A DNA stretch of 64,000 nucleotides, from the NCBI GenBank assembly GCA_009782605.1, contig WRIR01000002.1, forward strand, positions 1-64,000, written 5' to 3'. Each line of letters starts with the position of its first letter. Position 1 is the stretch's first letter. The notes under the pieces are model-generated. The model was not told the origin of the DNA. It saw only the letters and a list, made by a program, of their open reading frames with translations, and did not search any database. A program made the position numbers and the translations under genes. Shown one piece after another: positions 1-64,000 of the stretch. This DNA comes from Eggerthellaceae bacterium (GTDB lineage: Bacteria; Actinomycetota; Coriobacteriia; Coriobacteriales; Eggerthellaceae).

Positions 1-216
1 GCGTCGAGCCGTCCTGCAAAAAAGCCGTGACCAGCCGCCGCAGGGCTGTCAACACAGGGAAAGTTGGTGCGGCGGGTTTTCACCCAAAAACCTTCCTACC
101 CACACTAAAGGGCGAATAGCCAATTTTTTCAAATACCTAAAATGGAAACGCCCATCTATCCGAGCTGCCTTTGGCGGGATTGGCATTGGCGGCGCTTCCC
201 TGGGATGGGGACAGGG

Positions 217-1536
217 CTACCGGGGGGTGGAAAGGGAGCTTGACTCGGAGAGGGACATGCCGCGGGTCTCGGGGGCGAGGAAGACAGACAGGACGAGCGC
301 GAGCACCACGAGGCCTGCGGCGACCAGCATGGTCGGCCCGATGCCGTATGCCGCGAGGAAGAGCGGCGTGCCGTAGGTGGCGATGACGGTCCCGATACGC
401 GAGAAGGCTATCGCGATGCCCACGGCAGAGGCGCGGACCTCGGTCGGGAACAGCTCGTTGGGGTAGAGCCACTGTAGGATGCCCGGCCCCCCGCTGAAGA
501 AGGCGTAGAGCCCGAAAGCGCAGATGACCACAAGCAGCGGGGCTGTCGGGAAGAGGCCTAGGACGAGAAGCCCCACCGCCATCAGGGCAAGGCTGCCGAT
601 CAGGAGCTTGCGCCGCCCCAGGGAGTTCAGCCAAAACATCGCGGGGACAGAGCCCACCAGGAAGAACAGGCTGACGGCGCTCTCCCCGAGAATCGCCTCC
701 CGCCCCACGCTGGCGCCGAAAGCCGCCATGATGTCGGGGCCGAAGGTGTAGATGGCATACATCGGCACGACCTGGCACAGCGTGAGCACCCCCAGGTAGA
801 CTATCCGCTTCCCATAGCCCTTCGCGAACACCTTCCGGAGGTCGGTCCTGCCGTCCGTCCCGTCGGGCACAAGGGCCACGTCGGCGCCGAACACCCTGCC
901 GACCACCGCCTCGGCCTCGGCGACGCGGCCCTTCTTCGCGAGCCAGAGGGGGGATTCGGGGATGTCGTGGCGGCCGATGAGCAGGACGACGCAGGGGATG
1001 ACGGCGCTGCCTAACATCCACTTCCAGCCGTCCTCGACGCCGTAGAGCGCATAGCCCACGAAGGCGGCGACGGTCGCGCCGAGGTACCACGCCGCAGAGA
1101 CGATGCCCATCGAGACGGCACGGTGCCTCTTGGGGGTGAACTCGGCTATCAGGGATGTCGCAATGGGGTAGTCCGCGCCGACGAAGACGCCGATGAAGAA
1201 GCGCGTCAGCACCAGCTGCAGGGGGTTTGAGGCAAGCACGCTCAAAAGCGAGAAGGCGCCTATCGCGACGATGTCGATGATGAACATCTTCCTGCGGCCG
1301 ACACAGTCGGTCAGATAGCCGCCCGCAATCGTGCCCACGAAGATGCCCGCAAGCACCGAGGCGCCGATGGCGGCGCCCCAGGCGACGCTCAGGTCGAAAT
1401 GCGGGACTATCTGGGTGAGGGCGACGCCGATGAGGGACAAGACGTAGCCGTCGAGGAAGGAGCCGCCGCTTGAGAAGAGGGTGACCTTCTTCAAGAAGCG
1501 CGTCATGGCCACGTCATCCAGGGTCCTTGTTGCCAC
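217..1536 (-). CDS. MFS transporter (metabolite:H+ symporter-like)
   Basis: Multi-TM protein with MFS signatures (GGYLTDCVGRRKMF, R-rich loops, PESPLWL). Start placed at GTG 1536 after AAAGGAG, downstream of the ORF-track start. Confidence 0.85.
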   Translation of the reverse strand: MATRTLDDVAMTRFLKKVTLFSSGGSFLDGYVLSLIGVALTQIVPHFDLSVAWGAAIGASVLAGIFVGTIAGGYLTDCVGRRKMFIIDIVAIGAFSLLSVLASNPLQLVLTRFFIGVFVGADYPIATSLIAEFTPKRHRAVSMGIVSAAWYLGATVAAFVGYALYGVEDGWKWMLGSAVIPCVVLLIGRHDIPESPLWLAKKGRVAEAEAVVGRVFGADVALVPDGTDGRTDLRKVFAKGYGKRIVYLGVLTLCQVVPMYAIYTFGPDIMAAFGASVGREAILGESAVSLFFLVGSVPAMFWLNSLGRRKLLIGSLALMAVGLLVLGLFPTAPLLVVICAFGLYAFFSGGPGILQWLYPNELFPTEVRASAVGIAIAFSRIGTVIATYGTPLFLAAYGIGPTMLVAAGLVVLALVLSVFLAPETRGMSLSESSSLSTPR

Positions 1537-1619
1537 GGCGGTGCTCCTTTCCCGAATCTCTACCTGCCTACACGTGCTCAGTACGCTAAAACCCTCGTGC
1601 TTGTTCGGTAAATCTAACA

Positions 1620-1775
1620 CTTTGTCATTGCATATAGCATTCCGTCATTGCCTCTGGCGTTCCGTCATTGCCTCTGGCGTTCCGTCATTGCCTCTGGCGT
1701 TCCGTCATTGCGGGCTTGACCCGCAATCTTACCAAAGCCCCTGTTCGGTTGCGGGTCAAGCCGCAATGACGACAG
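1620..1775. repeat. Tandem ~20-bp repeat (gttccgtcattgcctctggc) running into an inverted palindromic repeat (gtcattgcgggcttgacccgcaatc ... ttgcgggtcaagccgcaatgac)
   Basis: Read directly: about four near-identical 20-bp units, then two arms in inverted orientation, each with its own TTGCGGG/CCCGCAA dyad. Confidence 0.9.
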
Positions 1776-1811
1776 GGCGGCGACAAAACTGACTGCTTCT
1801 CAGGCCCTCCC

Positions 1812-2684
1812 CTAGTCCCACTCGATGATGCCCCAGTTGAGGTGCGGCTTTGCGCCGGTCGCCTCGGCGTCGGCGTCTGCCAGCTGGAAGCGGATCTCCT
1901 TGTCGCCCACCTTCCACATCCTGGTGTGGAGGCACGTGCCGGGGATAAGCGGGGAGGTGACGCGGGTCTTGAAGCGCAGCATCCGCTCGGGCTCGCCGGG
2001 GAAATAGGTCGCAATCGCATGGCGCATGACGATGCCCGCATAGCTGATGGCGTGCGCGATGGGACGGCCGAGCCCGGTCTGGGCGGTGTAGCCCCAGTCG
2101 ATGTGCTGCTGGTGCCAGTCGCCCATCAGGCGGTAGATAAGCGGCATGTTGAAGGGCATCGTCTCTTCGACGACAGCGTCCGGCGCGCGGTCGGGCATCT
2201 CGACGATGTCCTTCGGCGGCGCCTCGCCGCCCCAGCCGCCGTCATAGATGCACACGTCCCAGGTCTCGACGGTGCACAGATGCGTGCCGTCGGAGCTGTA
2301 GGACTTGCCGGTCTGCTTGGAGAGGCAGCCCCGGCCCTCGCCACGGTCGTAGAGCGCGTCTTGCGTGACGAAGGTCTCGATGCGGTCGGCCATCTTGAAG
2401 GGGGCGTGGAAGGCGATCTCGAACCCGTAGTGCAGCGAGCCCGCGTAGTTGTAGCCGTAGTCGAGCGTCTGCGTCATCTCCTCGTGCACGGTGAGCGGCA
2501 CGCCGAAGATGGGGAGCACCTTGAGGTCGGGGTCGTGCGCGTCCTTCTCGTTCACATATTCCAGGTCGGTCTTGCCGTCGAATGCCGCGTTGCAGCCGAG
2601 TGCGCAGATCTCAAGGTCCTTGAAGGTGTACTCGCGTACGAAGGGCCCGAACTCCTTGCCGACGATTTCTGTGCTGATTGCCAT
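1812..2684 (-). CDS. MaoC-like / hydratase-2 family enoyl-CoA hydratase
   Basis: Hydratase-2-like motif LIYRLMGDWHQQHIDWGYTAQTGLGRPIAHAISYAG. Start MAISTEIV at 2684 after a GGAAG-type SD. Confidence 0.8.
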   Translation of the reverse strand: MAISTEIVGKEFGPFVREYTFKDLEICALGCNAAFDGKTDLEYVNEKDAHDPDLKVLPIFGVPLTVHEEMTQTLDYGYNYAGSLHYGFEIAFHAPFKMADRIETFVTQDALYDRGEGRGCLSKQTGKSYSSDGTHLCTVETWDVCIYDGGWGGEAPPKDIVEMPDRAPDAVVEETMPFNMPLIYRLMGDWHQQHIDWGYTAQTGLGRPIAHAISYAGIVMRHAIATYFPGEPERMLRFKTRVTSPLIPGTCLHTRMWKVGDKEIRFQLADADAEATGAKPHLNWGIIEWD

Positions 2685-2783
2685 GGTGGTGCTTCCTTTC
2701 TCTCTTGATTCACAGCCTTGCTGCTGCTTTTCCTTTGCTGTGCGCCCGGGCGGCACGAGGCCTCCCCGCACGCAGGCCTTGCC

Positions 2784-4337
2784 TTATCCGAGTAGCTTCT
2801 TCTCTATCTTGTAACTGCAGGTCCGCGGGAAAGAGTCCACTACCTCGACCACCGAGGGCACCTTGAACGGGGCCATGTGCTCTTTGCAGAAGGCACGCAC
2901 CTCGGCCTCGGTGATCTGGGCGCCCGCCCGCGGCAGGACGAAGGCCTTGACCGCCTGGTCCCGGATGGGGTCGGGGATGCCGATGACCGCAGCCTCTTCG
3001 ATTGCGGGGTGCCTGGCCAAGACGCCCTCAAGCTCGGTCGTGGATATGTTCTCCCCCGAGCGCTTTATCATGTTGGCGCTGCGGTCGACGAAGTAGAACC
3101 AGCCCGACTCGTCCTGGTAGCCCTTGTCGTCGGTGTGCAGCCAGCCCTCGGCGTCGAGGGCGCGGGCGGTCTCGGCCTCGTCGTCGAAGTAGCCCTTCAT
3201 GATGGTGCGGCCGGGGACGCCCTTCACCCATATCTCGCCTATCTCGCCGGGGGGGACCTCTGTCCCGCCCTCGCCGACTATCTTCGCCTCATAGGACAGG
3301 CCGACGCGCCCGACCGACGGCCAGTTGCGCGGGCCCACAGGGGGGTCGGTGATAACCCAGGTGACCGACTCGGTCGAGCCGTAGGTGTTCATGAGACGCA
3401 CCGCGAAGCGTTCCTCGAAGGCCTGCTTCTCCGCGTCGCTTATGGGGAGGAAGTAAAGCACCTCGCGCAGGCAGTGCTCCTGCTCCCCGGGCGCAACCGG
3501 CTGGAGAAGCAGCGTGCGCACCATCATGGCGACGGCCTGGATGACGGTCGCGCGGTAGGTGCAGACCTGCCCCCAGAACTTGTGCGCCGAATACTTCTCG
3601 ACGACGATGAGCGTCGCCCCGGCCGTCAGCACCGGCGTGAGCGCGGCAAGCTGGAAGTTCGAGTGGCAGGCGGGCATGGTGGTGAGCACGCGGTCGTCGC
3701 AGGTGATGCCTGCCTCCCAGTCCCCGTAGAGCCCCGAGAACACCATGTTGGCATGGGTCAGGACGACCCCCTTGGGGCACGAGGTCGTACCAGAGGTGAA
3801 GATGACCTCCGCGGTGTCGTCGGAGCCCAGGTCCCGCACCTCGGCAAGCTCGCTTGGCTGAGCATCCTTCATGCGGGCGAAGTCCCGCACGCCGCCGCCC
3901 TGCCCGCCGAGGCGGGCGCCGATGACGCCCTTGGGCAGGTAGCGGGGGTCACTCAAGATGCCCTGGTAGCGGCCGAGGAAGCACCCCTGCACGACCGCGC
4001 AGGTCACCGAGCACTTCTCAAGCACGTACTCGCATTCCTCCTGCAGGTTCTGCTCGTTCAGGGGCACGGCGACCGCCCCTATCTTCGCAAGCCCGAAGAG
4101 GCACATCATGAACTCGGGGCAGGTGTGCATGTGGATCGCGACCATCTCGCCTGGCTGGACGCCGAGCTCGATGAAGAGGTTCGCCGTCTTGTTTATCTCG
4201 TCGTTGAAGGCGCCGTAGGTGAACTCGCAGACCGTGCCGTGCCGGTCCTGGAAGATGAGGAAGGGGTGCTGCGCTCGCGTGAGGGCGCGGTGGTCCCACA
4301 CGCTTCGCAAGGTCTCGGTTCCTACGATATCAGCCAT
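2784..4337 (-). CDS. caiC: AMP-forming acyl-CoA synthetase, CaiC-like (crotonobetaine/carnitine-CoA ligase family)
   Basis: AMP-binding motif FTSGTTSCPKGVVLTHAN, YGSTE and a C-terminal ANL domain; position in a caiTABCD-like order. Confidence 0.72.
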   Translation of the reverse strand: MADIVGTETLRSVWDHRALTRAQHPFLIFQDRHGTVCEFTYGAFNDEINKTANLFIELGVQPGEMVAIHMHTCPEFMMCLFGLAKIGAVAVPLNEQNLQEECEYVLEKCSVTCAVVQGCFLGRYQGILSDPRYLPKGVIGARLGGQGGGVRDFARMKDAQPSELAEVRDLGSDDTAEVIFTSGTTSCPKGVVLTHANMVFSGLYGDWEAGITCDDRVLTTMPACHSNFQLAALTPVLTAGATLIVVEKYSAHKFWGQVCTYRATVIQAVAMMVRTLLLQPVAPGEQEHCLREVLYFLPISDAEKQAFEERFAVRLMNTYGSTESVTWVITDPPVGPRNWPSVGRVGLSYEAKIVGEGGTEVPPGEIGEIWVKGVPGRTIMKGYFDDEAETARALDAEGWLHTDDKGYQDESGWFYFVDRSANMIKRSGENISTTELEGVLARHPAIEEAAVIGIPDPIRDQAVKAFVLPRAGAQITEAEVRAFCKEHMAPFKVPSVVEVVDSFPRTCSYKIEKKLLG

Positions 4338-4369
4338 CTCGAACCTCCCTACACCCTTTCCTCGTCTGC

Positions 4370-4600
4370 GGGCCTGACCCGCAATCCTTATCCTCCGTCG
4401 GGCTCGACCCGCAGTCCCGACCCTCCGTCATTGCGTGCCCGACCCGCAACCCTAGCCATCCTGCAGGCCTGACCCACAACCCGCACCTCCGTCATTGCGG
4501 GATCGACCCGCGACCTTGCCCTCCTGCAAGTCTGACCCACAACCCGCACCTCCGTCATTGCGGGCTTGACCCGCAATCTTTATCCTCCGTCACCCGCCGC
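4370..4600. repeat. Degenerate tandem array of the 'cctccgtcattgcgggcttgacccgcaatc' palindromic element
   Basis: About six diverged units; 'gacccacaacccgcacctccgtcattgcggg' occurs twice, ~62 bp apart. Confidence 0.85.
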
Positions 4601-4627
4601 GCCCCTCCTTGTAAGGACAAGCGCCCC

Positions 4628-5839
4628 CTACCCCAGCTTCACGACCCCGCCCTCCGCAAGCGCGGCTACCTCCCCTTCGCTGTAGCCCAGCTTCGCCAGC
4701 ACGTCGGCGGTGTCCTGCCCCAGCCTCGGCATCGGGCGCCACACGCGGCCGGGGTTGTTCTTGAAGCGCGGGAAGACGTTCAGCCCGTGGAAGGTCGAGC
4801 CGTCCTCGGCCTCCCAGTCGAGCCACACCTCGCGGGCCTTCAAGTGCTCCTCTTCGACCAGGTCGGGGAACTCCATGACTATCTGCGCGGCGATGCGGTG
4901 GGCGGCGAAGTCGGCCTCGATGTCGCGTCGGGCCTGCGACTCGCAATAAGCCTCAAGCCTGCGCTCTATCTCTTCGGCATGGGGGTTTGAAAGCCACAGC
5001 GCGCTGCAGTCCTCGGGGATGTCCTCACTCCCCCACAGATGCCCCAGCCCGATGCACTCAAGCAGGTACTTGTTCTGGTCGACGCCATAGACGCACAGCC
5101 CGATGAAGCCGTCCTTGCACCTGTACTCGCCGATGGCGCACAGGTTCTGGTTGCGCGCACCCGGGCGCGGCCAGATGACGTCGGCGTTCAGGTAGTCGAC
5201 CAGGTAGTACTGCCCGATCGAGAGCAGGGTCTCGAACATCGCCAGGTCGATGCTCTCCCCCTTGCCGGTCTTCTCGGCGCGGTAGAGCGCCGCGAGCGTT
5301 GACGAGGCTATCATGAGCGTGTTGAAGTAGTCGCCCGCATAGGGGCCGGGGTTCATGGGCTGGTCCTGCGTGCCGTTTTGGCACATGTAGCCGCTGTAGG
5401 CCATGACCGTCAGGTCGTAGGCCGCCCGGCCCACCATGGACGGCTCGCCCTCCTGGCCGAATCCGGAGACGTGCACGATGACGAGCTTGGGGTTGTGCTG
5501 CCAAAGCACTTCGTCGGTCACGCCCTTCTTCGCATAGGTGCCGCCCTTGCTCGCCTCGATGAAGATGTCGGCGTCCTCCACCATCTTGAAGAGGATCTCC
5601 TTGCCCTCGTCGGAGAAATAGTTGAGGGACACGCTGCGCTGGTTGCGGCGCTCGGCCTGCTTGACCCAGGCGGTGTCGCGGATCGTGTCGCCTGCGCCCG
5701 TGTTCTCAAGCCAGGTGACGTCTGCACCCCAGTCCGCCATGAGGTCGCAGGCCTTCGGCACCGCAAGCTCGACCGCCGAATAGACGACCTTGACACCATC
5801 GAGAACACCGAATGCCGGCTTGTTCGTTTCTATCGTCAT
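4628..5839 (-). CDS. caiB: CaiB/BaiF CoA-transferase, CaiB-like
   Basis: DEGKEILFKMVEDADIFIEASKGGTYAKKGVTDEVLWQHNPKLVIVHVSGFGQ matches remembered CaiB sequence; 403 aa from ATG 5839 with an AAAGGA SD. Confidence 0.8.
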   Translation of the reverse strand: MTIETNKPAFGVLDGVKVVYSAVELAVPKACDLMADWGADVTWLENTGAGDTIRDTAWVKQAERRNQRSVSLNYFSDEGKEILFKMVEDADIFIEASKGGTYAKKGVTDEVLWQHNPKLVIVHVSGFGQEGEPSMVGRAAYDLTVMAYSGYMCQNGTQDQPMNPGPYAGDYFNTLMIASSTLAALYRAEKTGKGESIDLAMFETLLSIGQYYLVDYLNADVIWPRPGARNQNLCAIGEYRCKDGFIGLCVYGVDQNKYLLECIGLGHLWGSEDIPEDCSALWLSNPHAEEIERRLEAYCESQARRDIEADFAAHRIAAQIVMEFPDLVEEEHLKAREVWLDWEAEDGSTFHGLNVFPRFKNNPGRVWRPMPRLGQDTADVLAKLGYSEGEVAALAEGGVVKLG

Positions 5840-5884
5840 TGTCCTGTTCCTTTCATATTGCCTTTTACCCTGTTTTAGCCTTCG

Positions 5885-5955
5885 TCCTTGCGGGCCACTT
5901 TCGTCATTGCGGGCCACTTTCGTCATTGCGGGCTTGACCCGCAATCTTACCAACC
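5885..5955. repeat. Third intergenic copy of the 'cgtcattgcgggcttgacccgcaatctt' element with 21-bp tandem units
   Basis: 'ttgcgggccactttcgtca' units followed by the palindrome. Confidence 0.85.
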
Positions 5956-6003
5956 ATCGACGTGCCTGCTTCGTCAGCGCCCGCAGAAGACCGGGGGGCC
6001 TTC

Positions 6004-7140
6004 CTATGCGCGGTACTGCTTGAGAATGCCCTTGGCAACCGTGAGGATCATCATCTCGTCGGTGCCGCCGGAGACCCTGTCGACACGCAGGTCGCGCCAG
6101 ATGCGCTGGATGCGGTGGTCGCCCGCGACCGCGACGCCGGCAAGTATCTGCATGGCATCGTCGACGACGGAAAAGGAGGCGTTCGCGCAGTAGTACTTGC
6201 ACATCGCCGCCTGAGCAGAGGTCATCTCGCCGGCGTCATAGGCACAGGCGGTCTCGTAGAGCATGTTCTTCATAGCGTCTATCTTGATGGCCATCTCGCA
6301 TATCTTGAGCTGGTTGAGCTGGAAGCGCCCGATAGCCTTGCCGAACTGCTCGCGCTGGTTCGCGTACTTGAGTGCGTCCTCGAAGGCGCACAGGGCGGTT
6401 CCGTAGTCGCAGGCGCCCACCAAGAAGCGCTCAAAGTCGAAGTCGCCGATGCCGCGGCTGAAGCCGTTGCCCTCGGTGCCGAAGAAGTCCTTCTCTTCGA
6501 GCTCCACGTCGTCGAGGTAGACCTCGCAGCAGCTGTCCATGCGCAGGCCCAGCTTCTCAAGCGGCTCAAGCTTGATGCCCGGAAGGCTCATGTCGACGAA
6601 GAACTCGGAGAAGCAGTCGTAGTTGTCCGCGTCACGTGCCATGATAACCAGGTAGGGGACGCCCGCAGAGGACGTGATAAAGGTCTTGTGTCCGTTGAGG
6701 TAGACCTTGCCGTCGCGGCGCTGGTAGGTCGTCTGGAGGCTGCCCACGTCAGACCCGGCCCCCGGCTCGGTGCAGGCGGAGTTCCATATCTGCTTGCCCG
6801 TGCCCAGGTAGGCCATCACCTTGTCTATCTGCTCCTGCGTGCCCTCGCGCAAAATGGTCTCGAAGCCGGGCAGCTGGTAGAGGACGTAGGTGGGTGCCCC
6901 GTGGCGCCCAAGCTCCTCGTAGATGGCCGTCAGGGTGACAAGCCCGAGGTCCAGTCCGCCGTGCTCCTCGGGAAGCATTATCTGGTCGAAGCCGAGCTCG
7001 CACAGCGCCTCGGTCCAGCGCAGGGGGTAGGCGTGCTTCTCGTCGCACTCCGAGAAGTAGACTTCCCAGTTCTCGCGCTGCATAAGCTCGCTGATGTTCT
7101 CCACAAAAAGCTGCTGTTCGTCTGAAAGTCTGAAATCCAT
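6004..7140 (-). CDS. caiA: Acyl-CoA dehydrogenase, CaiA-like (crotonobetainyl-CoA reductase family)
   Basis: [39 protein letters not shown] and [16 protein letters not shown] closely resemble remembered CaiA. Confidence 0.82.
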
Positions 7141-7198
7141 TTTTTCCTCCTTGGGTGTCGTTTTCTAAAATCTGGCAATTGCCTGGTGTTGTTTTCCT

Positions 7199-8569
7199 CT
7201 AATTGCTTGACTCTTCGGTTGCCTGCCCGGCTGCCTTGTCCGCTGCCTGCTCGTTTGCCAGGCCCGCCCGGCGCACCTGCCAGGCTGCGAAGATCCCCAG
7301 GGCGGCAAAGCCGATGAGCACCATGAAGATCGTGTTGTAGGCGTCGACGCCCCGTGCGTCGATCATTGAGCCGAACCAGGTGTGCAGGAAGGTGTCGGGC
7401 AGGAAGCCGACGACCGACAGGATGCCGGTTGCGGCGCCGAAGATGGGCAGGGGGACCTTTGCCTCGGTCAGGGTCGAGGACCCGATGCTGAAGCAGCCGT
7501 AGGATATGAAGCCGACCAGCACGACGAGCGCGGCGACCGCGACAACCATCGCCTCGTTGCGGGGAAGCACGAGGAATGCCGCGAGCACCACGACAGAAGC
7601 CACGAGGAAGCACATGATAGCCTTCGCGGGCGACCTCATGACCTTCGCCAGGCCGCCGGCGGCAGGGCCGGCAAGCAGGCCGATGCCGTAGGTGCGGATA
7701 AGCCCCACGACCGACACCAGCGCGATAGGCGCCGAGAAGCAGGCGGTCATGAACGGGGTCGTGTAGGTGACCCCCTGGTAGACCGCATAGATGAAGAACA
7801 TCGCGACCGCCGCCCAGATGACACCGGGGTTCTTGAAGGCCTTCGCAGCCTCGCTCAGGCTGAGCATCTTCGCGTCTGACTGTATCTCGCCTTCGAAGTT
7901 CGGGATGAAGAAGAAGGACAGGGCGCCCAGGGCCAGGATGAGGCAGCCTAAGAACACGAGCAGTATCGTCATCGACTGCGTGACGCTTGCGACCGAGGAC
8001 ACGATGGCGGTGTTGATGAGGCCGACGACCAGGCCGGCGACGCCGTAGATGGAGTAGCTGAAGCCTATCTGGGAGGGATAGGAGTCCTCGGAGCTTATCA
8101 GGCGGACGAGCTTGTAGCGGGTCCCCCACCAGATAAGGATGGTCGTGAAGCCCATGCCGATGAAGATGAGGTAGAGCACGCTCAGTGAAGGCAGCATCGC
8201 ATACCAGAAGGTGAAGGCCGCCGTTGCCGCCATGCCCACCCATGACAGGGTACGGACGCGTATCTTATCTGCAAGGACGCCAGCCGGGAGGTAGCAGACC
8301 ATCGCAACGATCGAGTATGCCGCAAGCAGGCCGCCCAGGTCGGCGTTCGTGCAGCCGAGGGCCTGCATCAAGGGGTCGTAAAAGACGCCCTTCAGGTAGG
8401 CGGGTGTGTAGATGATAGAGCTCCCCATGCTGACAAGGCACAGGAGGAAGACACGTCGTGCCTTCGTGAGGTCGGAGAACTTCATGTCCTTGCGTGCCAG
8501 GCTTACCATGAGAGCCTCCTTGTGTTCGAGCTTGCCTTTTTCATCGATCCTCCTTTTTCCTTCGGACAC
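7199..8569 (-). CDS. MFS transporter (start could be 8509, MVSLARKDM)
   Basis: 12-TM MFS-type hydrophobicity; first gene of the minus-strand cluster. Confidence 0.8.
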   Translation of the reverse strand: MSEGKRRIDEKGKLEHKEALMVSLARKDMKFSDLTKARRVFLLCLVSMGSSIIYTPAYLKGVFYDPLMQALGCTNADLGGLLAAYSIVAMVCYLPAGVLADKIRVRTLSWVGMAATAAFTFWYAMLPSLSVLYLIFIGMGFTTILIWWGTRYKLVRLISSEDSYPSQIGFSYSIYGVAGLVVGLINTAIVSSVASVTQSMTILLVFLGCLILALGALSFFFIPNFEGEIQSDAKMLSLSEAAKAFKNPGVIWAAVAMFFIYAVYQGVTYTTPFMTACFSAPIALVSVVGLIRTYGIGLLAGPAAGGLAKVMRSPAKAIMCFLVASVVVLAAFLVLPRNEAMVVAVAALVVLVGFISYGCFSIGSSTLTEAKVPLPIFGAATGILSVVGFLPDTFLHTWFGSMIDARGVDAYNTIFMVLIGFAALGIFAAWQVRRAGLANEQAADKAAGQATEESSN

Positions 8570-8814
8570 CGTCGCCTCCCGTGGCTGAAAGCCCTTGGCG
8601 CGGGGAGGCTTGCGTTGGCGGTATTATGCGGGGGTTCAAAGGGCCCCCGCATCGCCAAATCCCAGTGAAATCAGGGATACTTAAAAAGATGCGAGGGCCT
8701 ACTTATTTTCTAGTGATACGCTCTGAAATGCGATTTTTGGATGCAATGCGCACGCGATGCGGTAGAATACTGCCCAGGTCACAACAACCGGCACGAACAA
8801 GGAGGGGGTTTTCT

Positions 8815-10263
8815 ATGGGGTCGTCAACCACGCAACAAGCACCGAGCGGCCCCGCCCGGCAAAGCCTGGCCACAAGGCCCGTGAAATACCTCGGCTTCGC
8901 CCTTTTGCTCTCCTGGCACTACTGCCTGTGGTTCGTCCCCCAGGCCTTCCCCCACGTAGCGCTCCTTGACGACGGCGTGACCTACGCCTGGCTCATAAAC
9001 CTCGCCGCGACGGTGTGCGCGCTCTTCCTCATCGCGAAGCTCCTGGGAAGGAAGCGCCACCTCTCCGACTACCGCTGGCTCTACGGGGCTGCCCCGCTCC
9101 TTACCGCCGTGGCCACCCTCGTCTTCCTGGCCGTCCCGCAGGCCTTCTCTCTGCGGGCGCTCACCTTCTCGCTCCCCCTCTTCCTCGGCGTGACCGAGGC
9201 GGTGATGTGGATACTGTGGGGCGAGCATTATGCGTCGAGGAAGGCGAACTTCTCCATCAAGCACATCGGCACGGTGTTCGGCCTGACGCTCGTCGCGACC
9301 ATAACGGCCGCGTCCTTCCTGCCTCCCCTGTTCTCGTCCGCCTTCGTCGCCGCCCTTCCCCTGGCGTCAGGCGGGCTTCTGCTCTACACGGTCAGGGGGC
9401 AGGAGGCGTCATACCCGCCCCTGCTCCCGAAGAGCACCGCGAAAGGGGGGTTCAAGAACCTTGTCGTGGTGTGCGCCATATCCTTCGTCGCGAGCCTCGC
9501 CTGCTACTTCCTTGCAGCCATCATCCCCTGGGAGGTGCTGCCGACGGCCGAGGAGAGCTTCACGGTCGGCGTCGTGGGCGGGGGCGTCCTCATACTCGCT
9601 ATCTCGGGGATATGCATCGCCGGGGCGGCGCGGGTCAACATCTTCAAGCTCTATCCGTGGCTCTTGGTGGTCGAGATCGTCGCCTTTGCCCTCTTCCTTG
9701 CCGAGGCGGGCTACTACTTCCCTTCCTTCATCCTCGCGCTGGCGGTGTCGTCCGTCTTCGAGATACTCCTTATCATGTATTTCGGTATCCTGACCTCGAA
9801 GGGCTATGTCCCTCCCGCCTGGGCATTCAGCTTCAGCGCCGGGTTCATCCGCGCGGGCGTCCTCTTCGGCAACTCGCTGGCAATCTTCTACGAGCAGCAC
9901 CCCGCGCTGGCCCAGGCCGTCACGCCCGAGACCTGCATCGTCTTTATCGCCGTCTTGTCAGCCCTGCTGATCGCGCTCGTGAAGCAGGAGTACACCATCG
10001 CGGCGCTCACGTCCGAGCCCATGGCCGCCGACGACCTGGAGCGCATCTGCGGCGAGATAACGCAGGAGTTCGGCCTGTCCGAGCGGGAGTCGGAGATACT
10101 GTTCCTCATCGCCTCGGGGCGCACCGCGGACTCCATTGCCAAGAAGCTCGTGATATCGCCCCATACCGCGAACACGCACATCCGGCACATCTACGAGAAG
10201 ACCCGGATACACAAGCGCTCCGAGCTGCTTAACTACATCAACATGCAGCGCTCCGACTACTGA
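8815..10263 (+). CDS. LuxR-family transcriptional regulator with multi-TM N-terminal membrane domain
   Basis: ~400 aa hydrophobic N-terminus; C-terminal LSERESEILFLIASGRTADSIAKKLVISPHTANTHIRHIYEKTRIHKRSEL. ATG 8815 has an AAGGAGGGGG SD. Confidence 0.88.
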   Translation: MGSSTTQQAPSGPARQSLATRPVKYLGFALLLSWHYCLWFVPQAFPHVALLDDGVTYAWLINLAATVCALFLIAKLLGRKRHLSDYRWLYGAAPLLTAVATLVFLAVPQAFSLRALTFSLPLFLGVTEAVMWILWGEHYASRKANFSIKHIGTVFGLTLVATITAASFLPPLFSSAFVAALPLASGGLLLYTVRGQEASYPPLLPKSTAKGGFKNLVVVCAISFVASLACYFLAAIIPWEVLPTAEESFTVGVVGGGVLILAISGICIAGAARVNIFKLYPWLLVVEIVAFALFLAEAGYYFPSFILALAVSSVFEILLIMYFGILTSKGYVPPAWAFSFSAGFIRAGVLFGNSLAIFYEQHPALAQAVTPETCIVFIAVLSALLIALVKQEYTIAALTSEPMAADDLERICGEITQEFGLSERESEILFLIASGRTADSIAKKLVISPHTANTHIRHIYEKTRIHKRSELLNYINMQRSDY

Positions 10264-10368
10264 CCCGCCTGGCGGCGGCCGCGGCGGCCACGACACAACC
10301 CGGCGGCCGCAGCCCCCTGATGTGGGCGGCCACAGAGCCCGGCGGTCACAGCCTGATAGGTGCGGCGG

Positions 10369-11943
10369 TCACAGCCTGATATGCCACAGGTTCTTCAGGT
10401 CGAGCTTCGAGCGGAGCTCCTTGAGTATGTCCTTGGTCACGTCCCCCTCGACGTTCATGAAAATCAGGGCGTCGTTCTCCTCGGGCTTCATGCCGACCTG
10501 CATCGTGGTGATGTTGATGTCCGCGTTGCCGAGGATGGTGCCGATGACGCCTATCTTCCCGGGGGAGTCCACGTACTCGACGATGAGCGAGTTCGCGGTG
10601 GGCACCACTTCCATCGGGTAGTCGAGCAGCGAGACGATGCGCGGCGTATGGGCGGCGCCGGCAAGGGTGCAGGCCGCCTCAAGGCCGTCAGTCTTTACGG
10701 TGATGGTCGAGGCGTACTCGGCGGCATCGGCCTTCGAGCCCGTCTTGACCTCGATGCCGTGGCGCTGTGCGACCGCGTTGGCGTTCACGGGGGTGACCGA
10801 GGTGATGCCCTCGCTCGCGAGGATGCCGCCAAGCGCGCCTGCCGCGAGTATCGACAGGTCGGCGTTCGCCAGGTTGCCCGCGGCGGTTATCTTGAGGCAC
10901 TTCGGCAGCTTGCCGTTTATCTGCGACAGGAGCGAGCCCATCATCTGGCAGGCCGGTATATAGGGGCCGACCGCGTCCATGACCTCAGGGGGCACCGGGG
11001 CCATGTTGACCGCGGTGGCGACTATGGAGCCGTCGAGGCCGGCGGCGACGTACTCGGCTATCTGTATGCCGGCCCGCGCCTGGGCCTCCTTCGTCGAGGC
11101 ACCGAGGTGCGGCGTCAAGACGACGTTGTCGAACTCATGCAGCGGGCTTTCCGTACAGGGCTCCTTCTCGTACACGTCGATGCCGGCGGCGCCTATCTTG
11201 CCGGCGGCGATGAAGTCGGCCAGCGAGGCGACGTTGTAGATGCCGCCGCGCGCGGTGTTCACCAGGATGACGCCGTCCTTCATGGCGGCGTACTGCTCCG
11301 GCCCGAACATGCCGATGGTCTCCTTGGTCTTGGGAAGGTGCACCGTGATGAAGTCGGCGAGCGGGAGTATCTCTTCTACGGTGTCGTAGAGCCTGATGCC
11401 CATTTCCTCGGCGCGCTCAGGCGAGCAGTAGGGGTCATAGCCGATGAGGTTCATGCCGAAGCCCTGCGCACGCTCGGCGACGAGCCCGCCGATGCGCCCG
11501 AGGCCGAAGATGGCGAGCGTCTTCTCGAAGAGCTCGGTGCCGGAGAACTTGCCGCGCTCCCACTTCCCCGCATGCATGGAGGCGTTGGCCATGGTCGTCT
11601 TGCGGGCGCAGGCAAGCATGAGGCACAGCGTCTGCTCGGCCGCAGAGACGATGTTGGAGAAGGGCGCGTTGCACACGATTATGCCCCGCTCGGTGGCCGC
11701 CTCGACATCGACGTTGTCGATGCCGACGCCTGCGCGGCCGATGACCCGCAGGTTCACTCCGGCCTCTATCACCTCGCGGGTTGCCTGGGTTGCGCTGCGC
11801 ACGATAAGCGCCTCGTAGACGGGAATAGCCTCGACGAGCCCCTCCGGGGTCAGGTCGAGCCTCACGTCTACCTCGTGGCCCCGCTCCTTGAGTATTGCAA
11901 TGCCCTCGTCGGCCAGTTTCTCGGATATCAACACCTTTGCCAT
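10369..11943 (-). CDS. serA: D-3-phosphoglycerate dehydrogenase
   Basis: 2-hydroxyacid dehydrogenase NAD fold (GLGRIGGLVAERAQGFG), C-terminal ASB and ACT domains; start MAKVLISEKLADEG. Confidence 0.93.
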   Translation of the reverse strand: MAKVLISEKLADEGIAILKERGHEVDVRLDLTPEGLVEAIPVYEALIVRSATQATREVIEAGVNLRVIGRAGVGIDNVDVEAATERGIIVCNAPFSNIVSAAEQTLCLMLACARKTTMANASMHAGKWERGKFSGTELFEKTLAIFGLGRIGGLVAERAQGFGMNLIGYDPYCSPERAEEMGIRLYDTVEEILPLADFITVHLPKTKETIGMFGPEQYAAMKDGVILVNTARGGIYNVASLADFIAAGKIGAAGIDVYEKEPCTESPLHEFDNVVLTPHLGASTKEAQARAGIQIAEYVAAGLDGSIVATAVNMAPVPPEVMDAVGPYIPACQMMGSLLSQINGKLPKCLKITAAGNLANADLSILAAGALGGILASEGITSVTPVNANAVAQRHGIEVKTGSKADAAEYASTITVKTDGLEAACTLAGAAHTPRIVSLLDYPMEVVPTANSLIVEYVDSPGKIGVIGTILGNADINITTMQVGMKPEENDALIFMNVEGDVTKDILKELRSKLDLKNLWHIRL

Positions 11944-12105
11944 ACAGACGACCTCCTCAGATAGTGAAGACTCTAACTTCCTTGTTTCCTGAAACCGCAT
12001 TCCTTCTATCCTGCTGGGCCTCTCACAGGGCCCTTCCTATAGCACAGGGGGTGGGGGGCACACCTTCACAGGCAGCACCCGGCACACAAGGCTCCCGGGC
12101 CCTTC

Positions 12106-13185
12106 CTAGTGGGCGCGCTCGAAGGCGTCCATGAACTCGACAAGCCTCTCGACCCCGGCACGCGGCATGGCGTTGTAGATGCTTGCCCGCATCCCGCCGA
12201 CGCTGCGGTGCCCCTTCAGGTTCTCAAGGCCCGCCTCCTTCGCCTCCGCGACGAACTGGGCGTCCAAGTCGGCGTCGCCCGTCACGAAGGGCACGTTCAT
12301 GAGCGAGCGGTCCTCTTTGCGCACCGTTCCGGCAAACAGGCTGCTCTGGTCGAGGTAGTCGTAGAGCAGCGCCGCCTTCTGCGCGTTGCGCTCGCCCATC
12401 GCCTCAAGCCCGCCCGCGTCCTTGATCCACTTGAAGACCTTGCCGCAGATATAGATGCCGTAGGCCGGCGGCGTGTTGTAGAGCGACTTCTCGTCTGCCT
12501 GGGTCTTCCACTTCAGCATGGTCGGAGTGCCGGGCAGGACCTCGTCGCGGATCAGGTCCTTGCGGATGATGCTGATAACCACGCCGGCGGGCCCGATGTT
12601 CTTCTGTGCGCCGCCGTACATGACGCCGTAGCGCGTGATGTCCACCGGCTCGGACAAAAAACACGACGACACGTCCGCCACGAGGTCCTTGCCCTTCGTG
12701 TCCGGCAGGTTGTGGAACTTCGTGCCGTATATCGTGTTGTTCTCGCAGATGTAGACGTAGTCGGCGTCGTCAGAGACGCCCAGGTCGGAGCAGTCGGGGA
12801 TGTAGGAGAAGGTCTCGTCCTCGCTCGACGCGATAGCGCGTGCCTCGCCGAAGAGCTGCGCCTCCTTCCAGGCCTTCTTGGCCCAGGCCCCGGTGATGAC
12901 GTAGTCCGCCACCTTGTTCTTCATCAGGTTCATCGGCACCGCGGCGAACTGCTGCGACGCGCCGCCTTGCAAGAAGAGCACGGCGTAGTCCTCGGGGATG
13001 CCCACCAGGTCGCGCAGGTCTGCCTCGGCGCCCTCGATGATCCCCGCAAAGGCCTTCGAGCGATGGCTCATCTCCATGACCGACATGCCGCTGCCCCGGT
13101 AGTCGAGCATCTCTGCCGCGGCCTCCTGCAAGACCTCTTCGGGCAAAACGGCAGGCCCTGCTGAGAAGTTGTAGATCCTACCCAT
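12106..13185 (-). CDS. serC: Phosphoserine aminotransferase
   Basis: MGRIYNFSAGPAVLPEEVLQEAAAEMLDYRGSGMSVMEMSHRS is a classic SerC N-terminus; next to serA. Confidence 0.95.
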   Translation of the reverse strand: MGRIYNFSAGPAVLPEEVLQEAAAEMLDYRGSGMSVMEMSHRSKAFAGIIEGAEADLRDLVGIPEDYAVLFLQGGASQQFAAVPMNLMKNKVADYVITGAWAKKAWKEAQLFGEARAIASSEDETFSYIPDCSDLGVSDDADYVYICENNTIYGTKFHNLPDTKGKDLVADVSSCFLSEPVDITRYGVMYGGAQKNIGPAGVVISIIRKDLIRDEVLPGTPTMLKWKTQADEKSLYNTPPAYGIYICGKVFKWIKDAGGLEAMGERNAQKAALLYDYLDQSSLFAGTVRKEDRSLMNVPFVTGDADLDAQFVAEAKEAGLENLKGHRSVGGMRASIYNAMPRAGVERLVEFMDAFERAH

Positions 13186-13419
13186 GAAAGCCCTCCCCTC
13201 TGATCGTGTTTGAAAGGATGCCCTCGTCCACGGGACGGCCCAGCCTTGCGCCAACACCCGGCCCACACCACCAGGACAGCCTTGTTCTATCCCCCACATT
13301 CTAACACTCGCAACGCCCCCCACCCCACATACCTCCCCGCAAACAGACAAACGGCACGGTATTTTCACGGGGCGCTTCCGCACATTCGCAGTTTTGCCTT
13401 GCAGAGCGTGTGTTGAGCG

Positions 13420-13680
13420 TTAATTCTTCAAGCAACCAAGCGGCACAACCCGTACGCCGTTTTCCAGTTGAAGAGCGGATTCTGTTGCGCCCAGCTCCGT
13501 CTTGTCCTGAGCGTAACCGTCTCCGTGGCGTTGCAGCTGGTGGTTGCCGGTGCCTTGCTCAGCTATCTCCCTTGTCTTGGCATATACAGTACGGATTCCA
13601 TCGGTCAAAACACGCTTCTTGTCGAGTGTTTTGATATTTTTTTCGACCTCTCGGATCTTGATGGGCTTAGGCATTATCAA
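13420..13680 (-). pseudogene. Short ORF, possible gene fragment (KPIKIREVEKNIKTLDKKRVLTDGIRTVYAKTREIAEQ)
   Basis: Protein-like N-terminal half in a degenerate intergenic zone; loosely resembles small ORFs of conjugative elements. Confidence 0.35.
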
Positions 13681-13692
13681 CCTCCGTTTTAG

Positions 13693-14328
13693 GTGAGTAT
13701 GTGGTATGTACAGAGAGTTGAGACATTCATGTTCCCGGAGGATGGGTGCAGGGAGCTGGTCTTAAATGCTGTTCAGCACAAGAATTATCTACGCCCAGTA
13801 TCCATCCAGATCAGTGTCTATCCTGACAGAATCTATATCTACAACATCGGCGAGATGCCTCCGGAAATCACCCCTGCGGAGCGCCTTTTCAAAAAACACC
13901 CCTCAGTGCCGCGCAACCCCAACATCGCTAACACCTTCTTTCGGGCTGGCATGGTCGAAGGCTGGGGCAGAGGATACGAAAAGGTGGTTGAGGTCTGCGA
14001 GGCTGCTGGTGCAAACCTCCCTGTTGTGGAAGCCGACTTCGGTGGGCTGATGGTTCGCATTGACGAAAGCGCCAAATACAGAGATCTGCGGCTTGGTCTA
14101 ACCGATCTGTCGCATTCTCATGCGACAGATGCGACAGAAGATGCGACAGAAGCCGTGTTACTCTCTCTAATCGCCGATAATCCTGCAATGAAACAAATGG
14201 AGATGGTTGAAAAGACCGGGAGGCATCGCGCAACAATAGCAAGAAAGCTCAAGGCTTTAAAGGACTCAGGTCGCATTGAGAGAATTGGGTCTGATCGAGA
14301 CGGATCCTGGAAGATACTAAAACCTTGA
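13693..14328 (+). pseudogene. 5'-truncated AlbA/Schlafen-type (RecG-like ATP-binding) transcriptional regulator fragment
   Basis: FPEDGCRELVLNAVQHKNY...SIQISVYPDRIYIYNIGEMP...NIANTFFRAGMVEGWGRGYEKVVEVC plus a C-terminal wHTH; the N-terminal AlbA_2 domain is absent. Confidence 0.72.
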
Positions 14329-14666
14329 TGCTTGCCTCACTTGCTTGAGGATAGATAACTGCTCCAAAGTATGTAGCCCGCCCTAAAAGGCGGGCGACCC
14401 CGGACGACCCGGGCATGATAAAGCGGATCGAAGACCACATGATCGAGAAGGGCATCTGGCTGCCCACGGGCCGAAAGAGCCTCGAAAAAGGCGACGGGAA
14501 GGCCTCAAACGAACTAGTGAAGCTGATAACACAGGCAATCGAGAGAAAGCGCCTCGTCGCGCTCCTTGGCCGACGCGTACGGCAGCTGCAGGGCAAGGAG
14601 CGGGGAAGGCAGCGGGAAGCCTCATGACGAAGACCGATGGCAGCCTGCTGAAGGCTGGACGACCGC

Positions 14667-15326
14667 CTACAGCAGGTTGAGGAGGGCGTGCTGGGCGGTG
14701 CGGGTGAGGGAGACGAGCTGCAGCGTCTCGCCACCGGGGGCGGCCGGCGCTCCTTGTTGGGCGAGCATCGCCTCGACGAGGGTGTCGCAGCGGAGGCTGC
14801 CGGTCGGGCGCGACCAGAGGGCGAAGGTGAGTCTGTCGCCGTCCCAGACCGGCTCCCCTTCGAGGTAGTCTGCCACCCGCAGCACCTTTTCCTTGGACTT
14901 CCGGGTGAGGGTGACGGTCTCAGGAACCGGCAGGGGGGCCTCCGGCGCACGGGAGAACCGCGCCTCGTAGGCGCACAGCGGGTAGGCGACCGAGGCCGCC
15001 GGGGCCTTGCTGCCGATATAGTTGCACGTATGGGGCATAAGGTCCTCGGCGCTTGTTGCTACAAGGGCTTCCAGGGCCTTGTCCGGGGCCACGTAGGAGG
15101 CCAGGCTCAAGTCGAAGCATTCCTGCAGGCCGCCGACCCCGACCGGCAAGGCGGCGCCGAACGCTATCCTCATGTGGGGTGAGAAGCCCTGCGACACCGC
15201 ATAGGGAAGGCCCGCACGCCTCACCGTGCGCTCAAGGGCACGCGCGAGCTCAAGGTGCGACAGCAGCGCAAGGCGGCCGCCCTTGCAGAAGAACACCCGC
15301 AGGCGGAAGAGCCGCACCTCAGGCAT
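14667..15326 (-). CDS. TIGR03936-type radical SAM-associated protein (DUF2344)
   Basis: RVFFCKGGRLALLSHLELARALERTVRRAGLPYAVSQGFSPHMRIAFGAALPVG; overlaps the end of the radical SAM gene. Confidence 0.88.
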   Translation of the reverse strand: MPEVRLFRLRVFFCKGGRLALLSHLELARALERTVRRAGLPYAVSQGFSPHMRIAFGAALPVGVGGLQECFDLSLASYVAPDKALEALVATSAEDLMPHTCNYIGSKAPAASVAYPLCAYEARFSRAPEAPLPVPETVTLTRKSKEKVLRVADYLEGEPVWDGDRLTFALWSRPTGSLRCDTLVEAMLAQQGAPAAPGGETLQLVSLTRTAQHALLNLL

Positions 15327-17187
15327 GGCGCACCCCCTGTACCTGCGTCTTCACGCCGAGCCCCGGGCAGACACCGCACTCGGAGCAGGCGTCAAAGGTG
15401 CAGTCCACGGTCTTCTCGCCGCCTGCCGCACATTGGCGCTCCCTGCGCAGGAACTCGGGTGTGACACCTGCGCTGATATGGCTCCACGGAAGGAGATAGG
15501 CCGGGTCGAAGGAGCGCTGCGCGGCGATAAGGGGGTCTATCCCCACTGCGCGTGCGGCCTCGTCCCAGGCCTCCTGCTTGAAGCATTCCGTCCAGGCATC
15601 GAAGCGGGCACCCCGCTTCCAGGCCTCTTCGACCCACGCGGCGCACTCACGGCCGCCCCGGCTCAAGACGGCCTCTATCAGGCTCGTCGAAGGGTCGTGC
15701 CAGTTGATGGAGATGGCCCGGCTCTTCACCGAGGAACGGAGCAGGCCCACCCGCCGAAGCGCCTCTTCGGGCTCTATCTGCCCGTCCCACTGGAAGGGCG
15801 TGAGCGGCTTGGGGACGAACAGCGCACAGGCGACGTTGACCTTCACCGCCCCGCGCTGCGCGGCGGGCACGATATCGCGCGCCCGGTCGTAGATGCGCTG
15901 GGCAAGGCTCGCGATGCCCTCGATGTCCTCGTCGGTCTCGGTCGGGAGCCCGATCATGAAGTAAAGCTTGCAGTGGCGCCAGCCCGCATAGAAGGCCGCG
16001 TCGACTGCGTCGAATATGTCATCCTCGGTCACGTTCTTGTTGATGACGTCGCGCAGGCGCTGCGTCCCAGCCTCGGGCGCGAAGGTCAGCCCGCCCTTCT
16101 TCTGCCCCGCGACCAGCCCGGCCATCGTGACCCCGAAGGCATCAAGGCGCTGCGAGGGGATGGAGATGCGGATGCCCCTGCCCGCACATGCGCGGTTCAG
16201 CTGTTCGAGCATCGCCGCTATCTGGGAGTGGTCGGTCGTGGAGAGCGAGGCCAGGCTCACCTCGTCGTACCCGGTCTCGGCAAGGCCGCGTGTTGTCGCA
16301 GACACGATGTTTTCCACCGAACGCTCGCGCACCGGGCGACCCACCATGCCCGCCTGGCAGAAGCGGCAGCCCCGCGTGCAGCCCCGCAGGACCTCGACGT
16401 TGAGGCGGTCGTGCACAGCCTCGACAAAGGGCACGATGCAGGGCTCGTAGGCGCTGCTTTGGGCGAAGCCCGCAAAGAGGCGCTTGTGCACCACCACAGG
16501 AAGCCCTTCATGCACAGGCTCGATCCAAGAGCCCCGCACCTGGGCCGCGTCCTCGGGCAGCCAGCGGTAGAGCGACGGCACATAGCATCCGGGGATGGCG
16601 GCTATCGCCTGCAAGGCCTCGCCGCGGGTGAGGCCTTTGGCCTTGAGCCTCCGGTGGCACAAAAGCACCTCGCACACGGCCTCTTCCCCCTCGCCTATCA
16701 CGAAGGCGTCGAAGAAGGGCGCGAAGGGTTCGGGGTTGAAGGCGCAGGGCCCGCCCGCGATTATGAGCGGGTCGGCATCGCTGCGTTTGTCCTCGCGGTA
16801 GGGGATGTTGGCCAGGTCGAGGACCTCAAGGACGTTCGTCGCCGCCAGCTCGTGCGAGAGCGTGATGCCGACCGCATCGAACTCGGCGAGGGGGGCGCAG
16901 CTCTCAAGGGAGAAGAGCGGAAGGCCCTCTGTGCGCATCGTGTCGCAGAATTCGGGGGCCGGCAGAAAGGCCCGCTCGGCCGCCATGCCCTCTATCCCAT
17001 TGACCGTGTTGCAGAGTATCCTGACCGCCTGGTTCGCCTGCCCCAGCTCATAGGTGTCGGGATATACCATGCAGAAGCGGTAAGAGGCGTCCGGCTTGTA
17101 GGTGCAGCCCCACTCATGGTTGATGTAGCGTGAAGGACGCTCGGCGTTTCGGAGCAGGGCGGCAAGGCGCGGCCAGAGGTCGGTCAC
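15319..17187 (-). CDS. TIGR03960-type radical SAM protein
   Basis: CTRGCRFCQAGMVGRPVRERS radical SAM cluster motif; N-terminal B12-binding-like domain. Confidence 0.9.
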   Translation of the reverse strand: MTDLWPRLAALLRNAERPSRYINHEWGCTYKPDASYRFCMVYPDTYELGQANQAVRILCNTVNGIEGMAAERAFLPAPEFCDTMRTEGLPLFSLESCAPLAEFDAVGITLSHELAATNVLEVLDLANIPYREDKRSDADPLIIAGGPCAFNPEPFAPFFDAFVIGEGEEAVCEVLLCHRRLKAKGLTRGEALQAIAAIPGCYVPSLYRWLPEDAAQVRGSWIEPVHEGLPVVVHKRLFAGFAQSSAYEPCIVPFVEAVHDRLNVEVLRGCTRGCRFCQAGMVGRPVRERSVENIVSATTRGLAETGYDEVSLASLSTTDHSQIAAMLEQLNRACAGRGIRISIPSQRLDAFGVTMAGLVAGQKKGGLTFAPEAGTQRLRDVINKNVTEDDIFDAVDAAFYAGWRHCKLYFMIGLPTETDEDIEGIASLAQRIYDRARDIVPAAQRGAVKVNVACALFVPKPLTPFQWDGQIEPEEALRRVGLLRSSVKSRAISINWHDPSTSLIEAVLSRGGRECAAWVEEAWKRGARFDAWTECFKQEAWDEAARAVGIDPLIAAQRSFDPAYLLPWSHISAGVTPEFLRRERQCAAGGEKTVDCTFDACSECGVCPGLGVKTQVQGVRHA

Positions 17188-18239
17188 CGTGTCTCTCTGC
17201 CTTTCCTCGGCCGACCGGCGACGAGGTTGCCCGCACGTGTGCGCGCGTTGTCCACCACCGTCTTCACCGTCGGCTGCTTGTAGGCGCTCATTGCGGCCTC
17301 GGTCACCTTCTCACGTGCCTTGTGGACCACTTCCGCAATGCCGCCGATATTGCCGCCGCCCTCGAAATACTCGACGACCGCCTGCCCCATCGCAAAGGTG
17401 CCGGTATAGCCGATAGCCGCCTTCACGGCCCAGCCTAAGGCAGGGACGAAGGCCACGGCCTGCCGCGCAACCGAGCGGCAGACGAACCCGCCGCCGACCA
17501 GGACCGCCAGCTCCTTGGCACGCTCGGCGTTCATGGGCTGGCCGTAGGCGGCGGCGATCTGGAGGAGCATCTTTGCCTGGTTCAGGGTCATGACCGGCAT
17601 GTCGGCGCCCGGGATGAAGAGGACGAAGCCGACGCCGGCGTTCTGGAGCGAGGTCGCCTTCACGGCCTCAAGGGACAGCGGCTTGCGGATGAAGGGGAAG
17701 GCGAGCGCGAAGGCGAGCCTCTTTTCCGTACAGGTCTCGATGACCCACTCCCCCATCCTGCGCCTCAGGCTGGCCGCCCCCTCAACCGTCAGCACCTGCG
17801 GCTCGGAGGCACCGGCTGCCCGCTCGGGCAGGTTCCTCGACGGCTTCGGGGCGTCGGGGCTCAACAGGTCGCAGGCAAGCAGCTGGCCTGGGCTCCTGGA
17901 CGCCTGCGCCGCGACGATGTCCGGCATCGTCGTCACGACCATGACGGGGACGCCGCACTCGCGGAAAGCCGTCGCGTACCCGGCGATGCGCTCGTCAAAG
18001 CCGGCGACGATGACCACGATATCGGGCTCGCCCGAGACGACGACCGGGTAGGTGGGGAATGAGGACAGGGTCACCCGCGCATGGGGCGACGTGCTCATAA
18101 AGGCCTCCCGGACGAAGGACTGGATGTCTTGGGGGGCCGTCTCGTCGAGGAAGAGGCCTACGGAAAGCGGGGTCGTACGCGCACGGTCGACATTGGTCGC
18201 CTCGTCGATGATCGCCTTGATGTCTATGGGAATCTGCAC
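17184..18239 (-). CDS. Conserved hypothetical, DUF697/YcjF-like C-terminal region
   Basis: VGGGFVCRSVARQAVAFVPALGWAVKAAIGYTGTFAMGQAVVEYFEGGG; overlaps the next gene. Confidence 0.6.
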   Translation of the reverse strand: MQIPIDIKAIIDEATNVDRARTTPLSVGLFLDETAPQDIQSFVREAFMSTSPHARVTLSSFPTYPVVVSGEPDIVVIVAGFDERIAGYATAFRECGVPVMVVTTMPDIVAAQASRSPGQLLACDLLSPDAPKPSRNLPERAAGASEPQVLTVEGAASLRRRMGEWVIETCTEKRLAFALAFPFIRKPLSLEAVKATSLQNAGVGFVLFIPGADMPVMTLNQAKMLLQIAAAYGQPMNAERAKELAVLVGGGFVCRSVARQAVAFVPALGWAVKAAIGYTGTFAMGQAVVEYFEGGGNIGGIAEVVHKAREKVTEAAMSAYKQPTVKTVVDNARTRAGNLVAGRPRKGRETR

Positions 18240-18277
18240 AGCGTTCCCTTCCTTTCAACCTCGGATAACCTCAAGTG

Positions 18278-19468
18278 CTAGCGGCTGCCGTGTGCCCAGA
18301 CCGATCCTATCAGGCCCAGCAGCACGAAGTTCAGTATCATGAAGGACGACCCGTAGCTCATAAAGGGCAGCGGTATGCCGCTGATGGGCAGCAGTCCGCA
18401 GGTCATCCCGATATTCTCAAGGATATGGAACAGCCACATCCCGACAATACACATCACAATCAGTATGCCGAAGAGGTCTTGAGCCCCACCGGCAATACGA
18501 AAGCATATCAAAACAAGGAGCGAGTAGAGCCCGAAGAGGGCCAAAACACCTAAAAACCCGAGCTGTTCGGCAAGGACGCAGAAGATGAAGTCCGTCGGCG
18601 CCTCGGGAAGGAAACCAAGGGTCGACTGTGTGCCGTTCAAGAGCCCCTTTCCGAACAGGCCCCCCGAGCCGATGGCGATCTTCGCCTGGTTCAGGTTGTA
18701 TCCCTCGTCCGATTGGTTGTAGCTCTGGTCCATGAAAACCAAGAGGCGTTCCCGCTGGTAGTTCTTTATAAGCTTGTAGTCGCCGAACACCCCCTTGATA
18801 ACCTCGTCGAAGACGAACATGACACCGGCAAAGGCGACTACCGCCACGACGGTCATCAGGAGGTATTTCGGGCGCGCCCCTCCCACGACCAGCGCGACCG
18901 CCGCGATGAAGAGGTACACCAGCCCCGTCCCGAGGTCAGGCTGTAGCACGATGCAGGCGAAGGGTACCGCTAAGATGCCGAGGGTCTTGAGGTACTGGCG
19001 CAGGTCATCGAGCTTCCCGCCGTAGCGGGCGACCGTGCTTGCCGCAAGGAGGATGACCGTTATCTTCGCGACCTCGCCCGGCTGTATCTGGAAACCGAAT
19101 ATGGATATCCAGCGTGCGGCGCCCAGTGCGCTCACGCCGATCACCGGGAAACGCGGCGACAGGATGAGCAGGACGTTTATGACAAGGAACACGGTCGTGA
19201 AGCTTGAGAGCTTCCGATAGTCGAAGAAGCACAGCGCCATCATCACCACCGCGCCAACGGCGACACCCGTGAGCTGGCGTGTGAAGCTGTAGTCCTCGTC
19301 GAAGACGACCGCCGACCACACGACGACAAGCCCGTAGCCCACCAAGAGGGCGACCGTGGCGAGAAGGGGGAAGTTGATGAACCCCAAAAACCCGCGGCGC
19401 AGCTTCGGCGCGGCATGGCCGTCCCGGCTGCGAATCCCCACCGCGCTGATTTCCGGTACCTGTGCCAT
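18278..19468 (-). CDS. rodA: Rod shape-determining SEDS glycosyltransferase
   Basis: ALGAARWISIFGFQIQPGEVAKI, APTDFIFCVLAEQLGFLG, GIPLPFMSYGSS. Confidence 0.92.
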   Translation of the reverse strand: MAQVPEISAVGIRSRDGHAAPKLRRGFLGFINFPLLATVALLVGYGLVVVWSAVVFDEDYSFTRQLTGVAVGAVVMMALCFFDYRKLSSFTTVFLVINVLLILSPRFPVIGVSALGAARWISIFGFQIQPGEVAKITVILLAASTVARYGGKLDDLRQYLKTLGILAVPFACIVLQPDLGTGLVYLFIAAVALVVGGARPKYLLMTVVAVVAFAGVMFVFDEVIKGVFGDYKLIKNYQRERLLVFMDQSYNQSDEGYNLNQAKIAIGSGGLFGKGLLNGTQSTLGFLPEAPTDFIFCVLAEQLGFLGVLALFGLYSLLVLICFRIAGGAQDLFGILIVMCIVGMWLFHILENIGMTCGLLPISGIPLPFMSYGSSFMILNFVLLGLIGSVWAHGSR

Positions 19469-19476
19469 CTGCCCTC

Positions 19477-21654
19477 CTAGTCCCCTCTTCCCCCGCCGCC
19501 ATGCAGGGCCCTGAGCTCTTCCCGGCTCAGTGACCGGCCCGTCGAGCCGGGGATGGGGACAAGCTTGCCGTCGAGGGTGCCCTCGTCGTATCGCAAAGCA
19601 GCGCTCAAGACCTCAGCGCACAGCGGGCAGGCCGAAAGTGCCCCCGCACCGCCTTCTTCGACGACGCAGGCGACCACGTACTTCGGGTCCTTGTACGGTG
19701 CCCAACAGGCGAACCAGCCGGTATCCGGTATCCCCTCTTCTGGCAACCCGACCTCGGCGGTGCCGGTCTTTGCGGCGGCGTCGGTCAGGCCATAGGCCCA
19801 GAAGGTCTTAGAGACGTCCCAGTCCTCCTGGGCGACGCCGTGCAGGGCATCCCGCACGAGGGCAAGGTGCTCTTCCTTGATGTTCAAGGGGTCGCCTTCT
19901 TCTTCGAGCCCCCTGCTCACGACAACCTCGCCCTCGGAGTTCCTTACCTCCTTGAGTATGTGGGGCCTGATGCGCTTGCCTGTTGCCACTGCCGCATAGC
20001 CGACCGCCATCTGCAGGGGCGTCACCTCGACGTTGCCCTGCCCGATAGACATGTTGGAAAGGTCGCCCGGACGCCAAGGTGCTTCCTCGGGGACATCGCG
20101 GTAATATTCGAGCCTCCAAGCAGGAGTCGGGATGATTCCCGTCGCCTCGCCCTTCAAGTCGACGCCGGTCGGGCCGGAGAACCCGAAGCGCTTGATGAAG
20201 TCCTGCATGGCTGTGTCCCCGATCTTGTCACGCGCCTCGTAAAAACCCTTGGCGATCTCGTAGAAGACGACGTCGCAGGAGACGACGATGCCGGTGCGGA
20301 AGTCCAGGGGGCCGTGCCCGTAGAGGTTCCAGCAGCCTTGGCCATAGGCTTCGCCGAAGCCCGTCCACCAGCCATCGCAGACCCATTTGCGCTCCTTGTC
20401 GGCAAAGCCGTACTCAAGCCCGGCAAGGCCCGTGAAGGCCTTGAAAGTCGATGCCGCCGGATAGGTGCCGGCGACAGCCCGATTGAGCAGGGGATGGTGG
20501 GACTCGTCCGCATTAAGCAGCTCATACTCCTCAGTGCTGATACCGCCGACGAAGCTCTCGGGGGTATAGGTGGGATAGTTGGAGAGCGCCGCGATGCCGC
20601 CGTCGCGCACGTCGATGCACACGAGCGACGCGGTGACCCCCCTGCCCGTGCCGATCACACCGTCGATGGGCGCTATCATGGCAGCCAGGGCCTTGTCAGC
20701 GACCTGCTGTATCGGGGCCCGCAAGGTGAGGTAGACGTCGTTTCCCTTGGTGGGGGCCGTCTCGCTCACCACCTCGCGCACCGTCCCGTCGACGTCGGCA
20801 ATGACGACCCGCTGCCCGTGGTCGCCGGCAAGGAGGCGGTTGTAGCTCGCCTCGACGCCGCTTTTGCCGGTGATGTCGCCCATCATGACATTGGTGCCTT
20901 CGTCGGGGTTCTTCAGCTGCTCGGGCGCCACGACGCCGGCGTAGCCGAGCACATGCGCGCCCAAGGCCCCCCAGGGATATTCCCGCACGGTACGGGACTG
21001 GGTGCTCACCCCGGGAAAGGCAGTCGAGTGCTCCGCTATGAAGGCGATCTCGCGCAGGCTCACGTCGCTCGCGACGATGCGCTGGGACTGTGCGCCGGAG
21101 CTCGTGTCGCGGATGCGCTCCCGCACCACGTTGTGGGGGATGCCGAGAAGCACAGAGAGGCGCTGCACCACGGAGCGGTCGGACGCAACCTCGGCGCTGG
21201 CGAGCACTGTTTGCGTGGTACGGTTCTTCACGAGGGGGACGCCGTCCGCGTCAAAGATATAACCCCGCGGCGCCACGGTGGACACCGTGCTGTAGAGGTT
21301 TTGCCGCGCCTGCTGGGCATAGTCCTCCCCCAAAAGCACCTGCATGCTCCACAGCCTGATGCCCAGGGTGCCGAAGATGGCCGCGGTCAGGACACCCATC
21401 GCCATGAAACGGGATCTGAGCCTGTCCACCAGGCCCATCGCCGACTCCTCGAAGCCGCTCACCTGGATGTCCGAGCCGCCCCAGCGCTTCGCCTCGGAAA
21501 GCGACGCCGTGATGTCGATAGTGTCGATTGAGGCCACCGCGTGCCTCCCGCCGACGTGGGTTGACTTCCTCTTGTTCCGGACGGAGTACAGGACAAGCGC
21601 CGCGACGGTGCAAAGGACAAGCGTTATGGCGATGACGATTCCCGCGGTTAACAC
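19477..21654 (-). CDS. mrdA: Penicillin-binding protein 2
   Basis: Transpeptidase motifs STFK (AASTFKAFTGL) and KTG (AAKTGTAEVG); next to rodA. Confidence 0.92.
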   Translation of the reverse strand: MLTAGIVIAITLVLCTVAALVLYSVRNKRKSTHVGGRHAVASIDTIDITASLSEAKRWGGSDIQVSGFEESAMGLVDRLRSRFMAMGVLTAAIFGTLGIRLWSMQVLLGEDYAQQARQNLYSTVSTVAPRGYIFDADGVPLVKNRTTQTVLASAEVASDRSVVQRLSVLLGIPHNVVRERIRDTSSGAQSQRIVASDVSLREIAFIAEHSTAFPGVSTQSRTVREYPWGALGAHVLGYAGVVAPEQLKNPDEGTNVMMGDITGKSGVEASYNRLLAGDHGQRVVIADVDGTVREVVSETAPTKGNDVYLTLRAPIQQVADKALAAMIAPIDGVIGTGRGVTASLVCIDVRDGGIAALSNYPTYTPESFVGGISTEEYELLNADESHHPLLNRAVAGTYPAASTFKAFTGLAGLEYGFADKERKWVCDGWWTGFGEAYGQGCWNLYGHGPLDFRTGIVVSCDVVFYEIAKGFYEARDKIGDTAMQDFIKRFGFSGPTGVDLKGEATGIIPTPAWRLEYYRDVPEEAPWRPGDLSNMSIGQGNVEVTPLQMAVGYAAVATGKRIRPHILKEVRNSEGEVVVSRGLEEEGDPLNIKEEHLALVRDALHGVAQEDWDVSKTFWAYGLTDAAAKTGTAEVGLPEEGIPDTGWFACWAPYKDPKYVVACVVEEGGAGALSACPLCAEVLSAALRYDEGTLDGKLVPIPGSTGRSLSREELRALHGGGGRGD

Positions 21655-21662
21655 GTTTCCTC

Positions 21663-22241
21663 CTAAAAACGGTGCTTGGTGCGCACTTTCCCCAGATTCT
21701 TGCCTGAGGTCAGTGAGACGTGCATCGAGTCATGTGCGCGCGAAGAGGGACGGCCGGGCTCGTCGAAGAGCCTCCGCACAAAAGCTAAGAGCGGAAGGCC
21801 GACGGCGCAATTGTAGAAGGCGCAGGGTAGGGCCCGCAGGACAAGCGCCTCAAGGAGGCTTGCCGCAATGCCGGTCGAGACCATGAAGACCGCATAGAAC
21901 ACCTCGACCAGGAACACCGCGACGATGAATATGGCAAGGGGCATGAAGAGGGTGTCGTTGTTGAGGACGGTGAAGACGCGCGAGGCACCGAAGGCGGCCA
22001 GCACCAGAAGGAAGGCCATCGCCCCAACAGGCGCGTTGCCCAGCAGGTCGAAGAGCATGCCGAAGGCGAAGGCCACCAGCAAGGCCGCATTGCCCGCCGG
22101 GCGGGTGATGGCCGCTATCAAGGCATAGATCATGCAGAAGTTCGGCATCGCCGAGAAGAGGGCGATGTTCGGGGCGAGAACGAGCTGCAAGAGCACCGCG
22201 AGGAAGGCGCCTGCCGCGAGGATGAAGGTGTCACGCTCCAT
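21663..22241 (-). CDS. mreD: Rod shape-determining protein MreD
   Basis: Small multi-TM protein between mreC and mrdA. Confidence 0.8.
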   Translation of the reverse strand: MERDTFILAAGAFLAVLLQLVLAPNIALFSAMPNFCMIYALIAAITRPAGNAALLVAFAFGMLFDLLGNAPVGAMAFLLVLAAFGASRVFTVLNNDTLFMPLAIFIVAVFLVEVFYAVFMVSTGIAASLLEALVLRALPCAFYNCAVGLPLLAFVRRLFDEPGRPSSRAHDSMHVSLTSGKNLGKVRTKHRF

Positions 22242-23160
22242 CGCCGTCCACCCCGCTTTCCCCTTCGTCCCCGTTCCCGTCCTCGGGCGGGGGCGTGTCC
22301 GACGGCAAGGGCGCATCTCCTTCGGAGTCCATCTTTACTATCACCAGGACTTCTTCCAAGGAGCGTGCAGACGCATTCGCGAGGACCACTATCCTGCGGG
22401 TCTCGCCTCCCTGGTTCTCGTCCACCCTGACGACCGTGCCAACCAAAAGCCCCCTGAAATAGCGGCCCCCGAGCCCAGAGGTGATGAGGACGTCACCCAC
22501 CTGCACCCCTGCGTTCACGTCGAGGTTCTCAAGGTAGAGCAGCCCGTCGAGGGAGCCTCGCACGATACCCTCGGCCCGGTTCGACTGTATGAGCACGGCT
22601 ACCCCGCTTTGCGGGTCCTGGAGCAGGCGCACCGTGGCGCTCGCCCCGCTCACCGACACGACCTGCCCGATGATGCCGGACTGGCCCATGACCGGGAGGC
22701 CGGCGATGATGCCGTGGCGCTCGCCCCGGTTGATGGTTATCGTATTCTCCCAGGCGTGCGCGGTGCGGCTCGTCACGCGGGCAGGCACCGTATCCAACAC
22801 GTAATACTCCTTGAGGCCGAGAAGGTCCTCAAGGCGGTTCGCCTCCTGGCGGTACTCCTCGAGGCGGGCTATCTGCTCACGCAGCTCCTGGTTCTGCTGC
22901 CGCAGCGCCTCAAGGGTCGCCTCCGACGCCGAGAGGTTGTCCAAGGCCGCCGAGGCGCTGTCGGTTCCCGACCCAATGGCCCCGCTCGCGAACTTGAGGG
23001 GGATTACCGCCCCGGACACCGAGCTCTGGACCTGGTGGAGGACACCTTCCTCGCCTTCGCGGAAATAGAGAGTCACGAGGACAAGCGACACGACAAGCAG
23101 CCCCGCCAATAAGATATTACTGCCGAGAGCGGCAATACTTTGTTGCAGCTTCAATGCCAT
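22231..23160 (-). CDS. mreC: Rod shape-determining protein MreC
   Basis: N-terminal TM, coiled coil, then RVTSRTAHAWENTITINRGERHGIIAGLPVMGQSGIIGQV. Confidence 0.9.
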   Translation of the reverse strand: MALKLQQSIAALGSNILLAGLLVVSLVLVTLYFREGEEGVLHQVQSSVSGAVIPLKFASGAIGSGTDSASAALDNLSASEATLEALRQQNQELREQIARLEEYRQEANRLEDLLGLKEYYVLDTVPARVTSRTAHAWENTITINRGERHGIIAGLPVMGQSGIIGQVVSVSGASATVRLLQDPQSGVAVLIQSNRAEGIVRGSLDGLLYLENLDVNAGVQVGDVLITSGLGGRYFRGLLVGTVVRVDENQGGETRRIVVLANASARSLEEVLVIVKMDSEGDAPLPSDTPPPEDGNGDEGESGVDGDGA

Positions 23161-23171
23161 GGGAGGGCACC

Positions 23172-24227
23172 TTACTTAGAACGCATGAGGACCTGTTTGA
23201 GCGCGGTGGGGGTTTCAAGCACCTTCAAGCATCCCATGACCACGTTGGTCAGGGAAGTCTCGCTCGTCCATACCGGTATCTCGAGCTTTTCGGTCAGATA
23301 GCGGTCAAGCCCCGAGAGCAGGCCTCCGCCGCCCGTCAGGAGTATGCCGTTTTGGATGATGTCGCTTGCCAGGTCAGGGTTCGTCTTCTTGAAGGTCTCT
23401 TTGATGTGGATCACCATCTCGTCGACGGGCACGCGCAGGGCCGTCCGCACATCCTCGGACTGGATGATGACTTCCTTGGGCTGCTCCGTGACAACGTCTT
23501 GCCCGGATATCGCCATGTCGCGCTCCCGGCCGTCCTCGAAGGGCAGGACCGAGCCTATCTTGATTTTGATGACCTCGGCGGTGCGCTCCCCTATCTTGAT
23601 GCCGAGGAGGTCGCGCAGGTGCATGGCGATAGCCTCGTCCATGCGGTTGCCCGCAAGGCGCAGCGACGATGAGGTCACGATGCCGCCGAGGGATATCACC
23701 GCCACCTCGGTCGTCCCGCCGCCGATGTCGACGACCATGGAGCCGGTCGGCTCTGTCACCGGCAGGTCGGCGCCCATGGCAGCAGCCATCGGCTCTTCGA
23801 TGAGGTAGGCCTGACGGGCTCCCGCCTGGATGGCCGCCTCGAACACCGCACGCTTCTCGACCGAGGTCGCCCCGCAGGGGATGCAGATGACGATGCGCGG
23901 CTTCGGCTGCCACGGGTAGCGGCGCGGGGCCGCCCGGTTGATGAAGGCCGAGAGCATGGCCTCGGTCACGTCGTAGTCGGCGATGACGCCGTCGCGCAGG
24001 GGATGCTCGGCGGAAAAGGCTTCGGGGGTGTGGTTTATCATGTTCTTCGCCTCGTGGCCGACAGCCAAAACGCGGTGGGTGCTTTTCTCTATAGCAACGA
24101 CAGAGGGCTCGTTGATAACGATGCCCCCGCCTGAGATGGCTACCAAAGTATTCGCAGTACCGAGGTCAATTGCCATATCGGATGACATTTGCCCTGAAGC
24201 ACCTGAAAACCTATCGAATATCGACAT
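23172..24227 (-). CDS. mreB: Rod shape-determining protein MreB
   Basis: MAIDLGTANTLVAISGGGIVINEPSVVAI, VDIGGGTTEVAVISLGG, LTGGGGLLSGLD. Confidence 0.95.
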   Translation of the reverse strand: MSIFDRFSGASGQMSSDMAIDLGTANTLVAISGGGIVINEPSVVAIEKSTHRVLAVGHEAKNMINHTPEAFSAEHPLRDGVIADYDVTEAMLSAFINRAAPRRYPWQPKPRIVICIPCGATSVEKRAVFEAAIQAGARQAYLIEEPMAAAMGADLPVTEPTGSMVVDIGGGTTEVAVISLGGIVTSSSLRLAGNRMDEAIAMHLRDLLGIKIGERTAEVIKIKIGSVLPFEDGRERDMAISGQDVVTEQPKEVIIQSEDVRTALRVPVDEMVIHIKETFKKTNPDLASDIIQNGILLTGGGGLLSGLDRYLTEKLEIPVWTSETSLTNVVMGCLKVLETPTALKQVLMRSK

Positions 24228-24385
24228 AAAAGGCTGACCCCTTTGTTTCTTAGACGTACAAACCGATATTCTATCACAGGGGCAAAAGCCATGCTGAAAA
24301 TCCACACGGGGTACACCAGCAATATCGCGTCAACCCTCCCCTTCTCGCCTTCCGGGTCCACGCCAGCCAGCTTCTTTAACCCCAC

Positions 24386-24546
24386 AGGTCCACGCCAGTC
24401 AGCGAGAGGCGCCCCCGTGCCCAAGATTGCGCCGCTATGCGGCCGAGCGTACTTCCGTACGCGAGGGAAAGCATAAAAGGCTCAAGATTGGGTGCGCGGG
24501 CGCCTCGCAGCGTCGAGCAGTTACGCTGATTGTAAATCAGCGTAAC
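24386..24546 (+). other. Structured intergenic element, copy 1 (closing stem, two internal hairpins, 3' hairpin)
   Basis: Stem 24406-24414/24498-24506 (GAGGCGCCC/GGGCGCCTC) continues as 24416-24424/24488-24496; hairpins 24431-24443 and 24447-24462; perfect 12-bp hairpin 24520-24531/24535-24546. Homologous to 41817-41978 on the opposite strand. Confidence 0.85.
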
Positions 24547-24549
24547 CCG

Positions 24550-25839
24550 TTAGTGGACGCTACAAGAGAAGCACGGGTCGTAAGCGCGGATGAGCTTTTC
24601 GACCTCAAGCTTGAGGGCGGCCTCGGCAATGCCCTCGCCGACAAGCTTCTCTGCCAGCTTGCGCACGTCGGCCTCGATGTTCGCGAGGTTTTGCGCGGTC
24701 GGGGTGAGGATGGAGGCATGGACGACCTTGCCCGCCTCGTCGATGGTCAGGTCGTGGAAGAGCGCTCCGCGGGGGGCCTCCGTAAAGCCCACGCCCCGCC
24801 CGGCCTTCACGCTGAAAGGCACGGGCTCGCTTGTGCCCGCATAGCCGTCGGCTGCAAGCCTGCGGCAGATGCCCGCACAGCGCTCAAGCGCGTCGACGAG
24901 CTCCACCGCCTGCGCGACGTTGTTCTTGAGCGGGTTGAGCTCCGGCGGCCGCAGCCCGGCCTTTGCCGCTGCCACCTTCGCGTTGGAGCTCAGGTGCTTC
25001 CAGGACGCATTGATGCGCGAAAGCGCCGTTGCCATATAGGGCCGCCCGGTCGCACGCGCCCGCGCGAAGAGGGCCGCGGAACGGTCAACGGCATACTCCT
25101 CGATGTTGTCGCCGATGTCGCCGGCCTCAAAGGTGAGGTCGGCCTGGAGGAAGCGTGCCGTGTCGGCGGTGATTATCGGGTAGTAGCCGTCCTGGACCAT
25201 GGCGAGCATGTCGCCGTCGGTTGAGATGTCGGTTATCGGGAAGCTGTTGAAGAGGTCGACCGCCTTCTCCATGAAGGGGAGCATCCCTTCCATCTTCCCC
25301 GCAAGCTCAAGGTATTCCTCGGGCGCTACCTCGTGGGTGAAGCCGCCAACGACCGCCGTTATCGGGTGGACGGAGCGCCCGCCGATGCGGGTGCACAGCT
25401 CGTTGCCGAGCGCCTTGACCTCAAGCGCCGAGTTGAGCAGCGCCGGGTCGCTTGCCGCCAGAGGGAAGATGTCGGGGGTACCGACAAAGTCCGGCGTCGC
25501 AAGCACAAAGAGGTGGGTCGCGTGGTTTTGCAGGTAGGAGCCGTATACCAGAAGCTCCCTGATAGCCTGGGTGCGTGCGCTCGGCTGGACGTCGAAGGCG
25601 CGCTCGATGGCCTTGAGGTCGGTCACGACATGGCTCGCGGAGCATATCCCGCAGATGCGCGACGAGATATAGGTGACCTCCGAGTAGTCGCGGCCGCGCA
25701 CCATGCTCTCGAAGAAGCGGGCGGGCTCGACCACCTGTATCTCGACCGTATCGACGGCCCCGTCGGCCACGACGACGCGGACGTTCCCGTGTCCCTCGAC
25801 GCGGGCGATATGGTCTATGTGAAGGGCGGTGTTCGTCAT
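24550..25839 (-). CDS. [NiFe] hydrogenase large (alpha) subunit, group 3b-like
   Basis: L1 motif RICGICSASH and L2 motif DPCFSCSVH; the protein ends exactly at the L2 histidine. Confidence 0.9.
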   Translation of the reverse strand: MTNTALHIDHIARVEGHGNVRVVVADGAVDTVEIQVVEPARFFESMVRGRDYSEVTYISSRICGICSASHVVTDLKAIERAFDVQPSARTQAIRELLVYGSYLQNHATHLFVLATPDFVGTPDIFPLAASDPALLNSALEVKALGNELCTRIGGRSVHPITAVVGGFTHEVAPEEYLELAGKMEGMLPFMEKAVDLFNSFPITDISTDGDMLAMVQDGYYPIITADTARFLQADLTFEAGDIGDNIEEYAVDRSAALFARARATGRPYMATALSRINASWKHLSSNAKVAAAKAGLRPPELNPLKNNVAQAVELVDALERCAGICRRLAADGYAGTSEPVPFSVKAGRGVGFTEAPRGALFHDLTIDEAGKVVHASILTPTAQNLANIEADVRKLAEKLVGEGIAEAALKLEVEKLIRAYDPCFSCSVH

Positions 25840-25846
25840 GGCGGTG

Positions 25847-26674
25847 CTAATCCTTTCCCTGCAGCAAAGGGTTCGTCTGATTGAAGAGCTCCAAAGCCGC
25901 GTCGAAGCCTTCGGCGGCAAGGCCATAGCGGACGACGGACTCCCGGGCCGACGCGAGGTTCGCCTCGGGAGAGATGCCGCGGCACCCGCTGCACGGGCGA
26001 CCGACTTTCACGCAGCGCGCCCCGCAGCCGGCACGGGTCACCAGGCCGAGGCAGAGCTCTTGCTGGGGGTAGAAGCAGCCCGTCTCGTTGCGCTTGCAGT
26101 CGCCGCACATGGTTTTTTCCGTGAGCGGGCGGTTGGAGCCGTAGAATGCCTTGCTCAGCACCTCAAGGAACTCGGAAGGGTCTATCGGGCAGCACGGCAC
26201 CTGGTAGTCCACCTCGATAACGCTCGTGACGCTGCGGGGAGCGATAAGGTCCCCGCACACGGAGGGGAGGGTGCTGTATACCTCGGCCGGGCGGCCGCAG
26301 AAGCCCTTCGCCGCGATGCCGGGGATGCCGGCCGTGTTGGCGCAGGCCCCCAAGGCGATGACCACCTGTGCCTTGGCGCGGAGTTCGGCCAACACCTGGA
26401 CCGACTCCTCGGTGGTGACGGCGCCCTCGATGATGGCGACGTCGAAGTCCTCGGGCATCGGGGCGCTTGAGAGAAGCTGCCAGTAGGTCAGGTCGAACTG
26501 CCCGAGCACCTCAAGGAGGTGCTTCTCGTTGTTCGTTATCTGGAGCTGGCAGCCAAAGCAGCTCGCCAGGCCGACGACCACCACGCGGGGCGTCCCGGAG
26601 CGCGGGCCCGCCTTGCGAAGGCCGGCGTCTGAGGGGCCGGCGCCCCTGTTGCCTTTGTTACCCATGCTCCCCAT
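25847..26674 (-). CDS. [NiFe] hydrogenase small (delta) subunit
   Basis: VVVVGLASCFGCQLQI, LGACANTAGIPG, multiple Cys in the C-terminal region. Confidence 0.88.
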   Translation of the reverse strand: MGSMGNKGNRGAGPSDAGLRKAGPRSGTPRVVVVGLASCFGCQLQITNNEKHLLEVLGQFDLTYWQLLSSAPMPEDFDVAIIEGAVTTEESVQVLAELRAKAQVVIALGACANTAGIPGIAAKGFCGRPAEVYSTLPSVCGDLIAPRSVTSVIEVDYQVPCCPIDPSEFLEVLSKAFYGSNRPLTEKTMCGDCKRNETGCFYPQQELCLGLVTRAGCGARCVKVGRPCSGCRGISPEANLASARESVVRYGLAAEGFDAALELFNQTNPLLQGKD

Positions 26675-26675
26675 G

Positions 26676-27587
26676 CTACATCGACCCCTGAATGTTCTTC
26701 GCTTCCCAATAGTTGAAGACCGGCCCGTCGATACAGACGTACTGGTGGCCTATCTGACAGTGGCCGCACTTGCCCATGCCGCATTTCATGTGGCGCTCGA
26801 AGCTCACGTAGATATGGTCGTAGCTGATATGCTTCTTGCGCATCGCCTCGATGACGAAGCTGTACATCACCGGGGGCCCGCAGATAGCCCCGAAGGTGTT
26901 GCGCGCGTCGATCTCAAGGCGCTCGAAGGGCTGTGTCACCAGCCCCACCTCCCCGCTCCAGGTCTCGTCGGGGACGTCGACGGTGAGGTAGAGGTCGAAG
27001 TCGTTGCGGTGGCGCCACATCTCGAACTGGTCGCGGAACATGAGCTCGGCCGGCGTCTTCGCCCCGTAGATGATGGTGACCTTCCCGAAATCGGAGCGCT
27101 CGTCGTGGATGTTGTTGATGAGGGCGCGCAAGGGCGCGATGCCGAGGCCCCCGGCAACGAGCAGGACGTCGTGTTTCCTCATGTCCTCGAAGGGGAAGCC
27201 GCGGCCGAAGGGCCCGCGCAAACCGACGATGTCGCCGCATTGCATGCCGTGAAGCGCCTCGGTGAAGGCCCCGGCCCTGCGCACGCACAGCTCGATGAAG
27301 CCCTGCTTTGAGGGCGAGCTCGATATGGAGAAGGGCGCCTCCCCGATGCCGAAGAGGCTCACCTCGACGAACTGGCCGGGGCTGTGGTGGAAGGCCTCGC
27401 GGATGCGCTCGTCGATTATGCGCATCTCGAAGAGCTTCTCTGCCGCGGTCATCTCGGTGATCGACGTGATCCGGGCAGGCCAGGGACGGTAGGGGTTCTC
27501 AAGCATCATTTCCCTGCCCGTCAAAGGGGCGGTGTATCCGGCACTCGGCGCCACCCGCACCGTCGAGACGGCACAGCTACTCTGCAT
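26676..27587 (-). CDS. Hydrogenase FAD/NAD(P)-binding (gamma) subunit
   Basis: FNR-type: FSISSSPSK, LLVAGGLGIAPLRALI, C-terminal CGMGKCGHCQIGHQYVCIDGPVF 2Fe-2S motif. Confidence 0.9.
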   Translation of the reverse strand: MQSSCAVSTVRVAPSAGYTAPLTGREMMLENPYRPWPARITSITEMTAAEKLFEMRIIDERIREAFHHSPGQFVEVSLFGIGEAPFSISSSPSKQGFIELCVRRAGAFTEALHGMQCGDIVGLRGPFGRGFPFEDMRKHDVLLVAGGLGIAPLRALINNIHDERSDFGKVTIIYGAKTPAELMFRDQFEMWRHRNDFDLYLTVDVPDETWSGEVGLVTQPFERLEIDARNTFGAICGPPVMYSFVIEAMRKKHISYDHIYVSFERHMKCGMGKCGHCQIGHQYVCIDGPVFNYWEAKNIQGSM

Positions 27588-28614
27588 CGTGGGCCCCTTT
27601 CTCCTTGAAGAAGCCCAATACCTCTATCGGGTTTATCCGCGCCTTGCAGGAGACGACGCACCTGCCGCAGCCGACGCAGAGCATGTGGTCGTGGTTCGCA
27701 AGGAAGCCGTTGAGCTTGTGGTACATGCGGTGGCGCACCCGGCCGCGGCGGCTGCCGCGGAAGTTGTGGCCGCCGGCCACCAGGGCGAACTGGGGTGCCG
27801 TACAGGAGTCCCAGGCACGCTCGCGCCTGCCCGTCTTGCCGCCGGGGTCCAACACGTCGTAGATGTCGAAGCAGTAGCAGGTGGGGCAGGCCGCCGAGCA
27901 GGCGGTACAGCCCAAGCAGCGCTCGCCGAGCTCTTCCCAGAAGGGGTCCTTGTGGAAGGCGTCCATGAGCATGGCGACCTCCTGGATGTCGGGGATGTCC
28001 CGGTTGAAGCTCTCCTGCCGGCGCCGCGTGGCCTTGCGAAAGGCGATGCGGTCCTCGTCGGTGGCCACCTGCGGGTTGCAGGAGGCCTCAAGGATGTTCG
28101 CCGCCTCGACGCTTGAGATGCTTACCAGGTACTTGTCGCCGATGTTTTGGAGGAAGAGGTCGTAGCCGAAGCGGGCCTCGTCGCTGTCCCAGAGATGGCA
28201 GAAGCAGTTCTCGTTGGGCATGCAGCTGATGCCCACTATCAGGGTCGCGTTGCGTCGCGCCACATAGTAGGGATCGGCATAGGGGCCCTCCTTGAAAACC
28301 AGGTCGAGCCGGTTTATGGCGTTGATGTCGCAGGCGTGGGCGCCGAACACCACGCGGGGGGTGACCTCTGCCGTATAGTCGGTCACCTCGTTGCCCGCGA
28401 CGTCGAAGGTGAGCAGGGTCTCCTTCGAGGGAAGGAAGTACTTCTTCGGCGAGATGACCGTCGTCTCGTAGTCCAGGTCGATCCGTGCCGGGTCCTCGAC
28501 CACGTCGAAGGTGTGGGTCCTGCCCCGCTTGACCGGGGCCACCACTTCATAGGACTCCATGAAGGCCCTGACGAGCAAAGGGATCTCTGCCGCCTCGATT
28601 ACGCGATATAACAC
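27577..28614 (-). CDS. Hydrogenase 4Fe-4S (beta) subunit, sulfite reductase A-like
   Basis: Two ferredoxin-type clusters: CLGCTACSAACPTC and CVGCGRCVVSCKARINP. Confidence 0.88.
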   Translation of the reverse strand: MLYRVIEAAEIPLLVRAFMESYEVVAPVKRGRTHTFDVVEDPARIDLDYETTVISPKKYFLPSKETLLTFDVAGNEVTDYTAEVTPRVVFGAHACDINAINRLDLVFKEGPYADPYYVARRNATLIVGISCMPNENCFCHLWDSDEARFGYDLFLQNIGDKYLVSISSVEAANILEASCNPQVATDEDRIAFRKATRRRQESFNRDIPDIQEVAMLMDAFHKDPFWEELGERCLGCTACSAACPTCYCFDIYDVLDPGGKTGRRERAWDSCTAPQFALVAGGHNFRGSRRGRVRHRMYHKLNGFLANHDHMLCVGCGRCVVSCKARINPIEVLGFFKEKGAHDAE

Positions 28615-28686
28615 CCTGGTGTCCCCTCTTCCTTTAAGACCATGTGCGCCTACACCCCCGGTTCAGAAGGAGAATGCCGTGTGCGC

Positions 28687-29091
28687 CTATGAGAAGAATA
28701 TCCCTATCTCGCGCACAGCCGACTCGGGCGAGTCGGAGCCATGGATGACATTCTCATCCATGACGAGGCCGAAGTCGCCGCGAATAGTGCCGGGGGCGGC
28801 TGAACTCGGGTCAGTGGCTCCCATGAGCATGCGGCACTTCGCGACAGCACCCTCGCCTGAGACCACCATCTTGACCACCGTGCCCGAGGTGATGTAGCCG
28901 ATAAGGCCCTCGTAGAAGGGCTTGCCCTCGTGCTCGGCATAGTTGGCCTTGGCCTGGTCGGTGCTGACGAGGCCGAGCTCCAAACGCTCGATGTCCAGGC
29001 CCGCACGCTCGAAGCGGCCGACGATGTCGCCGACATGCCTGTTCCTTACCCCGTCGGGCTTGATCATGATATAGGTCTTCTCGATTGCCAT
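28687..29091 (-). CDS. ndk: Nucleoside diphosphate kinase
   Basis: TYIMIKPDGVRNRHVGDIVGRFERAGL and NVIHGSDSPESAVREIGIFF. Confidence 0.96.
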   Translation of the reverse strand: MAIEKTYIMIKPDGVRNRHVGDIVGRFERAGLDIERLELGLVSTDQAKANYAEHEGKPFYEGLIGYITSGTVVKMVVSGEGAVAKCRMLMGATDPSSAAPGTIRGDFGLVMDENVIHGSDSPESAVREIGIFFS

Positions 29092-29166
29092 TAAAGTGAT
29101 CCCTTCTTCGTGCACGTGCGCGTGCACGTGTATCTGTCTCTGTGCTTGTGCCTGCGCTCGTGCGCC

Positions 29167-30672
29167 TTAGTCTTCCGGCTCTTCTTCCTGGTCGGGCTCG
29201 CCTTGGGCCTCCTGCCCTTCGGGCTCGCCCTGGGCTTCTTGCCCCTCCGGCTCGCCTTGCTGCTCGGGTGCGCTCTGCGCGTCCTGGACGTCGGCCGTGC
29301 CGCCCGAGGGCTGCCCGCCGTCCGCGGAGCCCTGCTGGCTCGCATAGTATATCTCCACGTGAGACACCTTCCACCCGATCATGTCGCGCACCAGCGTCAC
29401 CTTGTACTGAACGTCGCCGCCCTGCTGCGTGCGAGCCGTCACAAAGGCGACCGACTCGCTCATCGACCTGTTCATGCCATCGATCCGTGCCGCGGGGTCG
29501 GCGACGATTATGTTGACCATCTCGGTTATGTCGGCGGCCGTGTCGATGAACACCGTGTCGGCCGCGGCCTCGGGGTCTGCGAACAGCTCTTCGATGACCG
29601 ACTCCTGCGTCGGGTAGCCGAAGCCCTGCGTGTAGGCGAAGGCCAGGGCCGCGAGCGCCAAAAGCAGCACGACGATGATGCCGACCGCGACCTTCAGGCC
29701 GACGTTGCGGTGGCGGCGCTGCTGCCGGGCGATGCCCTTCGACCACTGCTCAAGCTCTTCGTCGCTCGCGTTGAAGAAACGGTCGTCGCTCGACTCGTAG
29801 CCGTCCTGCATCCCATAGGCCTCGGGGTAATAGTAGGGGTCCTGCTCCTCGATGTATTCGCCGTCCTCGGCATAACCCGCCGGCTCGGCCGTAATGACGT
29901 CAAGCCCCGACATGTCGGCGCCGAGCGGCATCAGGGAACCGGTGGTCTCGGCCGCGCCGCTTGCGATAGCCGCGACCGCGAGCTGGTAGTCCACGCTCGC
30001 CGAGTCGTTGAGGTGGTAGGACTTGTCCGCAAGGGCGGTCTCGAAGGCCGCCACCGCCTGTTGCATCTGGCCTGCGGCAACGTAGGCCTGCCCCAGGTTC
30101 GCGAACAGCTTGTTGCGCGTCGCGGTATCCATGCTGAAGGGCAGCGCGCTTTCATAGGAGGCGATCGCGTCCTGGGGGCGGTTCAGGGCCATGAAGCATA
30201 TGCCGAGGTTCAGGAGCGCCTTCGTGGGGTCGGGGTTGCGCTCGTCGAGGGCCGCCTGCCTGAAGGCAACGCCCGCCTCGGCCGACTTGCCCAGCTTCAA
30301 AAGCGCGTTCCCCATGCTGGAATAGGCCTTGAAGGGCGTGTCGTACTTGGCATCCGTCACCGCGAGCTCGAAATGGCGGATCGCGTTCTCGTAGTCATGG
30401 AGCGCCGCGTAGGCCATGCCCAGGTTGTGGTTCACCACGCCCGACGCGTCGTAGAGGCTGTCGGCGGTCGCCTGCGTGTAGGCATGAATCGCTTCGTGGT
30501 AGTCCTTGAGCTTGACGAGGCAGTTCCCTATCTGGTGGTACAGGAGGCCCAGTTCGCCGGGGGCAAGGGGGCTCTGCGCGTCGTGCAGGCACTTGGTGAA
30601 GCCGTTGCGTGCCGTCTGGAAGTCTTTGGCCTCGTATGCAAGGTGAGCCTGTTGAAATATCTCGTTGTTCAT
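29167..30672 (-). CDS. TPR-repeat membrane protein with acidic Gln/Glu-rich C-terminal repeats
   Basis: Multiple TPR units (GNCLVKLKDYHEAIHAYTQA, GNALLKLGKSAEAGVAFRQA), one TM, tail EPEGQEAQGEPEGQEAQGEPDQEEEPED. Confidence 0.8.
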   Translation of the reverse strand: MNNEIFQQAHLAYEAKDFQTARNGFTKCLHDAQSPLAPGELGLLYHQIGNCLVKLKDYHEAIHAYTQATADSLYDASGVVNHNLGMAYAALHDYENAIRHFELAVTDAKYDTPFKAYSSMGNALLKLGKSAEAGVAFRQAALDERNPDPTKALLNLGICFMALNRPQDAIASYESALPFSMDTATRNKLFANLGQAYVAAGQMQQAVAAFETALADKSYHLNDSASVDYQLAVAAIASGAAETTGSLMPLGADMSGLDVITAEPAGYAEDGEYIEEQDPYYYPEAYGMQDGYESSDDRFFNASDEELEQWSKGIARQQRRHRNVGLKVAVGIIVVLLLALAALAFAYTQGFGYPTQESVIEELFADPEAAADTVFIDTAADITEMVNIIVADPAARIDGMNRSMSESVAFVTARTQQGGDVQYKVTLVRDMIGWKVSHVEIYYASQQGSADGGQPSGGTADVQDAQSAPEQQGEPEGQEAQGEPEGQEAQGEPDQEEEPED

Positions 30673-30714
30673 ATTATTCCTTTGTTTTGCCGATATTTCC
30701 TTGATAGACAGGTA

Positions 30715-31248
30715 CTACGCGTTCATGTTCTCTATCTCTATCCCCTCGATGACATCCCCCACGCGAAGCTCGCCGATAAGGTCGAGGCCGTCGACGGTCT
30801 GGCCGAAGACGGTGTAGCCGGAATCAAGCATCGGCTGCGGCCCCAGGCAGAGGTAGAACTGGGAGCCGGCGGAATGGGGGTCTTGCGAGCGCGCCATGGC
30901 GAGCGTGCCGTCGAGGTGCTTGTTGTTGGGGTTCGTGGAATACTCTTCCTTGATGGAATAGCCCGGGTTGCCCGTGCCCAGCCCGCCATAGGGGCTTTGT
31001 GCCTTTTCCACAACCTGGTCAGGCGTGAGGTCGCGCGTGTTCGGGCAGCCTCCCTGGATGACGAAGCCCGGCACATGGCGGTGGAACTTCAAGTCGTCAT
31101 AGAAGCCTTTTTGCGCCAGCTCGACGAAGTTCCCCACGTGGATGGGGGCATCCTTGCCGGCAAGCTGCACCCTGACGGACCCTTTCGAGGTCTTGATAAC
31201 GGCGACCTCCTCGCCGCTCGGCCGATACTCGGGCGTATACTGTGCCAT
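30715..31248 (-). CDS. Cyclophilin-type peptidyl-prolyl cis-trans isomerase
   Basis: FVELAQKGFYDDLKFHRHVPGFVIQGGCP, SAGSQFYLCLGPQPMLDSGYTVFGQTVDG. Confidence 0.93.
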   Translation of the reverse strand: MAQYTPEYRPSGEEVAVIKTSKGSVRVQLAGKDAPIHVGNFVELAQKGFYDDLKFHRHVPGFVIQGGCPNTRDLTPDQVVEKAQSPYGGLGTGNPGYSIKEEYSTNPNNKHLDGTLAMARSQDPHSAGSQFYLCLGPQPMLDSGYTVFGQTVDGLDLIGELRVGDVIEGIEIENMNA

Positions 31249-31316
31249 ACTCTGGCTCCTTTTCACTCGTGCCTGCGAACACCGTCCGGCAGACACCGAC
31301 AACCTGCTCGCCTTCA

Positions 31317-31392
31317 TGGTGCCCTTGACAAGAATCGAACTTGCGGCCTTCTGCTCCGGAGGCAGACGCTCTATCCCCTGAGCTACAAGGGC
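31317..31392 (-). tRNA. tRNA-Arg (anticodon CCG), CCA encoded
   Basis: Minus strand folds as GCCCTTG-TA-GCTCAGGGGATAGAGC-G-TCTGCCTCCGGAGCAGA-AGGCC-GCAAGTTCGATTCTTGT-CAAGGGC-A-CCA. Confidence 0.93.
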
Positions 31393-31494
31393 ACAACTTC
31401 GTAATTATACGCTATTATAGGCGGAATCTAAAAAAGTATACGCAAGGAATTCACACTTGCGCGTATCGGGAATTGAGAGGACTCTGGGGATTTC

Positions 31495-32811
31495 GTGGAA
31501 GAACAGGTCTGCATCGAGCGTTTGAGCTACGGGAGCGCCGGGATAGGGCACACCGCAGAGGGGAAGGCCCTCTTCGTCGCCGACACCGTCCCGGGGGACG
31601 TGGTAGCGGTCTCAATCGACGAGGACAGGGGGAAATACTGCCGGGGGCGCCTCGTGTCGCTCGTCGAGGCCTCGCCGCTGCGCGTGGCGCCGGGCTGCCC
31701 CCACCACGGCAGCTGCGGGGGCTGCCCCTGGCAGCAGGTTGCTTACGCCGCGCAGCTGGAGGCGAAGCGGGATGCCGTGGTCTCGGCCCTCGTACGCGTC
31801 GCCCACTATGGCGCCAAGGCGGCAGAGGGGCTCGTCTTGCCCTGCAAGGCGAGCAAGCGGGAGGCCGGATACCGCAACAAGCTGGAGTTCGGCGGGGTAT
31901 GGGAAGAGGCGGGCGGCTTCGAGATGGGGTTTCGCCAGGAGGGGTCGGCGGCGCTGTCGCCTGTCGGTGCCTGCCTGGTTGCCCACAAGCCGATATCGGA
32001 GAGCCTGAAAGCCCTGCGGGGTGCCCTGCGCTATGCCCAGGGCGGCAACGACCTGGGCATCTACCGCGTGGGCATACGGGCAAGCCTGCGCACCCGCGAC
32101 CTTGAGGTCGCGCTCTGGACGCGCCCGGGGGCCTTCCCCCGCGCACATGTCGCGCGAACGCTCTCAAGCGCCCTGAGGGCGACCAGCATCGTGCGCGTCT
32201 TGGCCGAGCCCGGCGCTACCCGCAAGGTCAAGGGCGTCGAAGCGCTCAGTGGGAAGGGCTTTTGGGAGGAGCAGCTGGGAGGCCTCGCCTTCGCGACGAG
32301 CGCGCCGTCCTTCTTCCAGGTCAACACCGCGCAGGCAGAGGTGCTGGTCGACGAGGTCGTCGCGGGGCTCGACCTTGGCGGCACCCCCGTGGTTGCCGAC
32401 CTCTATGCCGGAGGGGGCACCTTCTCGATTCCCCTTGCCAAGCACGGCTGCGACGTCATTGCTGTGGAGGCAGCCTCGTCAAGCGTGAGGGACCTGCGGC
32501 GCAACGCCGAGCGCAACGGGGCAGGGATCGAGATAGTCGGCGGCGACAGCGCGCGCGAGCTTGCCGGCCTCGGCGCGCTCGACGCGCTGGTCGTCGACCC
32601 TCCCCGCTCGGGACTTGCGGCCGAGGCGGTGGACGGCATTGCGGCGGCACGCCCCCAGCAGGTCGCCTATGTCAGCTGCGACCCCGCCACCTGGGCACGC
32701 GACGTCGCCCGCTTCCGAGAGCGCGGCTACGGGCTCACACGCGTGCAGCCCGTCGACATGTTCCCCCAGACCTACCATGTCGAGTGCGTCAGTTTTTTCG
32801 GGAAAGTATAG
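31495..32811 (+). CDS. rlmD: RlmD/TrmA-family RNA (uracil-C5) methyltransferase
   Basis: CPHHGSCGGCPWQQ Fe-S motif, DLYAGGGTFSIPLA, DALVVDPPRSGL, VAYVSCDPATWARDV. Confidence 0.85.
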   Translation: MEEQVCIERLSYGSAGIGHTAEGKALFVADTVPGDVVAVSIDEDRGKYCRGRLVSLVEASPLRVAPGCPHHGSCGGCPWQQVAYAAQLEAKRDAVVSALVRVAHYGAKAAEGLVLPCKASKREAGYRNKLEFGGVWEEAGGFEMGFRQEGSAALSPVGACLVAHKPISESLKALRGALRYAQGGNDLGIYRVGIRASLRTRDLEVALWTRPGAFPRAHVARTLSSALRATSIVRVLAEPGATRKVKGVEALSGKGFWEEQLGGLAFATSAPSFFQVNTAQAEVLVDEVVAGLDLGGTPVVADLYAGGGTFSIPLAKHGCDVIAVEAASSSVRDLRRNAERNGAGIEIVGGDSARELAGLGALDALVVDPPRSGLAAEAVDGIAAARPQQVAYVSCDPATWARDVARFRERGYGLTRVQPVDMFPQTYHVECVSFFGKV

Positions 32812-32903
32812 GAAAGTATAGGAAGGCCCTCCCCCAGGGAAGGGGCGATCGGCCGGAATGTTAGAATAGCACGGTATGGAAACGAGCAATAAGGAGTGCA
32901 GCC

Positions 32904-33869
32904 ATGCTTGAGAAAAGCAGCCTTGGGGCATTGTCGGCCTTCCGTTTCGGGCACGCACACGACGACGTGGCGGGCACAGGCTGCACCGTCGTGGTCGCGC
33001 CGCAGGGCGCGTGCTGCGGGGTGGACGTGCGCGGCGGGGGCCCCGCCACCCGCGAGACCGACCTCCTGCGTCCCGAGAACATGATAGAGGACGTCCATGC
33101 CGTCGTGCTGGCCGGAGGCTCCGCCTTCGGCCTTGAGGCGAGCTGCGGCGTGATGGAGGCGCTTGCCGGGCGCGACATCGGGTTCCACCTCGAAGGGGCC
33201 TGCGTGCCCATCGTGGTCGGTGCCTGCCTCTTCGACCTCCTTGTTGGGGAGAACCGCCACCCCGACAAGGCGATGGGCGCCGCCGCCGTGGCGGCGGCCT
33301 TCGACGGAGCCCCCCTTGCGGAGGGGAACGTCGGCGCTGGCACCGGCGCGAGCGTCGGGAAGCTGCTCGGGAGCGCCCGGGCCACAAAGGCAGGCTTCGG
33401 GGTCGAGGTGCTGCGTGCGGGCGAGCTGGTCGTGGGGGCGCTGGTCGCGCTCAACGCGCTCGGCAACGTCGTCGCACCCGACGGGAAGGCGGTCGCAGGA
33501 TGCCGCGACGAGACCGGCGCCGTTCTCGACGGCATCGATGCGCTCATGCAGGCCGCCGCACAGCTGGCACAGGCGGCGCAGGGGCAGCCCCCGGTGCCCC
33601 GAAACACCACGCTCGGCGTCGTCGTCACCAATGCCCGGCTCACCAAGGCGGCCGCGACCAAGGTCTCCTCGACCGCCCAGGATGCCTATGCCCGCGCCAT
33701 CAAGCCCGTGCACACCTCCCAAGACGGGGACACCGTCTTCACCCTCGCGTCAGGGGAGGTCGAGGCCCTGCCCGACCTCGTGGCGGCAATCGCCACCGAG
33801 GCCCTCCAGTCGGCGATATACCGTGCCGTCAAGGCCGCCGAGGCCGCCTACGGGCTTCCTGCGGGATGA
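32904..33869 (+). CDS. P1 family peptidase (DmpA/BapA-like)
   Basis: GCTVVVAPQGACCGVDVRGGGPATRETDLL, VLAGGSAFGLEA, NTTLGVVVTNARLTKAAATKVS nucleophile region. Confidence 0.88.
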   Translation: MLEKSSLGALSAFRFGHAHDDVAGTGCTVVVAPQGACCGVDVRGGGPATRETDLLRPENMIEDVHAVVLAGGSAFGLEASCGVMEALAGRDIGFHLEGACVPIVVGACLFDLLVGENRHPDKAMGAAAVAAAFDGAPLAEGNVGAGTGASVGKLLGSARATKAGFGVEVLRAGELVVGALVALNALGNVVAPDGKAVAGCRDETGAVLDGIDALMQAAAQLAQAAQGQPPVPRNTTLGVVVTNARLTKAAATKVSSTAQDAYARAIKPVHTSQDGDTVFTLASGEVEALPDLVAAIATEALQSAIYRAVKAAEAAYGLPAG

Positions 33870-33881
33870 CAGGCAAGGAGC

Positions 33882-34136
33882 CTATTTCAGCGAGTCGGAA
33901 TAGTCCTTCAAGCCCCGTTTCACCTCTTCGGGCAGCTGGCGGTACTCCACGCCAGCAACAGCCCCCTCAAGGGCGTAGAGATGCACCAGGCACACATTCG
34001 GGTAGTGCAGCTTCAACCTCAAGAAGGCCTCCCTGCTGCCGACTTCCCGCAACCCCTCCGCCGTCGATATGCCGACAGACTCAAGCTTGCGCCCTATCTC
34101 CTTCCCGATATTCCTCAAAGAGCCCAACTCAGCCAT
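33882..34136 (-). CDS. TfoX/Sxy C-terminal domain protein
   Basis: LGSLRNIGKEIGRKLESVGISTAEGLREVGSREAFLRLK. Confidence 0.8.
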   Translation of the reverse strand: MAELGSLRNIGKEIGRKLESVGISTAEGLREVGSREAFLRLKLHYPNVCLVHLYALEGAVAGVEYRQLPEEVKRGLKDYSDSLK

Positions 34137-34216
34137 CTGTGTTCCTCCTTTGCATCCGCACATTGCTAGGTCGATTCGGCCAACAACGCCCTCAAGCTGT
34201 TGGGGCACCATAATGC

Positions 34217-34672
34217 CTAAAGCCTGATCTCGACAACGTCGGGCGTTGGCTCTTCAAAGGGGTTGACCAAGGGGATGCCCAGGTGTGAGAAGTCCTTCAC
34301 GTTCCGCGTTGCAAGCACTGCCTGTGACGAAGCGCACGTCGCGGCAATCATGCCGTCTTCAACCGTAAGCAGGCGGCCGCTTCGACGGGTCTCATCCTGC
34401 ATACGGGCATACACCCGGGCCGCCGCCCCGTCATAGGCGTATATGCGATTCTCGTACGCGCTGCTTATCCGGCCGATGGCAGACAGGAGGCTTTCACGCC
34501 TCTTTCCTATAGGCAACCGGTAGGCGCCTATGAAAAGCTCGCCTATCGTAACCGAGGTGAGATAGAGGTTTTCCTGGTTTTGAAGAAGCCACGCCATGAC
34601 ACCGTCATGGGGCTTTTCCTTGAGGGTCTCAGATATGATGTTGGTGTCGACAACAAGCGGCTTGGGGGTCAT
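34217..34672 (-). CDS. PIN-domain toxin (VapC/FitB-like)
   Basis: VVDTNIISETLK, ...TVEDGMIAATCASSQAVLATRNVKDFSHLGIPLVNPF. Confidence 0.9.
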   Translation of the reverse strand: MTPKPLVVDTNIISETLKEKPHDGVMAWLLQNQENLYLTSVTIGELFIGAYRLPIGKRRESLLSAIGRISSAYENRIYAYDGAAARVYARMQDETRRSGRLLTVEDGMIAATCASSQAVLATRNVKDFSHLGIPLVNPFEEPTPDVVEIRL

Positions 34673-34911
34673 CGGCCCTCATCACCAGAAAAATCAACGA
34701 TGCGTGGCTCGGTTCGCGAAGGGATCGCGAGCTCTGCCCCGACAAAGCCCGGCATAAGGGCGAGCCACTCGGAGAGCCAGGTCGGCTTCCTTGTCGCGGT
34801 CTTGAGAATTTCCCTGACCTCCGCCTCCATCGAGCGGCCGTTCTCAGCTGCCCGGCACATCAGCCGTACCTTAACACCCTCGTCAACATTCCTTACGATT
34901 AATGTTGCCAC
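34669..34911 (-). CDS. FitA/VapB-like ribbon-helix-helix antitoxin
   Basis: MATLIVRNVDEGVKVRLMCRAAENGRSMEAEVREIL; overlaps the PIN gene by 4 bp. Confidence 0.87.
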   Translation of the reverse strand: MATLIVRNVDEGVKVRLMCRAAENGRSMEAEVREILKTATRKPTWLSEWLALMPGFVGAELAIPSRTEPRIVDFSGDEGR

Positions 34912-35072
34912 GCAACCCCCATTCTTTGAATGATAGCAATGATAGCATATCGGAGGGAAGCCAACAAGTATCGGTTGCCTTTACTTCGTGTTTTTGTCGT
35001 ACGGGACCATCTTATGATAGCATGAGGTGTGTATCAGACAAGCACCCCATACCGAGTAGGAGATAACCGGAC

Positions 35073-36094
35073 GTGAAACCTGCCGTTTCTATTGTCGTGC
35101 CAATCTATCGGCTGAAATTATCGACCGGTTTGCCGCAAGGGATGGGCGCATCATTGCCATACACAAGGAAAACGGCGGATACGGCAGCGCGGTAAACTGC
35201 GGAATCGGCGAGGCCGGGGGGACTTACATAGGCATAGTTGAGTCTGATGACCATATCGATACGCACATGTATGGGAAGCTCTATGCAGCCACACGGAGCG
35301 ACACGATCGATGTCGTCAAAAGCGCCTATTGGCGCGTGTGTAACGCCGACACGCCCAATGAAGAGATCCTTCCGGCATACTACCTGCACAGGGTCGCCTA
35401 TGTCGATGAGCCCTTCACCCTCAATCAGGAAGCAGAATTCTTGTTCCATCACCCGAGTGTTTGGTCGGCCATATATCGCCGGGATTTCTTGCAAGGCCTC
35501 AACATCCGCATGAAAGAGGTGCCCGGAGCCGGATGGGTCGATAACCCGTTCTTGATCGAGACGCTTGCCCAGGCACGTTCCATCGTATATATCGACGAAC
35601 CGCTCTATTATTACCGCGAGCTCAATGCCGGATCGTCCAGTATCGTAAAAGACCCTTCGGTGCTTTATGAGCGTTGGTTTGACATGGACAGTCTCATCGT
35701 CAATCTAGGTGCGACAAGCCCGAGGATCCTCGAAGGGCATTACTGTCGTGGGTGTGCCCATATCGATATGCTCAACCAGGATTTCGACACAAGCAGCCCC
35801 GCGATAAAAAACGCTATTCAGGATATGATCGAGCACATGGATTGCCGTGTTATCTCTGCCTCTCCGAATATTATCCGACGCTACAAAGATGCCTATCGGT
35901 CGCATCTTCCTCTGGGGAAGCAGTTAGCCTTCGAAACCTATCGTCTGTTGAACGGGTGCTTGCGTCGAATAAGGCCGGAAAAGAGAGGCAGGAACGACAC
36001 CTCTTTGTCCAACACCCCCCCCCCTTACAGGCTTAGGAATCTAGCGACATGGGGCGTGGTCAACAAAAAACAGGTCAGGGCAGCGTGTCTCTGA
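35073..36094 (+). pseudogene. Family 2 glycosyltransferase disrupted by internal deletion/frameshift
   Basis: GTG 35073 (AGGAG SD) encodes VKPAVSIVVPIY, then the frame changes and GT2 similarity resumes as AEIIDRFAARDGRIIAIHKENGGYGSAVNCGIGEAGGTYIGIVESDDHID; the ~35-residue segment normally between them is missing. Confidence 0.82.
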
Positions 36095-36125
36095 CTCTGG
36101 TGTAGGGGGGTGGTACTGTGTCCAC

Positions 36126-36557
36126 CTAGCGGGACATGAGCTTTGCTATCCTGTCGGAGTATTCTACCTCGGTGAGGCCGGCCTCTTTCGCGAGGTCTAT
36201 GACGGGGGCGTCGTTCCAGAGCGCTTCGAGGCGGTAGTAGTCCCGCGTCTCGGGCTGGAAGACGTGCACGACGAAGTCGCCGTAGTCGAGAAGGGCCCAC
36301 AGGCCGTCGCGCGTCCCCTCGCGGTGGTGGGGCTTCACCCCCGCTATCGTGCGCTCCTTTTCCTCGATCTCGTCGATGATGGCCTGCACCTGCCGGTTGT
36401 TGGCGGCGGTCGCAATGACGAAGTAGTCCGTCACCGAGACGAGCTCGCCGACCTCCTGCACCATGATGTCGGTCGCCTTCTTTTCGTCGGCCGCGCGCGC
36501 CGCAACAAGCGCCCGGGCCCGTGCATCCATCTCCTGCGCATTCGTATCCTTGGTCAC
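36126..36557 (-). CDS. rsfS: Ribosome silencing factor
   Basis: VSVTDYFVIATAANNRQVQAIIDEIEE, DGLWALLDYGDFVVHVFQPETRDYYRLEALW. Confidence 0.94.
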   Translation of the reverse strand: MTKDTNAQEMDARARALVAARAADEKKATDIMVQEVGELVSVTDYFVIATAANNRQVQAIIDEIEEKERTIAGVKPHHREGTRDGLWALLDYGDFVVHVFQPETRDYYRLEALWNDAPVIDLAKEAGLTEVEYSDRIAKLMSR

Positions 36558-37159
36558 GAAGTTCCTTTCCTCTTGGTTATGGCATGGTTCCAGATTCTTA
36601 CAGTGTCGGGGTGTATCGGCATGGTGCGCTCTATCAGGGACGCGAGCACCTGCCGGTAGGTGGCGAAGAAGAGCTCTTCGAGGCTCACCGTGCCGACGGC
36701 GTCGTACATCGCCCCCATCGCCCGGCGCGTCCGCTTGGGCTCGACAAGGTCGGCGACATAGACGACCATGTCCAGGTCGCTCATGTCGAGGGCCCCGAAG
36801 GTGTGGCGGGACACCGCCTGCAAGATATCCTCGCCGATGTCGGGGAATTCCCGCCCCAGGGCGACCGCCCCGGTCGGGCCGTGGAGCATGCGGGGCATGG
36901 ACTCCAGCATCTCGGCATCCACCGCAACGCCGAGCTCTGCCACACGCAAGCGTATCTCGGCGTCGGAGTAGTCCTTGTCCCAGTCGTGCACGAGGCCTGC
37001 AAGCCGGGCCTTGCGCTCGTCGACGCCGTAGGCCTGCGCTATCCTGACGGCGGTGGCCGCGACGCTTTTCGCGTGCTCGTAGCGCTCGGGCGACACGCGC
37101 CCTTTGAGCCTCTTTTTCATATCGCGGTAAAACCCATCGGTGAGCACCATTTCACTCAT
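36554..37159 (-). CDS. yqeK: HD-domain bis(5'-nucleosyl)-tetraphosphatase, YqeK-like
   Basis: RYEHAKSVAATAVRIA, AGLVHDWDKDYSD, HGPTGAVALGREFPDIGEDILQAVSRHTFG; between nadD and rsfS. Confidence 0.9.
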   Translation of the reverse strand: MSEMVLTDGFYRDMKKRLKGRVSPERYEHAKSVAATAVRIAQAYGVDERKARLAGLVHDWDKDYSDAEIRLRVAELGVAVDAEMLESMPRMLHGPTGAVALGREFPDIGEDILQAVSRHTFGALDMSDLDMVVYVADLVEPKRTRRAMGAMYDAVGTVSLEELFFATYRQVLASLIERTMPIHPDTVRIWNHAITKRKGTS

Positions 37160-37820
37160 GGGCAGCCTCCTGGTAGAGGCCCTCGCGCCCGATGTAGTCC
37201 GACACGCACTGCATCGCCAGATAGCGCAGCGACTTCCCTTCCCTGATGCGTAGACGCAGGTCGGAAGACGATATGGCAAGGGCGGTGATCTCGGTGTAGG
37301 TGATGGAGAAGTCCGCGTGGAGCCGCAGGTCGGCTTTCTGGCCATCGGAGAGCACATAACCGGGACGCGTGGCGGCTATCAGGCGGGCCAGCCGGGCGAT
37401 CTCGGAGCTCTCGTGCCACTTGATGATGCTGAGCACCGCGTCGGCGCCGGTGATGAAGGAGAGCTCGACGTTGTCGGGGTAGTGTGCCCGCAGCTCGCGC
37501 AGGGTGTCGACCGTGTAGGTGTCCCCCCCGCGGTCGATCTCAAGCGAGGACACGTCGAAGAAGGGGTTGCTCTCGCAGGCCAGCCGGCACATCTCAAGGC
37601 GGTGGTGGGCCGGGGTGACTTCGAGGTGCTTCTTGTAGACCGGGACGCCCGCCGGGATGAAGACGACCGCGTCAAGCCCGAAGTTCTCGCGGACCTGCTC
37701 GGCACAGGCAAGGTGCCCGATATGGATAGGGTCGAAGGTGCCGCCCATGATGCCCAGGCGGCAGGTGCGCCCCGGGTCGTCGAGCCCGAGCCGGTCGAAA
37801 CGCCCACAGATGCGTGCCAC
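37152..37820 (-). CDS. nadD: Nicotinate-nucleotide adenylyltransferase
   Basis: LGIMGGTFDPIHIGHLACAEQVREN and downstream ISSSDLRLRIREGKSLRYL. Confidence 0.94.
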   Translation of the reverse strand: MARICGRFDRLGLDDPGRTCRLGIMGGTFDPIHIGHLACAEQVRENFGLDAVVFIPAGVPVYKKHLEVTPAHHRLEMCRLACESNPFFDVSSLEIDRGGDTYTVDTLRELRAHYPDNVELSFITGADAVLSIIKWHESSEIARLARLIAATRPGYVLSDGQKADLRLHADFSITYTEITALAISSSDLRLRIREGKSLRYLAMQCVSDYIGREGLYQEAAHE

Positions 37821-39101
37821 TTAGCTGCGCACCTGCCCGCTGCCGCGAAGGACGTACTTGTAGGAGGTCAGCGCCTCAAGCGCGAAGGGGCCGCGTGCGT
37901 GCAGCTTCTGGGTCGAGATGCCGATCTCCGCGCCCAGCCCGAACTGGCCGCCGTCGGTGAAGGCCGTCGACGCGTTGACGTAGACCGCGGCCGCGTCGAC
38001 CGCCGCACAGAAGGCCGCTGCCGCGCTCTCGTCTGCCGTCACTATAGCCTCCGAGTGCTTGGTGCCGTAGGTGTTGATGTGGGCGACGGCCTCTTCGACC
38101 CCCGCCACGCACCTGACGGCAATCTCCATCGCAAGGTACTCGGTCTCCCAGTCCTTCTCTGTCGCCTCCTCGACCCCTGCGATGCCCTGTGCCTGGGCAA
38201 TGGCCAGTGCCGCGGCGTCAGCGTACATGGCCACGCCCCGCTCGGCGAGGTCGGCCATGGCCAGGGACAGGAAGTCCTCGGCGACGGCCGCGTCCACAAG
38301 CAGGGTCTCGGCCGTGTTGCACACCCCCGGGCGCCTGCATTTGGAGTTGATGAGGATAGCCCGCGCGCTGTCGAAGTCGGCTGTGGCCTCCACATAAACG
38401 TGGCAGTTGCCCGTGCCGGTTTCGATGACCGGGACCTTGGATTTCTCGACGCAGCGGTTGATGAGCCCCGCGCCGCCCCGCGGGATGAGCACGTCGACGA
38501 TGCCGCGCAGGCTCATGAGCTCGTCGGTCGCGGAGCGGTCGGTCGTCTTGATGGCGGCAATGCAGCCTTCCGGCATCCCGGATGCGACCGCTGCCTCAAG
38601 GAGGACGTCGGAGATGACGTTGTTCGAGTGAATCGCCGCCGACCCGCCGCGCAGCACGACCGCGTTGCCGGTCTTGATGCAGATGCCCGCGGCGTCGGCC
38701 GTCACGTTCGGACGGGCCTCGTAGACCATCGCGACCACGCCGAGCGGCACGCTCACGCGCTTGAGCTCGATGCCGTTGTAGAGGGTGTGCTGCTGCTGGA
38801 CGATGCCGATCGGGTCGGGCAGCCCCACCAGGTCCTCAAGGGCGGCGGCCATGGCCTCGATGCGCGCCTCGTCGAGCATGAGGCGGTCGAGCAGGCTCTC
38901 CTTCATGCCGCCCGCCCGCTCCCTTTCCATGTCCTGCGCATTCGCCGAGACGATGTCGGCGCTGCGGGCGCGCAGGGCGCGCGCCATGGCGGCCAGGGCG
39001 CCGTTGCGCTCGTCGGTCGTGGTCGTGGCGAGCTTTGTTGCGGCAGCCTTGGCCGCAAGGGCGATTGCGCGCACGCCTTCTGTCGATTGTGCCATTTTCA
39101 A
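37821..39101 (-). CDS. proA: Gamma-glutamyl phosphate reductase
   Basis: PLGVVAMVYEARPNVTADAAGICIKTGNAVVLRGGSAA. Confidence 0.95.
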   Translation of the reverse strand: MKMAQSTEGVRAIALAAKAAATKLATTTTDERNGALAAMARALRARSADIVSANAQDMERERAGGMKESLLDRLMLDEARIEAMAAALEDLVGLPDPIGIVQQQHTLYNGIELKRVSVPLGVVAMVYEARPNVTADAAGICIKTGNAVVLRGGSAAIHSNNVISDVLLEAAVASGMPEGCIAAIKTTDRSATDELMSLRGIVDVLIPRGGAGLINRCVEKSKVPVIETGTGNCHVYVEATADFDSARAILINSKCRRPGVCNTAETLLVDAAVAEDFLSLAMADLAERGVAMYADAAALAIAQAQGIAGVEEATEKDWETEYLAMEIAVRCVAGVEEAVAHINTYGTKHSEAIVTADESAAAAFCAAVDAAAVYVNASTAFTDGGQFGLGAEIGISTQKLHARGPFALEALTSYKYVLRGSGQVRS

Positions 39102-39205
39102 CTCCTTCGTCTTACTTGTGCCTGTAGGTCTTACCTGTGCTTATACGTATTCGAGGTCCGCCTTTGAAGGCCTTTATCGGGGCCTCGCCCGTCCTTCGGG
39201 CCTCC

Positions 39206-40357
39206 TTATTCAAACATGACCAAGTCGTCACGGTGCACGACCGGCTTGCCCGACGATCCGTTCGTGGGGCGGTCTGCCTCCTGCCCGCCCTGTCGCCCCT
39301 GCCGGGAAAGCCCGCAGGCACGCACGATATCCTCATATGACACGGCCACCCTGCCGCGTGCGAACAGGTGCCCCGCCTGGTCCTTGATGTCGACGATGTC
39401 GTCGGCCGCAAACGGGCCTTCCGCCTGCACGATGCCCACGCACAAAAGCGAGCTCCCCTTCGCGATGAGCGCCGTCTTTGCGCCGGCATCGACCGTCAGC
39501 GTGCCCTTTGCCGCATCGCCCAGCGCTATCCAGAGCTTCTTCGGCGTGATCTCGTGGGGCCGCGCTGCCGCCTGGAAGCGCGTACCGCGCTCCTTCCCCT
39601 CCACGATATCGACGAGCACGTTCTCCTGGCGCCCGTTGCAGATGACCATCTCGATGCCGGCCACCATGAGCACCCGGGCCGCGGTGATCTTCGTGACCAT
39701 GCCGCCGGAGCCGAAGCCTGTCCCCGCCCCCTGGGCATAGCCTATCAGTTCCTCGTCGATGGCCTCGACCCGTGGTATCAGCCGCGCGTCTGCGTGGAGG
39801 CGGGGGTTCTTGTCGAAGAGGCCGTCGATGTCGGAGAGCACCACCAAAAGGTCTGCCTGGATGAGGCAGGCCACCAGGGCGGCGAGGGTGTCGTTGTCGC
39901 CGAAGCGTATCTGCTCGACCGAGACGGTGTCGTTCTCGTTCACGATGGGGATGACGCCCAGCTCAAGCAGGCGCAGCAAGGTGTCGCGCGCATGCAGGTA
40001 GGACTTGCGGTCGGCGGTCTCCCGGCGGGTGAGCAGGACCGTTGAGGTGATGATGCCATGGGGGGCAAAGGCCTTCGCATAGGCGTTCGTCAGGGCGTTT
40101 TGCCCGACCGACGCCGCCGCCTGGAGGCTGGGCATGTCGCTGGGCCGCTCGGCTATCCCCAAGGCCTCAAGGCCTGATGCTATGGCGGCCGAAGTGACGA
40201 TTATCGGCTGGAAGCCCGCCTCCCTCACCGCGGCGACCTGGTCGGCAAGCCGGTGGAGGAAGGCATGGTCGACCCGGCCCTGCGGCGTTGTCAGGGTTGA
40301 CGACCCGATTTTGATAACAATCCTCTGTGTCACCGTGGCCTCATCGTCTGGTTGCAC
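39206..40357 (-). CDS. proB: Glutamate 5-kinase with PUA domain
   Basis: RIVIKIGSSTLT, NENDTVSVEQIRFGDNDTLAALVA, FGSGGMVTKITAARV. Confidence 0.95.
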   Translation of the reverse strand: MQPDDEATVTQRIVIKIGSSTLTTPQGRVDHAFLHRLADQVAAVREAGFQPIIVTSAAIASGLEALGIAERPSDMPSLQAAASVGQNALTNAYAKAFAPHGIITSTVLLTRRETADRKSYLHARDTLLRLLELGVIPIVNENDTVSVEQIRFGDNDTLAALVACLIQADLLVVLSDIDGLFDKNPRLHADARLIPRVEAIDEELIGYAQGAGTGFGSGGMVTKITAARVLMVAGIEMVICNGRQENVLVDIVEGKERGTRFQAAARPHEITPKKLWIALGDAAKGTLTVDAGAKTALIAKGSSLLCVGIVQAEGPFAADDIVDIKDQAGHLFARGRVAVSYEDIVRACGLSRQGRQGGQEADRPTNGSSGKPVVHRDDLVMFE

Positions 40358-40418
40358 TTGCTGTGCTTGCCGTGCTGCTGTGCTCTAGCCATTATATCCA
40401 ATGAAGCGCGCCTTGGGC

Positions 40419-41987
<1,569 letters not shown>

Positions 41988-42005
41988 TCATATGCATACA
42001 TCTTC

Positions 42006-42041
42006 CAAAAACAAACCCCCTGCCGCAGGGGTGCAGGGGGT
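42006..42041 (-). terminator. Rho-independent terminator of the rplU-rpmA unit
   Basis: Minus strand CCCCCTGCACCCCTGCGGCAGGGGG followed by TTTGTTTTTGG. Confidence 0.85.
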
Positions 42042-42079
42042 GTTCATGAACTGGACGGGTCATACCCAAAGCTCGTCGG

Positions 42080-42331
42080 TCACGCGCTGGGGCGCACATG
42101 GACCTTCCGGCGGTTGCCCCTGGTGAATTCCACGATACCGTCACACAGCGCAAAGAGCGTGTCGTCCTTCCCGCGCCCGACGTTCTCGCCGGGGTGGAAG
42201 TGCGTGCCCCGCTGGCGGACGATGATGTTGCCCGTGGTGACCACTTCCCCGCCAAAGCGCTTGACGCCGAGGCGTTGTGCATGTGAGTCGCGGCCGTTAC
42301 GGGTTGATCCGAGGCCTTTCTTGTGTGCCAT
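42080..42331 (-). CDS. rpmA: 50S ribosomal protein L27
   Basis: [52 protein letters not shown]. Confidence 0.97.
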
Positions 42332-42346
42332 TGGTGCATCCCCCTC

Positions 42347-43228
42347 TTATTGTTCTTCGGTCTTATCGGCAGATGCCGCATCGGCAGCCGTTGGCTTGGC
42401 AGCGGGCTTGCGCGTTGCAGGCTTCTTCTCTGCGGCGGGCTTGGCGGCGTTTGCGGCGCCATCGGCGTCCGCAGCGGCGGCGGGCTTGGCGGCCGGCTTG
42501 CGCGTTGCGGGCTTCTTTTCTGCGTCCGGCGCCTCTTTCTCGGCTGCGGGCTTGGCGGCTGCCCTGCGCGTTGCGGGCTTCTTCTCGACGGCTTCGGCAG
42601 CAGGCTCGGCGTCGGCGGCGGGTTTCGCGGCGGCGCGGGTGCGGGCAGCAGGCTTCTTCTCGGCGGCCTCGGTGACAGCGGCCTCGGTGCTGGCAGCAGC
42701 GGCCTTGGCAGCTGTCTCGGCCTTGGCGGCCGTTCCTGCAGCGGGCCCCTTCTCAGCTGCGGCCTTGGCGGCGGTGCTGGCGGCGGCCTTCGCTGTTCCG
42801 GCGGCCTTCTCGGCAGTTGCGACAGCGCCGGCCTCGACCTTCGATGCCGCCTTGGCTGCAGTAGTGGCCGGGGCGGCCTTCTTCGCGCCTGCGGCAGATG
42901 CCGCCTTCGTCTCGGACCTGCTCGCGCCAACGGAGGCTATCTGGAGGCGGGTCAGGTTCTGGCGGTGGCCGCGCAGCTTCTTGTAGTTCTTGCGCTTCTT
43001 GAACTTGAAGACCAGCTGCTTCTCGCCCTTGAACTGCTCAAGCACGACCGCTTCGACCTTGGTCTTTGAGGCCTTTTCAGGGTCGGCCTCTATCTTGTTG
43101 CCGTCGACGATGCAGATCGCCTCAAGGACGACCTTCTTGCCCTCTTCGGCATCAAGCTTCTCAACGGCGATAATGTCGCCCGGGGCGACTTTATACTGTT
43201 TTCCGCCTGTTTTTACGATTGCGTACAT
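42347..43228 (-). CDS. rplU: 50S ribosomal protein L21 with long Ala/Lys/Pro-rich C-terminal extension
   Basis: [18 protein letters not shown]...[24 protein letters not shown] is L21; ~190 further residues with repeated [13 protein letters not shown]. Confidence 0.93.
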
Positions 43229-43355
43229 GATTGGTTTCTCCTTGTATGTGACAAAACGCAAAGAGACATCTTATCAGCGCTCACACGGCAAGTCAACACA
43301 AGAGGCCCGTGTCAAGCCCTTCTTTGCCAAAAACCCCGTATCCACCACAAAAAAC

Positions 43356-45983
43356 CTAGTGCGCCTCGGCCCAGGTGTCGCCGAAGGAGACGTCGGTCAC
43401 GAGGGGCACCCGCAGCTCCACGATGCCCTCCATCGCCTCGGTGACCATGGCCGTGAGGGCCTCCACTTCGGCTGCCGGCACCGAGAAGTCGAGCTCGTCG
43501 TGCACCTGCAGCAGAAGCCGCGCCGCGAAGCCCTCTTCCCGAAGGCGGCGCTGCACCTCTATCATCGCGAGCTTGATGATGTCGGCGGCGCTGCCCTGCA
43601 TCGGGTGGTTCATGGCGATGCGCTCCCCGAAGCCCCGCTGTATCCCGTTGCCGCGCAGCTCCGGCACATGGCGCTTGCGCCCGAACATGGTCAGGGCATA
43701 GCCGCTCTCCTTGGCGTCGGCGACCGTCTTCCTGAGGTAGTCCTGCACGCCCGGGTATGCGAGGAAGTAGCGCTCTATCATCTCCTTCGCCTCGCTGAAG
43801 GGGATGCGCAGGCTCTGGGCCAGGCCGAAGGCCTGCTGCCCGTAGACGATGCCGAAGTTGACAGCCTTCGCGCTGCTGCGGAGCTCGGGCGTGACATCTT
43901 CTATGGGCAGGTCGAAGACGCGCGAGGCCGTCTGCGCATGGAAGTCCGTCCCCGAATCGAAGGCCTCGACCAGGCCTGCGTCCTGCGAGAGGTGGGCGAG
44001 CAGCCGCAGCTCTATCTGGGAGTAGTCCGCGGAGAGGAACTTCTCTCCCGCGGCCAGCGGCACGAAGCACTCGCGTATCTGGCGCGCGTAGTCGGTGCGC
44101 ACCGGGATGTTCTGGAGGTTCGGGTCGGACGAGGACAGCCGCCCGGTCGTCGTGACGGTCCCGTTGAAGCTCGTGTGTACCCGGCCATCACCCGCACGCA
44201 TGCGGGGCAGCGCGTCGATGTAGGTCGACTTGATCTTCGCCATCTCGCGGTACGACAGGATCATGTCCGGGAGCTCGTGTTCCCCGGCGAGCTCCTTGAG
44301 GACTGTCGCATTCGTCGAGAAGCCGGTCTGGGTCTTCTTTTGCGGCTTGAGCCCTAAGACCTCGAAGAGGATGTGCGAGAGCTGCTTGGGCGAGTCGATG
44401 TTGAACTCCATGCCGGCGCTTTGGTATATCTGGACCCGCAGGGTGTTGAGTTTTTCTGCCGCCTCGTCCCCGAGAACCCGCAGGCGCTCGACGTCGATTG
44501 CCGCGCCGGTGCGCTCGATGAGGGCGAGCACCGCGATGAGCGGCCCGTCGATTTGGCGGTAGACGTCGATGCTGCCGTCCTTCTCAAGGGCCTGGGCCAG
44601 CGGTGCGCGAAGGGCGCTTGCCGCGGCGGCCTGGAGCGCGAGGCGTGCGTCGGCGCCCTCGGCCTCAGGCAGGACGACGTTGCAGTGGCGCTCCATCAGG
44701 TCGGCGACCGAATAGCTGTCCGCCGACGAGTCAAGCACGTACCCGGCGATGCCCAAGTCGAAGGCATCCATGGTGAACAAGTCATCCTCACCGATGAGGG
44801 CGGGCTCGGCCGTGTCGGCAGGGTATACCTGCTTGAGCGAGCGCTTCACGTCAATCGCCGCAAAGGAGCCCTCACGCACGATGCGGGCAAAGGCCTGCCG
44901 CGCGTGATCGCCCTCGAAGAGGGCGGTCCCCTTGTCGGTGTTCACTGCCAGGTGCAGCCCGGTGTCGAAGAGCGAAGCCTGGGCGGCCTGCCCCCACGCG
45001 ACCCCCAGCCCCGTCCCCGCCGCAAGGGCCTCGGTAACGAAGGCATCTGCCTGGGCGGGGTCGGCCACCAGCGGCTCGGCTGCCAGCTTCGCCTGCGCCC
45101 GCTCCTGCGTCGCGCCTATCAGGCCTAACACCTTCCCCAGATGCGCCGTGAAGCGCAGCTTCCCGAAGGCCTCCTGCACCGCCTCCTTGGAAAAGCTCGG
45201 GAACGAGATGTCCTCAAGGTCGAGGGGGAAGTCAAGATCGGTCCTGATAGTCGCGACCATCCGACTCACGAAGGCGGCCTCCTTGTTGTTCCGCACGTTC
45301 ACCTGCTGCCGGCCCTTCAGCTTGTCGATGTTGTCGTAGACCCCCTCAAGGGAGCCGAAGCTCTGCAGCAGCTTGGTTGCCGTCTTCTCGCCGATTCCCG
45401 GCACACCGGGGATGTTGTCCGAGCTGTCGCCCTTGAGCCCCAGGTAGTCCGGCACCTGGTTCGGCCGTATGCCGTAGCGCTCGAAGACCTCGTCCGGGCC
45501 GTACAGGGCGATGTCGCTGATGCCCTTCTTCATGCTCACGATCTGGGTGAGGTCGCTTGCAAGCTGATAGGCGTCCTTGTCCCCGGTCACGAGCAGGGTC
45601 TCGAAGCCAAGCGCCTCGTTGCGGGCGGCGATGGTCCCTAAGATGTCGTCGCCCTCCCAGCCCTCGACCTTGACAACAGGGATGCCCATCGCCTGCAGGA
45701 TGTCCTCGATGAGGGGGAACTGCACGCGCAGGGAGTCGTCCATCGGGGGACGCTGCGCCTTGTAGCGCGAGAGTGCCTCGATGCGGAACTGGGGGCGACC
45801 GACGTCGAAGGCGCAGACGATGGCATCGGGATGCGCGACGTCGATGAACTTGAGCAGCATGGATATGAAGCCGAACACCGCGTGCGTCGGCGTCCCGTCA
45901 GGGGTGCTCATCGTGGGCGGCACCGCATGGTAGGCGCGGTGCATCAGGGAGTTGCCGTCGAGCACCGCGATCTTTTTCGTCAT
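43356..45983 (-). CDS. polA: DNA polymerase I
   Basis: N-terminal 5' nuclease (VLDGNSLMHRAYHAV), polymerase motifs SADYSQIELRLLAHLS and LLQVHDELDF. Confidence 0.96.
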   Translation of the reverse strand: MTKKIAVLDGNSLMHRAYHAVPPTMSTPDGTPTHAVFGFISMLLKFIDVAHPDAIVCAFDVGRPQFRIEALSRYKAQRPPMDDSLRVQFPLIEDILQAMGIPVVKVEGWEGDDILGTIAARNEALGFETLLVTGDKDAYQLASDLTQIVSMKKGISDIALYGPDEVFERYGIRPNQVPDYLGLKGDSSDNIPGVPGIGEKTATKLLQSFGSLEGVYDNIDKLKGRQQVNVRNNKEAAFVSRMVATIRTDLDFPLDLEDISFPSFSKEAVQEAFGKLRFTAHLGKVLGLIGATQERAQAKLAAEPLVADPAQADAFVTEALAAGTGLGVAWGQAAQASLFDTGLHLAVNTDKGTALFEGDHARQAFARIVREGSFAAIDVKRSLKQVYPADTAEPALIGEDDLFTMDAFDLGIAGYVLDSSADSYSVADLMERHCNVVLPEAEGADARLALQAAAASALRAPLAQALEKDGSIDVYRQIDGPLIAVLALIERTGAAIDVERLRVLGDEAAEKLNTLRVQIYQSAGMEFNIDSPKQLSHILFEVLGLKPQKKTQTGFSTNATVLKELAGEHELPDMILSYREMAKIKSTYIDALPRMRAGDGRVHTSFNGTVTTTGRLSSSDPNLQNIPVRTDYARQIRECFVPLAAGEKFLSADYSQIELRLLAHLSQDAGLVEAFDSGTDFHAQTASRVFDLPIEDVTPELRSSAKAVNFGIVYGQQAFGLAQSLRIPFSEAKEMIERYFLAYPGVQDYLRKTVADAKESGYALTMFGRKRHVPELRGNGIQRGFGERIAMNHPMQGSAADIIKLAMIEVQRRLREEGFAARLLLQVHDELDFSVPAAEVEALTAMVTEAMEGIVELRVPLVTDVSFGDTWAEAH

Positions 45984-46088
45984 CTGCTTTCCTTAATCCT
46001 CGGGTCTGTTGTGCCTGTCTGTCCTCGGGTCTGTTCCTTGTCCGTCTTCCTTGTTCTCGGAAGCCCTGCCTTTTGGCAAGGGCACCCC

Positions 46089-46922
46089 CTACAGCCCGGC
46101 GATGACCCCCTGTATGAGACGGGAAAGGCCGACGCGGCTCTGTTCGGCGGTGCTTAAGACCTCGTCGCTTGAGGGGGACGCGCCCTCGATGCCGGCAGCC
46201 ATGTTCGTGACGAGTGAGATGCCCAAGACCCGCAGGCCCCTGTGGCGGGCGGCGACGACCTCCTCGACCGTCGACATGCCGACAGTGTCGGCACCCCAAA
46301 CACGAAAGGCCCTGATCTCTGCCGGGGTCTCGAAGCTCGGGCCAGAAAGGCCAAGGTAGACGCCTTCGTGCGCCGTAATGCCCTCACGCTGTGCAACTGT
46401 ATGCGCCGCTTCACGCAGGGCGGGGTCGTAGGCGTCGGTCATCGAGAAGAAGCACTCGAAGGGCGTGTCGAGCCCCAGGCCGGCGACGGGGTTGCGTCCG
46501 GTGAAGTTGATGTGGTCGGCGATGATGCACAAGTCCCCCACCCCATAGCCCGCGTTGATGGCGCCGGCGGCATTCGTCACGATAAGGGTCGTGACCCCCA
46601 GGCCCGCAAGTAGCCATATCGGGTAGGCGACCTCGTGTGCGGTGTTGCCCTCATAGCCATGGAGGCGGCCCTGCATGCAGATGACCTCCCTGCCGGCAAG
46701 GGTGCCGCAGACGAACTGGCCGACATGGCTTGCCACGGTGCTCTCGTTCATGTGTGGGATGTCGGCATAGGGAATGCAGGCTGCGTCGGCGATGTCGTCG
46801 GCCAGGGGGCTCAGCCCCGAGCCGAGGACCAGGCCGATACGGGGGCGGCGCTGCCCCAGGTGCGCGCACAGCGCCTCGCGGCTTGCCGCCAGCCTCTCGT
46901 CGAGGGTGTTCACGTCGCCCAT
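46089..46922 (-). CDS. Purine nucleoside phosphorylase
   Basis: IGLVLGSGLSPLAD, MQGRLHGYEGNTAHEVAYP, VTNAAGAINAGYGVGDLCIIADHINFTGRNP. Confidence 0.93.
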   Translation of the reverse strand: MGDVNTLDERLAASREALCAHLGQRRPRIGLVLGSGLSPLADDIADAACIPYADIPHMNESTVASHVGQFVCGTLAGREVICMQGRLHGYEGNTAHEVAYPIWLLAGLGVTTLIVTNAAGAINAGYGVGDLCIIADHINFTGRNPVAGLGLDTPFECFFSMTDAYDPALREAAHTVAQREGITAHEGVYLGLSGPSFETPAEIRAFRVWGADTVGMSTVEEVVAARHRGLRVLGISLVTNMAAGIEGASPSSDEVLSTAEQSRVGLSRLIQGVIAGL

Positions 46923-46977
46923 GCGCTCCCTTCCTTTCATCGGCCGATGCACACCAGTAAGGTCAATGATACCGCAA

Positions 46978-47862
46978 TCACCCGGCAAAGGGGGTGTCGG
47001 GCATGAAAGCGATAAGCACCCGGTCCCTTCCGGCAAGGTCGGACACGACCCTCGTCGAGGCGAACCCCGCCCCTTCGGCAAGCGCAGCCGCACGGGCAAG
47101 GGTCGTCTCGTGCAGCTCGAAGAGGGCGGCCCCGGCAGCAGAAAGCGCCCCGGCGGCCCAGGGGACTATCCTGCGGAAGACCTCCAGCCCGTCCGGGCCG
47201 CCGTCGAGAGCGAGGCGCGGCTCGAAGCCCGCCACCTCCTGCGGCAGGCCGTCCAGCATCCCAGTCGGGACATAGGGAGGGTTTGACACGACCAGGTCGA
47301 TCCTTCCCCGGTACTCTTCAGGGATGGGGGACCCGAGGTCGCCCTCAAGGACTGTGACGCGGTCTGCAAGGTTAAGCTTTTCGGCATTGGCCTGGGCAAG
47401 CCGGACGGCCTCCGGGGCCAAGTCCGTGGCAAGGACCTCGGCGCAGGGGTGCTCGGAGGCAATCGAGCAGGCAATGCAGCCGCTGCCCGTGCAAAGGTCG
47501 ACGACCCTTGCCGCCTTGCCCTCCCCCAGCAGGGCAAGCGCCTCGCTCACGAGGACTTCGGTCTCCGGGCGGGGGATCAAGACGCCGGGACGCACGGAGA
47601 GCGTGATGTGGCGGAAGCCCACCTCTCCCGTGATATATTGGAGCGGCTCCCCCCTGCCCCGGCGTGCGACGACGTCGCGCAGGACCTCCCGCTCGCTAGC
47701 GCTCAGGGGCTTGTCGAAGTATGCGTACAGCTCGATGCGGGATAGGCCGGTGGCCTCGCTTAAGAGCCACTGGGCGGACAGGCGGGGGTTCTCGTCCCCC
47801 TTCCGTTCGAGATAGCCCTGCGTCCACGCAAGCGCCGAGCCTATGGTCCAGGTGTCGCTCAC
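46978..47862 (-). CDS. prmC: Release factor glutamine methyltransferase
   Basis: VVDLCTGSGCIACSIA, LVVSNPPYVP; next to prfA. Confidence 0.93.
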   Translation of the reverse strand: MSDTWTIGSALAWTQGYLERKGDENPRLSAQWLLSEATGLSRIELYAYFDKPLSASEREVLRDVVARRGRGEPLQYITGEVGFRHITLSVRPGVLIPRPETEVLVSEALALLGEGKAARVVDLCTGSGCIACSIASEHPCAEVLATDLAPEAVRLAQANAEKLNLADRVTVLEGDLGSPIPEEYRGRIDLVVSNPPYVPTGMLDGLPQEVAGFEPRLALDGGPDGLEVFRRIVPWAAGALSAAGAALFELHETTLARAAALAEGAGFASTRVVSDLAGRDRVLIAFMPDTPFAG

Positions 47863-47994
47863 GGCCGATGCGCCCTACCGGAGGGGGCCAGCGCCTCGCG
47901 GCGGCACGGCGCCTCGCCGCAGCCGCAACGGGCGCTTCGCCGCGACGCGGCGGGACGCGGCACAACTCCACACGGCACAAGGCTTCGCGGCACC

Positions 47995-49062
47995 CTACAC
48001 GGCCTTCTCAAGCTTGGCGGCGCGGTCGGCCGCCTGGAGCGCGACGACCAGCTCTGCCAGTCCGTTGCCCCCGGCACCGACCAAGACGCCGTTGTAGGTG
48101 CCGTTGTAGCCGATGCGGTGGTCGGTCACCCGGTCCTGAGGGCCGTTGTAGGTGCGTATCTTCTCCGAGCGGTCGCCCGTGCCTATCTGGCTGCGGCGCT
48201 GCGCCCCTTCCGCCTCCTGCTGCTCGGCGAGCATCTTCTCGTACAGGCGGGCGCGCAGCACGCTCATCGCGGCGACCTTGTTCTGCAGCTGGCTCTTCTG
48301 GTCCTGCGACTGGACGACCAGGCCGCTCGGGAGATGGGTGATGCGCACCGCTGAGTCGGTGGTGTTCACGCACTGGCCGCCGGGGCCGCCGGCGCGGTAC
48401 ACGTCGATACGCAGGTCGTTCTGGTTGATCTCGACCTCGACCTCGTCGGCCTCGGGCAACACCGCCACCGTGGCGGTCGAGGTATGGATGCGCCCCTGGC
48501 TCTCGGTCTTGGGGACCCGCTGCACCCGGTGCACGCCGCTCTCGAACTTCATGACGGAATAGACCTTGTCGCCCTTGACCTTGAACTGGACCTCCTTGTA
48601 CCCGCCTGCCTCGGACGCGGAGACGTCAAGCGTCTCGGCCTTCCAGCCCTTCTCGTCGGCGAAGCGCAGGTACATCCGGTAGAGGTCCCCCGCGAACAGC
48701 GCGGCCTCGTCGCCGCCGGCGCCCGCGCGTATCTCGACGATGATGTCCTTGTCGTCAGCGGGGTCGGTGGGGATGAGCATGAACTTGATGTCCTCCTCAA
48801 GCCCGGGGAGCCTCCCCTCGATGTCGGCGATCTCCTCCTGGGCGAACTCCTTGAGGTCCGGGTCGGAGAGCATCTCCTTGGCGGCCTTCAAGTCCATGAC
48901 CGACTGCACGTAGTAGCGTGCCTTCGCGGCCAGGGGGCCCTGGTCCGAGAACTCCTTCGCGAGGCGGTTGTACTCCTTCTGGTCCGCAAGGACCGCCGGG
49001 TCCCCCAGTCGCGCCTCAAGCTCTTCATAGACCGCAATTATCTTCTGCAGCTTCTCTTGCAT
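47995..49062 (-). CDS. prfA: Peptide chain release factor 1
   Basis: GGQ motif [40 protein letters not shown]. Confidence 0.97.
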
Positions 49063-49125
49063 TTACGTTTCCTTTTGTGAACAGCGTCGTATGGTGCCCC
49101 GGCCTGCTGTGCCGGGCGCCGGCCT

Positions 49126-49434
49126 TTACGCAAGCAGCGAAAGGATTTGCTCCTTGGGGTACCCGCCCAACAACTTGTTGGTTATCTCCCCCTCCTTGAA
49201 CACGATGAAGGTCGGCACGCTTGTGACCCCGTACTTCCGGGCCAGGTCGGAGCTCTTGTCGATATCGACCTTGTAGACATCGACCTTCCCCGCCAGCTCT
49301 TCGGTTATCTCGTCGACGACCGGGGCGATGCGCGCACAGGGCCCGCACCAGGTCGCGAAGAAGTCAACCAGCACCGTATTCTCAGCCTCAAGCACCTTGC
49401 TCTGGAAATCCTCGGATGTCAATACCGTCGTCAT
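49126..49434 (-). CDS. trxA: Thioredoxin
   Basis: VLVDFFATWCGPCARIAPVVDEI. Confidence 0.95.
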   Translation of the reverse strand: MTTVLTSEDFQSKVLEAENTVLVDFFATWCGPCARIAPVVDEITEELAGKVDVYKVDIDKSSDLARKYGVTSVPTFIVFKEGEITNKLLGGYPKEQILSLLA

Positions 49435-49663
49435 GGACGCCTCCTTTGTCCTTCGTTGCACGTATCAAGCGGAACAGCCCGGCATCCGAGCCCCTTCCAC
49501 TTCGGGAATCCTTTACCAGTCGAATTGTACCACTGGACCCACCCGAAGCGCGAGAGAGCATCCCCCTTGTTCGCCAGGACAACATAACAGGCCCCTTCTC
49601 AAATGCCCCTTGGCTTCTTGATGCCCTTTGTTATCGTTGCCCGGCTCTTTCCCAGCCTCGTCG

Positions 49664-50194
49664 CTAATTCTGCGCATTGCCATAAATCCCCTCAAGCCAT
49701 GCTTTCTCGATTCTTCCCTTTGCTAGGGCGAGTTTTGCAACGCTCGGGCTTGAGCCTTGCCGAGGGCGTGTGACAGACCCGGGGCAGATGATGTATTGTG
49801 CGGGGGAGGCCTCTTTCCCGGTGAGTATCTTAGGAAAATGCGTGTGCCCGTGGATGCAGGCCTGGGGAACCGGGCTCCCGGGGCCGAGCCCCGCCTCCCC
49901 GGCCGGAGCGAGCCGCACGTCCCGCGGGTAGTGGGCGACCAGGAAGCGGACGCCCTCGATAACGGGGCGGATGACCGGGCGCACGTCTTCGGGGTATTCA
50001 TGGGCGTCGTTGTTGCCCAGCACCGCGTATACCGGCGCCAGAGCAGCAAGGCTGCGCAGTATCCCCGGGCCCCCGATATCGCCCGCATGGATAATATGGT
50101 CGCAGTCGGCCAGCGCCGCAAAGGCCGCGTCGGGAAGGCGCCCGTGCGTGTCAGAAATCACGCCGACCAAGGCTGTGGCTCCCCCGCCTCTCAC
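49664..50194 (-). CDS. YfcE/MJ0936-type metallophosphodiesterase
   Basis: VGVISDTHGRLPDAAF, HAGDIGG, VLGNNDAHE, CIHGHTHFPKI. Confidence 0.9.
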   Translation of the reverse strand: MRGGGATALVGVISDTHGRLPDAAFAALADCDHIIHAGDIGGPGILRSLAALAPVYAVLGNNDAHEYPEDVRPVIRPVIEGVRFLVAHYPRDVRLAPAGEAGLGPGSPVPQACIHGHTHFPKILTGKEASPAQYIICPGSVTRPRQGSSPSVAKLALAKGRIEKAWLEGIYGNAQN

Positions 50195-50361
50195 CGGCCC
50201 TGCGCCCCCCGGGTGTCGTGGAGCGTCACTTCGTCGTTCTCGATCTTGGCCGAGTTGTAGGCGAACAACACGCGGAAGTTCTCCAGGTACGTGTCGATGT
50301 CGGCCTCAGTCCCTATCGCAAAGCCCTGCCAAAGCGCAACAGCTTTTTGGCATCTATCCAT
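50191..50361 (-). pseudogene. Truncated N-terminal fragment of a Fic-family protein
   Basis: Own translation, below the ORF-track size cutoff: MDRCQKAVALWQGFAIGTEADIDTYLENFRVLFAYNSAKIENDEVTLHDTRGAQGR*. This is the characteristic 'FAYNSxKIENDxxTxHDTR' Fic N-terminus without the HPFxxGNGR core. Confidence 0.75.
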
Positions 50362-50938
50362 CTTTCCCGTCTTCCCCTGACTGTTTCGGGAACTTCTTAA
50401 TCAGCCACTCCAGCACCTTCAACTGATCCGCCGCGCTCGCCCGGCGAACCTGGACCAGCAGCTTCTCATAGGACGGCCTATCCGGCGTCAGGTTGGCCGC
50501 ACCCTCGTTGCACACGCTGCACAGTGCCCGCAGGTTTGCGGGGTCGTCCGTGCCGCCCATGCTTTTATCTATAATATGCCCGACATGCAACCTTGTGTTG
50601 CGAGAAGAGTCATAGGGATGCGGCTCTCCTGCGACCGCACCGCACATCTGACAGGTAAGGCCGTTCCGGTCGAGGACATAGGCCCTTGTCTCCTTGCTTA
50701 TTCCGCGGGCAAAGGCCGGCTGTGGCCTGGGCTCCTCTAAGACGTACTCGCCGGGCTTGAGCTCCGAGCGGTCGTTGTGGGTCAGTATTCGGTAGCCTTC
50801 CTCGTTCCGTAGCTCTCGGACGCGCCGCGCCCATTCGCTTATCCCGGCAACTTCACGCAAGGTGTCCGAATCCAGGGTTTCCCCTATATGCTCTAGGAAA
50901 TATGAGCGCAGCTTGTCCCGTGAGCCTTTCCCACTCAT
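50354..50938 (-). CDS. HNH endonuclease, probable type II restriction enzyme
   Basis: CQMCGAVAGEPHPYDSSRNTRLHVGHIIDKSMGGTDDPANLRALCSVCNEG; ATGA overlap with the C5 methyltransferase gene. Confidence 0.85.
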   Translation of the reverse strand: MSGKGSRDKLRSYFLEHIGETLDSDTLREVAGISEWARRVRELRNEEGYRILTHNDRSELKPGEYVLEEPRPQPAFARGISKETRAYVLDRNGLTCQMCGAVAGEPHPYDSSRNTRLHVGHIIDKSMGGTDDPANLRALCSVCNEGAANLTPDRPSYEKLLVQVRRASAADQLKVLEWLIKKFPKQSGEDGKDG

Positions 50939-51906
50939 ATGGCCACTTCCCTGTAGTCTTGGCTTTGCCTGCATAGGTCCCTCTGGAGCAATGCCCTGCG
51001 AATGGCACCTGAAACGGCTCGGGCCACCGGAGGCGGGAAGGCATTCCCGACCTGCCTATACGCAGATGTTTTTTTTCCGGCAAACTCCCATTCGGATGGG
51101 AAGCCCTGGACCAATGCCGCCATCTTGACGGTCAGCTTTGGCATGCCTGTGAAGCCTTTTTCCGGGGCATCGTCGGCCAGCCCCTTCCCGTTCACGCCAA
51201 GCCTCTCCCAGGCTGCCCTCGCCCTGACAGGGCCCAAGTCTGCACCACCGTGCTTTTTGCTTCCCCCAACGAGGGTAGGCGCGATGCTGTTGGCTTCTTC
51301 CGCCCAGTCCTTTGCGCCTTCCCAGCCCCTGGAAGCCATTTCCTTGTACAAAAGCTGCCCTACAGTAAGGGGGTGTTGGGCGGCTTTCGACGGCCAGGCA
51401 AAATAAGGGGCATAGTCCTTCTTCAGCGCAACCAGGAGGGTGCGGCTGCGCGACTGCGACACTCCGTAACTATTCGCATTGACAAGCTCCCATCTGCATT
51501 GGTATCCCATCGCCCCGAGCTCTGACATGATTCTTTCACGGTACGGGGCAAACTTCGGATCGAACAAGCCGCGCACGTTTTCCAGCATTACCGCCTTCGG
51601 GCTGCATTCCCCGACGAGCCTCAATGCCTCCGGGAACAGGTCGCGCTCGTCCTCGTGCCCGAGCTGCTTGCCCGCAACCGAGAAAGGCGGGCACGGGACT
51701 CCCCCGGCCAGCAAGTCGATGTCACGGTATTTCTTCGCAGAGAAGAACTTAAGGTCCCCTACGATTACGTTCCAATGAGGTCTGTTCTTTAGAAGCGTCT
51801 CACACGCCTGTTTGTCGATCTCGACAAGCGCGACGTGTTCAAACCCTGCCTGTTCCAAGCCTAATGCCTGCCCGCCGGCGCCAGCGCAGATTTCTATAGA
51901 ACGCAT
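50935..51906 (-). CDS. DNA (cytosine-5-)-methyltransferase
   Basis: Motif I EICAGAGGQALGLEQAGF, motif IV GGVPCPPFSVAGKQ, motif VI ENVRG, motif X YRQVGNAFPPPVA. Confidence 0.93.
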   Translation of the reverse strand: MRSIEICAGAGGQALGLEQAGFEHVALVEIDKQACETLLKNRPHWNVIVGDLKFFSAKKYRDIDLLAGGVPCPPFSVAGKQLGHEDERDLFPEALRLVGECSPKAVMLENVRGLFDPKFAPYRERIMSELGAMGYQCRWELVNANSYGVSQSRSRTLLVALKKDYAPYFAWPSKAAQHPLTVGQLLYKEMASRGWEGAKDWAEEANSIAPTLVGGSKKHGGADLGPVRARAAWERLGVNGKGLADDAPEKGFTGMPKLTVKMAALVQGFPSEWEFAGKKTSAYRQVGNAFPPPVARAVSGAIRRALLQRDLCRQSQDYREVAI

Positions 51907-52092
51907 ATGTAACCTCCATGTATGCTCCCATTTCTCGGAGAGATTATCTATTATGTTCACTGTAACACTTCATTCACAATATAACAAGAACATTTGTACT
52001 GTTTTTTGGATTTCTTTTGCTGATCCCGGCTGTCCTTGCCTGCAATAGGATTGCAGGGGCCGCAGCGCCGGATTTGGGGCCGCTTCCCCTTC

Positions 52093-53336
52093 TCACGCCG
52101 CCTTGCGGCCAGACACCTTACGCCACCGGTCAAATCGGTCTTTGCCCGCAAGACCCCAAGCAGGCCTCCACACCAGCGACGCGAAAATCCCTAGCATCAC
52201 GCAGCTCAGGACGAGCGACAGGCCGCTTTCCCCGAGCAAAGGGATGTTCAGGATGGCGGTCGGCGGCATAAGGGCGTAGTTCTTAAGGATACCCGCGGCG
52301 GCCTTTGCCAAAATCATGAACCCGAGCATGGCCATAAGGCTTGAGCCGCTTGTATGCGCCTGCACTACCAGGGCGTACACGATGAGCGCCGCCATCACCA
52401 CAAGGACCAGGATAGCCGCAATAGAAATGATGCGCCCATAGAGGACTGCCATGTTGACAAGCGGATACTCGGCGAAAAAAAGCACCGACATCTCCTCGAA
52501 AGGGTGCAGGGGCGCGGCATCGGGAGCGCCGACGAGCTGGGAGTAGGAATTCCAGTACGTGAGCTGTTTGATCTGCCAGCCAGCCCCAAGCGGATCCGAG
52601 TTCCCCGTCGTGACAAAGGCCTCAAAGCCGCCGCGGCCCCGGTAAAACATGCCGAAAAGCACTGCCACACCGACCCAGAAGACGGTAATGAACAATACGA
52701 TGGTGATGCCCAGGCCTGCCCGTGAGAGAAAATGAGCCTTCCTGTTTGCAAAGACAAGGACAGCTGTGGCGATGCATAGGGCGAACAGTGCGGCAACGAA
52801 ACCGAAGGGCGCTACCAGGGCCATAAGCACCACAAACGCAAGCAGGCTTGTGGCGATACCCCCGCCGACCTGCAAGGGTATCTCCTCAAGCACAATGAGA
52901 AAGCATAGTACCCCCAGGAGAACGAAGCACTCCCTTGGAATGGAAACCTCAACCCCAGCAACAGTAATCCATCTCTGGAAATCGAATCCTATCAAGAGGA
53001 GGAGGGGCACCGCCGCACAGGCCACGAGACACCAGAACCATGCCGAATGCCTCTTCAAGGCCTCGTAGTCGAAGAACCGCCACAGCAAGAGCATGGAAAC
53101 CAGTCCCACAGCAAGGAACACGAGGTGAGAGCCCGTGTACGCGAGGCCGTCTGCCACCACGTTGTCAGTGAGCCGCACGATCGCCCCGGGACAAGCGCCA
53201 CAGCAGAAAGCGCCACCAAGACAATGGCCACGGTTTTGCCCTTGATGGCCCGGGCAGGCCTCCGTGCGAGCTTGCCAAGCCAAGCCCGCCCGCCGGACTT
53301 CTTCTGAGCCTTCTCGAAGTCGATTAGTTTTTCCAC
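52093..53336 (-). pseudogene. Divergent SEDS (FtsW/RodA-like) protein, frameshifted near codon 50
   Basis: MEKLIDFEKAQKKSGG...VALVPG in one frame continues as AIVRLTDNVVADGLAYTGSHLVFLAVG in another at the CCCC run 53184-53187. Confidence 0.72.
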
Positions 53337-53509
53337 GATGGTTTCGCTTTCCTGCCGACACTTCTTACGTTCAAGAACACCTCCAAGAATACCTGCCTAA
53401 CCTAAAACGTTTCACAATTCTCGATAGAACTATGCTCATTTCATAAAACACACACCGCCTCCGGTAGTCGCGTTCCACGCTATAAATCTAAAAGTGCGCA
53501 ACAAAATGC

Positions 53510-53537
53510 AGTGTCAAAACCTATAGGTTTTGACACT
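53510..53537. promoter_or_regulatory. Perfect 28-bp palindrome AGTGTCAAAACCTATAGGTTTTGACACT
   Basis: Read directly; self reverse-complementary, between the MraZ-like and SEDS-like genes. Confidence 0.8.
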
Positions 53538-53590
53538 TGAGAATAGGGGCGATGACCTGATGCTCTGGTCAAAATGCGAAAAATAACCGC

Positions 53591-53998
53591 CTAAGCCTCG
53601 AAAAGCGACTCGGACTGCTTCGATGACTCGCTTTTGAGCTTGTCGTATATCTCTGGGTTCCAAAACTCGAGATGGTCTCCTGCCCCGATAATTACCAGCT
53701 CGTCCTCAATGGATGCAGCCTCTCTTATCGCTTCTGAAAGGGTGATGCATCCGTTTGCGTCAAGGCGGGCCTCTTCGATGGAGGAAAGCCTCACAAGCGC
53801 AAAAGAAGGGTCGAAGTCGGGCATCGAGGCGATGTCGTAATCGGCCCTGCGGGAAGGAAGCAGGGTGTCCATGCAGTTCTCTGCCGTGCGCAGCTGGATA
53901 TGGGGATGCTCATCGGGTACGGGGAACATCAGCAAGTCGCCGGTCAAGCCGTGCCGAAGTACTTCTGGTATTGTAAGCTGCCCTTTGTCGATTTCCAC
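53591..53998 (-). CDS. MraZ-like (AbrB-fold) protein
   Basis: SSIEEARLDANGCITLSEAIREAASIEDELVIIGAGDHLEFWNPEIYDKL matches the MraZ C-terminal half. GTG start at 53998 inferred. Confidence 0.75.
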   Translation of the reverse strand: MEIDKGQLTIPEVLRHGLTGDLLMFPVPDEHPHIQLRTAENCMDTLLPSRRADYDIASMPDFDPSFALVRLSSIEEARLDANGCITLSEAIREAASIEDELVIIGAGDHLEFWNPEIYDKLKSESSKQSESLFEA

Positions 53999-54149
53999 GG
54001 TATCCCCTTTCGATGCCGGATGAATGCAAGTATTATACCTGTTCCGCTTCCTTACCCGGCAGCCAATTATTGTTTGGATTTTTACTAATTTTGGCTTTGC
54101 TGTGCTGTATTGCGTGTTTTGGGCAGTATGATGGGGGTGAGAGGATACA

Positions 54150-55085
54150 GTGGCTATGACAGGCGATTTCACATACCCGTCCCCGGGCGCGTCCGGTACG
54201 TCCCCGGTGTCTGGATCTGCCTATGCGGGGTGTTTCACCACGCCGGTGAACCTCGTGTTGGAGGGCGGCGCGATGCGCGGGCAGTTCACCGCAGGCGTGC
54301 TGGACTTCTTCATGGAGCAGGGGCTGTGGGCCGAGCATGTCATCGGAACCTCCGCCGGGGCGCTGAACGGCTTTCACTACGTCGCCGGCGATTTCGGGCG
54401 CTCCTGCTACCTCAACACGAAGTACTGCCGGGACTGGCGCTACTTCTCGATGCGCAGCTTTGCCTTCACGGGCAACGCCTTCGGCACGGAGTTCGTCTTC
54501 GACACCCTCATCAACCAGCTTGAGCCCTTCGACTTCAACTCGTTCCGCGGCTCCCCGATGCGGCTCACGAGCGTGGCGAGCAACCTGGAGACGGGCGAGG
54601 CAGACTACCACACCTTCAAGGATCCCCAAAAAGACCTCCCCTACCTTATCGCGTCGTCGTCCATCCCGCTTTTGAGCAAGGTCGTCGAGGTCGACGACAA
54701 GAAGCTCCTCGACGGGGGCACCTGCGACTCCGTCCCCTTCCTCTATTCCCTCCTAACCGGCGCCGAGAAGCATATCGTCGTCCTCACCCAGGACGCAGGC
54801 TACAAGAAGGGCTCGTACAAGCTGATGGCCCTCGTGAGACAGGTGTATTCCAGCTACCCCCACTATGCGGAGCGCTTCCAGTACCGCCACCTCGAATATA
54901 ATCGCACCTACCGCCTCCTCTCACGGCTCCACCGCATGGGGAAGATCTTCGTGATCCAGCCGCCAAAGCCTGTCTCGGTCGTGCCTATGGAGCGGAACCC
55001 GGACAAGCTGCTCGCGCTCTACGGCGACGGCTACGACGAGGCCGCCCGCTGCTGGGACGCCCTCATAGACTACCTCGCCCGGTAG
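54150..55085 (+). CDS. Patatin-like phospholipase
   Basis: LVLEGGAMRGQFTAGVLDFF, GTSAGALNG, LLDGGTCDSVPF. Confidence 0.93.
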   Translation: MAMTGDFTYPSPGASGTSPVSGSAYAGCFTTPVNLVLEGGAMRGQFTAGVLDFFMEQGLWAEHVIGTSAGALNGFHYVAGDFGRSCYLNTKYCRDWRYFSMRSFAFTGNAFGTEFVFDTLINQLEPFDFNSFRGSPMRLTSVASNLETGEADYHTFKDPQKDLPYLIASSSIPLLSKVVEVDDKKLLDGGTCDSVPFLYSLLTGAEKHIVVLTQDAGYKKGSYKLMALVRQVYSSYPHYAERFQYRHLEYNRTYRLLSRLHRMGKIFVIQPPKPVSVVPMERNPDKLLALYGDGYDEAARCWDALIDYLAR

Positions 55086-55104
55086 GGGCGCTCAACAGCT
55101 GCCG

Positions 55105-55155
55105 GAAGATTGCGGGTCAGGCCCGCAATGACGGTGGGGTGGGGCAATGACGGTG
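55105..55155. repeat. Inverted-orientation copy of the 'gcaatgacgg / ttgcgggtca(g)gcccgcaatgac' element
   Basis: 'gattgcgggtcaggcccgcaatgacggtggggtggggcaatgacggtgggg'. Confidence 0.8.
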
Positions 55156-55161
55156 GGGACG

Positions 55162-56592
55162 TTAGAGGTCGTAGTACAGCTCGAACTCGGCCGGGTGGGG
55201 CAGCTGGTTGTAGCGTGCCGCCTCCTGGCGCCTTCTCTCGACCCATATCTCGATCAGCTTCTCGGGGAATACGCCGCCTTTGGTAAGGAACTCATGGTCG
55301 GCCTCCAGGGCGTCAAGCGCCTCGTCGAGGGAGCGGGGCAGCTGCTGTATCCGGGCCTGTTCCTCGGGTGGCAGGTCGTAGAGGTTGGTGTCATAGGGCC
55401 CGAATCCCTCTTTGACCGGGTCGATCTTCTTCTCTATGCCGTCGAGCCCTGCCATGAGGATGGCCGCGAAGGCATAGTAGGGGTTACAGGTGGCATCGGG
55501 GTTGCGCAGCTCGTAGCGCTTGCTCAGGGGGCTTTTCGCGTAGGCGGGGATGCGGATGACGCTGCTGCGGTTCGATGTCGCATAGCCTATGGTGACCGGA
55601 GCCTCATAGCCGGGGACCAGGCGCTTGTAGGAGTTCGTGCTGGGGTTGGTGAGGGCGCACAGGGCCCTGATGTGGGTCAGTATCCCGCCGAGGAAGTGCA
55701 GCGCCGTGTCGCTGAGCTGCGCATAGCCGTCCTCGTCATAAAACAGCGGCTGGCCGTCCTTGAAGAGGTGCATGTGCACGTGCATGCCGTTGCCCGCCTC
55801 GGCATAGATGGGCTTGGGCATGAAGGTCGCGGAGCGGTTCTCGGCAAAAGCGAGGTTCTTCACGAGGTGCTTGGTCATCATGGTCTTGTCGGCCATCTCT
55901 AAAAGGGGGCCCATCTCGACCTCGATCTCGATCTGGCCCGGGCCTCCGACCTCGTGGTGGTGGTACTTGACGGCTATCCCCTGCTTCTCCATCAGCATGG
56001 TCAGGCGGGACCTGAACCCGCTGAGGCGGTCCTGGGGCAGGGCGCTGTGGTACCCGCCCTTGTGGGGCACCTTGTATCCCAGGTTGTCGGCCCTGTTGCC
56101 GGTGTTCCACTCGGCCTGCTCGGTGTCAACGCAGTAGCGGGAGCCCTCGGGCTTCACCTCAAAGTCCACGTGGTCGAAGACATGGAACTCGTATTCCGGG
56201 CCGATGCGGAACTCGTCGGCCAGGCCCAGGCCCTTCATGTAGTCCTCGGCACGCTTCACCACGTTTCGGGGGTACTGGTCGAAGCGGTGGTTCTCGGGGA
56301 GCCCAATCACATAGACGTCCCCGATCATCCCCAGGGTGGGGACTTCCTCGAAGCCGTCGAAGTAGGCGCTTGCAAGGTCGGGCACGAACACCATGTCGCT
56401 CTTCTCTATGGGGGCAAAGCCGTAGTTCGAGCCGTCGAAGCCGATGCCGTTTTGCAGGGTATCCTCGGTGAACCTCTCCACGGGGATGGTGAGGTGCCTC
56501 CAGCGGCCGTCCAGGTCGACCATCATGAAGTCGACCATCTTGATATCGTTCTCGTCGCAGAACCGCTTGGCTTGTTCAAGGGTGTCGAACAT
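55162..56592 (-). CDS. glnA: Type I glutamine synthetase
   Basis: GFDGSNYGFAPIEKSDM, EYEFHVFD, NGMHVHMHLFK, KRLVPGYEAPVTIGYATSNRSSVIRIP. Confidence 0.95.
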   Translation of the reverse strand: MFDTLEQAKRFCDENDIKMVDFMMVDLDGRWRHLTIPVERFTEDTLQNGIGFDGSNYGFAPIEKSDMVFVPDLASAYFDGFEEVPTLGMIGDVYVIGLPENHRFDQYPRNVVKRAEDYMKGLGLADEFRIGPEYEFHVFDHVDFEVKPEGSRYCVDTEQAEWNTGNRADNLGYKVPHKGGYHSALPQDRLSGFRSRLTMLMEKQGIAVKYHHHEVGGPGQIEIEVEMGPLLEMADKTMMTKHLVKNLAFAENRSATFMPKPIYAEAGNGMHVHMHLFKDGQPLFYDEDGYAQLSDTALHFLGGILTHIRALCALTNPSTNSYKRLVPGYEAPVTIGYATSNRSSVIRIPAYAKSPLSKRYELRNPDATCNPYYAFAAILMAGLDGIEKKIDPVKEGFGPYDTNLYDLPPEEQARIQQLPRSLDEALDALEADHEFLTKGGVFPEKLIEIWVERRRQEAARYNQLPHPAEFELYYDL

Positions 56593-56614
56593 GGCTTTTC
56601 CTCCGAATCGTCTT

Positions 56615-58537
56615 CTACCCGAGGTGGGCTGACTTGATCTCGTCGATAATCTTTTGGGGCTCCCAGGTGCCGAGGTCGCCTTGGTGGCGCTCGCGGACCG
56701 AGACGGTGCCTGCCTCGACTTCCTTGTCGCCCAACACGAGCATGTAGGGTATCTTCCTGCCCTGTGCCTTGGCTATCTTCACCCGCATCGGCTCGTTCTG
56801 GTCAAAGACCTCGACGCGGCCGCCCGCCTGGGCGATGCGGTCCGCCAATGCCGTGCAGGCTTCGATATGGCGGTCCGCCAAGGGCAGCACCGCAACCTGC
56901 ACCGGGGCGAGCCACAGCGGCAGGGCCCCCGCGTAATGCTCGATGAGTATCCCCAAGAAGCGCTCTATCGACCCGAAGATGGCACGATGGAGCATCCAGG
57001 GGCGCTCTTCCGTGTTTTCGTCCGTGCGGTAGGTCAAATCGAAGCGCTCGGGGAAGTTGAAGTCGACCTGGACCGTCGAGCACTGCCAGGTGCGCCCGAT
57101 GGCATCCTTCACCTTGATGTCTATCTTCGGGCCGTAGAAGGCGCCGTCGCCCTCGTTTATCTCGTGCTTGAGCTTGTGGGCCGCACAGGCTTCCTTGAGC
57201 GCAAGCGTCGCGTACTCCCACATGTCGTCGGTGCCGATGCTCTTCGCCGGCCGGGTCGATATCTCTGCCGTATAGTCGAAGCCGAAGGTACCCATGATAT
57301 GGTCCACCAGGTCGAGTATGGCAACGACCTCGTCGACCACCTGGTCGCGGCGGCAAAAGACATGGGCGTCGTCCTGCGTGAAGCCGCGCGCGCGCAAGAG
57401 GCCGTGCACCACGCCGCTCATCTCGTGGCGGTAGACGGTGCCGAACTCGAAGTAGCGCAGCGGCAGGTCGCGGTAGGAATGGATATCGTTCTTGTACAGG
57501 AGCACGTGCCCCGGGCAGTTCATCGGCTTGACGGCGTACTCGAAGAGGCGCGGGCTTTCGTCGTCGCCCTCGTTTATCTGGAAGAAGTACATGTTGTCGT
57601 GGTAGAAGTCGTAGTGGCCCGAGGTCTTCCACACATCGGCGTTGTAGATGTGTGGCGTGATGACCTCTTCGTAGCCGCGTGCGTACAGGTCGCGGCGCAG
57701 CCATTCTTGCAGCGTGCGGATGATGCGCGCCCCTTTGGGGAGATAGAGCGGCAGGCCCGCGCCGGCGGCCGGGTCCATCATGTAGATTCCCAACTCGCGG
57801 CCGAGTTTGCGGTGGTCGCGCTTCTCGGCCTCCTCAAGGTTGTGGAGGTGTGCTTCCAAGTCCTTCTTCTTGAAGAAGGCCGTGCCGTAGATGCGCTGGA
57901 GCATGTCGCGGTCCGAGTCGCCCTTCCAATAGGCGCCGGCGAGCTTCGTGAGCTTGAAGGCGCCGAGCTTGGAGGTGTCCGGGATATGAGGACCGCGGCA
58001 CAGATCGGTGAAATCACCGGTGGTATAGGCGGTGATGGGCTCGCCTTCCGGCAGCTCGTCGATAAGCTCGCACTTCAAGGCCTGCCCCTTGGAGGCAAAG
58101 AGCTCGCGTGCCTCTTCGCGGGTCAGCAGATGGCGCTCGAAAGGCTGCGCGGCGGCAACGATCTCGGCCATGCGGGCCTCGACCTTCTCAAGGTCCTCGG
58201 GGCCGAGGTTCTTGTCGAGCCTGATGTCGTAGTAAAAACCGTTCTCGATGGCCGGGCCGATGCCGAACTCGACCCCCGGGTAAAGGTCCTCAAGTGCGCA
58301 GGCCATGATATGGGCGGCAGAGTGGCGCAGCAAGTCGAGCGCGTCTGGACTCTTGCTGGTGACGATGGCGACCGTGTCGCCTTGCTGCACTTCGGCGTCC
58401 AGGTCGACCGGCCCACCGTTGACGATGCCCGCCAGCGCTGCCTGGGCAAGCCCGGAGCCGATAGAGGCAGCCACATCAGCGACGCTCGCCCCTTGTTCCA
58501 CTTCTTTGACCGAGCCGTCAGGTAAAACAATTTCCAT
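56615..58537 (-). CDS. thrS: Threonyl-tRNA synthetase
   Basis: TGS and class II core: MNCPGHVLLYKNDIHSYRDLPLRYFEFGTVYRHEMSGVVHGLLRARGFTQDDAHVFC. Confidence 0.97.
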   Translation of the reverse strand: MEIVLPDGSVKEVEQGASVADVAASIGSGLAQAALAGIVNGGPVDLDAEVQQGDTVAIVTSKSPDALDLLRHSAAHIMACALEDLYPGVEFGIGPAIENGFYYDIRLDKNLGPEDLEKVEARMAEIVAAAQPFERHLLTREEARELFASKGQALKCELIDELPEGEPITAYTTGDFTDLCRGPHIPDTSKLGAFKLTKLAGAYWKGDSDRDMLQRIYGTAFFKKKDLEAHLHNLEEAEKRDHRKLGRELGIYMMDPAAGAGLPLYLPKGARIIRTLQEWLRRDLYARGYEEVITPHIYNADVWKTSGHYDFYHDNMYFFQINEGDDESPRLFEYAVKPMNCPGHVLLYKNDIHSYRDLPLRYFEFGTVYRHEMSGVVHGLLRARGFTQDDAHVFCRRDQVVDEVVAILDLVDHIMGTFGFDYTAEISTRPAKSIGTDDMWEYATLALKEACAAHKLKHEINEGDGAFYGPKIDIKVKDAIGRTWQCSTVQVDFNFPERFDLTYRTDENTEERPWMLHRAIFGSIERFLGILIEHYAGALPLWLAPVQVAVLPLADRHIEACTALADRIAQAGGRVEVFDQNEPMRVKIAKAQGRKIPYMLVLGDKEVEAGTVSVRERHQGDLGTWEPQKIIDEIKSAHLG

Positions 58538-58589
58538 AGTCTGTCTCTTGTCCGGGTTGTGTTCTTGTCAGATTATATGCGGCAAGGCC

Positions 58590-59231
58590 TTACATGTCCT
58601 CGTTGTTGTTCGCCGGTCCCGTCGAGCGCGAGCGGGAATGCTTCGTCGCGCTGGTGGACGATGCCTTCTGTCCTGCGGGGGGCATCGACCTTCTCTGCTC
58701 CCTCGGCTCTATGGAGGGCAGCTCCCTCTTCTGGGCGGCAGACACGGCGGGCGGGGCGGGGCGCGAGCGGGGCGGAGGGCTCGCATTGCGGCGTGGGGAC
58801 GAGCCGCCCAGGGGCGTGGTGCAGTAGGGGCAGACCGTCCATGAGGGGTCGAGCGCCTTCGAGCAGCCGCCGCACAGGTTCTTCAGCTGGGTGTGGCAGT
58901 TCGGGCAGAGCACGTAGTCATTCTCGACCGGAAAACCGCAGTTCGCGCATTCCCCGTACTTCATGAGCTCGCGTTGCTTGAGGGCTATCTCCAGCTCCTG
59001 TTCGTCGCGGTCTATCTGGAGCAGGGGCGGGCGGAGCAGGCAGTAGGCGATGACGCCGACCAGGGGTATGAGCGCAACAGCCGCCCAGACAAACCACCAG
59101 GACCCCCGCAGGTAAGCGTCGCGAACGACCCACACGATGGAGAGGACGTAGAGAACCACCAGGACACCGACTACGACCGTCAGCGCCATCTGCAGCTCAG
59201 GCGTCCATAACTGTGATAAAAGCTCGCTCAT
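58590..59231 (-). CDS. Membrane protein with PLDc_N-like TM hairpin and zinc-ribbon pairs
   Basis: Two TM segments, then CANCGFPVENDYVLCPNCHTQLKNLCGGCSKALDPSWTVCPYCTTPLG. Confidence 0.8.
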   Translation of the reverse strand: MSELLSQLWTPELQMALTVVVGVLVVLYVLSIVWVVRDAYLRGSWWFVWAAVALIPLVGVIAYCLLRPPLLQIDRDEQELEIALKQRELMKYGECANCGFPVENDYVLCPNCHTQLKNLCGGCSKALDPSWTVCPYCTTPLGGSSPRRNASPPPRSRPAPPAVSAAQKRELPSIEPREQRRSMPPAGQKASSTSATKHSRSRSTGPANNNEDM

Positions 59232-59358
59232 GGTTTCCTCGTTTTCCTTATCCCACTTCAGGCAGCTCGTGTGCCGTCTGTATATTCTCTCGCTGTCAAG
59301 ACAATCCTCCCAAAACAGTGCACTATTGTATCAAAGTTGGCCCCACAATACCCCGAAC

Positions 59359-62049
59359 CTACCCAATTTCCTCAAGCTGGGCAGCTATCCGCTCAAGCAT
59401 GCCCTGGGTCTTTGCGAGGCGCGCGCGGTCCTTTTCGACCACCTCAGGCGACGCCTTGCTGAGGAAGCCTGGGTTGGAGAGCTTCGCTTCGAGCTTCTGC
59501 ACGTCGGCGGCGGCCTTTTTCTGCTCGCCCTCAAGGCGTGTGCGTTCCGCCGCAAAGTCGACAAGGCCCGCCAGGTCGATGTAGATTTCAAGGCCTGCGA
59601 CAAGCGCCACGCTCGCCTCGGGCGGCTTTGCCGCGTCGGCGTCGATGGCAAGGCCCGAGAGGTTCGCCATGTCGAGGAGCAGCTGTCGCTGTTCCTCAAG
59701 CAGGGCGGCATCCTCGCCTGCGGCCTTGACCGCCACCGACAAGGCAGTCTTCGGGGAGATGCCATAACGCGCCCGCGCCGACCGGACGGCCGAGACGGCC
59801 TCGGTCACCAAAACAAGCGCTCTCTCGGAGCGCGGGTCGAGGTATGCGGCCAGCGCACGGGCGTCGGGCCAGGCGGCGTTGATGAGGTAGGGGGCGTCCT
59901 TCTCACACGGGAGGCCCTGGTATATCTCTTCGGTGATGAAGGGCATGATGGGGTGCAGGAGCCGCAGCGCCGTGTCTAGCACGAATACCAGGTTGCGCTG
60001 GCACACCGCACGGTCGTCCCCGCCGCCCGCAAGGCGGCCCTTCGAGAACTCGAGGTACCAGTCGCAGAACTCGTTCCAGAAGAAAGCGTAGAGCTCGCGG
60101 GTTGCCTCCCCGAACTCATAAGCGTCAAAGGCCTGGTCAAGGCGCGCGACCAAGCCGGCAAGGCGCGAGAAAATCCACCGGTCGACCGGGGTCTGAGCCT
60201 CGGGCCCGCCGGGCACGAAGCCGTCGAGGTGCATGCTCGTAAAGCGGGCGGCGTTGCGTATCTTGTTCGCGAAGTTGCGGCTGCTCTCCAGCTTCGCCTC
60301 GTTGAACTTCAGGTCCTGGGAGCCGGTCACCTGCATGAGCAGGCCGAAGCGCATGCCGTCGGCACCGTAGTCCTCCATGAGCCGCAGCGGGTCGACGCCG
60401 TTGCCCCGCGACTTGCTCATCGGCTTGCCGTCGGCGCCCATGACCGTCGGGTGGATGAGCACCTGGTTGAAGGGGACCTCGTCGCAGAAGTACATGGACG
60501 ACATGACCATGCGTGCGACCCACAGCCCCATGATGTCCCGGGCAGTGGAAAGCACCTGCGTCGGATAGGCCTGTTGCAGTTCGGGCGCGTCCATCCCCTC
60601 ATCCGACCAGCCCATCGTCACGAAGGGCCACAGCTGCGACGAGAACCAGGTGTCGAGCACGTCCTCGTCCTGCCGCAGCGCACCAGCGCATACGGGGCAG
60701 GATGTGAGGTCTTCCATGCTCGCGTCTTCCCAGCCGCAGGCATCGCAGTAGAAGAGGGGGATGCGGTGGCCCCACCACAGCTGCCGTGAGATGCACCAAT
60801 CCTTAAGGTTTTCCATCCAGTCGAGGTAGACCTGCTTCCAGCGCTGCGGGAAGAAGGCCACCCGGCCGTCCTCGACCACGCGGGCGGCCTCGGCCTTGAG
60901 GCGGTCGACGGCGACGAACCACTGCTCGGAGAGCCAGGGCTCGAGCTTGGTGTGGCAGCGGTAGCAGGTCATGACGTTGTGGGGGTGTTCCTCGACATGG
61001 TCGAGCAGTCCTAGTTCCTCGAAGCGGGCGACGACCGCCTCGCGGGCCTCGTCGCGGCCCATGCCGCTCAAGTCGCCGTAGCCCTCGACGACATGCGCCC
61101 CCTCATCGAAGACGTTTATCTTCTCGAGCCCCGCACGCTCCCCTATCGCATAGTCGTTCTGGTCGTGGGCGGGCGTCACCTTGACAAGCCCGGTCCCGAA
61201 GTCGGGATCGACCACGAAATCCGACACGATGGGCACCTCGCGGCCGACTATCGGCAGGCGGACGGCCTTGCCCACCAGATGCTTGAAGCGCGCGTCCTTC
61301 GGGGAGACCGCGACCCCGCTGTCGCCGAGCATGGTCTCGGGCCGCGTCGTTGCGACGACGACGTATTCCGTCCCCTCGCAGGGCTCGGCCAAAGGGTAGC
61401 GCAAGTACCACAGCTTACCCGCCTCGTCGATGTATTCGACCTCGTCATCGGCGATGGCCGTCGTGCAGCTGGGGCACCAGTTCACGATGCGCTTGCCCCG
61501 GAAGATCAGTGCATCGTGGTACCAGTCCACGAAGACCTTGCGGACCGCCTTCACATAGGCAGGCTCTAACGTGAAGTGCTCGTCATCGTAGTCGCACGAG
61601 CAGCCCATCGCCTTGAGCTGGCTGACGATGGTCGAGCCGTATTCCCCGTACCACTCGTAGCAGGCCTCGATGAAGGCCTCGCGCCCCAGGGCAAGCCGGG
61701 AAACCCCTTCTTCGGAGAGCTTCTTGTCGACCTTCGTCTGGGTCGCTATGCCCGCGTGGTCAGTGCCCAGCACCCAGCGCGTCTGGTAGCCCTGCATGCG
61801 CGCCCGCCTGATGCAGGCGTCCTGGATGGTGTTGTTGAGGGCATGTCCCATATGGAGCACCCCGGTGATGTTGGGCGGCGGGATGACGACCGTGTAGCTC
61901 TCGTCAGCGTGTGCGCCCCTTCCCGGGGAGCGCCGAAAGGAGCCCTGCTCCATCCATGCATCGAAATAGGGTGCCTCGTGCGCCCTGAAGTCGAAGTCGA
62001 CCTTGTTCTTTTCCTGTTCTGGCTGGCTGTTGTCCTTGTTCTCGGCCAT
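59359..62049 (-). CDS. valS: Valyl-tRNA synthetase
   Basis: PPPNITGVLHMGHALNNTIQD, KMSKSRGN (PMSKSRGNGVDPL). Confidence 0.97.
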   Translation of the reverse strand: MAENKDNSQPEQEKNKVDFDFRAHEAPYFDAWMEQGSFRRSPGRGAHADESYTVVIPPPNITGVLHMGHALNNTIQDACIRRARMQGYQTRWVLGTDHAGIATQTKVDKKLSEEGVSRLALGREAFIEACYEWYGEYGSTIVSQLKAMGCSCDYDDEHFTLEPAYVKAVRKVFVDWYHDALIFRGKRIVNWCPSCTTAIADDEVEYIDEAGKLWYLRYPLAEPCEGTEYVVVATTRPETMLGDSGVAVSPKDARFKHLVGKAVRLPIVGREVPIVSDFVVDPDFGTGLVKVTPAHDQNDYAIGERAGLEKINVFDEGAHVVEGYGDLSGMGRDEAREAVVARFEELGLLDHVEEHPHNVMTCYRCHTKLEPWLSEQWFVAVDRLKAEAARVVEDGRVAFFPQRWKQVYLDWMENLKDWCISRQLWWGHRIPLFYCDACGWEDASMEDLTSCPVCAGALRQDEDVLDTWFSSQLWPFVTMGWSDEGMDAPELQQAYPTQVLSTARDIMGLWVARMVMSSMYFCDEVPFNQVLIHPTVMGADGKPMSKSRGNGVDPLRLMEDYGADGMRFGLLMQVTGSQDLKFNEAKLESSRNFANKIRNAARFTSMHLDGFVPGGPEAQTPVDRWIFSRLAGLVARLDQAFDAYEFGEATRELYAFFWNEFCDWYLEFSKGRLAGGGDDRAVCQRNLVFVLDTALRLLHPIMPFITEEIYQGLPCEKDAPYLINAAWPDARALAAYLDPRSERALVLVTEAVSAVRSARARYGISPKTALSVAVKAAGEDAALLEEQRQLLLDMANLSGLAIDADAAKPPEASVALVAGLEIYIDLAGLVDFAAERTRLEGEQKKAAADVQKLEAKLSNPGFLSKASPEVVEKDRARLAKTQGMLERIAAQLEEIG

Positions 62050-62074
62050 CTGTCCCCTCTATACCCTCAAGCCC

Positions 62075-63472
62075 TCAGGCGCTTTGCTTCCGGGAGGTGC
62101 GCGGGGCCCTCGCCTTGCTTATCTCGGGCTTCGTATCGCCGGTGATGTCGCTCTCGCGGACGACCACCTTGGTCGCGCCCTCCTGTTCGGGCAAGTCGTA
62201 CATCACGTCAAGCAGGGTGCGCTCGCAGATCGAACGCAGCCCGCGGGCGCCGGTGCCGTGCTCGACCGACTCGCGCGCGATGGCACGCAGGGCCTCCGGC
62301 TCGAACACCAGCTCCGTGTCCTCGAAGTCGAACAGGCGCGTGTACTGCTTCACCAGCGCGTTCTTCGGCTCGGTCAGTATGCGTACCAGGTCGTCCTCGG
62401 AAAGCTCGGACAGGGAGGTGACCACGGGGATGCGCCCGACGAACTCGGGGATCATCCCGTACTTGTTCAGGTCTTCCGGCAAAACCTTGGCCAGAAGCTC
62501 GTTTTCGGCATGCTTCTTCGACTCGGGGAGCTCGGAATTGAAGCCCAGGCCGGACTTGCCCACCCGCTGGGCGACAATGTCGGACAGGCCGACGAAGGCG
62601 CCGCCGAGGATGAAGAGGATGTTCGTCGTGTCTATGTGGATGAGCTCTTGCTGCGGGTGCTTGCGGCCGCCCTGCGGCGGGACGCTCGCCTCGCAGCCCT
62701 CGACTATCTTGAGCAGGGCCTGCTGGACCCCCTCACCCGACACGTCGCGCGTAATAGAGAGGTTTTCCGCCTTGCGGGCTATCTTGTCGATCTCGTCGAT
62801 ATAGATGATCCCCAGCTCTGCCCGGGCAACGTCGAAGTCCGCTGCCGTGATGAGCTTCAGAAGGATGTTCTCGACATCCTCGCCCACGTACCCGGCCTCG
62901 GTCAAGGTCGTGGCATCCGCTATCGCAAAGGGCACACGCAGCGAGCGCGCGAGCGTCTGGGCAAGGAGCGTCTTGCCGGTGCCGGTGGGCCCGAGCAGCA
63001 TGATGTTGCTCTTCGCTATCTCGACCTCGTCGGCACCGTCGTCCGTCTCCATGCTGATGCGCTTGTAGTGGTTGTACACCGCCACCGACAGCGCCCGCTT
63101 CGCGTCCTCCTGGCCGATCACGTGCTCCGAGAGCCTTCCGTAGAGCTCGCGCGGCGTCGGGAGGTTCTCCAAGATGAACTCAGGCGACGGCACGCCGGCT
63201 GCCTGCTGGGTACGGCCTGCCTTTCCGTGGCGCCTGTCCCGCATCTCGCTTAAGGCCTCAGTGCCCGGCCCGTGGCCCGTCGGCACGTCGAAGCCGAGGT
63301 CTTGCATCATCGCCTCGGCGCAGACCGATATGCACTCGTCGCAGATATAGACGCCGCCCGGCCCCGAGATCATCGCGACGACCTGGTGGGGCGCTTTGCC
63401 GCAGAAGGTGCAGAAGATATCGTCGGCGCCCTCGTCGAAGCCGACGCCGGGGCCTTTCCGGTCGGCGGACAT
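62075..63472 (-). CDS. clpX: ATP-dependent Clp protease ATP-binding subunit ClpX
   Basis: [28 protein letters not shown] zinc finger, [15 protein letters not shown] Walker A. Confidence 0.97.
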
Positions 63473-64000
63473 TATTTGCTCTTCTTGTTGGAGGCCGAGA
63501 CAGGCCGCGCCGAGGTGATCTTGTCGATAAGGCCGTACTCAAGCGCCTCTTCCGCAGTCATATAGCGGTCACGCTCGGTGTCCTCCTGTATCCTCTCAAG
63601 CGTCTGCCCGGTCGTGTCGGCAAGGATGGTGTTGAGGCGCTGGCGCGTCTTGAGCATGAAGTCCGCGACGATGGCTATCTCGGTCTGCTGGCCCTGGGCG
63701 CCGCCCGAGGGCTGGTGGATGAGGATCATCGAGTTGGGCAACGCTATCCGCTTCCCCTTCGCGCCGGCGGCCAGGAGCACCGCGCCCATGGAGGCGCACT
63801 GCCCAAGGCAGATGGTGGAGACGTCGCTCTTGATGAAGTTCATCGTGTCGAGGATGGCAAGCCCTGCGGTCACCGACCCGCCGGGGGAATTGATGTAGAG
63901 CGAGATGTCCTTGTCGGGGTCGGCGCTCTCCAGGTGCAGCAGCTGGGCGACCACCGAGTTCGCAACATGGTCGTCGACCGCCTCGCCGAGGAAGATAATG
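63472..64000 (-). CDS. clpP: ATP-dependent Clp protease proteolytic subunit (5' end beyond window)
   Basis: [54 protein letters not shown]. Confidence 0.96.

Follow-up and report, generated by a model that had tools for sequence, protein, structure and literature searches.

The 64,000-nucleotide stretch of Eggerthellaceae DNA analyzed here (the window) carries two copies of a structured intergenic element, which align end to end over ∼161 nt at the places given in an earlier note made from the sequence alone. Copy 1 (24387–24546, positions 1–161 of the covariance model R1, 162.8 bits by cmsearch) has the + strand as its folded strand. On its 3′ side lies the gene for the large subunit of a NiFe hydrogenase (24550–25926, − strand; Pfam PF00374) and on its other side the MreB gene (23172–24305, − strand), the next gene in the same direction as the hydrogenase gene. 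The copy begins with an unpaired leader, GGTCCACGCCAGTCA (24387–24401), which in the alignments continues into AGTCAGCGAG, the 5′ motif best conserved across the family. It then comprises an irregular long hairpin, or rod, with a GC/GC closure and the apex GCGTAC-TTCC-GTACGC (24402–24511), whose main part (24406–24506) is built on the helix 24406–24424/24488–24506 with a 1x1 mismatch, and a perfect terminal hairpin of 12 bp (24520–24546), 3 nt from the stop codon of the hydrogenase gene on the opposite strand (24550); both helix and hairpin are present as the earlier note had drawn them. Upstream of copy 1 lies a second leader-like stretch, GGGTCCACGCCAGCCAGC (24353–24371, + strand), which from its sequence is possibly a relic of an earlier copy; leader-like remnants of this kind also lie ahead of the copies G000:C4:10645 and C7:100317. 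Copy 2 (41817–41976, model positions 1–161, 160.1 bits) has the − strand as its folded strand, with its main rod, from alignment and fold, at 41858–41957, and its terminal 12-bp hairpin at 41817–41844, 3 nt before the GTG start codon of obgE. This start codon (41811–41813) has no visible ribosome-binding site, unlike those of many relatives.

Both copies fold as RNA into structures far more stable than those of shuffled sequences, with z about −7.5 in each case. The folding energy is −87.9 kcal/mol for copy 1 compared to −58.3 for its shuffles (z −7.7), and −86.4 kcal/mol for copy 2 compared to −59.3 (z −7.4); for neither copy did any of 200 shuffles fold as well. Throughout the family the body is a single unbranched rod, with the 12-bp hairpin standing separately on its 3′ side. 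The rod begins with a GC closing pair, followed by 2 bp, a 1x1 mismatch, 16 bp, a GA/AG internal loop and 7 bp, and continues through short helices split by A/G-rich loops to an apical hairpin (GCGTAC/GTACGC in the window's genome). The branched fold that had been proposed, with a GCCGC-TAT-GCGGC hairpin, is not a family feature; that hairpin is not conserved, and its strand pairs further 3′ (with GCATA in copy 1).

The fold of one strand is under selection, and changes between copies that keep pairing, as noticed earlier in copies 1 and 2, extend to nearly the whole structure. Among 12 copies from one genome, in a MAFFT alignment made independently of the covariance model, two-sided changes are found at 20 pairs, a number matched by no shuffle. 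In an alignment of 62 matches from named relatives, which was fitted to the covariance model and is therefore biased towards it, and which includes a few opposite-strand matches, 50 of 54 pairs have two-sided changes, and double changes fill 630 cells compared to 163±12 in shuffled alignments and at most 140 with the partners slid. Since G.U cells exceed A.C cells, by 406 to 85 in the rod (4.8 to 1) and by 37 to 22 in the terminal hairpin, the folded strand is the one named by the earlier note (the + strand for copy 1). Within the rod, a tandem UG/GU wobble is seen repeatedly in different genera. Tetraloops of the type cUUCGg, which would favor RNA over DNA, are present without being dominant (9 of 62, by a crude loop finder); the selected fold forms as RNA or as single-stranded DNA, and neither the G.U bias nor the cUUCGg loops separate the two.

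Homologs abound, and the family, previously unnamed and composed of dispersed repeats of ∼160–180 bp, is far larger than the two copies seen at the outset. BLAST with copy 1 as the query turned up many further copies in the window's genome, and the covariance model R1, built from 12 copies, has 19 matches there, copies 1 and 2 among them. Within Eggerthellaceae, 105 of 140 genomes have matches, as do 36 of 48 genera; across the class the figure is 154 of 401 genomes, with members of other families of the order among them. Run on 399 genomes of the phylum, the same model found none outside Coriobacteriales. The hosts known by name are Gordonibacter, Paraeggerthella, Eggerthella sinensis, Adlercreutzia, Enterorhabdus, Enteroscipio and Collinsella, of which Collinsella, Gordonibacter and Adlercreutzia are common human gut bacteria. 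Six Collinsella-like genomes hold 31–44 copies each; the copy census of genome G263 covers 1.6 Mb of that genome. No viral contig (searched with exact patterns) and no phage carries the element, and among plasmids it occurs in a single 900-kb Collinsella record. No Rfam family matched above the curated threshold, in keeping with the earlier note's failure to recognize a named RNA, and at relaxed thresholds the matches found (eukaryotic microRNA models and the like) look like chance. We found no description of the family in the literature searched, a comparison that stopped short of the 3161 candidate RNAs from human microbiomes (2021, PMC8040213).

Several relatives and neighbors of the element differ from the common form. 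A long subfamily of ∼230 nt, in which extra hairpins replace the apex, occurs in two genera (L121:696–923 and L151:2895–3124). Three relatives (L354:5447, L359:2009 and L292:10864) have the rod only, without the CAGCG base and the terminal hairpin, and two of them lie directly 3′ of a hairpin resembling an intrinsic terminator. A separate dispersed palindrome, ∼GTGACAAG..TATACGGCCCCTTGTCAC, adjoins several copies in the window's genome on their upstream side (L058, L061, L063 and L064), and in Collinsella-like genomes another, AGTCATTGGGGACGTTCTTAA..AAGAACGTCCCCAATGACT, precedes several copies (L294 and its neighbors; G377 and G263). The idea that the terminal hairpin is a repeat in its own right was rejected, as few such hairpins are solitary and most belong to a copy.

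The element is placed almost exactly, and in one orientation, at the 3′ ends of genes. With a simple GC3-based gene caller, used on 99 copies and then on 29, the gene on the hairpin side is on the opposite strand in 85 of 90 clean cases (85 versus 5); all gene calls are heuristic except in two RefSeq cases. Of those two, which are in a RefSeq-annotated record of Collinsella aerofaciens, one stops 4 nt short of lacB and the other 1 nt short of a hexose kinase gene. The distance from the stop codon to the base of the hairpin is 0–4 nt in 62 of 100 copies and about −2 to +7 nt in 75; many of the copies beyond this range have double hairpins, and distances near +50 come mostly from copies with a second hairpin. 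The 5′ side has no peak of stop-codon distances among the same 100 copies, and the neighbor there is either a convergent gene or the following gene in the operon, whose ribosome-binding site comes first. The adjoining gene end need not be that of a protein-coding gene, since tRNA-Glu, tRNA-Ala and RNase P RNA (rnpB) genes are also found in this position. The ends of the hairpin are mostly GTTACG...CGTAAC or GTTCCG...CGGAAC. Copy 1 obeys the rule, at 3 nt from the stop codon of the hydrogenase gene, and copy 2, which adjoins the start of obgE, is an exception to it. A leader of the downstream gene, which the earlier note suggested together with a structured ncRNA as one of two alternatives, was rejected for obgE: the window's obgE locus is the only one of 30 to be occupied, and the contexts of the family are gene 3′ ends, not leaders. 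Of the note's two alternatives, the better one is the other, that of a mobile element that is non-autonomous.

Presence of the element at a given site is polymorphic, and copying within lineages is evident. It is absent from the other 29 obgE loci, and at that of the sister genome G001 only GAACGGCGTAACC remains, which resembles one arm of the hairpin. Between two Collinsella-like genomes, orthologous sites are empty or hold a copy collapsed by internal deletion, so that the insertion-site polymorphism proposed as a check is found; in addition, different subfamilies occupy the same gene end in these two relatives, and one chimeric copy combines two subfamilies. Of 17 copies from the window's genome, 15 are closer to another copy there (up to 95% identical) than to any copy elsewhere, which points to amplification within lineages. 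Four solitary truncated copies keep the 3′ half, while none keeps only the 5′ half, although a short remnant consisting of leader only is present in the window's genome. Copies made up of the right half or of the hairpin alone are found after full copies, and full copies in any one genome have rather uniform 5′ ends. No target duplication is visible or definable at the empty orthologous sites. Some sites look common to different genera (L135/L151), as would be expected if copies were long retained or had a function, and less so from mobility alone.

Our search for a mobilizing enzyme, which looked at the co-occurrence of Y1 transposases and reverse transcriptases, found none that accounts for the element. 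Genes for Y1 transposases, the link to REP-associated enzymes suggested as a check, are present in 74 of 140 genomes and do not track the element: many copies without Y1 are found in G003, G005, G006, G055, G056, G066 and G069, and G084 has eight Y1 matches without the element. The window's genome has two Y1 transposase genes of RAYT size (G000:C4:8829–9164 and C4:96965–97297), which are unlinked to the element in their distribution. Reverse transcriptase (PF00078) is found neither in the window's genome nor in the complete genomes G055, G066, G069 and G263, which have many copies, and complete genomes with at least 20 copies include ones with neither Y1 nor reverse transcriptase genes.

We consider it probable that the element is a non-autonomous mobile repeat, or at least one that is copied and dispersed, in which one folded strand is selected. 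One strand, as RNA or single-stranded DNA, would fold into the long rod with its conserved internal loops and the 12-bp terminal hairpin; this fold may be recognized by a protein acting in trans; and a new copy would land so that its hairpin end meets the 3′ end of a gene already in place, with its folded strand antisense to that gene. Copying would start at the 3′ end of the element, as suggested by the truncated copies, which keep that end. We infer that the exact placement stems from insertion and not from later selection. Counted against mobility are the lack of a mobilizing enzyme and of a target duplication, the sites that span genera, the exception of copy 2, and the possibility that selection, not insertion, made the placement so strict. 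A stronger version, which we put forward as a tentative possibility, is that the element represents a new class of bacterial mobile element, copied by way of a folded single strand, placed by its 3′ hairpin antisense at gene 3′ ends, and served by an enzyme unrelated to known Y1 transposases and reverse transcriptases.

The alternative that survives best takes selection as the source of the placement, and we regard it as rather unlikely. The element would have a putative cis-acting function at the borders of genes, as a fail-safe or a structured antisense RNA that stops or processes transcription entering the 3′ end of the gene from the opposite side, with copies spread by gene conversion and kept by selection. 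The fixed antisense orientation, the adjacency to ORF, tRNA and rnpB ends alike, the selection on the folded strand, and the occupation of one site by different subfamilies in relatives would all be expected of such an element, but many sites are polymorphic and many copies lie within operons without known antisense transcription. Moreover, no promoter or U-tract is evident, the intrinsic terminators that were seen fall outside the element, and the terminal hairpin is followed by no U-run, the flanking sequence not being T-rich, and so lacks the mark of an intrinsic terminator. Quite improbable, in our assessment, is a retrotransposed RNA whose copying begins at its 3′ hairpin and is primed from the end of a gene. 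Target priming of this kind would give the exact 3′ ends and fixed orientation that are observed, as well as the 5′ truncations (four solitary copies to none, with right-half and hairpin-only copies behind full ones), and the G.U bias fits an RNA; against this, the 5′ ends of full copies vary little within a genome, and the genomes named above lack PF00078. Hairpins of the REP/BIME type moved by a Y1 (RAYT) transposase are very improbable, for although the element consists of multi-copy extragenic hairpins and the window's genome has its two Y1 genes, the Y1 distribution largely contradicts this reading, and the length, rod and fixed orientation differ from those of REPs. The question raised is what recognizes a gene end, be it that of a protein, tRNA or RNase P RNA gene, and either places a folded element at that end or maintains it in this position.

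Comparison with known repeats finds likeness mainly in location. Like REP/BIME sequences with RAYT, the element is extragenic, multi-copy and hairpin-forming and lies often behind stop codons and inside operons. However, REP units are hairpins of 20–40 nt, often in both orientations, whereas the element is ∼160 nt long with a conserved irregular rod and one orientation to the adjoining gene, and Y1 is missing from complete genomes with at least 20 copies. Retroelements differ in a similar way, as several complete genomes with many copies have no reverse transcriptase. MITEs are likewise short, non-coding, dispersed and polymorphic, but the element has neither terminal inverted repeats (its ends are a leader and a hairpin) nor a target duplication, and no parent transposon was found. 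Integron attC sites share variable stems kept complementary, one folded strand and a position behind a gene, but the element lacks the GTTRRRY/RYYYAAC core boxes and adjoins ordinary core genes, not cassettes. ERIC and BOX are also intergenic imperfect palindromes of ∼100–200 bp, and BOX, like the element, has a repeatable module; their sequences and lineages are different, and to our knowledge a fixed relation to a gene end has not been described for them. The MIRUs of mycobacteria were reportedly described by Supply and colleagues in 1997 as intergenic repeats in operons, at stop codons and in fixed orientation, and we know of no covarying fold in them. Compared with this description, the element has the same intercistronic placement, but is also found outside operons, between convergent genes and at tRNA and rnpB ends. 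In location, then, the element works somewhat like MIRU, ERIC or REP repeats, yet falls outside REP/RAYT and MITE elements on the features above. Clear selected structure is usually absent from abundant extragenic repeats; here, one family is present throughout the order, shows exceptional covariation, folds in a strand-specific way and is placed almost exactly where genes end.
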